Below are positions 1-40,916 of a stretch of DNA of 40,916 nt, in pieces. The first letter of the stretch is position 1, and every line of letters starts with the position of its first letter. Made by a program: the position numbers and the translations under genes. Source of the DNA: Methylophaga sp. (lineage in GTDB: Bacteria > Pseudomonadota > Gammaproteobacteria > Nitrosococcales > Methylophagaceae); NCBI GenBank assembly GCA_024636315.1, contig JAGXHJ010000057.1, positions 1-40,916 of the forward strand, given 5' to 3'. Below the pieces are notes generated by a model. It was given only the letters and a program-made list of their open reading frames with translations, had not been told where the DNA came from and made no database searches.

Positions 1-137
1 AACGATTGCTTTTGATCTTCCGTAATCGAATCATCGGCATTAGATACTTTAATACCTGCTTCGTTTAACTGTTCAACTAATCGTGCTTCGCTGATACCTA
101 TGGTACCTGCTAGATCTTTAACCTTCATATCACTCAT
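1..137 (-). CDS. infB: Translation initiation factor IF-2, N-terminal fragment
   Basis: Only the first 45 or so codons lie in the window; the gene runs off the left edge. The visible residues begin MSDMKVKDLAGTIG and continue with SEARLVEQLNEAGI, the small helical N-terminal IF-2 domain seen in enteric InfB. IF-2 is the GTPase that brings fMet-tRNA to the 30S subunit; its GTPase domains are outside the window. The start at 137 is supported by a GGGAGAA ribosome binding site overlapping the nusA stop codon, so nusA and infB are probably translationally coupled. Position after rimP-nusA is the classical order. Confidence 0.93.
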   Translation of the reverse strand, partial: MSDMKVKDLAGTIGISEARLVEQLNEAGIKVSNADDSITEDQKQS

Positions 138-139
138 GG

Positions 140-1654
140 TTATTCTCCCGCATCTATTTGTTCATCGGCAAACCATGATTCTCTTGCTTTCATGATTAGT
201 ACGGCGGCTTGTTCTGCATCAATGCCTTCAATCTCTGCTAACTCATCAACAGATTGATCCGCTAAATCATCCAGTGTGATTACACCTCTACTCGCAAGTG
301 TTAGTGCCAAGTCTTTCGTCATGCCTTCCATATCAAGCAAATCTTGGGCAGGCTCTGCAGATTCTAATTTTTCTTCACTGGCAATCGCTCTAGTGAGTAA
401 CACATCACGAGCACGTGATCGTAACTCAGCGACGATATCAGCATCAAACTCATCAATTTCTAGCATTTCTTGTTCAGGTACATAGGCAATTTCTTCTAAA
501 CTAGAGAAGCCTTCCTGAGCAAGAATCAATGCAACGTCTTCATCAACGTCTAAGTCTTTCATGAACAATTCAACTTGCTCAGTTGTTTCAGATTCTGCTT
601 TTTGATCGGCGTCAGCAGCTGACATAACATTCAATACCCAACCCGTTAATTGGCTAGCAAGTCGAACATTTTGACCGCCACGGCCAATCGCTTGTGATAG
701 TTGATCGTCTGCCACAGCAATATCCATACTATGTGCGTCTTCATCAACAACAATAGATAATGCTTCCGCAGGTGCCATCGCATTAATAGCAAATCGTGCA
801 GGATCTTCATCCCACAAGATAATATCAACACGCTCGCCACCTAATTCATTGGTGACAACTTGTACACGTGAACCACGCATACCAACACAAGCACCAATAG
901 GATCAATGCGAGATTCGGTAGCGACCACAGCAATTTTGGCTCTTAAACCAGGATCACGCGCGGCGCCTTTGACATCGATCATGCCATCACCAATTTCAGG
1001 CACTTCTAATTTAAACAATTCAATTAGTAATTCAGGTGCGATGCGACTAACAACTAATTGTGGACCGCGACCTTCAGCTTTAATTTCTTTTAAATAAGCG
1101 CGAACACGGTCACCAGTACGAAAGTTTTCACGTGGGATCATATCTTCACGAGCAATAAACGCTTCAGCATTGCCACCCAAATCTAAGATCACGCTACCAC
1201 GCTCAACACGCTTCACTGTTCCCAGTATCATCTGGCCTAGTTTTTCTTGATATTGTTCAACGACTTGAGCACGCTCCGCTTCACGTACTTTTTGCACAAT
1301 AACTTGCTTCGCTGTTTGCGCTGCGATTCTACCAAATGCTACTGATTCCATCGGCTCCATGATGTAATCGCCAAGTTCAATGTCTGGCTTTTTCAGTAAT
1401 GCATAGGTTAATTTAATTTGGAGGTCAGGTGATTCGAATTCATCATCGTCATCATTAACGACTTTCCATTGACGGAAAGTTTCATAATCGCCCGTTTCAC
1501 GGTCAATCACAACACGGGCATCAATGTCATTATCACTTGCCTTACGTGTTGCCATTGCTAAAGCGGCTTCTATTGCCTGAAAAATGACTTCTTTAGGAAC
1601 GCCTTTTTCATTAGAAACAGCATCTGCAACCAGTAAAATTTCTTTATTATTCAT
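140..1654 (-). CDS. nusA: Transcription termination/antitermination factor NusA
   Basis: A 504-residue protein, close to the roughly 495 residues of enteric NusA. It binds RNA polymerase and modulates pausing, intrinsic termination and antitermination. In order it shows the N-terminal polymerase-binding domain, an S1 domain (around residues 130-200, [18 protein letters not shown]), KH1 ([12 protein letters not shown]), KH2 ([15 protein letters not shown]) and two C-terminal acidic helix-hairpin repeats ([17 protein letters not shown] and [17 protein letters not shown]). The start at 1654 ([18 protein letters not shown]) matches the family start; an upstream in-frame ATG at 1678 would add eight residues without family support. 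It lies between rimP and infB in one operon. Confidence 0.97.
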
Positions 1655-1728
1655 TATGCCCCCAGTGGAATTCCCCACTTCTTAAACCCAACTTAAACTT
1701 TTCATATCAACTGATAGTAATACGATTT

Positions 1729-2175
1729 TTAAGCAACAATTTTTGCCTTAGATAGTTTAGTTAAAGGTAGTTCATAGATTTCGCCGTCCACTTCAACCAA
1801 AATATCGCCATCACTAAATCCCTGCAATATTCCTCTGAAATTCCTACGGCCTTGTATTGGCAATTTCATTGCTATTTTAACCATGTTGCCAGTAAAACGC
1901 ACAAAATCTCGCTCTTTAAACAAGGGTCTATCAAAGCCTGGAGATGAAACCTCAAGGGCATAGGCAGAACTAATTGGATCTTCAACTTCCAATATACCGC
2001 TCACCTGATGACTCACTCGCTCACAATCTTCTATGCCTATGCCTTGTTCAGCATCTATATAAAGACGCAAGACCGTATTGATCCCATTCTTTATATATTC
2101 AACGCCCACAAGTTCATAGCCAAGCGATTCGATTGGCGCCTCAACTAACAGTTCTATTTGATCACTAATTGCCAT
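1729..2175 (-). CDS. rimP: Ribosome maturation factor RimP
   Basis: A 148-residue protein needed for 30S subunit maturation. The family signatures ELVGVEY, RLYID, VSHQVSGILEVEDP and LEVSSPGFDRPLF are all present, and the length equals the usual 150. The family start is MAISDQIE at 2175, but that ATG is preceded by a T-run and has no clear Shine-Dalgarno sequence. An in-frame ATG at 2211 has GGAG just before it and would add twelve residues (MKSGLWPFFFTR) read through a terminator-like hairpin. Which start is used is open. First protein gene downstream of the initiator tRNA, as in enteric metY-rimP-nusA-infB. Confidence 0.93.
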   Translation of the reverse strand: MAISDQIELLVEAPIESLGYELVGVEYIKNGINTVLRLYIDAEQGIGIEDCERVSHQVSGILEVEDPISSAYALEVSSPGFDRPLFKERDFVRFTGNMVKIAMKLPIQGRRNFRGILQGFSDGDILVEVDGEIYELPLTKLSKAKIVA

Positions 2176-2181
2176 ACGCGT

Positions 2182-2203
2182 AAAAAAAAAGGGCCAAAGG
2201 CCC
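2182..2203 (-). terminator. Terminator-like hairpin immediately before rimP
   Basis: Read on the minus strand: GGGCC-TTT-GGCCC followed by nine T residues, ending six bases before the rimP ATG at 2175. The stem is only 5 bp but all G/C, and the U-tract is perfect. It lies between the tRNA and the protein genes, so it would attenuate read-through from the tRNA promoter into rimP-nusA-infB. The same bases are in frame with rimP if translation begins at 2211. Confidence 0.7.
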
Positions 2204-2215
2204 GATTTCATATCT

Positions 2216-2246
2216 CCAAAAAAACAAAAACCCCATTATAGGGGTT
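2216..2246 (-). terminator. Rho-independent terminator after the initiator tRNA
   Basis: Minus-strand reading gives AACCCC-TATAAT-GGGGTT followed by a T-rich tract (TTTGTTTTTTT), 13 bases past the tRNA CCA end. It is the first of two tandem terminators separating the tRNA from rimP, an arrangement expected to give abundant tRNA and a smaller amount of read-through mRNA. Confidence 0.75.
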
Positions 2247-2258
2247 ATGTAATATTAC

Positions 2259-2335
<77 letters not shown>

Positions 2336-2351
2336 CCTGATTAAGCAATGA

Positions 2352-2380
2352 AGTATACGGCCATTTACTTTATCTTGCAA
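2352..2380 (-). promoter_or_regulatory. Sigma-70 promoter of the initiator tRNA / rimP-nusA-infB unit
   Basis: On the minus strand TTGCAA (2375-2380), a 17-base spacer and TATACT (2352-2357), placing the transcription start a few bases upstream of the tRNA 5' end. It begins just after the ntrC stop codon, so the tRNA has its own promoter although it follows ntrC in the same direction. Confidence 0.8.
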
Positions 2381-2388
2381 GCATATTC

Positions 2389-3783
2389 TTAACTATCTTT
2401 TAACTTCCTTGTTAGGGTGTTCCTACCCCAGCCTAATAACTTTGCTGCATCTTGTCGCTTACCAATAGTTTTCTCTAAAGCCACTTCCATTAATAGATGC
2501 TCAACCAAAGGCACTATATCGGCTAAAGCACCCTCCTGACCAGTTAATGCTTTCGTCGCCGCCCATTGTTTGAATAATATCTGCCAATTTCCCGTGCCTA
2601 CTTGGTCGACCGATACTTCATTCATTAACTCACTAGGTAAGTCATCGACCTGTACTACCTTGGCAGGAGACATAACGGTCAACCAGCGACAGGTATTCTC
2701 TAACTGTCTTACATTACCTGGCCATGCTAACTGACTCAGATAGCTTTCAACCTCTGGAGATAATGTTTTAGCAGAAACGGCTAATTCAGAAGCGGCTTTA
2801 CTCAAAAAGTAATTTGCAAGTGCAGGCACATCTTCTCTTCGCTCTCTTAAAGCGGGAATTTGTATCCGAATTACATTCAAACGATGAAATAAATCTTCCC
2901 TAAACTCACCTTGCTCAACTCGCTGTTCAAGATTCTGATGAGTAGCAGCGACAATTCGCACATCTGCCCTAACAACACTATGACCCCCTACTCGGAAAAA
3001 CTCACCATCTGATAACACTCTTAAAAGCCGAGTTTGTAAGTCTATCGGCATATCGCCAATTTCATCTAAAAATAATGTGCCGCCATCAGCTTGTTCAAAT
3101 CTACCTTTGCGTAGCGCATGAGCACCAGTAAACGCGCCTTTTTCATGACCAAATAATTCCGACTCCATTAATTCTTTCGGTATGGCAGCCATATTCAGGG
3201 CTATAAATGGCGCATTTCTTCGCGGACTATGTTTATGTAATGCATTGGCGACAAGTTCCTTCCCAGTTCCCGACTCACCATTAATTAAGACGTTAATATT
3301 AGAACGCGCCAAACGACCAATAGATCTGAAAACCTCTTGCATCGCAGGTGCTTCACCAATAATTTCAGTTGCTAGAATAATCGGTTTTTCAGTAGTCTGT
3401 TGCAGCTGTTCGTGGTGATGAACAATCGCTCGTTGCACCAAGTCAACGGCTTCATCAACATCGAATGGTTTTGGTAAATACTCAAATGCACCGCCCTCAT
3501 AGACCGATACAGCACTATCTAGATCTGAATAAGCCGTCATAATAATCACGGGTAATTCAGGAATGTTTTGTTTAATATCATCTAGTAATTGCAAACCATC
3601 CATACCCGGCATGCGTATATCACTGACTAATACATCTGGCGTACCATTTTTCAATTCATTCAGTACATCAGTAGCATTTTCAAACACTCGGACATTAATT
3701 GCCACTGACTCTAAAGCTTTTTGTAACACCCAGCGTATCGAGCGGTCATCATCCACCACCCACACATTTGATTTTTTACTCAC
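2389..3783 (-). CDS. ntrC: Nitrogen regulation response regulator NtrC (NR-I), sigma-54 activator
   Basis: A 464-residue enhancer-binding protein. The receiver domain (residues 1-120) has the acidic pocket VVDDD and the phosphoacceptor Asp in [14 protein letters not shown]. The AAA+ domain carries Walker A GESGTGKE, the sigma-54 contact loop GAFTGA and Walker B-like [12 protein letters not shown]. The C-terminal Fis-type helix-turn-helix reads [18 protein letters not shown]. It starts with GTG, overlapping the ntrB stop (GTGAGTAA), with GGAG seven bases upstream, so it is translationally coupled to ntrB. NtrC-P activates sigma-54 promoters under nitrogen limitation; candidate targets in this window are at 5019-5035 and 10064-10098. 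Confidence 0.97.
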
Positions 3784-4831
3784 TTGCTCGCTCCAGGGGG
3801 AAAATAACAGAAAATACTGTACGGCCAGGCTGACTGTTGCATAAAATCATTCCATTGTTACGTTGCACCAAGTTCTGCACTAGATATAGTCCTAAGCCAG
3901 TACCTTCTGCTCGTCCTGTTACTAGCGGGAAAAACATACTTTCTTGTAACAATTTTGGAATACCTGGTCCATCGTCTTCAATATCAATGCATACGCCTAA
4001 ACGATAGCGTTTTTGATCAATACTGATATTACGTACCGCTCTTGTTCTCAGCACAATTCTGCCTGTGCCATGCAATGCCTGTACTGCGTTTTGTACAATA
4101 TTGAGAAACACCTGAACTAATTGGTCAAAATCAACAAATAAATCTGGAATACTAGGATCGTAATCACCTTTAAAGACAAGTCGATAATCAACCTCTGCAA
4201 AAACAAGTTGCCTCACTCGTTGCAGCACTTCATGGATATTGACGGAAGCTTGTTCTGTCAGTTGGTGTGATCCCAACATTTTAGTCATTAAGTTTTGTAG
4301 ACGATCCGCCTCACTAATAATAATCGCGGTATATTCTTTTAATTCTGCTGAAACTAGCTGACGCTCTAATAGTTGCGCCGCTCCTCTTAAACCGCCCAGG
4401 GGATTTTTTATCTCATGAGCTAGGCCGCGTAAGACTTGCTGCTGTGTATGTAGGCTCTCATCGCGACTAATTCGCTGTTGAAAATCTAACTGCGCCAACT
4501 CTAACAATATAAACGGGTGGTCAGCGCCCTCTGTTTCTACCAACTTAATCGCACAATCAACAACTATATCGCCAGCACTAGGAATATATAATTTAACTTC
4601 ACGTTCAATTAATTGCTGGCCAGTTTTTTGAACACGTTCCAAACTATTTAGTAAGTCACCCTCACCTAATAGCAAGGCATGAATAGGTATATCTTCAGCC
4701 TGTCGTTGGCTCATACCAAACATTATTTCTGCTGCTGAATTGAGTTTATTGACACGTAGAGAATGATCCATCACCACGATTGCAGTGGTGAGATTTTCAA
4801 TAATATCTTGGTAAGATAATAAAGTTGTCAT
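3776..4831 (-). CDS. ntrB: Nitrogen regulation sensor kinase/phosphatase NtrB (NR-II)
   Basis: A 351-residue cytoplasmic histidine kinase with no membrane segments. A PAS domain fills roughly residues 5-115. The H box is LAHEIKNPLGGLRGAAQLLERQ with the phosphorylated His, followed by the N box (QVFLNIVQNAVQAL) and G boxes (IEDDGPGIP, GTGLGLYLVQN). NtrB phosphorylates or dephosphorylates NtrC depending on PII protein and glutamine status. It overlaps ntrC by eight bases. The leader holds a candidate sigma-54 promoter and an NtrC site, suggesting autoregulation separate from glnA. Confidence 0.96.
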   Translation of the reverse strand: MTTLLSYQDIIENLTTAIVVMDHSLRVNKLNSAAEIMFGMSQRQAEDIPIHALLLGEGDLLNSLERVQKTGQQLIEREVKLYIPSAGDIVVDCAIKLVETEGADHPFILLELAQLDFQQRISRDESLHTQQQVLRGLAHEIKNPLGGLRGAAQLLERQLVSAELKEYTAIIISEADRLQNLMTKMLGSHQLTEQASVNIHEVLQRVRQLVFAEVDYRLVFKGDYDPSIPDLFVDFDQLVQVFLNIVQNAVQALHGTGRIVLRTRAVRNISIDQKRYRLGVCIDIEDDGPGIPKLLQESMFFPLVTGRAEGTGLGLYLVQNLVQRNNGMILCNSQPGRTVFSVIFPLERASE

Positions 4832-4871
4832 AGTCTAAATTCATTCAAAGTATAAATCATGAATTCAATAG

Positions 4872-4888
4872 AGCAAGTAATGATCCAA
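4872..4888 (-). promoter_or_regulatory. Candidate sigma-54 promoter of ntrBC
   Basis: Minus-strand TTGGATCATTACTTGCT has the invariant GG and GC ten bases apart and a good TTGC -12 element, though the CAC after the GG is not conserved. A start about twelve bases downstream leaves a leader of roughly 30 bases to the ntrB ATG. The NtrC-like palindrome at 5019-5035 lies about 140 bp upstream of the -24 element, a usual enhancer distance. Identified by eye against YTGGCACGRNNNTTGCW. Confidence 0.6.
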
Positions 4889-5018
4889 GTTTGTAAAACA
4901 GTCATCACTAAACAACTCATCTCATTGAAAACATTAACTTTAATATTAAAATAACAGTACATTTTGCATTTAATAAAGTGGGGGTAAATTGAAATGAAAC
5001 AGGGCAAAACCGATTTAA

Positions 5019-5035
5019 CGCACCATAATGGTGCG
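5019..5035. promoter_or_regulatory. NtrC-binding site upstream of ntrB
   Basis: CGCACCATAATGGTGCG is palindromic except at its central base and contains GCACCA-N3-TGGTGC, essentially the high-affinity NtrC half-sites known from the E. coli glnA enhancer. It sits in the DUF4124-ntrB intergenic region upstream of the candidate sigma-54 promoter. No T-run follows, so it does not look like a terminator. Confidence 0.75.
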
Positions 5036-5055
5036 CTAGTGTTATCGCAAGCTTG

Positions 5056-5571
5056 TTAGCGTGCAACAGCACGTAGAAGGTGGAATAAGATGGATTTACT
5101 TGATTTGATAACCTTACCCGTTTTATCAACTACAGAAACAACGGCGATATGGCTACCACGATCAACATTAGTAAATGTGTAACTAGTCGCATCTTGAGCA
5201 AGACTTTTTAACTGACCATCGAGTGTAAATATTAATTTATCACCTTTATCAGTATTAACTGATGGCGTAATCAAGCTGTTGATAGTGATATTTCCTGAAT
5301 TTTCACGAATAGTCTCATTTTGGCTGGGTGAAGTGATGACTAGAGTGTAATCAGGTACGGCTATTTCAATTAGCGGCAAAGAGGGTTCATCATCTGCTAG
5401 ATCAACAATTACTGGAGGTGTGTATGTATACGACTCCTGTAGTTCTATTTTTTCTGAATTATCCGTCGATGTATCAGAAAAGATAACATTACCCAGCCCA
5501 TCTACCGAACGATAAACCTCTGCTTGCCCTGCGAGGCTAATAAGTAATAACAGTAAAGTATAATATTTCAT
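5056..5571 (-). CDS. Secreted DUF4124-domain protein
   Basis: About 171 residues, function unknown. A signal peptide (MKYYTLLLLLISLAGQA) is followed by EVYRSVDGLGNVIFSDT, which matches the DUF4124 pattern (YxxxDxxGxxxFSDTP) found in many proteobacterial envelope proteins. The rest is a beta-rich stretch (ITSPSQNETIRENSGNITI, FTNVDRGSHIAVVSVVDKTGK) that resembles an immunoglobulin-like fold. The start at 5571 gives a clean signal peptide; an in-frame ATG at 5583 is possible. It lies between glnA and ntrB in the same direction, behind the glnA terminator. DUF4124 genes near glnA-ntrBC occur in other Gammaproteobacteria, but their role is not established. Confidence 0.85.
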   Translation of the reverse strand: MKYYTLLLLLISLAGQAEVYRSVDGLGNVIFSDTSTDNSEKIELQESYTYTPPVIVDLADDEPSLPLIEIAVPDYTLVITSPSQNETIRENSGNITINSLITPSVNTDKGDKLIFTLDGQLKSLAQDATSYTFTNVDRGSHIAVVSVVDKTGKVIKSSKSILFHLLRAVAR

Positions 5572-5616
5572 AATATAAATCATAGTCCTACGACATAATA
5601 ACTGCAACAATCAGCC

Positions 5617-5659
5617 ATAAAAAAACGCCCCCGTCTAATTCATCAAGGCGGAGGCGTTT
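5617..5659 (-). terminator. Rho-independent terminator of glnA
   Basis: On the minus strand an imperfect stem of about ten pairs (arms AACGCCTCCG and CGGGGGCGTT, including one G-T pair) ends in seven T residues. It begins about 28 bases past the glnA stop codon and separates glnA from the DUF4124 gene. Confidence 0.9.
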
Positions 5660-5686
5660 CTTCTTGCGGTTAATTCAGCTGTAAAA

Positions 5687-7096
5687 TTAAACGCTGTAGT
5701 ACATATCAAATTCAGCAGGATGAGTTTCCATACGAAGACGGGTTACTTCGCCCATTTTCAATTCAATATAAGCATTGATCATGTCATCAGTGAATACACC
5801 ACCTTCCGTTAAGAACGCGCGATCTTCATTCAATGCATCTAATGCTTGATCTAAGCCATAACAAACTTGTGGGATTTGTGCCGCTTCTTCAGCTGGTAAG
5901 TCATACAAGTCTTTATCCATCGCATCGCCGGGGTGGATCTTGTTTTTAATACCATCAAGGCCTGCCATTAATAAGGCAGCAAATGACAAGTATGGATTAG
6001 CCGTTGAATCAGGGAATCGAACTTCGATACGACGACCTTTTGGATTATTAACAAAAGGAATACGAATGGATGCGCTACGGTTACGTGCAGAATATGCCAA
6101 CATGATAGGTGCTTCAAAACCAGGTACTAAACGTTTGTAGCTGTTTGTACTTGCGTTAGTAAATGCATTTAATGCTTTAGCATGTTTGATTACACCGCCG
6201 ATGTAAAATAGTGCAGTTTCTGATAAACCACCATATTTATTACCCGAAAACAAATTCTCACCGCCTTTAAATAAAGACATGTGAACGTGCATACCACTAC
6301 CGTTATCACCCACTAAAGGCTTAGGCATAAAGGTCGCCGTTTTACCGTAGGCATGTGACACATTATGTATAACATATTTGAGCTGTTGAACTTCATCAGC
6401 TTTTTTAACCAAGGTGTTAAATTTAACACCAATTTCACATTGACCAGCAGTCGCTACTTCATGGTGATGTACTTCAGTTATTTGACCCATTTCTTCAAGT
6501 GTTAGACACATCGCACTACGAATATCTTGTAATGAATCAACAGGAGGCACAGGGAAATAACCACCTTTAACGCCTGGACGATGACCTTTATTGCCATCAG
6601 GATATACTTTTTCAGTATTCCAAGAAGATTCATCAGAATCAATTTTATAGAATGAACCTGAAATATCACTGCCCCAGCGAATATCATCAAAAATGAAAAA
6701 TTCATTTTCTGGGCCAAAATAAGCAGCATCAGCAAGACCAGTTGATTGCATATACGCTTCAGCGCGATGAGCAACACTACGAGGATCACGTTCATAACCT
6801 TGCATAGTGGCTGGTTCGATAATATCGCAACTGATAATTAGTGTCGTATCGTCCATAAAAGGATCCAGCACGGCAGTTGTTGGATCTGGCATCAAAATCA
6901 TATCTGATTCATTAATACCTTTCCAGCCAGCCACTGATGAACCATCAAACATATTACCTTCGCTGAAGGTATCTTCATCAATACTGTGTGCAGGGAAAGT
7001 AACATGCTGTTCTTTACCGCGTGTATCTGTAAAACGGAAATCCACAAACAGAACTTCCTCATCTTTAATCATTTGAAGCACATTTTCGACTGACAT
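5687..7096 (-). CDS. glnA: Glutamine synthetase type I (GSI-beta)
   Basis: 469 residues, the same length as E. coli GlnA. It condenses ammonium and glutamate to glutamine with ATP. Visible signatures include [16 protein letters not shown], the catalytic ENEFFIFDD, the ATP-site block [16 protein letters not shown] and NRSASIRIP. The segment [10 protein letters not shown] carries the Tyr that is adenylylated in GSI-beta enzymes, implying control by GlnE. The start at 7096 has GGAGAA at good spacing. The roughly 150-base upstream region (7097-7246) showed no convincing NtrC site or GG-N10-GC sigma-54 promoter on reading; the best sigma-70 -10 candidate is weak. A second, unrelated-class glutamine synthetase is encoded at 10374-12548. 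Confidence 0.98.
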
Positions 7097-7246
7097 TAAT
7101 TTTTCTCCAATTTTAAATTACTATGCTTAATACTTTGAAGTTAGTTACTACAAAATACGCTCATACATTTAGTGCTAAAACACTGTTAACTTTATAATGA
7201 AATCACAAGTTAAACCGTTAAGTAAAGCCCCCGTAGAAAAGTGGCT

Positions 7247-7474
7247 TTAACCACCAACCTGTACGGTAACGGTGATTTCATCACCATTATCATGATGTCC
7301 CAATATCTTGTGACCATTGATCCTTGCCCATGCAGGAATATCACTTAATACGCCTGGGTCGGTGCAAATAACGTTTAATATATCACCAACGGCTAATTCT
7401 TTAACCTTATTTTGCGTTTTGATAACTGGCATAGGACACAGCATACGTCTGGCATCTAATTCGTGCTCACTCAT
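7247..7474 (-). CDS. TusA-family sulfur carrier protein
   Basis: A 75-residue protein with the TusA/SirA fold signature: ELDARRMLCPMPVIKTQNKVKEL, where Cys in the CPMP motif would carry persulfide sulfur, followed by GDILNVICTDPG. E. coli TusA passes sulfur toward MnmA for 2-thiouridine formation; related members serve other sulfur relays. The ATG at 7474 overlaps the stop of the upstream gene (ATGA), with GAGGA nine bases before it, so it is translationally coupled to the PP-loop thiolase-like gene. That pairing suggests it is the dedicated donor for that enzyme. Assignment to TusA itself rather than a paralogue is not certain. Confidence 0.9.
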   Translation of the reverse strand: MSEHELDARRMLCPMPVIKTQNKVKELAVGDILNVICTDPGVLSDIPAWARINGHKILGHHDNGDEITVTVQVGG

Positions 7475-8523
7475 ACATGCCAATCCTCATTTACTTGATC
7501 AACAGACAGCGGTTTAATATTCATTATTTTAATATCTTCACCAGGAACGAAGATATGCACTTCAACCTGCTCAGCATCACGTCCTTGTCCATAACGTGCA
7601 ACAACACCAGCGGCTAATTCAAAATCTTCAGGCTTAATATCACCATCGACCATAGTCAAAGGACCATTATGGCTGACAACTTGAATCGTCACGAATTGTT
7701 TACGGTAACCTTCCAAATATTTACTTTCACCGGCGTCACGCGCAATGATCAGTTTAAACTCTGGTTTAGGACGAATGTGACGGCCGACTTTTAGTAGCAT
7801 AATGTCATCCATCTCATATTCTCGAGTACCGCGAGCATCCCAGAGATCAACCAATTTATCAGAATAATTTTTATCTGTTAGGAAGCAACAACCGCCCGCT
7901 GGAGAGGCATAATCTGTAAAACCATATTTGGCAGCTAATGCCATCTGAGGTTTACGAGTTCGGCCGCTAAAATCATACATTTTTTCGCGATCTATCCAAC
8001 CTTCCAATTCCGGCTTGGTAGCGGGTAAATTTTTCGCACATAAAGGTCGTACTAAAATATCTTCAGCACCTGATTCTTTAGCAACAATCGGCATTGTTTG
8101 TTTGCGTTGTGACATGGGGCGTTGACCGATTACTTCACCAGTAATAATAAAGTCAAAGCCATCTTTACGATTTTCTTGTATCCATTGCACGGCTTTACCC
8201 ACCATAAATATTTTGCAATCTAAACAAGGATTCATATTGGCGCCATAGCCATGTTTCGGATTCAACAAAACATCTTTGTATTCTTCAATAACATCAACGA
8301 TATGTAGCTTAATACCTAATTGTTCAGCTGCCCATAGTGCATTATTGCGTTTTTGTTTATCTTTATCATGATTACGAATTGCATGGGTATGCCCTTCAAC
8401 ACAAAATCCTGTGTAAAAATTAATACCTTCAACTTCGATGCCTTGCTCTTGCATTACACGCACGGCTAAAAGTGAGTCTAAACCACCTGAAATTAATGCA
8501 ATTGCCTTATGTTTTGTTGTCAC
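7471..8523 (-). CDS. PP-loop ATPase, MnmA/ThiI-like tRNA thiolation protein with NFACT-R-like C-terminus
   Basis: 350 residues. The N-terminal domain has the PP-loop ATP pyrophosphatase motif [12 protein letters not shown] (about residues 11-22), as in MnmA and ThiI, which adenylate uridine before sulfur transfer. Cysteines lie in NPCLDCKIF and [11 protein letters not shown], candidate sulfur-handling residues; the arrangement is not that of canonical MnmA. The C-terminal part ([19 protein letters not shown]) resembles the NFACT-R RNA-binding domain that is known to be fused to MnmA/ThiI-like proteins. The start is GTG at 8523, overlapping the tldD stop (GTGA), with AGGTGGAA upstream. It overlaps a TusA-like gene downstream. 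The substrate is unknown; thiolation of an RNA base is the best inference. Confidence 0.85.
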
Positions 8524-9962
8524 GCTGTTCCACCTACTGTTAAACCATCTATTTTTAATGTCGGCTGACCAACACCTACGGGTACACTTTGACCTTCTTT
8601 GCCACAATTACCAACACCACTATCTAACTCTAAATCGTTAGCAACCATACTAATTCTGCTCATTACTTCTGGTCCGTTGCCAATCAAGGTTGCTCCTTTC
8701 ACGGGTCGCGTAATTTTGCCGTTTTCAATCAGATACACTTCACTGGTCGAAAATACAAATTTCCCAGATGTAATATCAACTTGTCCACCACCAAAATTAA
8801 CCGCGTAAATACCTTTTTTGACTGAGGCAATAACCTCTTCAGGCTCGTGTTCACCAGGCAACATATAAGTATTTGTCATACGAGGCATAGGTAAATGAGC
8901 ATAAGATTCACGTCGACCGTTGCCTGTGCTCTGGCTACCCATCAAACGTGCATTGTGTTTATCTTGCATATAACCGGTTAACTTACCTTTCTCAATGAGG
9001 GTCGTTTTTTCTGTTGGCACACCTTCATCATCAATCGACAATGAACCTCGGCGATCTTGCAAGGTGCCATCATCCACAACCGTGCATAATGGTGAAGCCA
9101 CCATCTCGCCCATTTTGCCAGAAAAGGCTGAGCTACCACGACGGTTAAAGTCACCCTCTAAACCATGTCCAACGGCTTCATGCAACAAGACACCTGGCCA
9201 ACCAGAAGCAAGCACTACAGTCATATTACCTGCTGGAGCATCAACGGCTTCCAAATTCACTAAGGCTTGGCGTACCGCTTCTTTAGCATAATTGATGGGT
9301 AAATCGTTATCTTGAAAATAACGATAATCTAAACGTCGACCGCCACCAGCACTGCCTCGTTCACGTCGCCCCTTGGACTCCACAATGACCGATACGTTCA
9401 TCCTTATTAAAGGTCGAATATCAGCGGCAAATGTCCCATCACTGGCGGCAACCAGTACAGTGTCTAAACCACCCGCTAGACTTACACTAACTTGGGTAAC
9501 GCGCGGATCAGCGGCTCGCGCTGCGGCATCAGCTTGGTGTAATAAAGCGAGTTTTTCCTCAACAGTCAACACTGCTAAAGGATCTGTTTCGGCATAAAAT
9601 TTAGGTGCAACTGTACGTTTCCATGCTTGTACACTTCCATCAGCACCCTGACGTGAAATAGCCCGTGCAGCTTTCGCCGCATCCTGCAATGCCGGTAAAA
9701 TCAAATCATCGGAATACGCAAAACCAGTTTTTTCGCCGCTACAGGCTCTAACACCAACGCCTTGTTCAATATGGTAGCCGCCATCTTTGATAATGCCATC
9801 TTCTAACAACCAATTTTCTTGGCGTGATTGCTGGAAATAAAGATCTGCATAATCAACGCCACGGCCCATAGTTAAGGCGAGTGTCTGTTCTAAATTAGCT
9901 TCAACCAATCCAGCAGGTAATAATAATTGTTGGGTTACTTGTTCGATTATAGAATATGTCAT
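8520..9962 (-). CDS. tldD: Metalloprotease TldD
   Basis: 480 residues, matching the 481 of E. coli TldD. TldD forms a heterodimeric zinc peptidase with TldE (PmbA) that acts on unfolded peptides such as the microcin B17 leader and CcdA. The metal-binding [11 protein letters not shown] motif (HExxxH) is intact, and the C-terminal [30 protein letters not shown] region carries the family Cys and GG motifs. The ATG at 9962 is preferred to a TTG three bases upstream. No tldE is visible in the window. In enteric relatives tldD follows yhdP directly; here a plus-strand glutamine synthetase gene intervenes. Confidence 0.97.
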
Positions 9963-10057
9963 CAATTGATTGCTTTACGTTACAAGGTTATAGATCATAC
10001 CAGATCTAATACCTAGCGACTTTATTGGGACTTCATTAGCCATTGTTTATTCCGGCA

Positions 10058-10104
10058 AGTGAAGCACTAAAAAGGTGCGTTACGCACCTTTTTAGTGCTT
10101 CACT
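10058..10104. promoter_or_regulatory. 47-bp palindrome containing two mirrored NtrC-binding sites
   Basis: Two perfect 22-base arms around a TTA centre. Each arm contains a 15-base NtrC-like site: GCACTAAAAAGGTGC (10064-10078) and its mirror GCACCTTTTTAGTGC (10084-10098). Both fit GCACYA-N3-TGGTGC with one mismatch and resemble the E. coli glnA enhancer sites. Their centres are 20 bp apart, about two helical turns, which would allow cooperative binding of two NtrC dimers. They lie 75 and 95 bp upstream of the -24 element at 10166. The core could also fold as a terminator hairpin (AAAAA-stem-TTTTT), but no gene ends near it: both neighbours read away. Confidence 0.72.
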
Positions 10105-10163
10105 CTAAGACTTATTGTTCATAACCCTCGGCTAAATTAGCCAAGTTAAACATTCTAAAATTG

Positions 10164-10180
10164 ATGGTCTGGTTATTGCT
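10164..10180 (+). promoter_or_regulatory. Sigma-54 promoter of the type III glutamine synthetase gene
   Basis: ATGGTCTGGTTATTGCT has GG (10166-10167) and GC (10178-10179) separated by exactly ten bases, a perfect TTGCT -12 element and TGG at -24. The predicted start is near 10191, leaving an untranslated leader of about 180 bases. The paired NtrC-like sites would fall near -120 and -100. Read by eye; no scoring matrix was run. Confidence 0.72.
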
Positions 10181-10239
10181 TGTTCTCTCGGTGAAGCGTC
10201 TAGTTGTGATTTAACTCGCCCAGATTATGAATACCTGAG

Positions 10240-10271
10240 CTATTGTTCTGCGAATACAGACAATAGTTTTT
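10240..10271 (+). terminator. Terminator-like hairpin in the glutamine synthetase leader
   Basis: CTATTGTTCTG pairs with CAGACAATAG around a CGAATA loop, with one bulged T, and is followed by five T residues. The stem is AT-rich, so termination would be partial. It lies between the predicted sigma-54 start (about 10191) and the start codon at 10374, where it could act as an attenuator. No known glutamine riboswitch sequence was recognised in this leader. Confidence 0.4.
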
Positions 10272-10373
10272 AACATAAATTCAAGCGACTATAAGTCGAT
10301 GACTATTACTGAAGTAATCAACACTGAAAATTCCAATTTATTTAATACTATTAATGTAGTCGAGGAAAAAACA

Positions 10374-12548
10374 ATGAGTGGAAATGAATCCCGCATTCAA
10401 GCAATTCACCAAATAACAAACCGTGAAACAATGTCCGTTAAAACACCTAAACCTTTAGATAAAATCTGGGCAACAGATGTATTTAACTTGGCTAAAATGG
10501 AAGAATCATTATCTAAAACAGCCTTCAAAGCCATGAAAAACACGGTAAAAACTGGTGCGCCACTTGATGCTGCAACGGCCGAAGTAGTTGCCGCCGCAAT
10601 GAAAGAATGGGCCCTATCTAAAGGTGTCAAATTCTTTTCACATATTTTCTATCCGATGACTAACATCACAGCTGAAAAACACGATGGTTTTATCATTAGT
10701 GATTCAGAGGGTAAGGCGATTACTGAATTTTCTAGTAGCCTTTTAATTAAAGGCGAACCGGATGGTTCTTCATTCCCTAACGGTAGTATTCGTATGACCA
10801 ACGCTGCCCGTGGTTATACTGCGTGGGATCCAACCAGCCCTGTCTACATCATGCATACCGATAACGGCTCAACTTTAATGATTCCAAGTGTTTTCATGTC
10901 ATGGACAGGTGAAGCGCTCGATAAAAAAATTCCATTACTACGCTCTATTGATGCAATGAATAAGGCAGGCAACAAAGTCTTATCACTCATGGGCGAAACT
11001 GAAATCGCACCATTAAATTCAAGTTGTGGTGCTGAGCAAGAATATTTCCTTGTCGATAGCAACTTTGCTAACAGCCGTCCTGATTTATTGCTAGCTGGTC
11101 GTACTTTATTTGGTGCCTCACCAGCAAAAGGTCAACAGTTTGATGACCATTATTTTGGTACTATCCCTGCCCGCGTTCAAGTATTCATGCAAGACTATGA
11201 AGATCAATTATATCGCCTAGGTATTCCAGCTAAAACTCACCACAATGAAGTTGCACCAGGTCAGTTTGAAATTGCACCCTATTTTGAAGCGGCTAATATA
11301 GCAGCAGATCATCAACAATTAATGATGACACTGATGAGAGCGACCGCTAAGAAACATGGCTTCCTTTGTTTGCTTCATGAAAAACCATTTGCCGGAATCA
11401 ATGGTTCAGGTAAGCACGTGAACTGGTCGGTAGGTAATGCAACTCAAGGTAACCTACTTGATCCAGGTAAAACGCCACATGATAACTTAAACTTCTTATT
11501 ATTCTGTGGTGCAGTTATTCGTGGTGTTCATAAATACGGACCATTATTACGTGCCGTTATTGCGTCAGCTGCTAATGACCATCGCTTAGGTGCTAATGAA
11601 GCTCCTCCAGCGATTCTATCGGTCTATCTTGGTGACCAACTTGAAAAAGTTTTCCAAGATATCAAAGATGGCAAAATTACTAGCTCACAATCTGGTGGCA
11701 CCATGGATCTTGGTTTGTCACAAATTCTTAATTTTGAACGTGATCCTGGTGATCGTAATCGCACATCACCATTCGCATTCACAGGTAACCGATTTGAGTT
11801 CCGCGCAGTAGGTTCATCACAATCTGTTTCTGGTCCATTGGTGGCGATGAATACTATGCTAGCCGATTCACTTAGTTGGATCGCTGACAAACTAGAAGCT
11901 GAATTGAAAAAAGGCACTAAACAACCAGATGCTGTTGTAGCGGTACTGAAAGAGTTAATGGACCTTCATGGCAATGTCATCTTTGGTGGTGATGGTTATT
12001 CATCAGAGTGGCATGAGAAAGCAGTTTCTGAACGTGGTTTGCAAAATATACCTACAACGGCTGATGCCTTACCAGCATTGCGTGAAGACTATATCAAAAC
12101 ATTGTTTGAGAGCACGGGTGTTTTATCACCTATCGAGCTTGCAAGTCGTTATGAAGTCTATGCAGAGCAATATATTTTATCGATTGAAGTAGAAGCCAAA
12201 CTCGTTATCGACATGGCTAAAACATTAATTTATCCTGCGGCAATTGGTTACCTTGCTGAACTATCAATAACCAATTCAAGTATGGCTGAAATGGGTATTG
12301 AGCTTGATAACTCGGTCGCCAAAAAAGTCGCAGAAGAATCAAATGCAATGATAGCTGCGATAGCTAAACTTAGCGAAGCGATAGAAAAACATGACTTTGC
12401 AACGATGGAAGAGCACATGCAATTCTGTGCCAACGTTATCCTTATTTTGATGAGCAAAGTTCGCTTGCATGCGGATATTCTAGAAACAGAAGTAGCTGAC
12501 GAATTATGGCCGCTACCGAAATACCAAGAGATGCTGTTTATCAAGTAA
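10374..12548 (+). CDS. glnN: Glutamine synthetase type III
   Basis: 724 residues, the size of GSIII enzymes of cyanobacteria and Bacteroides and much larger than GlnA. Family blocks seen: GEPDGSSFPNGSIR, CGAEQEYFLVD, KTHHNEVAPGQFEIAP, HEKPFAGINGSGKHVNWS and NRTSPFAFTGNRFEFRAVGSSQSVSGP. The start at 10374 (MSGNESR) is favoured by GAGGA eight bases upstream and by length; the ORF extends in frame to 10299. GSIII makes glutamine from ammonium and is often a nitrogen-starvation or backup enzyme that lacks the adenylylation loop of GlnA. Upstream NtrC-like sites and a sigma-54 promoter predict induction by nitrogen limitation. It is on the opposite strand to its neighbours, between yhdP and tldD, and is a candidate inserted gene. 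Confidence 0.95.
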   Translation: MSGNESRIQAIHQITNRETMSVKTPKPLDKIWATDVFNLAKMEESLSKTAFKAMKNTVKTGAPLDAATAEVVAAAMKEWALSKGVKFFSHIFYPMTNITAEKHDGFIISDSEGKAITEFSSSLLIKGEPDGSSFPNGSIRMTNAARGYTAWDPTSPVYIMHTDNGSTLMIPSVFMSWTGEALDKKIPLLRSIDAMNKAGNKVLSLMGETEIAPLNSSCGAEQEYFLVDSNFANSRPDLLLAGRTLFGASPAKGQQFDDHYFGTIPARVQVFMQDYEDQLYRLGIPAKTHHNEVAPGQFEIAPYFEAANIAADHQQLMMTLMRATAKKHGFLCLLHEKPFAGINGSGKHVNWSVGNATQGNLLDPGKTPHDNLNFLLFCGAVIRGVHKYGPLLRAVIASAANDHRLGANEAPPAILSVYLGDQLEKVFQDIKDGKITSSQSGGTMDLGLSQILNFERDPGDRNRTSPFAFTGNRFEFRAVGSSQSVSGPLVAMNTMLADSLSWIADKLEAELKKGTKQPDAVVAVLKELMDLHGNVIFGGDGYSSEWHEKAVSERGLQNIPTTADALPALREDYIKTLFESTGVLSPIELASRYEVYAEQYILSIEVEAKLVIDMAKTLIYPAAIGYLAELSITNSSMAEMGIELDNSVAKKVAEESNAMIAAIAKLSEAIEKHDFATMEEHMQFCANVILILMSKVRLHADILETEVADELWPLPKYQEMLFIK

Positions 12549-12565
12549 TCCTGACAAACAATATC

Positions 12566-12598
12566 AAAAAAGGCCGCTTAGTTAAGCGGCCTTTTTTT
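12566..12598. terminator. Bidirectional rho-independent terminator between glnN and yhdP
   Basis: GGCCGCTTA-GT-TAAGCGGCC with six A residues before and seven T residues after, 18 bases past the glnN stop. The A- and T-runs make it usable from both sides, though the yhdP gene ends about 180 bp away. The stretch between the terminator and the yhdP stop at 12783 contains no recognisable gene. Confidence 0.93.
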
Positions 12599-12782
12599 AA
12601 TGATGAAAAGTCATACGGCCTGAACAAATTAGCATTATTTTAATATGATATAGAGCGCGACCAGTGACAGGCATAATTCATGTTAACTATTAGGTGCTAC
12701 TAGCCCTTAAGCATCGAAAAGATTCACCTCATCCGGCTCGTGAGTTTCAGCCACAGATTAAGATAGATACTAGCGGTCATCC

Positions 12783-15700
12783 TCAGGGTGTTAAGGGTTT
12801 AGCAATAGTTAAGTCAGGAGAATCCCAAGGCCCAGTTAAGTAATAATTATAACTAATCAAATTAACGATATTTTTATCAAACAGCGCACCAGCCAACTTA
12901 TCAACCAACAATATGGCAGTACCCACCCCCAAGCCGATCGGGCCAGCGGCAACGGCGCCAGCAAGCGGCAAGGTTGAAGAGACATTAGGCGTTATCGTCA
13001 CCGTTTGATTATATTTTTGATTAATTAAATCAACGGGACCCACCATCTTAATGGTCGCTGAAGATCCCTTTAAGACAAAATCATTTGTTACCGCTTGGCC
13101 ATTAGCAAATTTGAATGACCCTTTTATCGAACTAAAGTAGAAGCCATTAGAAAATAAATCACTAAAGTCTAAAGACAAACGTCTGGGTAAAGCAGCAATG
13201 CTCATCAGACCAAATATTCGACCAGCAGCACCAGGCTCAACATCCTTAAGCTTGCCCTTACCTAATGAGACATTGAGTGATCCATTCAATATTCCAGCAC
13301 TTACTGCCAGCGGATTATCGGGCCAAGATAAGTCTGCTAATAAATAGACATCATCAGCATCTACTGCCTGTTGATAATCAAAACTTGCCAACAAGCCAGC
13401 TAAGTCATCACTATTCGCCTGAACTTTAAAATGTGATTGATCGCCGCTTGCTGTTTGTCGCCACTCACCTATAGTTATTGATGCCGTGAATTCTTTCGAT
13501 ATTAACGTTCCCATATCTAATAACCATGCATTAACCATTCTATGGCCACGTAGCTGTAATTTACCTAAAACCATATCATTGACGACTAATGACCCGATGG
13601 TAAGCTCCATACTAGGCCACAAAAATTTAGCCTGTTCATCGGTTATCTGTTGCGTCTTATCTGATTTTGGCAACGCTATTATCAATTTATCTAGCTCAAC
13701 CTTTAATGCCGTAGCACCACTATTAAAATCAGTGGGCCAGTAAATCGTACCTTTCGATTGCGAGCTATTAATATTTGCACGCCAACCTTGATCCTCTTTT
13801 TTTGCTGAGATCGTTAAATCGGTAAACTGCTGATTAAATCCCGTCAACTTGCCTACTTTTAGAACCGTATCATTCATACTACTGATAAATGAATTGTCAC
13901 TTTGATGACTATACTGTTTCGACCATTCATACCACTTATCTAATGATAATTCAGCTAATTCACCACGTAGCCTGACGCCATGATTTGGTAGCTCAGCTCG
14001 TCCTAGACCAAGATTAATTTCTCCGCGCCAGGTCTTGTCACTAGGAGCTAAGATTGCATTCAAGAACTGTCCATATTCAATAGAATAGATTTGCAGATTA
14101 TCGTTTTGTTGTTTGAGCGAGGCACTAAAATTCTTGATGTTTTTACTCGTTTTGCCATAAGGTTCAGGCAAATTAATTTCAATGCCTTTTAAATCAGACT
14201 CTACAGAAGCATCAATATTAAATTCACCTATCGCTTTTTCTGATATGACAACATTCACTTCATAAGCGGTTTTGCCTGCTATAAATTTAGGCATTGTTTT
14301 GGTCAGATTTTTTTCAATTTGCTGTGTTGAAACCTGTCCGCTTGCTGACACAATTGTCACATCATCTTTTGGTGTGACATTTATATTTACCTGCTCGTCA
14401 AATACACTCGCATTGATATCCTGAGCAGTCACGCCACTATTAGTGAAGTTTAATTTGCCATTAATTTTTGACATCACCAGTTCGGGAATAGATTTGGCCT
14501 GTAGCTGACTATCAATGAAACTGACAGATCCAGAGGCTTCGGTGGCATCTGTATCAGCTAAAGGCACCATCAAATCTAACTTAATATTACTAGCGCCTTG
14601 GGCATTGGTAGCATCTGCCATACTGCCAAAACGTTGTTTCAACTGACTATTTTTTAAAAAAAGTAAGGCATTAGCTGTTGTGCCAGCTAACGTTCCTACC
14701 GTTCGCAATATCGGTTCGTCTTCAAGTAATTTATTAATCGTTGTCGTGACATCAATAAAATTAAATCCAGATATCTTGCCATGCTGACTTTTAATAATAA
14801 GGTCATTACCTGATCCTGTAATTACCCCACTAACATCAACTAAATCAGGCCATTCCGATGCATAATGCAATTGCACATTTTCTGCTTGCAGTGTCATTTT
14901 AAACTGACCTTTATCGGGTTCAGCGTCATAAGGGAAGGCGGCTAAATCTCCTTTTAACTCAATAGTGCCATCAATGATATTGCCCGCTACAAAAGCTTTT
15001 TTTGACCATTGTTTAAAACTATCACTTAATATTTTTTGCGGCACATAAGCTTGCCAACGATTAACGACCACATCTTGCATGGTGATTTTCAGGTCATTAG
15101 TCACCTTGCCATCACTCGCGTGTTGCACACGACCATCGAACTGGATACTTAAATCATCATTCCATAACCGTAAAGCGCTGCTTTGTAATGTCCAGAACTG
15201 GTCTTGTTGCCGTAAATTTAACTCCCCTGTTACTGAATCAAAAAATATCGCATCGTCTAACCATGTTTCAGGATAAAGAGTAACTTGGTGGCTATCTAAT
15301 TTAAGATTAGCAATCCCCTCTTGCCAATTTATAGATGCAGTTAAACCCGTTACGCCCGGATAATTTTGCCACGGTAACACCACACCATCTCGAACATTAA
15401 ATGCTAATTTCGTTAAGCCTCCTGCTACAGAATATTGCAAATTAAAACTATCCACGTCGCCGGCAGGCTGTTGCATCCTAATGATTTCTGGTGATTGGCC
15501 ACTTAAAGAAGCCACGGCAGTAATATCGCTTAAGCGCAGATAATTACTGGTGATTATCCAATCATTTTCTTGCTGTTTGTTAATGCTAAATTCTGTTGTC
15601 GGCCACTCGTCACCATTCATCTTAAGTTGAATGTCATGACCGGATACTTGCCATGATTGTCCTTGCTGCTGCCAATCAAATTGGCCCATCAAATGCTCAA

Positions 15701-16604
15701 TCAATACTGGAGCATAGGCCACCTTCTCTTGTTTAGAAACCAATTCTGTCTGCGTTAAATCTAAGTTTGTTTTAATCGCTGCTATGGTGTCGCCCACGCC
15801 ATTAGCTGAAATATTTGCGGTTAAATGTCCGCGTTGAACCCCAAGATCTTGCCAGGTAATCTGTTGGGGAAATGCTGCCAAGTTCAAATCATCAAGCTGT
15901 GCCTGCCACCGCCACGAACTCGCTGGTAAATCATTCGAATCCAACAGCCATTGCCCTGAAAATTGGACATTAGTCCCTAAAGTGGTCGGTAAGCGTAGCG
16001 AGCCCGACGTCATCCATTTTGCTGAGCGATGGCTTAAGTCGGCATCAATAAGCTGATAAGTACCAGAGTAAGCTTCATTTAGCTTGTCACTATAATCAAT
16101 TGTAACGGCATGTAATCGAACACGATTGAGTAAGTTTAACCAGCTTGCCCAATCTATAATCAGCGGAGCTGACTGTGGCGATGAATTAAGGCCTTGCAGT
16201 TGGAATTGTCCAGTCTGATCACGAGCGATGGCCATCTGTAAGCCGGTTAATGACAAATCATTTAACACTGGTTCACCACGTTGTAAGCTAGCGAGCAAAT
16301 CTAAACCGACATAAATTGATTTAATACTCAACAATTCAGTCTTATTATCTTGCCTAAGTACAGTAATTCTATCGACTTGTAATTTAGGTTTTAGATCAAT
16401 CCAGCTCAAACCAGCGTCACCAATTTCAACTGGATAACCCAATTTGTTGCCGACCCAAACCGCAATTTCATCTTGGCGTTTATCTACCGCATCTGCCAGC
16501 CAATAAACGGCGCCCACCAGCAACATCAGCGCTGTAGTTAGAATAATCAGTAAATAAGCAACTTGTTTGCTTGCGATATGTAAACCGCGCAGAAAAACCG
16601 ACAT
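12783..16604 (-). CDS. yhdP: YhdP family AsmA-like envelope protein (DUF3971)
   Basis: 1273 residues, close to the 1266 of E. coli YhdP. One N-terminal membrane anchor (VAYLLIILTTALMLLVGAVYWLA, about residues 13-35) precedes a very long periplasmic beta-rich region. The start of that region (WVGNKLGYPVEIGDAGLSW) and the C-terminal AsmA-like part (GAAGRIFGLMSIAALPRRLSLDFSDLF, then FDKNIVNLISYNYYLTGPWDSP) are family signatures. AsmA-like proteins bridge the periplasm and are implicated in phospholipid transport to the outer membrane. It begins five bases after rng, so maf-rng-yhdP is one operon. Confidence 0.96.
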   Translation of the reverse strand: MSVFLRGLHIASKQVAYLLIILTTALMLLVGAVYWLADAVDKRQDEIAVWVGNKLGYPVEIGDAGLSWIDLKPKLQVDRITVLRQDNKTELLSIKSIYVGLDLLASLQRGEPVLNDLSLTGLQMAIARDQTGQFQLQGLNSSPQSAPLIIDWASWLNLLNRVRLHAVTIDYSDKLNEAYSGTYQLIDADLSHRSAKWMTSGSLRLPTTLGTNVQFSGQWLLDSNDLPASSWRWQAQLDDLNLAAFPQQITWQDLGVQRGHLTANISANGVGDTIAAIKTNLDLTQTELVSKQEKVAYAPVLIEHLMGQFDWQQQGQSWQVSGHDIQLKMNGDEWPTTEFSINKQQENDWIITSNYLRLSDITAVASLSGQSPEIIRMQQPAGDVDSFNLQYSVAGGLTKLAFNVRDGVVLPWQNYPGVTGLTASINWQEGIANLKLDSHQVTLYPETWLDDAIFFDSVTGELNLRQQDQFWTLQSSALRLWNDDLSIQFDGRVQHASDGKVTNDLKITMQDVVVNRWQAYVPQKILSDSFKQWSKKAFVAGNIIDGTIELKGDLAAFPYDAEPDKGQFKMTLQAENVQLHYASEWPDLVDVSGVITGSGNDLIIKSQHGKISGFNFIDVTTTINKLLEDEPILRTVGTLAGTTANALLFLKNSQLKQRFGSMADATNAQGASNIKLDLMVPLADTDATEASGSVSFIDSQLQAKSIPELVMSKINGKLNFTNSGVTAQDINASVFDEQVNINVTPKDDVTIVSASGQVSTQQIEKNLTKTMPKFIAGKTAYEVNVVISEKAIGEFNIDASVESDLKGIEINLPEPYGKTSKNIKNFSASLKQQNDNLQIYSIEYGQFLNAILAPSDKTWRGEINLGLGRAELPNHGVRLRGELAELSLDKWYEWSKQYSHQSDNSFISSMNDTVLKVGKLTGFNQQFTDLTISAKKEDQGWRANINSSQSKGTIYWPTDFNSGATALKVELDKLIIALPKSDKTQQITDEQAKFLWPSMELTIGSLVVNDMVLGKLQLRGHRMVNAWLLDMGTLISKEFTASITIGEWRQTASGDQSHFKVQANSDDLAGLLASFDYQQAVDADDVYLLADLSWPDNPLAVSAGILNGSLNVSLGKGKLKDVEPGAAGRIFGLMSIAALPRRLSLDFSDLFSNGFYFSSIKGSFKFANGQAVTNDFVLKGSSATIKMVGPVDLINQKYNQTVTITPNVSSTLPLAGAVAAGPIGLGVGTAILLVDKLAGALFDKNIVNLISYNYYLTGPWDSPDLTIAKPLTP

Positions 16605-16609
16605 AATTT

Positions 16610-18076
16610 TTACATCAACACCACGTTAAATTGTTCGCGACCATATTGCATTTCACACTGGAACAAAATTGGCTTACCAATGAATTGTTCTAGCTCAGCC
16701 ACATACGTTGAATCTTCATCATTAAGACGGTCAATGACGTCTTGCGATGCCAGCACTAAAAACTGGGTTGTCTCGTATTGTTTAGCTTCGCGGATAATTT
16801 CACGAAAAATTTCATAACATATCGATTCAGCACTTTTTGCATACCCTTTGCCATCACAACAGGGGCAAGGTTCACACAAAATATGGCCCAAACTTTCACG
16901 GGTACGCTTGCGGGTCATTTCGACTAAGCCTAACTCGGAGACCCCACAAATATTATGTCGAGCCCGATCAGATGACATTGCTTTTTCTAAAGCGCGTAAC
17001 ACTTGAGCTCGATGTTCTAGTTCTTCCATATCAATGAAATCAAGAATAATAATACCACCGAGATTACGCACCCTTAATTGGCGGGCGATGGCATGGGCTG
17101 CTTCTAAATTTGTTTTAAATATTGTTTCTTCTAAATTTTTATGGCCGACAAAACCACCAGTATTAACATCAACCGTGGTCATCGCTTCGGTTTGGTCAAA
17201 AATCAAATAGCCGCCTGATTTCAGTGGCACTTTCCGCTCTAATGCTTTGTTTATTTCATCTTCAACACTAAACATATCAAATAACGGTCGATCGCCCTTA
17301 TACCGTTCTAAGCGAGAAGCGCATTCCGGCATAAAACCTTCAGAAAAGCTAAGGGCCTTGTCATAAGCTTCACCTGAATCAATCCTGATCCGATCAATAT
17401 CCGGCGAAAACAAATCACGTAGTGCTCGTAGTGCTAAAGGTAAATCTTCATGTAAAGGTTCACCACATTTTATTTTCGATTTACGCTCACCTAATTTAGC
17501 CCAGAGACGATGCAAAAAATCTAAGTCAGCTAATAGTTCAGCCTCAGTCACGCCTTCGGCAGCCGTCCGTAAAATATAGCCCCCGGCACTGTGTTCTAGT
17601 TGTGATACTAGACAGGACTTCAAACGCGCACGTTCCTCTTCACCTTCAATTTTAAGTGAGACACCAATGCCTTGCGCTTCTGGCATATAAACCAAATAAC
17701 GGGAGGAAACGGATAATTGTGTGGTTAATCGTGCACCTTTACTGCCCATAGGATCTTTGATAACTTGCACCAAAACTTCTTGGCCTTCACGTAATAATGA
17801 GGTTATCGGTGGCACGACCATTTCTTGTAAATCGCCGGTTTGTCCTTTAGGTATCGAAATATCAGAAGCATGTAAAAAAGCCGCACGCGAAAAACCTATT
17901 TCCACAAATGCAGCCTGCATACCAGGTAAGACACGACACACTTTGCCCTTATAGATATTTCCTACTAAACCCCGACTTTCCGTACGCTCAATAAATATCT
18001 CTTGCAACACACCGTTATCTACCACGGCAACGCGTGTTTCACTCGGTGTGACGTTGATTAATATTTCGCTACTCAT
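16610..18076 (-). CDS. rng: Ribonuclease G
   Basis: 488 residues, against 489 in E. coli RNase G, and lacking the long C-terminal scaffold of RNase E. The S1 domain (about residues 35-125) starts GLVGNIYKGKVCRVLPGMQAAFVEIG. The catalytic DNase I-like domain shows TTVDVNTGGFVG and LGGIIILDFIDME with the metal-binding Asp residues. The Zn-link cysteines are probably in CEPCPCCDGKG. It processes 16S rRNA 5' ends and some mRNAs. The ATG at 18076 overlaps the maf stop (ATGA). Confidence 0.97.
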   Translation of the reverse strand: MSSEILINVTPSETRVAVVDNGVLQEIFIERTESRGLVGNIYKGKVCRVLPGMQAAFVEIGFSRAAFLHASDISIPKGQTGDLQEMVVPPITSLLREGQEVLVQVIKDPMGSKGARLTTQLSVSSRYLVYMPEAQGIGVSLKIEGEEERARLKSCLVSQLEHSAGGYILRTAAEGVTEAELLADLDFLHRLWAKLGERKSKIKCGEPLHEDLPLALRALRDLFSPDIDRIRIDSGEAYDKALSFSEGFMPECASRLERYKGDRPLFDMFSVEDEINKALERKVPLKSGGYLIFDQTEAMTTVDVNTGGFVGHKNLEETIFKTNLEAAHAIARQLRVRNLGGIIILDFIDMEELEHRAQVLRALEKAMSSDRARHNICGVSELGLVEMTRKRTRESLGHILCEPCPCCDGKGYAKSAESICYEIFREIIREAKQYETTQFLVLASQDVIDRLNDEDSTYVAELEQFIGKPILFQCEMQYGREQFNVVLM

Positions 18077-18657
18077 TCCGCTTGCCCTGTTAATTGCTGT
18101 AATAACAATCCCGTTTCACGTAACGGTAATCCCATAATCGCAGAATAGCTGCCTTGTATTTGGTCAATAAATAAAGCGGCTAAGCCTTGTACCGCATAAG
18201 CACCCGCCTTATCGGTACCTTCTTGTGTTGCTATATACCAGTCGATATCAGACTCTGTCATTGCGGCAAAAGTCACTTGGCTGATATTTAATTCACACTT
18301 AATGTCTGTCGCCGTTACCACAGCCACCTCTGTCATCACCTGATGTGTTCGTCCTGAGATCTGCTGCAACATGACGCGTGCATCATCGTCATTAATTGGT
18401 TTTCCCAAAATAATATCCGCTAATACAACCGAAGTATCCGAACCCAAGACTGGTCGCCTATTTAACTCAGATAAGGTGTTCCAACCAGCCTGTGCTTTGG
18501 CGATAGCTACCCGTTTAACATAATCAATTGGAGTCTCATTCGCCAAGCGGCTCTCGTCAACATCCACCGACAATACCGTGAAATCGACGCCAATTTGAGT
18601 CAGTAGTTCACGTCGCCGAGGTGAGTTTGAGGCTAAATAAATTTGAGGGAAAATCAT
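18073..18657 (-). CDS. maf: Maf family nucleoside triphosphate pyrophosphatase (YhdE type)
   Basis: 194 residues starting MIFPQIYLASNSPRRRELL, the N-terminal Maf signature. PVLGSDTSVVL holds the catalytic Asp, and GAYAVQGLAALF with GSYSAIMGLPL complete the family pattern. The sequence is closer to YhdE, a dTTP/UTP pyrophosphatase, than to YceF. The start at 18657 overlaps the rlmH stop as ATGA; a longer in-frame start at 18693 inside rlmH is unlikely. Confidence 0.95.
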   Translation of the reverse strand: MIFPQIYLASNSPRRRELLTQIGVDFTVLSVDVDESRLANETPIDYVKRVAIAKAQAGWNTLSELNRRPVLGSDTSVVLADIILGKPINDDDARVMLQQISGRTHQVMTEVAVVTATDIKCELNISQVTFAAMTESDIDWYIATQEGTDKAGAYAVQGLAALFIDQIQGSYSAIMGLPLRETGLLLQQLTGQAE

Positions 18658-19124
18658 GCGCGGTGGTATGGATGATTTTGTAATACGGTCCAAGCGCGAT
18701 ATAACTGCTCAGCCATAACAATACGCACCAAAGGATGTGGCAAGGTTAGTGCTGATAATGACCAGCGCTGATTTGCTCGCTGTAAACATTCTTTAGTTAA
18801 ACCATCTGGCCCACCAACAATCAATGACACATCTCGCCCATCAGCCATCCAGTTTTTAAGTTGATCAGCTAACTCTTCAGTGCGCCAAGATTTGCCTTGC
18901 ACATCTAAGGCAACGACATGGTGGCTATCTGGAATAGTAGCCAATATTCGCTCACCTTCCTCACGCATCCATTGTGATGGACTGCCACTTTTACCTCGTT
19001 TAGCGGGTATTATTTCATGTAGCTGTAAACTACATTCTCGTGGCATACGTTTCGCATATTCTTGATAACCATCGGTTACCCATGCTGGCATTTTAGTTCC
19101 TACTGCCAGCAGGTTTAACTTCAT
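18654..19124 (-). CDS. rlmH: 23S rRNA pseudouridine-1915 N3-methyltransferase RlmH
   Basis: 156 residues, family length 155. SPOUT methyltransferase that methylates pseudouridine 1915 in helix 69 of 23S rRNA. Seen: MKLNLLAVGTKMPAWV at the start, VALDVQGKSWRTEELADQL, the SAM-binding knot loop FIVGGPDGL-type LIVGGPDGL, and the C-terminal LTLPHPLVRIVMAEQLYRAW with HPYHR. The ATG overlaps the rsfS stop (ATGA). Confidence 0.97.
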   Translation of the reverse strand: MKLNLLAVGTKMPAWVTDGYQEYAKRMPRECSLQLHEIIPAKRGKSGSPSQWMREEGERILATIPDSHHVVALDVQGKSWRTEELADQLKNWMADGRDVSLIVGGPDGLTKECLQRANQRWSLSALTLPHPLVRIVMAEQLYRAWTVLQNHPYHRA

Positions 19125-19486
19125 TTATCTTCTGCCGTCACCTGAGCTTCAACATCTGTTTTAGCAGGAACGCTCCACAATTTTTCCAAGGTATAAGTAG
19201 CGCGAATTTCTGGGGTCATAATATGGACAATGACATCACCCAAATCAACAAGAGCCCACTCTCCAACATCTTCACCTTCCATTCCTAGAGGGATAACACC
19301 AGCCGCTTTAGCTTGAACATTAACTTCATTGGCTAATGCTTTTACTTGGCGTGTCGATTTACCGGTAGCAATAATCATAAAATCTGTGAAATCAGTCATT
19401 GCTGTAACATCCAATATTTGAATGTCTTCTGCTTTAATGTCTTCTAGCGCGTCAACTACTAATAATTTTAATTCTTTAGCCTGCAT
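19121..19486 (-). CDS. rsfS: Ribosomal silencing factor RsfS
   Basis: 121 residues. It binds uL14 on the 50S subunit and blocks subunit joining under starvation. Family motifs: DFMIIATGKSTRQVKALA, GEDVGEWALVDLGDVIVHIM and YTLEKLW. The start at 19486 (MQAKELK) has GGAGAG upstream; the ORF extends to 19513 without support. The usual upstream partner nadD is absent; glgA lies upstream instead. Confidence 0.96.
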   Translation of the reverse strand: MQAKELKLLVVDALEDIKAEDIQILDVTAMTDFTDFMIIATGKSTRQVKALANEVNVQAKAAGVIPLGMEGEDVGEWALVDLGDVIVHIMTPEIRATYTLEKLWSVPAKTDVEAQVTAEDK

Positions 19487-19545
19487 AGGGCTCTCTCCAT
19501 TGTATATAATCATAGTAGTTTAACATTAAGGACAATATTAAAGCG

Positions 19546-21000
19546 CTATAGACTTTCATAGAGTTGTAGATAAGTATCAGCGCTCTGTCCCCAGCTGTAA
19601 TTCTGCTCCATAGCCGTTATCATCATTTTCCGCCAAATGCGCGGGCGTTGAAACAGATCAAGCGCACGAACTATCGTTTCTTCCAATGCCTCGGCAGTAG
19701 TTTGGTTGAATTTAAAGCCAGTAGCGATTTCATTTTTACGGTTAGATTCTGTCGCATCAACTACGGTATCAGCCAAACCACCAGTATTACGCACAATAGG
19801 TAAGGTGCCATAACGTAGACTATAAAGCTGATTTAGGCCGCAGGGTTCAAATCGTGACGGCATTAAAAAGACATCCGCACCCGCCTCAATTTGATGTGCT
19901 AATTTTTCATTATAGCCAATATCAACCCCGACTTTATCAGGGAATCGTGCGCGTAAAATGCGCAAGTCCTGCTCATAATCCGCCGCACCACTACCCAAAC
20001 AGGCTAGTTGAATATTAGCACCAGACTCAAGTAATGTAGTAACTGCATCAAGCGTTAAATCAATGCCTTTTTGTGAAACTAAGCGACTGATCAGCCCCAT
20101 CAACAATACATCTGCTTTTTCAGGTAAACCAAAATACTGTTGCAGACTTGATTTATTAATAGATTTATTGCGAATATTTTTGATGGCATAGGTTTTAGTT
20201 AGATACGAATCCGTTTCTGGATCCCATTCATTATTATCAATGCCGTTAAGGATGCCTGATAAACGTCCCTGTTTTGCACGTAGCGACAATAAACCCTCTA
20301 ATCCGTAACCAAATTCGTAATTACAGATTTCTTTTGCATAAGTCGGGCTCACCGTAGTGATATGGTCAGCATAAATCAATCCGCCTTTCATCAATGACAG
20401 TAAGCCGTAAAATTCTAGGCCATCGCTATGCCAAAGCTTGTCAGGCAAGTCCAATGCATCAAATATGGCACGTGAGTATAAACCTTGGTAAGCAAGGTTA
20501 TGGATTGTAAAAACGGTTGCCGGACGATTAGGCAAGTCAGCGATCAAAGCAGGAGCCAAACCCGTTTGCCAGTCGCTACAATGAAGAATATCTGGCTGCC
20601 AGTCTAAACCTGCTTGGTTCATCGATAGGGCCGCAACAGCTCGCGAAAACAAGGTGAATCGGGCCGCATTGTCCTCCCAATCTTCACCACTGGGCGCACA
20701 ATAAGGCCCTCCTTCGCGATCAAAATGTTGTGGTGAATGAACTAACCATATTGTCACATCACTATCCGGCAAAGTTGACTGCAAAATTTCAATAGGTAAA
20801 TGAAAACCATCCAGTTTAAGTGTCGCAATAGTATGAATACTATCAAGTCCCTCAAGACATTTACGGTAGGCGGGCATAATTATGCGAATATCTTGCCCCT
20901 GTTGACGAAGTGCTATCGGTAAACTACCCGACACATCCGCCAAGCCCCCTGTTTTAATGAGAGGATGAACCTCACTACTGGCAAAAAGAATTTTTCGCAC
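19546..21000 (-). CDS. glgA: Glycogen synthase (ADP-glucose glucosyltransferase)
   Basis: 484 residues, standard GT5 length. The N-terminal [13 protein letters not shown] is the ADP-glucose-binding loop; the C-terminal GT-B domain has [32 protein letters not shown]. It elongates alpha-1,4-glucan from ADP-glucose. It starts at a GTG at 21000 with AGGAGC nine bases before it. No other glycogen genes (glgB, glgC, glgP) are in the window; the divergent neighbour is zwf, only 78 bp away. Confidence 0.96.
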
Positions 21001-21031
21001 ACCGTGCTCCTAAAAATTGTACAATTATCCA

Positions 21032-21060
21032 ATTATATACGGTCTTGGGCATATGCACAG
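21032..21060 (-). promoter_or_regulatory. Possible sigma-70 promoter of glgA in the glgA-zwf divergent region
   Basis: A perfect minus-strand -10 TATAAT (21032-21037) is present, but the hexamer 17 bases upstream (CTGTGC) is a poor -35. The same AT-rich patch (TATATAC) could serve zwf on the plus strand. The whole divergent spacer is 78 bp, so the two promoters must be close or overlapping. Confidence 0.35.
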
Positions 21061-21078
21061 CCCGCAACGGGAGATTAC

Positions 21079-22548
21079 ATGAAACCTTGCACAATCATTA
21101 TTTTTGGCGCCACAGGCGATCTATCAAAGAAAAAACTGCTACCAGCACTCTATCATTTAAACATTGAAAATCGCTTAACGGCTGATACCAAAATAATCTG
21201 CATGGGTCGGCAAGAGATGGCTCAGGATGAATGGAAATCACTAGTAAGTGAATATGTTTCATTAAAAGCGCGTGATGGTGTTAAAGCAGGTGCTTTAGAC
21301 AATTTTCTTTCTAAAATAAGTTACTTCCAAAATGACATTAATGATGCAGCGTCATACCAAGACTTACAAAAAATATTAGACGATCCTGCTCAGAATTTCT
21401 CATCAAATATCGTGTTCTATTTATCTATCAGCCCATCATTATTTGGCGTAGTGGGCGATCAACTGGCAGCAGTTGGTTTAAATAAAGAAGATAAAGGCTG
21501 GCGTCATCTAGTCGTTGAAAAACCATTTGGTTATGACCAAAAAAGTGCCGCTAAACTTGAAGGCGTGTTACGTAAAAACTTTACTGAAAAACAAACTTAT
21601 CGTATTGATCACTACCTTGGTAAGAGCACCGTTCAAAATATCTTTGTATTCCGTTTTGCCAATTTATTGCTAGAACCATTATGGAATCGTAACTACATTG
21701 ATCACGTGCAAATCACCCACGCTGAACAACAAGGTGTTGGTGGCCGCGCTGGTTATTATGACGGTTCTGGTGCGATGCGCGACATGATCCAAAGCCATTT
21801 ATTACAAGTAATGACCTTGATTGCGATGGAACCGCCTGCAGATTTAAATGATGAATCATTGCGCGATGAAAAAGTTAAAGTATTAAAAGCACTACGCCCT
21901 ATTACAGAAGACATGGTTGATAGTCATGCTTTCCGTGGCCAATATTCTGCCGGTGTAGTGAATGGCGAGAAAATTAAAGGCTACCTTGAAGAAGATGATG
22001 CACCAGATAATAGTGTGACTGAAACATATGCCGCAATGAAACTTTATATTGATAACTGGCGCTGGCGCGATGTGCCATTTTACCTGCGCACCGGTAAATG
22101 TATGCCAGAATCAAAAGCGATGATTGCTATTCGTTTCAAAAAGCCACCTCAAGAGTTATTCAAAGATACTGAAATTGGTACAAGTCATGCCAACTGGATC
22201 ACCATGGGTTTGCAACCAGACAATACTTTACGTATTGAATTACAAGCCAAAAAACCCGGTTTAGAAATTAGTGCTCATACCGTCGGTCTAGAAACCATTG
22301 AAAATGAAGATGAAAAACATAAATTAGATGCCTATGAGGCGATGATTTTGAATGCCGTTTTAGGCGAACGGTCATTGTTTTTACGTTCAGATGAAGTAGA
22401 TTTGGCGTGGAAAGCCGTTGATCCAATCATTGAAAAATGGACTAAAGAGCAGGATTTTGTTCATAAATATGAAGCCGGCACATGGGGACCAGAAGAAGTA
22501 AGCCAGATCTTCGATGACCCATGCCATCAATGGCGTAATAACGTTTAA
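21079..22548 (+). CDS. zwf: Glucose-6-phosphate 1-dehydrogenase
   Basis: 489 residues from [20 protein letters not shown], the N-terminal NAD(P)-binding motif [10 protein letters not shown]. The substrate motif RIDHYLGK with the catalytic His environment and VEKPFG are present. It oxidises glucose-6-phosphate to 6-phosphogluconolactone, yielding NADPH. The start at 21079 has GGGAG upstream; an in-frame extension to 20965 overlaps glgA and lacks family support. It stands alone, without pgl or edd, followed by a strong terminator. Confidence 0.97.
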
Positions 22549-22568
22549 ACTAACATAATACTTGGTAC

Positions 22569-22607
22569 AAAAAGCCGGAATAGCAGTCATGTTATTCCGG
22601 CTTTTTT
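22569..22607. terminator. Bidirectional terminator between zwf and bioD
   Basis: GCCGGAATA pairs with TATTCCGGC around a ten-base loop, with five A residues before and six T residues after, about 25 bases past the zwf stop. It serves zwf on the plus strand, and the A-run allows it to stop bioD transcription from the other side. Confidence 0.9.
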
Positions 22608-22663
22608 ATGCCTAAAACTATTAAGAGGGTTTTACGGGCTGATGAAAAAATAAAATTAAAAGA

Positions 22664-23320
22664 TTAGTTTAGAACCAAATAGTCGGCAGCCGATTCATGG
22701 GCTTCAAGCCTCGGCACATAGCCTAAACATGGTGCCCAAATACGCTGGGTTAATGTCTCGACAATTTCGATAGATTCTGGATTGTGTCCAAGATTATTAG
22801 CTATCCAGCCTTGTAACTTTAAGCCAGTCGACTCAATTGCCTTTACCGTTAACAAGGCATGATTGATACAGCCTAAACGTATATCAACCACTAAAATAAC
22901 TGGTAAATCTAAGCTTATCGCTAGATCAGCCATCGTCTCTGTTTGATTGAGCGGTACTAGCCAACCACCAGCACCTTCGACCACAACGGCATCGCTTTGC
23001 TGCTGTATAAGGTCAAAATTCTGTTTAATCAGAGCCAGTTTAATAGCTGTTTCCACTTGCTCAGCGGCAATATGGGGGGCAATAGCAGGTTCAAAGGCGT
23101 AAGGATTTATCAACTGATAAGGTAAATCAACATTGGCTTGCTGACTTAATTGCAATGCATCATCATTTCGCAAGCCGTCAATCGTCAATTCACAACCACT
23201 AGCGATCGGTTTCATTGCCGCAACGCGTTTACCTTGTCGTTGCAATAATTCAATGATCGCCACACTGATCCGTGTTTTGCCAACATCGGTATCGGTCCCC
23301 GTTACAAACACACTGTTCAT
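22664..23320 (-). CDS. bioD: Dethiobiotin synthetase
   Basis: 218 residues. ATP-dependent ring closure of 7,8-diaminopelargonate to dethiobiotin. P-loop GTDTDVGKTRIS, Lys in MKPIASGCE and the VVEGAGGWLVPL motif are all present. It overlaps bioC by four bases (ATGA) and is the last gene of the bioB-F-H-C-D operon. The bioA aminotransferase needed between bioF and bioD is not in the window. Confidence 0.96.
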   Translation of the reverse strand: MNSVFVTGTDTDVGKTRISVAIIELLQRQGKRVAAMKPIASGCELTIDGLRNDDALQLSQQANVDLPYQLINPYAFEPAIAPHIAAEQVETAIKLALIKQNFDLIQQQSDAVVVEGAGGWLVPLNQTETMADLAISLDLPVILVVDIRLGCINHALLTVKAIESTGLKLQGWIANNLGHNPESIEIVETLTQRIWAPCLGYVPRLEAHESAADYLVLN

Positions 23321-24213
23321 ACTGACTTCCTATGTAGTATTTGGTTAACGGGTATACGTACCTCGCCCTCTATTTTTTGCTGCTTAAGTTGCCCGCCCCA
23401 AGCATGGCCATACACCACTTCATAGGTTGCGGGTAAAACGCCATCGCGCCGAAACGTTTCATAGGCATCACCAACCTGCTTAATCGTATTTTTACCTGTT
23501 AAACCTCGACGGCGTCCGGAATTTACATTACGGGCTCCTAACACTTTTAAATCTTTCATCAATGCCATCGCTGAGTCATAGGTTAAAGTGTAGCGATCTG
23601 TATCCAATACAGGCTCGGCAAGTCCTGCCGCCATCATTGCTTCACCCACATCATGCATGTCATAAAACATGTTTACGTGCGGATAATCATCAACCTCAGC
23701 CCATGCTTGGCGTAATTCACGCAAGGTATCAGGGCCTAAGGTAGTAAACATTAATAAGCCATCAGGTCGTAAAACACGTTGAATTTCAGCAAGGCTAATT
23801 CTAGGATCACACCACTGTAAAGCTAAATTTGCGAAAATCAAATCAACACTGTTGTCTGCCAGAGGTAACTTCTCCGCATCGCCAGCCAAGTAAAAAGGCA
23901 TGTTGGAATAAGGCAACCAGCGTTTGATACCTGATGCTTTCTGATAACGTTGGCGAGCTTGTTGCAACATGGCCGGCGCAATATCCAATGCTAACATTTG
24001 AGCATTGGGGTAGCGTTTAGCTAGTAAAGTTAAGTTTCTGCCAGTCCCTACACCCAAGTCTAATACTCGTTTAGGTTGGAGTGTGACTAATGATAGACGG
24101 TCTAATAATTCATCACCTGTCTGGCGTTGTAACACCGCAACATCATCATAATGTGCCGCGGCATTACCAAATGACCGAGCAACAAGATGTTTTTTGGGAA
24201 GTTCATTATTCAT
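23317..24213 (-). CDS. bioC: Malonyl-ACP O-methyltransferase BioC
   Basis: 298 residues, somewhat longer than E. coli BioC (251). SAM-dependent methyltransferase that masks malonyl-ACP so the fatty acid machinery can build pimeloyl chains. Seen: VARSFGNAAAHYDDVAVLQ, motif I VLDLGVGTGRN, LALDIAPAML, then LIFANLALQWC and LRPDGLLMFTTLGPDTLREL. It overlaps bioH by eight bases and bioD by four. The extra length is at the C-terminus. Confidence 0.95.
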   Translation of the reverse strand: MNNELPKKHLVARSFGNAAAHYDDVAVLQRQTGDELLDRLSLVTLQPKRVLDLGVGTGRNLTLLAKRYPNAQMLALDIAPAMLQQARQRYQKASGIKRWLPYSNMPFYLAGDAEKLPLADNSVDLIFANLALQWCDPRISLAEIQRVLRPDGLLMFTTLGPDTLRELRQAWAEVDDYPHVNMFYDMHDVGEAMMAAGLAEPVLDTDRYTLTYDSAMALMKDLKVLGARNVNSGRRRGLTGKNTIKQVGDAYETFRRDGVLPATYEVVYGHAWGGQLKQQKIEGEVRIPVNQILHRKSV

Positions 24214-24967
24214 TGATAAAAAGTTCTATCGCCTGCAGGCATTCTTTGGGCTGAGAAATAAAGGGCGCGTGGCCCGCACCTGTTAATAAGGTGGTTTGTA
24301 CATTGCTTGTCATTTGTTTTACCACGTCTAACATGGTGCTAGGAATTAACGTATCACGGTCACCTAAAATCATCATTATTGGACAATCAAGCATCGCTAA
24401 TTGTGCTCGATAATCGGTGGATATGAGCAAGTTAAGTCCTGCTAGTAATGCTTCTTCTACCGGTGGCTTTTCGATGGCTAATTGCTCAGCTAATTGCCGA
24501 ATCGTGTCACGACTATGCACTGAACCGCGTGCTTGCAGTAGCAAAAACCGGTGTAATGTATCAGCTTGATCATGCTTTAAATTCTCAGAAAACGCTTGGA
24601 AAATAGCGGGGTCCATCGCACAAGACCAATCGTCCTTTTCCACAAAACAGGGGGTTGCGGCTACTAATACTAATTTTTCAACCCGCTCAGGAAATTGGTC
24701 AGCAAAGGCAATACTAATGAGCCCGCCTAAAGACCAGCCTAACCAGTATGCTGATTTGGGTAATTCGCTGGCAAGATTGGCTAGCAACACAGCAAGATCT
24801 AACTCATGTTCATGCCAAGCACTTTGTCCATGACCTGGTAAATCAACTAAATGTAAGGTGAACGTTTTTGCTAAGGCTTCTGTCATATCATGCCAAACAG
24901 CACTGTGCATACTCCAGCCATGTAGCATTACGAGGTCGGGCCCCTGTCCGATTACTTTAATGTGCAT
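24206..24967 (-). CDS. bioH: Pimeloyl-ACP methyl ester esterase BioH
   Basis: 253 residues, alpha/beta hydrolase. It removes the methyl group once the pimeloyl chain is complete. The catalytic triad is visible: Ser in GWSLGG, Asp in GDRDTLIP and His in GAGHAPF, and the oxyanion segment reads LHGWSMHSAVW. It overlaps bioF by 16 bases and bioC by eight. Here bioH is inside the biotin operon, unlike in E. coli, where it is remote. Confidence 0.95.
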   Translation of the reverse strand: MHIKVIGQGPDLVMLHGWSMHSAVWHDMTEALAKTFTLHLVDLPGHGQSAWHEHELDLAVLLANLASELPKSAYWLGWSLGGLISIAFADQFPERVEKLVLVAATPCFVEKDDWSCAMDPAIFQAFSENLKHDQADTLHRFLLLQARGSVHSRDTIRQLAEQLAIEKPPVEEALLAGLNLLISTDYRAQLAMLDCPIMMILGDRDTLIPSTMLDVVKQMTSNVQTTLLTGAGHAPFISQPKECLQAIELFINE

Positions 24968-26130
24968 ATTTCTTCCAATGCATCGAGCAACTGCTTCACG
25001 TGTTGTTCATCATGATTAGCTGACAAAGTAATGCGTAAACGCGCCGAGCCTTCGGGTACGGTTGGCGGTCTAATAACGCCCACTAATAAGCCTTTGGTTT
25101 CTAATGCCTGACCTATTTTTATCGCTTGTTTTTCATCACCAATGATCACTGGTTGGATGGCGGTCAATGATGGCATGAGATCCAATCCCAATGCGTGTGC
25201 ATCCTTTCTAAACTGAACAATCAATGCCTGTAATTTGTCTCTGCGCCAGTTTTCATCTTGTACTAATTGCAAACTGACAAGTGTTGCGGCGGCAATTGCG
25301 GCAGGCTGGGCTGTAGTATAAACATAGGTTCGAGCCTGTTGAATCAAGCTTTCAATCACCACTTCATCGGCGGCAATAAAGGCACCTGAGGTGCCAAAGG
25401 CTTTACCAAAGGTGCCCATTTCTATCGGCATGTCTTCAGGCGAGATTTGCCAATATTGGACAGTACCTCGGCCCGTTTTACCCAATACGCCAAAGCCATG
25501 AGCATCATCAATCATCATACCAGTATTATGTTGCTTAGCTAAAGACATCAGTTCAGGTAATGGCGCGATATCGCCATCCATACTGAATACGCCATCACTG
25601 ATAATAAGACGATTATTAGCTTGTTCGGATTGCTGTAATCGCGTTGCCAAAGCCGCCATATCAGCATGCTTATACCGTAGCTGATCGGCAGCAGATAATC
25701 GCCCACCATCTAATAATGATGCATGATTAAGTTTATCTTGAATGATGACATCACCACGATTCATCAAGCCATCAATCAGACCTAAATTAGCTTGATAACC
25801 AGACGAAAATAACAAGACACGTTGTTGACCGGTAAAATCAGCAAGTGCCAGTTCAAGTTCAGCATGATAACGGCTGTGGCCAGTGAGCAAATGTGCAGCC
25901 CCCGAACCGACACCATCTTGCTCAACGGCAGCGATAAACGCTTTTTTTAAAGCGGGATGATTAGCAAGGCCGAGGTAATCATTACTACAAAAGGACAGTA
26001 ATTTTTTACCATCAATGACCACTTCTATACCTTGCTCACCCTCACGTATACGTTGCTGACGGTATCGCCCCGCTAACTTACGTTGATGCAAATTATCCGC
26101 TAATTGCTTAGACCAAGGCAGGCTCGCCAT
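24952..26130 (-). CDS. bioF: 8-amino-7-oxononanoate synthase
   Basis: 392 residues. PLP enzyme that joins pimeloyl-ACP/CoA and alanine. Seen: FCSNDYLGLANHP, GSGAAHLLTGHSRYH, DDAHGFGVLGKTGRGT and the PLP lysine in GTFGKAFGTSGAF. It begins 13 bases after the bioB stop. Confidence 0.97.
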   Translation of the reverse strand: MASLPWSKQLADNLHQRKLAGRYRQQRIREGEQGIEVVIDGKKLLSFCSNDYLGLANHPALKKAFIAAVEQDGVGSGAAHLLTGHSRYHAELELALADFTGQQRVLLFSSGYQANLGLIDGLMNRGDVIIQDKLNHASLLDGGRLSAADQLRYKHADMAALATRLQQSEQANNRLIISDGVFSMDGDIAPLPELMSLAKQHNTGMMIDDAHGFGVLGKTGRGTVQYWQISPEDMPIEMGTFGKAFGTSGAFIAADEVVIESLIQQARTYVYTTAQPAAIAAATLVSLQLVQDENWRRDKLQALIVQFRKDAHALGLDLMPSLTAIQPVIIGDEKQAIKIGQALETKGLLVGVIRPPTVPEGSARLRITLSANHDEQHVKQLLDALEEICTLK

Positions 26131-26143
26131 TTACTGACAACCT

Positions 26144-27154
26144 TTAATGGCTACACGCATCCTGAGCAGGAGCACTATGCTGTCCTATCAAAGTCGTGAT
26201 ACCCAAACGATTAAACAATTCTTGATCATGATTGGTATCAGGGTTATCAGTAGTCAATAATTTATCACCATAAAAGATCGAGTTAGCACCAGCAAGGAAA
26301 CACATCGCTTGTAATTCATCGCTCATACTTTCACGACCAGCAGATAAACGAACATATGATTTAGGCATCATCAATCGTGCAACGGCGATCGTGCGAACAA
26401 ACTCTAATTGATCGATATCATCGTGATTAGCTAATGGTGTGCCTTCGACTTTAACCAATAAATTGATAGGCACGCTTTCTGGGTGACTTGGCAAATTAGC
26501 AAGGCTGATTAATAAACCTGCACGATCGCGTCGGCTTTCGCCTAGACCAACAATACCACCACTACACACGTGAATATTGGCATTACGAACATAATTTAAG
26601 GTATCTAAACGATCTTGGTAAGTACGCGTGCTGATAATATCGCCATAAAATTCTGGCGAGGTATCAAGATTATGATTGTAATAATCTAAACCCGCTTCTT
26701 TAAGACGTACAGCTTGATGTTCTTCTAACATTCCTAATGTAACGCATGTTTCCAAGCCCAAATCTTTGACACCACTCACCATGTTAGCAACACGTTCAAG
26801 ATCACGGTCTTTCAAATTACGCCATGCTGCGCCCATACAAAAGCGGCTTGCACCGGTTGCTTTGGCAGCGGCTGCACTTTCTAACACTTTATCTAGCGGC
26901 ATTAAAGGTTCAGCTTTAACCGCTGATTCATGATGCGCACTTTGTGGACAATAACCACAATCTTCGGCACAACCACCTGTTTTGATACTTAATAAGGTAC
27001 TAACTTGTACCGAGTTAGGATCAAAATGTTCACGGTGAACCGTTTGAGCCTGATACATAAGATCAGCAAAGGGTAAATCATAAAGTGCTTCGACTTCTTC
27101 AGCGTGCCAGTTATGGCGTAATGATTGATCAGTATTTAAGCTATTTTCAGGCAT
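26144..27154 (-). CDS. bioB: Biotin synthase
   Basis: 336 residues. Radical SAM enzyme that inserts sulfur into dethiobiotin. The radical-SAM cluster cysteines are in [12 protein letters not shown]. The second cluster ligands lie in family positions ([28 protein letters not shown], and Arg in RLSAGRESM). First gene of the operon; comF reads away 37 bp upstream. I found no palindromic BirA-type operator in that short gap, so the control site, if any, lies within comF or is of another type. Confidence 0.97.
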
Positions 27155-27191
27155 AATATTACTTCATTAGATTTAAAAGGATTAAGTCTTG

Positions 27192-27908
27192 ATGGCAAGG
27201 GAATTTTTATCTATATTGCCACATCGAATTTGGCAATTATACAGCAAACTGATGCCAATACCGTGCAGGCTTTGTGGCACGATGAGTCAACATCAAGCAA
27301 TATGTTTGGCTTGTCTGCAAAATTTACCGCTATTAGGTGATGCTTGTCCCCGTTGCGCCTTGCCAATAAGCAATGCTTATTTATGCGGTCACTGCCTCCA
27401 CCAGCCACCAGAACAGGATTTAAGCTTCAGTTTATTTCCTTACCTCGATCCTGTTGACCGTTTAATTGCCGATCTTAAATATCACGACAAACTTTTCCTT
27501 AGCCAGTTTTTTGCTCAATTAATGGGCGATAAATTACGCAATAGGCGACAACCCGACCTACTCATACCTATTCCATTACATCCTAATCGATTACGCCAAC
27601 GTGGTTATAATCAATCGTTCGAATTGGCCAAAGCCTTATCGATAAAATTAGGCATTCCGACCAGTAATCGTTATTTAATTAGAACTATCGATACTAAATC
27701 ACAAGCATCCATCCCCTTTAAAGCGCGCAAACAGAATATTCAACACGCCTTTAAACTCATTCAAACTGAAGTACCTGCACATATTGCGATCATTGATGAT
27801 GTACTGACCACTGGTCATACCGCCAATGCCGCAGTCAAACAACTACGCCAAGCTGGCGCAATCACTATAGAAATATGGACAATAGCCCGCGCAATAAGAC
27901 ATTATTAG
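27192..27908 (+). CDS. comF: ComF-family phosphoribosyltransferase-like protein
   Basis: 238 residues. An N-terminal zinc-ribbon-like Cys cluster (CRLCG, CLACL, CPRCALP, CGHCL, residues about 25-75) precedes a phosphoribosyltransferase domain with the PRPP loop IAIIDDVLTTGHT and the conserved IPIPLHPNRLRQRGYNQS. ComF proteins are linked to DNA uptake; the enteric homologue GntX lies near bioH. The start at 27192 (MAREF) follows AAGGA; a TTG three bases upstream is also open. Confidence 0.93.
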   Translation: MAREFLSILPHRIWQLYSKLMPIPCRLCGTMSQHQAICLACLQNLPLLGDACPRCALPISNAYLCGHCLHQPPEQDLSFSLFPYLDPVDRLIADLKYHDKLFLSQFFAQLMGDKLRNRRQPDLLIPIPLHPNRLRQRGYNQSFELAKALSIKLGIPTSNRYLIRTIDTKSQASIPFKARKQNIQHAFKLIQTEVPAHIAIIDDVLTTGHTANAAVKQLRQAGAITIEIWTIARAIRHY

Positions 27909-27949
27909 TCAACCTTCACGACATATCACCCCTTTCGCAAGGCACTTCC

Positions 27950-29017
27950 ATGTCATCAAGAGCTGAACTTTTACAAAATAAGCTGGATGCATTACTTACT
28001 ATTGCAAGTCATAACGAGCAGAAGCAGACTCATTTCCAAGAATATGAACTGAACTTATTAAATAGTTCGGGATTATTTGAGTTGCTTACGATTCTATTAG
28101 AGAGTCATCAAGTCCAATTCCAGCTCACTGAAGTAACACTCATATTGCTTGATCCTGAGTATGAATTTCAACGCCTATTAGACTCACACACTATACCTAG
28201 TTCATGGCAAGGTCGCTTATTATTCGCCGATAGCGAACAATCGCTTCATCAAGATTACAAGGTTCCGTATCGGCCCCGTTTAGCTGAATTTATTGCCCAA
28301 CAGCATCAAGCACTATTTTCTAATAATAATACACTTCGATCAGTCGCCATACTGCCACTGATTCGCCAACATAAAATAATCGGAAGTTTAAACTTAGGTA
28401 GCCGCCAAGTAGATAGATTTCAGGCGGGGATAGGCACGCAATTTTTGCAACATTTAACTGCCGTTATTTCAGCTTGCCTTGAAAATGCACGTCTACAAGA
28501 AAGTATTAAACAACTTGGCTTACGTGACCCACTCACAGGCGTCAATAATCGTCGTTTTTTTGATCAACGTGTTATAGAAGAGACATCTTTAGCACAGCGC
28601 AATAACACCCCACTCGCTTGTTTATTTATTGATCTTGATCATTTTAAGTCAGTCAATGATAAGTACGGCCACCAAGCTGGAGATAATGTATTAAAACAAG
28701 CCGCGAAAATATTTAATGACATCATGCGTACCAGCGACATTCTTGCGCGCTATGGTGGTGAAGAATTTGTAATATTACTGACTAATACACCACTCAAAAC
28801 TGCTTATGAAATTGCTGAACGAATCCGTAAAACCATTGCCTCTAATGACTTCATAATTTCGCCATCACAATCACTAAATATCACGCTGTCTATCGGGATC
28901 GCCGTTTTAGATGAAACTAAACTTATTACTACCAGCCAACGACTCATTAAAGTAGCTGACAAAGCAGTATATGATGCAAAAATAAATGGGCGAAACCAAG
29001 TTCATCACGCCATTTAA
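27950..29017 (+). CDS. Diguanylate cyclase with N-terminal DUF484/GAF-like domain
   Basis: About 355 residues, cytoplasmic, without membrane segments. The N-terminal 180 residues look like the DUF484/GAF-like sensory fold (SVAILPLIRQHKIIGSLNLGS). The C-terminal GGDEF domain has DPLTGVNNRRFFDQ, DLDHFKSVNDKYGHQ and the active-site GGEEF. RTSD five residues before GGEEF is an intact RxxD product-inhibition site. It should make cyclic di-GMP. The start at 27950 has AAGG upstream; an earlier ATG at 27875 overlaps comF. It is 41 bases from comF, probably co-transcribed. The signal sensed is not evident. Confidence 0.92.
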   Translation: MSSRAELLQNKLDALLTIASHNEQKQTHFQEYELNLLNSSGLFELLTILLESHQVQFQLTEVTLILLDPEYEFQRLLDSHTIPSSWQGRLLFADSEQSLHQDYKVPYRPRLAEFIAQQHQALFSNNNTLRSVAILPLIRQHKIIGSLNLGSRQVDRFQAGIGTQFLQHLTAVISACLENARLQESIKQLGLRDPLTGVNNRRFFDQRVIEETSLAQRNNTPLACLFIDLDHFKSVNDKYGHQAGDNVLKQAAKIFNDIMRTSDILARYGGEEFVILLTNTPLKTAYEIAERIRKTIASNDFIISPSQSLNITLSIGIAVLDETKLITTSQRLIKVADKAVYDAKINGRNQVHHAI

Positions 29018-29063
29018 ACATTTCCGGAATATTGGCCTAAAAGAGACTCTCTCAGGAGCAGGC

Positions 29064-29660
29064 ATGAATAATCGTATCAAAGAGTTAATTGACCAAATTA
29101 AGCTGTTAGAAGATGATTTAAGCCAAGAACTTAATCAACATGAAGACACCATGCTTTACCATCTAAAAGGTAAAAAAGTTAGATTTGAACAGAGTATTAA
29201 AGAAGCGCATCGTAAATTAAAAACAGGGATTATCCCGTGGCTATTTGGTGTACGCCCTATCAACATTATTACGGCGCCCATTATTTATGGAATGCTCATT
29301 CCATTTGTCCTCATTGATATAGCTATCAGCTTTTACCAGCTAAGCTGTTTTCCAATTTACAAAATCGCCAAGGTGCGTCGCGCTGATTACATCATATTTG
29401 ATCGACACCATCTGGCCTACCTCAATTTTTTTGAGCAGTTTCATTGCCTATATTGCGCTTATGCCAATGGTCTAGTTGCTTATATTCGAGAGATTTTAGC
29501 GCGAACAGAACTCTACTTTTGCCCGATAAAACATGCTCGAAAAGTACTCGCCCCACATCGGTTCTATTACCAATTTATTAACTATGGCGATGCCACTGCC
29601 TATCCAGATAGATTAGAAGCTTTTCGTAAAAAATTGGCTACCGAACCTAAAGAAGAATAA
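29064..29660 (+). CDS. Uncharacterised membrane protein with conserved Cys/His segment
   Basis: 198 residues, function unknown. Residues 1-50 are charged and helical, likely coiled coil; about 56-100 are hydrophobic with one or two membrane segments (IITAPIIYGMLIPFVLIDIA). A polar tail follows, with DRHH (113-116), CLYC (128-131) and CPIKH (153-157), which could hold a metal or be redox active. I recall similar unnamed proteins in Proteobacteria but assign no function. The start at 29064 has CAGGAG; it follows the diguanylate cyclase by 46 bases and overlaps the nuclease gene tail-to-tail by 14 bases. Confidence 0.88.
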   Translation: MNNRIKELIDQIKLLEDDLSQELNQHEDTMLYHLKGKKVRFEQSIKEAHRKLKTGIIPWLFGVRPINIITAPIIYGMLIPFVLIDIAISFYQLSCFPIYKIAKVRRADYIIFDRHHLAYLNFFEQFHCLYCAYANGLVAYIREILARTELYFCPIKHARKVLAPHRFYYQFINYGDATAYPDRLEAFRKKLATEPKEE

Positions 29661-30474
29661 TCGCACTGGGATGTCGAACTAGTATCGAATAATGATCTTT
29701 ATTTTTTGTGGTCCAACCTCTTATTTCTAAACGCTTACCTAAATACATTTTCAAATCAGGAAACAAGGCTAAATGCTCTTTCGCAATACGTACATCGACG
29801 TGTTTATTCAAAATAAAACGAACATACTTGCGCGTACTCGTTAACTCTTTTGGCGTGGCTAGAAATCGCTGCCAACCAGATACTTTTTTAGGTAAATGGT
29901 TAACTGATAGAGGTCGGTAGGCCGCCATCGACCAAATTCCCAAACCTTGTTGTTGTGCATGATACTCGGCTTTTTTAAGTTCTTTCACATAACTTAAATT
30001 AGGCGGGATAATACAGAGTGTTGCTAAACCGGCTTTAACGATTTCTTTGTTTAAATGTTCGCCATTTTCTAAAAACAAATGTGCTAAAAGTCGCTTATAT
30101 TTATCACGCTGTTGCGTATCAAACTCTAAATATACTTCGCCAGAACTTAGTTTTTCTTGCAACCACTTTTTAGCCCTTTGACCACCCGCTTCAGCTTGCC
30201 GAAAGCGACTTTCAATCTCAGGCGTATTAATGCCTAATAATCGAACTCGTTCGCCATTTTTTAGAGTGATGGTATCGCCATCATAAACCTTAGCAACGTC
30301 ATATTTATGTCGAGAAGTTGGTACAAAAGCTTGAATCAAGCTGGCGCTGGCTGGAGGTTTATCAGCAGACCGTGTCTGACCATTACCATCTTGTCGACCA
30401 AGAATATCTGCCGCCAAAAAATTAGCCTGCAAAAGCAGGCTAATTAAGATCAAACTATGTGTTGCTGGTTTCAT
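29647..30474 (-). CDS. Secreted thermonuclease-family (SNase) protein
   Basis: 275 residues: signal peptide MKPATHSLILISLLLQANFLAA, then a staphylococcal nuclease-like domain. Catalytic positions are present: DGDT (calcium ligands), RLLGINTPE (Arg and Glu) and YKRLLAHL (second Arg). About 100 extra residues follow the nuclease fold and include an OB-like segment (LGKRLEIRGWTTK). It probably degrades extracellular or periplasmic nucleic acid. Start at 30474; ATG 30486 lacks spacing for a ribosome site. A terminator-like hairpin lies inside the signal-peptide codons. Confidence 0.92.
   Translation of the reverse strand: MKPATHSLILISLLLQANFLAADILGRQDGNGQTRSADKPPASASLIQAFVPTSRHKYDVAKVYDGDTITLKNGERVRLLGINTPEIESRFRQAEAGGQRAKKWLQEKLSSGEVYLEFDTQQRDKYKRLLAHLFLENGEHLNKEIVKAGLATLCIIPPNLSYVKELKKAEYHAQQQGLGIWSMAAYRPLSVNHLPKKVSGWQRFLATPKELTSTRKYVRFILNKHVDVRIAKEHLALFPDLKMYLGKRLEIRGWTTKNKDHYSILVRHPSAIILL
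30421..30444 (-). repeat. Perfect hairpin with T-run inside the nuclease signal-peptide codons
   Basis: ATTAGCCTGC, a four-base loop and GCAGGCTAAT form a perfect 10-bp stem. On the nuclease mRNA strand it is followed directly by a run of six T residues (two of which are stem-adjacent), the layout of an intrinsic terminator, about 30 bases after the start codon. Confidence 0.6.
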
Positions 30475-30512
30475 TAATAATATCATTCCATAAAACGGCT
30501 GGTTAATACGAC

Positions 30513-31100
30513 TTAACGCACTTTACTCCAACCAGATCCCACAGCAAGATTCTCAAACCAAGATAAGAAGTGACCTACATCATCACCTTTTAAAATCGCA
30601 TCATGTTGTGGACATAACATATCAACATCACGTTTACGTACTTGCGCAATTCAGCTTGCTTTTGCAGTATTTGAAGGCATCCGACGGCGATGAAAATATT
30701 CCATATAGTGAGTATGCGCTGAAAAATCATTCACAAATAAATCGGTGTGATCTTCAGGTAATAATCCAGTCCCAATATCGCCTGAGAAGAGTATTTTTGC
30801 TTGTGGATCATAAACCGATAAATTACCTAGGGAGTGAAGATAATGAGCGGGAACGACTTCCAAGTCATAGCCACCAAGGCTAATAACACCACCTTCATCT
30901 GGAATCGAACGAATATTTTCTAATTTAACACCAAGATGAGTAATAAAGCTGACCCATATTTGTGGCACATAAACCAATATCTCTGGGTTAGCTTGAATCC
31001 GAAGGGGTATTGATGAAATAACATCAGGATCTTGATGCTATACAAATATAGCATCAACATTCGCTAAATCAAAATGTTTTGAAAATTCAGCCGCGACAAT
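30513..31100 (-). pseudogene. Decayed oxygen-binding diiron / metallo-beta-lactamase-fold protein (ODP-like)
   Basis: The minus strand encodes most of an ODP-type metallo-beta-lactamase domain: HQDPDVISSIP, IPDEGGVISLGGYDLEVVPAHYLHSLGN, KILFSGDIGTG, DFSAHTHYMEYFHRRRMPS and CPQHDAILKGDD, with the diiron ligands present. It is interrupted by TAG (31038-31040) where Ser is expected before HQDP and by TGA (30651-30653) where Trp is expected after NTAKAS. The reading frame ends naturally at TAA 30513. The first 60 or so residues of the family are missing. Relatives bind oxygen at a diiron site and often act beside chemoreceptors. The uninterrupted similarity between lesions indicates recent decay. 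Confidence 0.85.
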
Positions 31101-31316
31101 TGCGTATCAGCAATACACGCTGACGCCTCTTCACCCAACAATTTAATATCTTACGTCAACACACGAAATGCATCGCCTTTACTACCGGCCCGAGCGGGCA
31201 CTACTGATGGCATTTGATGATAACAAGTGCATTTTTTTAGCAAGCGGCGCCAACTGATTCAACTCGGTATTCAAGCTCACGCATTGATGAAAAATGGTGT
31301 CATACTCATCTCCCAT
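31100..31316 (-). pseudogene. Remnant resembling a chemoreceptor signalling domain
   Basis: From ATG 31316 the minus strand reads helical sequence (YDTIFHQCVSLNTELNQL, then KKMHLLSSNAISSARSG). After a frameshift at GGGCCGG it continues GSKGDAFRVLT, a TAA stop, then DIKLLGEEASACIADTQ. The pattern LLSxNAxxxARSG...F.VL..DI..LGE echoes the methyl-accepting hairpin tip (LLALNAAIEAARAGE...FAVVADEVRKLAE). It runs straight into the truncated ODP-like remnant in another frame, so this may be a fused gene or two adjacent genes joined by a deletion. The similarity is by eye and modest. Confidence 0.5.
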
Positions 31317-31369
31317 TCCCCGTATATATAAGTTTCCGCTCACATTCGACCTCGTTTAAAGTCGGTTCA

Positions 31370-32236
31370 TCAACTCAGTGCATAGTGAAACACAATACCT
31401 AAAAATATTACGCCACCAACCCAATTATTATTTAAAAACGCCAGCAAACAATGTGCCGGTTGTTTATCTTTCGCTACATAGTGTTGATAAATAGATAACA
31501 AACCAGCACCCAGTACCCCAAGATAATAGCTAATACTCATTTCTAACTGACCACCGATCAGCACCATAACCAGCAAGAACATAAACTGCAAAACACCAAT
31601 GATAACCAGGTCGTCATCGCCAAATAATATTGCCGTTGACTTCACACCTGCGAACATATCATCTTCTCGATCAGCCATTGCATAAAAGGTGTCGTAAGCT
31701 GTAGTCCATAAAATATTGGCTAAAAACAATAACCATGCAATGGTTGGCACTGCGTTGGTTTGTGCTGCAAATGCCATCGGAATTGCCCAGCCAAATGCCA
31801 TGCCAAGAAAAACCTGTGGTAAGTAAGTATAGCGTTTCATGAAGGGATATATGGCCGCCAACAGCATAGCTACTAAGGACATCCACATAGTGAGCTCGTT
31901 GAGTTGGGCTACTAGAAATAAAGCCAGTAAACCTAAACTAGCAAACAATATTAAAGCCTGCTTCGATGTTACATCGCCTCTTATTAAGGGCCGATTAATC
32001 GTCCTAGTGACATGACCATCAACATTACGATCTGCGTAGTCATTCACTACGCAACCCGCGCTCCGCATGATGATTACACCTAATACAAACACGCTGAACA
32101 CCTTAAGATCTGGCCAGCCTTCTGCTGCGATCCATAGCGCTGATAAGGTAGGCCACAGCAGTAATAAGATACCAATAGGTTTATCTAAACGCATTAATTC
32201 GATATAAAGCCATAACGTTTGTTTTAATGCATCCAT
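31370..32236 (-). CDS. ubiA: 4-hydroxybenzoate octaprenyltransferase
   Basis: 288 residues, family length 290. An integral membrane prenyltransferase with about eight or nine hydrophobic helices. The prenyl-diphosphate motif NDYADRNVDGHV (Asp-rich motif 1) and the second motif around DTFYAMADREDD are intact, and the N-terminal DKPIGILLLLWPTLSALW is typical. It prenylates 4-hydroxybenzoate in ubiquinone synthesis. It starts three bases after ubiC, whose product it uses. Confidence 0.97.
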   Translation of the reverse strand: MDALKQTLWLYIELMRLDKPIGILLLLWPTLSALWIAAEGWPDLKVFSVFVLGVIIMRSAGCVVNDYADRNVDGHVTRTINRPLIRGDVTSKQALILFASLGLLALFLVAQLNELTMWMSLVAMLLAAIYPFMKRYTYLPQVFLGMAFGWAIPMAFAAQTNAVPTIAWLLFLANILWTTAYDTFYAMADREDDMFAGVKSTAILFGDDDLVIIGVLQFMFLLVMVLIGGQLEMSISYYLGVLGAGLLSIYQHYVAKDKQPAHCLLAFLNNNWVGGVIFLGIVFHYALS

Positions 32237-32239
32237 TGA

Positions 32240-32776
32240 TTAATCCTTAACTAAAGTCGGCAAAAATATCTCATTCACCAGTAATTTGTTGCCGCTTAAA
32301 TAAAACTGTGAGCGTCGTCCCCAGAGCTTTTCTGGACGAAATGACTCTTCCAGCACAGCCATTTCATATAACCATTGTCCAGGTTTCAAACAGGTGATTT
32401 CAATCGGCCCACGTTTTACCGATGGGTCAGTGAATAATAAATCACCTAATGGTGCATTGCCCAAAGTATTAAAACGTTGTTTCATTGCCTGAAAGGTTGC
32501 TAAAGGAATAACGGTTCGTGCGTATACATTAGCTACATCACCATCCATCAACCTTACTTCTCGCTGATACGCCATCTCTGTCAGCGGAATGCCCAAAGAC
32601 AAAGATTCATCAGGTAATGGCTTCATCCAATATGTACTTAACAGCTGCACAGAAAAATCATGTTCATTATGAGCTTGTAGACGTTGCGTTAATGACCCAG
32701 AATCCGTTAACCACGATACTAATTTTGCCGGCATTAATCGCCGCTGCGGCGTATGCCAGCGTGTCCAATGTCTCAT
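32240..32776 (-). CDS. ubiC: Chorismate lyase
   Basis: About 178 residues. Converts chorismate to 4-hydroxybenzoate and pyruvate, the first step of ubiquinone synthesis. Family features: SLTQRL, REVRLMDGD, YARTVIP, LGDLLF and GRRSQFYLSGNKLLVNEIFLP. The ATG at 32776 overlaps the recG stop codon (TAATG) and is preceded by GGACAAG; the in-frame extension to 32812 lies inside recG and is rejected. Confidence 0.95.
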   Translation of the reverse strand: MRHWTRWHTPQRRLMPAKLVSWLTDSGSLTQRLQAHNEHDFSVQLLSTYWMKPLPDESLSLGIPLTEMAYQREVRLMDGDVANVYARTVIPLATFQAMKQRFNTLGNAPLGDLLFTDPSVKRGPIEITCLKPGQWLYEMAVLEESFRPEKLWGRRSQFYLSGNKLLVNEIFLPTLVKD

Positions 32777-34863
32777 TATACTTGTCCAAGCTCTAATTTT
32801 TGTCCGAACCAACGATGAATCAGTGCATCTACATTCTCTGGCGTGGTTTGTAGAAATTGATCGGCGGCTTCTGACATCACTTCAACTAAGTCCTGATCGG
32901 TCTGTAAATTCGCCACCCGAAACTGCGGTAAGCCAGTTTGTCTTGTGCCCAATAACTCACCAGGACCACGTAATTCTAAATCACGTTGCGCTATGACAAA
33001 ACCATCATTAGTATCACGCAAACAACGTAACCTTGCTTGACCATTTTTAGACAATGGAGAGTGATACATCAACACACAATGGCTTTGTACCGTACCTCGC
33101 CCTACTCGACCCCGTAATTGGTGTAATTGTGCCAAGCCTAAGCGTTCAGCATTTTCAATGATCATTAAACTAGCATTAGGCACATCGACACCGACTTCAA
33201 TCACCGTGGTCGCCACTAGAAGATCAATCTCACCCGCTTTAAAGGTTTGCATCACCAATTCTTTTTCGGCTGATTTCATTCGTCCATGTACTAAAGCAAC
33301 CTTTAAATCGGGCAATGCTTCTTGTAATTCTGTCGCTGCATCTTCAGCCGCCTGACATTGCAAATGTTCGGATTCTTCAATTAATGTACATACCCAATAA
33401 ACCTGCCTTTTCTCCCTACAAGCAAGATGAACACGCTCAACAATATCGCCGCGACGAGAATCAGGGAGCACCACAGTAGTAACGGGACTGCGACCAGGTG
33501 GTAATTCATCGATCACGGATACATTTAAATCAGCATAAGCAGTCATCGCTAAAGTTCGCGGGATCGGCGTGGCGGTCATGACTAATTGATGAGGATAACT
33601 ATGACTGCCTCGTCCTTTATCCCTTAAGGCTAAACGTTGATGAACACCAAACCGATGTTGCTCATCAATCACCACTAATCCTAAATTACTAAACACCACT
33701 TCATCTTGGAATAAAGCATGCGTGCCAACAGCTACACGAATTTCACCAGCACTGAGCGCCGCTAATACTTCTCGACGCTGAGCGGCCGTTTGTTTGCCAG
33801 CACACCAACCAACGGTCATGCCGAGTGGTTCCAGCCACATTTTAAATGTCTGTAAATGTTGTTCTGCTAATAATTCAGTAGGTGCCATCATCACGGCTTG
33901 ATAACCTGCTGAAACGCTTTCAATCACGGCCATCGCGGCTACTACCGTTTTACCTGAACCTACATCACCTTGCACTAAACGTTGCATCGGAATCTTTTGG
34001 CCAATATCAGCCAAAATCTCTTTAACAACCTGTTGTTGTGCATTGGTTAATGGGAAGGGCAAGGCCTTTAATAATGCTTGCCGATGTTTACTGTCACCCT
34101 TCAATACTGGAGCTGCATGATGCTGCATCGCAGCGCGTACTTGGCGCATGCTAATCTGTTGCGCTAATAATTCTTCATAGGCCAAACGACGTTGCGTGGG
34201 ATGTTGCCTATCTGATAATTGTTGAACATTAACATCTGGCGACGGATGATGAACAAATCGTAAAGCATCTACCAAAGAGAAATGAGCCACCGGATGAAGT
34301 CGAGCTGAGTCTGACAATAATTCAGGCAAACTAGCGCTATCTAAACAGGCTAAAGCTTGGTCGATAAGTTTCCTAAAACTAAGTTGATGTAAACCCTCAG
34401 TAGTAGGATAAATCGGTGTTAATTCAGCTTCAACAGGGATTATTTTATCTGATAAGATGATTTGATATTCAGGATGAACCATTTCCAAGGATGATGGGCC
34501 ACTTCGTGCCTCACCAAAACATCGTACGCGAGTACCTTCAGCTAATTGAGATAATTGGCTGTTAGAAAAGTGAAAAAATCGTAATATCAATGAGCCAGTA
34601 CCATCATCAATATGACATAACAAAGAACGGCGACGACCCATTTTTATTTGGCTAAGTCTTACCGTTCCTTCCACTAAACATTCTTGTTGAGCGCGAACTG
34701 AGCCCATCGGCAATAAGCGAGTCCGATCTTGATATCTTAAGGGCAAATGAAAAAGCAGATCTTGGATCTGTGTGATGCCAAGTTTATCTAAACGCTCAGC
34801 GACTTTTGCTCCCACGCCTTTTAACTGGGTGACAGCTTGTGATAAGGCGACCGTTTTTACCAC
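32776..34863 (-). CDS. recG: ATP-dependent DNA helicase RecG
   Basis: 695 residues (E. coli 693). Remodels stalled replication forks and branched DNA. An N-terminal wedge/OB domain (about residues 10-160) precedes the helicase core: GDVGSGKTVVAAMA (Walker A), APTELLAEQH, VVIDEQHRFGVHQR (DEQH box), MTATPIPRT, VHGRMKSAEKE, ATTVIEVGVDVPNASLM and QLRGRVGRG. It is followed by ubiC with overlapping stop and start. Confidence 0.97.
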   Translation of the reverse strand: MVKTVALSQAVTQLKGVGAKVAERLDKLGITQIQDLLFHLPLRYQDRTRLLPMGSVRAQQECLVEGTVRLSQIKMGRRRSLLCHIDDGTGSLILRFFHFSNSQLSQLAEGTRVRCFGEARSGPSSLEMVHPEYQIILSDKIIPVEAELTPIYPTTEGLHQLSFRKLIDQALACLDSASLPELLSDSARLHPVAHFSLVDALRFVHHPSPDVNVQQLSDRQHPTQRRLAYEELLAQQISMRQVRAAMQHHAAPVLKGDSKHRQALLKALPFPLTNAQQQVVKEILADIGQKIPMQRLVQGDVGSGKTVVAAMAVIESVSAGYQAVMMAPTELLAEQHLQTFKMWLEPLGMTVGWCAGKQTAAQRREVLAALSAGEIRVAVGTHALFQDEVVFSNLGLVVIDEQHRFGVHQRLALRDKGRGSHSYPHQLVMTATPIPRTLAMTAYADLNVSVIDELPPGRSPVTTVVLPDSRRGDIVERVHLACREKRQVYWVCTLIEESEHLQCQAAEDAATELQEALPDLKVALVHGRMKSAEKELVMQTFKAGEIDLLVATTVIEVGVDVPNASLMIIENAERLGLAQLHQLRGRVGRGTVQSHCVLMYHSPLSKNGQARLRCLRDTNDGFVIAQRDLELRGPGELLGTRQTGLPQFRVANLQTDQDLVEVMSEAADQFLQTTPENVDALIHRWFGQKLELGQV

Positions 34864-34896
34864 AATCTGTAAATCCCTTAAGCTTTAATCCTTAAA

Positions 34897-35283
34897 CTAC
34901 GCACCTAAATGCATAACCGCATCCATTTCTACAGGTACATCTTTTGGTAATGAAGCGACACCAATTGCAGCACGGGCTGGATAAGGCTGGACAAAATACT
35001 CCGCCATAATTTCATTTACAGTACCAAAATGACTTAAATCCGTTAAGAAAATATTTAACTTAACTACATCTTGCAAACTACCACCAGCAGCCACAGCAAC
35101 TGCCGTTAAATTATCAAAAACACGACGTACTTGGGTCGCAAAGTCACCTTCAATAACTAACATTGTTTCAGGTACTAATGGAATTTGACCCGACATATAG
35201 ACAGTATCACCAATTTTGACAGCTTGTGAGTAAGTACCAATTGCTTCAGGTGCGTGTATTGTATGAATAATTTCGCGGGGCAT
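34897..35283 (-). CDS. ridA: RidA family enamine/imine deaminase
   Basis: 128 residues, family length. Hydrolyses reactive 2-aminoacrylate and other imines released by PLP enzymes. Seen: [25 protein letters not shown], the catalytic Arg near the end ([22 protein letters not shown]) and [11 protein letters not shown]. The start at 35283 (MPREIIHT) has CTGGAGAA upstream. It sits between spoT and recG. Confidence 0.95.
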
Positions 35284-35331
35284 TATGTTCTCCAGTATCA
35301 CCGTTATATTAACGGCTTTTAATTTAAAAAA

Positions 35332-37491
35332 TCAGTTATTTCGCGTTATCCGTTCAACCATATCGAGATGTCTTAAACGTCGAATAATTCGCGCTAAATG
35401 TTGTCGGCCTGTGACTTCAATGGTTAAACGTAAATCTGAGTAGCCACTATCACGCTCATCAATCACCACGTTATCAATATTAGAATCCATTTCGGACACC
35501 ACAGCAGCAATAGTTGCTAATGCCCCACGCTGGTTTTTTGTGCGGACTACAATATCAACGGGGAAATCACGATTAATATCCTTTGCCCAAGCTACATCAA
35601 GCCATTTGTCGCTTTTAGCACGCAATTTAACCGTATTTTTACAATTGGCCTGATGCACAATAATCCCGCGTCCAGTACTAACAAAACCATGAATTGGGTC
35701 ACCAGGAATAGGATGGCAGCATCGTCCAAAATTCACCACCATACCTTCGGTGCCTGCAATCATTAAAGGTATTGATGACGATTCAGTTGATGATGCATCA
35801 TGTGTTAATTTTTGGGCAATAGTCATAACCGAGCGATTACCTAAGCCGATATCGCCCAGTATTTCGTCAAAGTTATTCATTTCAAATTCTACAACTAATT
35901 GGGCTATTTGTGCTTCATCGACATCCGCTAAGGTAGTTGAAAATGCGTGCAGATATTTATTTAATAATCGACTTCCTAATAATACCGCATCGTCATTACG
36001 AAGATCCTTCAAATAATGCCGAATATTGGTGCGCGCTTTCGCGGTGGACACAAAGTTTAGCCAAGCAGGATTAGGATGTGATGTCGAAGAGGTAATAATT
36101 TCGACTGATTGCCCTGTTTCAAGCGCGGTACTCAATGGTACTAAATGCCGGCCGATTCGAGCAGCGACACAGGCATTACCGACATCGGAATGTACTGCAT
36201 AGGCAAAATCTACTGTCGTGGCACCGCGCGGTAAGGCCATAATCTTACCTTTAGGTGTAAATACGTAAATTTCTTCTGGGAATAAATCAATCTGTAAGTT
36301 TTCTAAAAATTCAATAGAATCCCCTGAGCCTTTTTGAATTTCTAAAATACCTTGCAACCACTGCCTAGCTCGACGATGTGCCAGATTACTGCCTTCACTT
36401 TCACCCGTTTTATAAAGCCAATGTGCTGCCACACCCGCTTCAGCCATTTGGTCCATTTCCCGAGAACGAATCTGCACCTCAATTGGCACACCATAAGGGC
36501 CGAATAACACCGTATGTAAGGATTGGTAGCCATTAATTTTAGGAATGGCGATATAGTCCTTAAACTTACCTTGCACAGGCTTATACAAATTATGCACAAC
36601 GCCTAACATGCGATAACAGGCATCCACGTCGTCGACGACGATCCTAAAGGCATAAACATCCGTCACATCAGAAAAGGATAAATGTTTTTTGACCATTTTT
36701 TGATACAGACTGTACAGATTTTTTTCACGTCCTTGAATATCTGCGGAGAGGCCTTCTTGTTCCATACGATTCAAAATAGAAGCCGTGATTTGACTTACAA
36801 TTTCTTTTCGATTGCCCCGTGCTTTCCGTACGACACTGGTTAACACCCGATAACGTAGAGGATACAAGACATGAAAACCTAATTCCTCCAATTCGCCACG
36901 CATCAGATTCATACCCAAACGCTGGGCGATCGGCGCATAGATATCTAAGGTTTCATGAGCAATACGGCGACGCTTTTCAGGACGTAGATGTCCCAACGTT
37001 CGCATATTATGGAGTCGGTCAGCTAGTTTAACGATAATCACCCGTATATCTTGTGACATCGCTAACAGCATTTTTCTTAAACTTTCTGCTTGGGCATGTT
37101 GCTGGGTTTCAAACGCCGCTTTAGCTAATTTGCTTACCCCGTCGACCAGCAAGGCCACTTCTTCGCCGAACTCTTCAGCTAAAGCTTCTCGACTCACCTC
37201 GGTATCTTCAATCACATCATGCAATAATCCCGCAATGATGCATTCATGATCCATATGCATCATGGCTAAAACATGTGCCACTGCTAAGGGATGGGTGATA
37301 TAAGCTTCGCCAGATCGACGAGTTTGTCCGACGTGTGATTTTTCAGCAAAAAAATAAGCACGTCGAATCTCTTCAACCTGCTTAGGTTCTAAATAGTTTG
37401 AGGTCGCAAAACATAAATCATCGATGGTCAGTTGTGGTTCAGCATCATGAACTAGCGCTAACTCAGAAGCGACTGTAGGTTTTGCGCTCAA
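35332..37491 (-). CDS. spoT: Bifunctional (p)ppGpp synthetase/hydrolase SpoT
   Basis: 719 residues. The hydrolase HD domain is intact (THPLAVAHVL, LLHDVIEDT, KLADRLHNMRTLG), so it can degrade ppGpp. The synthetase domain (YAFRIVVDDVDACYRMLG, KDYIAIPKINGYQSLHT), TGS (VYVFTPKGKIMALPRGATTVDFAYAVHSDVG), the zinc-finger-like HPIPGDPIHG segment and the ACT domain follow. The only suitable start is TTG at 37491, six bases from the rpoZ stop; the next Met would remove part of the HD domain. Order gmk-rpoZ-spoT is conserved. Confidence 0.97.
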   Translation of the reverse strand: MSAKPTVASELALVHDAEPQLTIDDLCFATSNYLEPKQVEEIRRAYFFAEKSHVGQTRRSGEAYITHPLAVAHVLAMMHMDHECIIAGLLHDVIEDTEVSREALAEEFGEEVALLVDGVSKLAKAAFETQQHAQAESLRKMLLAMSQDIRVIIVKLADRLHNMRTLGHLRPEKRRRIAHETLDIYAPIAQRLGMNLMRGELEELGFHVLYPLRYRVLTSVVRKARGNRKEIVSQITASILNRMEQEGLSADIQGREKNLYSLYQKMVKKHLSFSDVTDVYAFRIVVDDVDACYRMLGVVHNLYKPVQGKFKDYIAIPKINGYQSLHTVLFGPYGVPIEVQIRSREMDQMAEAGVAAHWLYKTGESEGSNLAHRRARQWLQGILEIQKGSGDSIEFLENLQIDLFPEEIYVFTPKGKIMALPRGATTVDFAYAVHSDVGNACVAARIGRHLVPLSTALETGQSVEIITSSTSHPNPAWLNFVSTAKARTNIRHYLKDLRNDDAVLLGSRLLNKYLHAFSTTLADVDEAQIAQLVVEFEMNNFDEILGDIGLGNRSVMTIAQKLTHDASSTESSSIPLMIAGTEGMVVNFGRCCHPIPGDPIHGFVSTGRGIIVHQANCKNTVKLRAKSDKWLDVAWAKDINRDFPVDIVVRTKNQRGALATIAAVVSEMDSNIDNVVIDERDSGYSDLRLTIEVTGRQHLARIIRRLRHLDMVERITRNN

Positions 37492-37494
37492 AAT

Positions 37495-37755
37495 TTACTC
37501 TTCGCCGAATAGCGCTTCTTTTTTCGAAATGCTATCCATTGAATGCTCACGCGCACTCACTTTATCTAAAATACTAGGACCAATTAGGCCCGCAGCGATT
37601 TCACGCAAAGCAATAACCGTTGGTTTATCATTTTCTCTTGGGACTAAAGGCTCAGCGCCTTGCTCAATTTCACGTGCACGTTTAGATGCAACCAATACCA
37701 ATTGAAAACGGTTATCAACGTTTTCTAAACAATCTTCTACTGTAGTACGTGCCAT
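37495..37755 (-). CDS. rpoZ: RNA polymerase omega subunit
   Basis: 86 residues beginning [33 protein letters not shown], the conserved omega N-terminus, with [10 protein letters not shown]. It assists assembly of the beta-prime subunit and forms part of a ppGpp site. The start at 37755 is family-standard; the extension to 37779 is unsupported. Between gmk and spoT. Confidence 0.97.
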
Positions 37756-37803
37756 GGTAGTTCCCCAACAATTAAACAATCAATTTTACGAAAAATCAGC
37801 ACA

Positions 37804-38421
37804 TTAAGCTAGAAGTTCCGTCAACAACTCAAGGTTAGCCAGCTTCTGAACCACTATCGAATGACGTCTTGCGATAATAATTGCGGCGAGATCGCTTAAC
37901 GCCACATCAAATTGGTCATTAACAATCAAATAATCAAATTCCACATAATGCGACATTTCATTTTCTGCATCACGCATACGGCGAGCAATAATCTCTTCAT
38001 TATCTTGGCCACGTCCTCGTAAGCGTTGCTCTAATGCTGCTTTAGATGGCGGTAAAATAAATATACTGGTGCTCTCTGGAAAATTACGCCGCACCTGCTC
38101 AGCACCTTGCCAATCAATTTCCAAGATCACATCCAAGCCTTGCTGCAATTGTGCCAACACGGTTTCACTTGAAGTGCCATAGGAATTATCAAATACCGTA
38201 GCCGATTCTAAAAAGGCTCCAGCATCTCGCATTTGCGCAAAGCTATCTTGACTGACAAAAAAGTAATCTTGTCCATTCACTTCGCCCTCGCGGGCTGGCC
38301 GTGTGGTATGTGACACCGACAAACGGACATCTGATTGTTGTTCAACCAGAGCATTAACTAAACTCGTTTTACCTGCGCCAGATGGCGCCGCCACAATAAA
38401 AAGACTACCCTTTGTCATCAT
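37804..38421 (-). CDS. gmk: Guanylate kinase
   Basis: 205 residues. GMP to GDP phosphorylation. P-loop APSGAGKTSL, the GMP-binding SVSHTTRPAREGEVNGQDYFFV, LEIDWQGAEQVR and the lid region RGRGQDNEEIIARRM are all present. Two adjacent ATG codons (38421, 38418) are possible starts; AGGTAGAAA lies before them. Confidence 0.97.
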   Translation of the reverse strand: MMTKGSLFIVAAPSGAGKTSLVNALVEQQSDVRLSVSHTTRPAREGEVNGQDYFFVSQDSFAQMRDAGAFLESATVFDNSYGTSSETVLAQLQQGLDVILEIDWQGAEQVRRNFPESTSIFILPPSKAALEQRLRGRGQDNEEIIARRMRDAENEMSHYVEFDYLIVNDQFDVALSDLAAIIIARRHSIVVQKLANLELLTELLA

Positions 38422-38482
38422 TTTCTACCTATAAATATTGCTGATAATCAACAAATACATTTTAATTATTACCACGTCACCT

Positions 38483-38522
38483 AACTTAAATGACGCCTAG
38501 CTAATGGCATTATATTTAAGTT
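38483..38522. repeat. Inverted repeat between gmk and tmcA
   Basis: AACTTAAAT and ATTTAAGTT form perfect 9-bp arms around 22 bases that contain a smaller GCC/GGC pairing. No T-run follows on either strand, so it is a weak terminator candidate. It lies just past the tmcA stop. Confidence 0.5.
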
Positions 38523-38539
38523 CTAATCGGCTAAGCAAT

Positions 38540-40585
38540 TTATCCTAATTCAGCATATGAGTTTAACAAAGCCACGACATCACGCAAGGCATTAATAATC
38601 TGTGTTTTCCCATTCAAGCCCAGTCGTTTGCTAATATCTGGCCATTCGCGTTGTTGTAATGTCATGATGCTAAGTTGTTGTTGCATGATTGATAGTTTTT
38701 CAAAGTGAGCTTGTTTTATTTGATGGGCGAACCATATCGACAAAGCAACACGACAGGATTCATAAGGACGTTGTTGCTGACAAAATGCCAAAATTTCTTG
38801 CGTATCCCAAGTAGATAGTGGTGGTGCAGTGGCTGAAATCAATGCTGACAACTTAATAATCAGAGCGGGTTCAAGGTATTTAAATTCATAGGGCACTAAA
38901 TAGCACCAATGATGTTGAATACGTTGCTGTGCTTGGCTTACCACATCTTGTCCTGCCTCACTTACAGCCTGCAACATCATCACCGAATGACTGCCACTGA
39001 CATCATCTTGCTGCAAACCTATACGCACCGGTGTAAAGTGTGACTTTGACCAGAAGTTAAGTAAGTCCTCACTCACCGCGAAACTTGTTCCTACAATATC
39101 AATATCTGACTGTTTGATTTGGCTAACAATATTATTCAACAAAGCATGGCCTATGCCACGTTGTTGGATGGCTGGATGCACGGCAATACGAATAATTCGT
39201 TGGTAGTTTAATGAGCCAGCACTACAAATCCCAGCATGGGCTAGCAAAGATTGCGGTAATAACTGGCCTTTTAAACGGCGAGTGCCACCATGGATGGCCT
39301 TTACTAAGTCATCATCCAAGCCACCTTCATTGACGGTCCAAGTACTGGCGACTATGTGTCCTTGATAACGCATCACGTAAACCGATACATCCTCGCGATC
39401 TAACATCAGCTGTAAATCGGATGGACGAGTTCGATAGTGTGCCAGTACCATTAAACCAAACAGTTCGGCTAAGCTGGTTTCATCGTTAATAAGCTGTCCG
39501 CGATCTATTTTTTCGAATACACATTCTGCCTCCTGACAATGCTCAATTATCACATCATCAACTGGAGAAGCATCAAGTAATAAGGCCTTAAAACTAAATG
39601 TTTCTAGCTCATCATTGTCAGCCCAACGAATAGGTGTAGTCATTTTCAAACTTCGCCAACTTGGTGTGTACTGCTCTAATATTTGTTTGAAACGTATAGC
39701 AAATCCAAGCCCTGTGCCTTCATAGCCATGCAAAGTAGTCGAGAATACGATACGTGAAAATTTATGAAGTAATTGCTCTAACATCGGAGCGGGAATAGCT
39801 GCAGCTTCATCAACCAGTAATAAATCGGCTTTTAGGTCTGATTCAACCAGCGCATCAGGTGCCATAAATTTTATTTCAGCATTATTGAAAAGCACATGAC
39901 CCTTCAATGCTTTAGCTTCAGGCAATAACCGAGCGGCGTGTTCAAACAATGCCTCTACCGTTGCTAAGCTCGGCGCGGTCACGATTATCGTTTGTTTACC
40001 TTGCTTAATAAGCTCGGCAGCTGCCATGCCTAAGACAGCTGATTTGCCACGCCCGCGATCAGATGAAAGTACAAGTGGCCGTCGGCGATGGCCATGAACA
40101 ACATTTAATATCGCTTCTGTTGCTGCTACTTGATCTGCAGTAGCTATGATTTCGTCTGATTGTCTCTTTTGTTCTGGGGCAGTCAGATCAGGAAGCTCAT
40201 CGTCCTGCTTAATATTATGAACATGGTCATGATGTGTAGCGAAATCGTCGGCAAGATCATTAAATCGCTTAAGCCATAAAGTATTTGGCATGCTTTCCGG
40301 TAACAAAATCAGTAATGCGCCACCCGACTTTATAGTGCCTACAATCGCCCCGAAACTATCGGCATTAAATTCATCTTGAGCATCAAAGACAACCGCATCA
40401 AATTCTTTGCCCAATTGCTTTTGAGCTTGTTTTTGAGTGATAGTTTGATAAAGAGAGTCCGACTCGGCATATTCTGATAAATAAATAATCTTGTCATTAT
40501 CAAAGCTCGCCGATAATGTGTGTGCCGAACTGCGACACCAGTCAACATCACCTTTTAAGAAAACACATTGGCGTTGTGTCATCAT
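38540..40585 (-). CDS. tmcA: tRNA(Met) cytidine acetyltransferase TmcA
   Basis: 681 residues (E. coli 671). Makes N4-acetylcytidine at the wobble position of elongator tRNA-Met. An N-terminal DUF1726-like domain (about 1-150) is followed by an RNA-helicase-like ATPase with Walker A SDRGRGKSAVLG and Walker B LLVDEAAAIPAPML. A GNAT acetyltransferase domain comes next (HPAIQQRGIGHALLNNI binds acetyl-CoA), then a C-terminal tRNA-binding tail. Start at 40585 or the adjacent ATG 40582; no strong ribosome site is visible. Confidence 0.96.
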   Translation of the reverse strand: MMTQRQCVFLKGDVDWCRSSAHTLSASFDNDKIIYLSEYAESDSLYQTITQKQAQKQLGKEFDAVVFDAQDEFNADSFGAIVGTIKSGGALLILLPESMPNTLWLKRFNDLADDFATHHDHVHNIKQDDELPDLTAPEQKRQSDEIIATADQVAATEAILNVVHGHRRRPLVLSSDRGRGKSAVLGMAAAELIKQGKQTIIVTAPSLATVEALFEHAARLLPEAKALKGHVLFNNAEIKFMAPDALVESDLKADLLLVDEAAAIPAPMLEQLLHKFSRIVFSTTLHGYEGTGLGFAIRFKQILEQYTPSWRSLKMTTPIRWADNDELETFSFKALLLDASPVDDVIIEHCQEAECVFEKIDRGQLINDETSLAELFGLMVLAHYRTRPSDLQLMLDREDVSVYVMRYQGHIVASTWTVNEGGLDDDLVKAIHGGTRRLKGQLLPQSLLAHAGICSAGSLNYQRIIRIAVHPAIQQRGIGHALLNNIVSQIKQSDIDIVGTSFAVSEDLLNFWSKSHFTPVRIGLQQDDVSGSHSVMMLQAVSEAGQDVVSQAQQRIQHHWCYLVPYEFKYLEPALIIKLSALISATAPPLSTWDTQEILAFCQQQRPYESCRVALSIWFAHQIKQAHFEKLSIMQQQLSIMTLQQREWPDISKRLGLNGKTQIINALRDVVALLNSYAELG

Positions 40586-40916
40586 TGTTCTTGCAACTGA
40601 ATAATAAAATAGTTATCCATCAAAATACGTGTTCTACCCTAGTGAAGAGATTCTCGTCTATACGAATATTCAGAAGGTATTATAGACTCCGCCAACCTAA
40701 TGGCTGACAAGTTTATCAGACTTCGTCTAACACACTTAAAAGCAAGGTTTCGATAGTACCTGATAGGTCAGCTTAGTGCCCAGACTGTGTGAAAACAACT
40801 AAAATTCTTAAGCTTTAGATTTTTACGGGCTGTTATTGCTGAGAATGAGGACTTTGAGGAAAGGGTTGGATTATTGTGAATGAACGTGTTTCTCGCTTTT
40901 CTAGCAGCCTATGGAC
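40586..40916. other. 331 bases without a recognisable gene
   Basis: Upstream of tmcA. It must contain the tmcA promoter on the minus strand, but I could not pick one with confidence. At the right edge an ATG at 40880 (MNVFLAFLAAYG, like a signal-peptide start) or a GTG at 40876 could open a plus-strand gene that runs off the window; too few codons are visible to decide. A stretch near 40778-40795 (CAGACTGTGTGAAAAC) recalls some transposase-element ends but no partner or transposase is visible. Confidence 0.4.

Follow-up and report, generated by a model that had tools for sequence, protein, structure and literature searches.

A perfect palindrome upstream of glnN in a Methylophaga genome is a probable two-site NtrC enhancer, in a clade that has lost the NtrC/sigma-54 promoter at glnA

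The window studied here (the whole stretch of 40,916 nucleotides that we analyzed, contig 83 of a Methylophaga assembly, G000, which comprises 113 contigs and 2.36 Mb and is 88% complete) contains a perfect 47-bp palindrome in the gap between tldD and the divergent gene glnN, which encodes a type III glutamine synthetase (GSIII). Judging from sequence comparisons with its relatives, this palindrome is very probably a two-site NtrC enhancer of glnN, in a clade where glnA has lost its own promoter and glnN would serve as the nitrogen-starvation glutamine synthetase, with the mirror symmetry arising as a by-product. A more specific account, in which the glnA promoter decayed in place while glnN holds the enhancer, so that the two genes exchanged roles under NtrC, and in which paired enhancers have repeatedly been made palindromic by template switching, strikes us as evenly balanced between right and wrong.

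Gene organization of the window

On its minus strand the window carries nusA, rimP, ntrC, ntrB, a DUF4124 gene, glnA, a tusA-like gene, a ThiI-like gene, and tldD, from which glnN diverges. The genes and elements of immediate concern are as follows:

2389..3783, minus strand: ntrC (TIGR01818, 739 bits against a cut-off of 559)
3776..4831, minus strand: ntrB (glnL) (PRK11073, 325 bits against a cut-off of 240)
4872..4887, minus strand: sigma-54-type element upstream of ntrB, TGGATCATTACTTGCT (pattern search)
5020..5034, minus strand: NtrC-type site upstream of ntrB (pattern search)
5687..7096, minus strand: glnA, type I glutamine synthetase (NCBIfam PRK09469/GlnA), with no NtrC/sigma-54 promoter found upstream
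7250..7474, minus strand: gene directly upstream of glnA, located by gene-order comparison, which from its translated sequence we take to be tusA-like
8520..9965, minus strand: tldD, divergent neighbor of glnN (PRK10735)
10374..12548, plus strand: glnN, type III glutamine synthetase (Pfam GSIII_N, Gln-synt_C, and Gln-synt_C-ter)

The open reading frame listing had begun glnN at 10299. The likeliest start is instead an ATG at 10374, given the AGGA just upstream and the matches to relatives that begin there (exactly at 10374, residue 26, in 21 of 80 GSIII relatives). The encoded protein has the N-terminal, catalytic, and C-terminal domains of GSIII (PF12437, PF00120, and PF18318), and NtrB, NtrC, and RpoN, the regulators of an NtrC-activated sigma-54 promoter, are all encoded in G000. 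An Rfam scan of the window returned only a tRNA. Just 3' of glnN, before a convergent YhdP gene, lies a terminator-like hairpin with 15-nt arms and A and T runs (12566-12597).

Two NtrC-type sites and a sigma-54-type element precede glnN

The palindrome, which had been noticed in the sequence of the window, is indeed perfect over 47 bp, and its arms each contain one NtrC-type site:

10058..10104, no strand: perfect palindrome, 47 bp (arms 10058-10080 and 10082-10104, 23 nt each, around a 1-nt center)
10064..10078, plus strand: NtrC-type site 1, GCACTAAAAAGGTGC, center 10071, aligned to sites in both nearest relatives
10084..10098, plus strand: NtrC-type site 2, GCACCTTTTTAGTGC, center 10091, aligned to sites in both nearest relatives
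10165..10180, plus strand: sigma-54-type -24/-12 element, TGGTCTGGTTATTGCT, 9 of 12 consensus positions, transcription start expected near 10191

Both predicted sites have exact GCAC-N7-GTGC cores, and their centers are 20 bp apart, as had been claimed. The NtrC consensus is GCACYA-N3-TRGTGC, and against it each arm has the single mismatch that the original prediction gave; if TGG is demanded on the plus strand, as in that prediction, site 2 has two. Within the window, GCAC-N7-GTGC occurs three times against 0.57 expected, a count reached by 1 of 100 shuffles. The symmetry extends beyond what two NtrC sites alone would produce, since 15 further base pairs match (7 within the sites, 2 in the spacer, and 6 outside). 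The 5-bp spacer of close NtrC pairs reads GTNAC at several promoters from different families (10079-10083 in the window, and in the genomes G334, G346, and G017), giving the shared core GTGCGTNACGCAC.

The promoter that had been proposed 75-95 bp downstream is where it was said to be, with the GG-N10-GC frame present downstream of the sites: the GG of TGGTCTGGTTATTGCT is 95 bp from the first site center and 75 bp from the second, and the element lies 101 and 81 bp from the sites. Taken alone, however, the element is not distinguishable from chance (the sigma-54 consensus TGGCAC-N5-TTGCW with at most two mismatches has 30 matches in the window against 27 expected, and TGGTCTGGTTATTGCT, with three mismatches, falls outside those 30), and its -24 part is weak, with TCT in place of CAC. 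A simple scan between tldD and glnN found no sigma-70 promoter, and no GG-N10-GC that might mark a divergent sigma-54 promoter towards tldD occurs on the minus strand in 9940-10110.

The site pair and promoter are conserved upstream of glnN, whereas the palindrome is not

We assembled 85 glnN upstream regions (the window, four family members, and 80 of 89 GSIII relatives with flanks). In 51 of the 85, the combination of an NtrC site and a sigma-54 element downstream of it scores at least 19 of 24, compared with 0.4% of 3,400 shuffles (these shuffles, and those used for glnA below, move two-base blocks and are not strictly dinucleotide-preserving); the spacing from site to element was 99-164 bp in 42 of the 51. 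Together with the presence of NtrB, NtrC, and RpoN, this distribution favors the predicted NtrC/sigma-54 control of glnN. The 34 regions scoring below 19 comprise four from Actinomycetota, two from cyanobacteria, two from Lentisphaerota, four truncated at a contig end, and 22 from proteobacteria that span 600 bases; five of these 22 are of Methylophaga type, and the 22 also include two of the three Zhongshania regions. At a loose threshold, paired sites were 19-21 bp apart in 15 of the 85 regions and 30-32 bp apart in five.

The two nearest relatives are locus L011 (genome G023, GSIII 97% identical) and locus L012 (genome G010, GSIII 90% identical). The alignment that the original prediction had called for reveals the GCAC-N7-GTGC pair, with its 20-bp spacing, at the same place in both, with one core mismatch in each (GCGC in L011 and GAGC in L012). 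In neither are the arms mirror images (10 of 15 positions match), so the fully mirror-symmetric form that had been emphasized, although perfect in the window, is absent even from its nearest relative. In the comparison with L011, the palindrome is identical at 28/47 positions, the downstream flanks at 40/51 and 89/105, and the promoter (10160-10185) at 25/26; for L012 the palindrome stands at 27/47, no worse than its flanks (28/53 and 57/105), and the promoter at 22/26. These figures indicate that the two sites and the promoter have been kept and the palindrome has not. The L011 glnN leader also contains a run of ATTACT repeats, a simple-sequence expansion not seen in the window.

Across the 57 genomes of the family, the 20-bp pair pattern with at most two mismatches occurs in seven (four at glnN, one at glnA in G017, and the remaining two in G046 and G050), and the reversed control in none of 57; the 47-bp palindrome itself occurs only in G000. 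When 63 genomes from the order were searched for exact close pairs, only the window came up, the relatives' pairs carrying mismatches. The gene itself is accessory: 17 of the 57 family genomes have it near full-length, within the genus the figure is 6 of 29, and a seventh genus member has a fragment. At five loci from Psychromonas and Thiothrix (L055, L060, L063, L064, and L078) the match to GSIII extends over some 3.1 kb rather than 2.2 kb, which points to either inserted sequence or an additional partial match.

Loss of the NtrC/sigma-54 promoter of glnA in the window's clade

glnA is a textbook core target of NtrC. Among the 50 of 57 family genomes with a GlnA match at E 1e-100, NtrC and sigma-54 elements upstream of glnA score at least 18 in 46 (and at least 19 in 45), compared with 23 and 4 of 2,000 shuffles at the two thresholds. 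The four misses are G003, a 1.1-Mb genome, and the three members of the window's clade (G000, G010, and G023), which group together with support of 100/99 in a GlnA tree of 30 genomes and whose GlnA proteins are 97-100% identical. Site pairs are present at glnA in 45 of the 50, spaced 28-31 bp in 42 of the 45 and 29-31 bp in 41; the five regions lacking a pair are those of G000, G010, G023, G002, and G003. Likewise, the sigma-54 box before glnA is present in 14 of 18 aligned gaps and absent in G000, G010, G023, and G003. Within 1,500 bp upstream of glnA, our pattern search, which does not prove absence of regulation, yielded for the clade a single poor NtrC-like match (in G000, inside the tusA-like gene) and, in all three genomes, a sigma-54-like string 640-715 bp upstream, inside the thiI-like gene and with no adjoining NtrC site.

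The surroundings of glnA have not changed correspondingly. At 29 of the 30 loci compared, glnA follows a thiI-like and a tusA-like gene, those of the window's clade included (the exception is G042), and the NtrC site and sigma-54 element of ntrB are kept in all 29 loci that reach ntrB. We therefore conclude that NtrC control left glnA and not its neighbors. Nor would the presence of glnN alone release glnA, since 13 other glnN carriers (three genus mates, G014, G020, and G031, and ten further family genomes) keep NtrC elements at glnA; the apparent exchange is peculiar to the window's clade. Two further features of these loci may be recorded. In 31 of the 50 family genomes (loci L127-L176; loose pattern with one mismatch), a short TTTGCAC-N-GTGCAGT inverted repeat stands downstream of the sigma-54 element and ahead of the glnA start codon; the repeat also occurs in G003, which lacks the NtrC/sigma-54 elements at glnA, but was not found in the window's clade; it could be a leader hairpin. 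In addition, G056 (genus g4, 97% complete) has a GSIII (L107) but yields no hit to GlnA at E 1e-100, so it may rely wholly or chiefly on GSIII as its glutamine synthetase.

Loss of its own NtrC/sigma-54 promoter by glnA in this clade would make glnN the nitrogen-starvation glutamine synthetase, and a loss confined to this clade, of a promoter found in 46 of 50 genomes, lends weight to the predicted division of labor, with GSIII as the starvation enzyme and GlnA outside NtrC control. We consider it unlikely, though the most serious of the objections, that NtrC activates glnN while GlnA stays the main starvation enzyme through post-translational control or another activator, with no exchange of roles. 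GlnA is still present and 97-100% identical within the clade, as such continued service would have it, and enterobacterial GlnA is, in the parts of PMC6316151 that we draw on, also controlled by adenylylation; this reading nevertheless leaves aside the clade-specific, in-place loss of a promoter that nearly all other family members kept.

Under the role exchange that we favor, nitrogen shortage would lead NtrB to phosphorylate NtrC, whose dimers would bind both sites, which at a separation of about two helical turns face the same side of the DNA. The bound dimers would build an active oligomer that reaches, through DNA looping, sigma-54 RNA polymerase at 10165-10180, so that glnN would be transcribed from about 10191 with a leader of some 180 nt to the ATG at 10374. 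GlnA of the clade would then be expressed from an NtrC-independent promoter. The handover from glnA may have become possible once glnN stood under NtrC, although the order of these events is our conjecture.

Comparison with known nitrogen control systems

At Escherichia coli glnAp2, an NtrC enhancer with sites about 32 bp apart serves a sigma-54 promoter. The arrangement upstream of glnN shares with it two upstream NtrC dyads, a GG-N10-GC promoter downstream, and a glutamine synthetase target, and differs in that the target is GSIII, the sites form a perfect mirror, and the spacing is 20 bp. The original prediction had called this the glnAp2 architecture, which is apt for the dyads and the downstream promoter but not for the spacing: in a glnAp2-type pair, about three helical turns separate two strong sites, and the usual spacing at glnA in the family is 29-31 bp (41 of 45 pairs), whereas 20 bp corresponds to two turns. 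The architecture is best described as a variant of the known NtrC/sigma-54 promoter, and the apparent target swap and the apparently repeated formation of palindromes are the points of interest.

As described in PMC5343134, the NtrC regulon of Proteobacteria has a core of ntrB/ntrC, the ammonium transporter, and glnA, with nitrate and nitrite genes as taxon-specific members. The predicted regulon here resembles it in the ntrB/ntrC and ammonium transporter core and in nitrate and nitrite genes as taxon-specific members, and differs in that it includes glnN and lacks glnA; the main text of that paper nowhere contains the string glnN. A GSIII that acts as a second glutamine synthetase is known from cyanobacteria: according to the relevant passages of PMC6316151, Synechocystis glnN is induced without combined nitrogen, under the control of NtcA rather than of NtrC/sigma-54, glnA there is NtcA-controlled too, and Synechococcus WH7803 is an exception. 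NtrC control of proteobacterial glnN did not come up in our searches of an open-access library, where the glnN passages that we examined concern cyanobacteria. A clade in which NtrC control has moved from glnA to GSIII would make the purpose of GSIII in proteobacteria directly testable, with close relatives that have or lack glnN, and have or lack NtrC sites at glnA, as natural controls.

Origin of the mirror symmetry

Exact close pairs of NtrC sites (20-21 bp apart) occur at nine places in eight of 369 gammaproteobacterial genomes, compared with one genome for the reversed control. Five of the nine precede glutamine synthetase genes (glnN of the window, and glnA in G334, G346, G415, and G062, in each case with a sigma-54-type element between pair and gene); the other four show none. 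Wide pairs are more numerous, with 75 in 68 genomes (control, two genomes). Perfect mirroring was found in 3 of the 9 close pairs (window, G334, and G415) against 0.33 expected by re-pairing, or in 2 of 8 when the window, which prompted the question, is left out, and in 3 of the 75 wide pairs against 0.17 expected, one of these three being built from two sites, each close to palindromic by itself. Among other glnN regions, L022 is perfectly mirrored and L024 and L102 are nearly so (13/15), while none of the 45 family glnA pairs is perfect (at most 13/15).

Two adjacent dyad sites are a quasi-palindrome by construction. According to PMC8794818, a single template-switching event can turn an imperfect inverted repeat into a perfect one, and such an event could perfect a site pair with neither site harmed. 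Because mirrored pairs recur elsewhere, the perfection in the window looks like repeated homogenization of the arms of an intrinsic quasi-palindrome, and the symmetry is probably a by-product of this process, on the small numbers at hand. The process described in PMC8794818 differs in that it is here proposed for paired transcription-factor sites, with no ancestral sequence that displays the event directly: the arms are 13/23 and 15/23 identical to L011 and 14/23 and 13/23 identical to L012, so that neither is clearly ancestral. Such a mutational route, suggested by the recurrence of mirrored enhancers, would keep neighboring regulatory sites alike.

Selection on the symmetry itself, for example through better assembly of the NtrC oligomer on a symmetric pair, seems to us improbable. 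It would account for the excess of perfect mirrors among close pairs, and mirroring is commoner in close than in wide pairs (Fisher p 0.015); yet wide pairs, with a different geometry, show an excess as well, most pairs, including those of the closest relatives, lack the symmetry, and the counts are low.

Less probable still is that selection favored the structure of the palindrome, as hairpin, cruciform, or transcription terminator, and not a pair of protein sites. Its perfect 23-nt arms make it the longest perfect inverted repeat in the window (with a gap of up to 12; the next, with 15-nt arms, is the hairpin after glnN), and as single-stranded DNA it folds into one hairpin with an energy below that of all 200 shuffles (z -10.7). 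The nearest relatives, however, lose the symmetry and keep two NtrC-type sites, neither arm is followed by a T run, and a terminator scan omits the palindrome. Moreover, with divergent genes on either side and the -24/-12 element downstream of it, the palindrome would not be part of a glnN transcript from TGGTCTGGTTATTGCT; its position, the missing T run, and the terminator scan rule out a terminator or leader hairpin. We give almost no weight to a dispersed repeat or mobile element with chance GCAC/GTGC motifs, although long perfect inverted repeats are typical of such elements, since a genome search found the palindrome once in the 2.36-Mb G000 assembly (its sole other match being the palindrome against itself), ruling out a dispersed repeat, and its sites align with the paired sites of relatives that lack the 47 bp.

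Other candidate NtrC targets in G000

The genome scan that had been suggested was run as a pattern search. GCACY-N5-RGTGC occurs at eight places in the whole assembly (reversed control, two): twice in the palindrome, and at ntrB, nitrite reductase, an NMT1-like binding protein, an MFS transporter, and two places with no obvious link to nitrogen (threonyl-tRNA synthetase and an EAL protein/phospholipase D pair). Sigma-54-type elements lie near the NtrC-type sites at nitrite reductase, the NMT1-type protein (beside an ABC permease), the MFS transporter, and ntrBC, and both amtB loci have an NtrC-type site with one core mismatch together with a sigma-54-type element. Judged by these targets, the pattern plausibly outlines an NtrC regulon. 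Upstream of one glnK-amtB locus (L192, contig 103) lies a gene that, from the translations, we take to encode an outer-membrane, TorF-like protein; it is itself preceded by a one-mismatch NtrC-type site and a sigma-54-type element.
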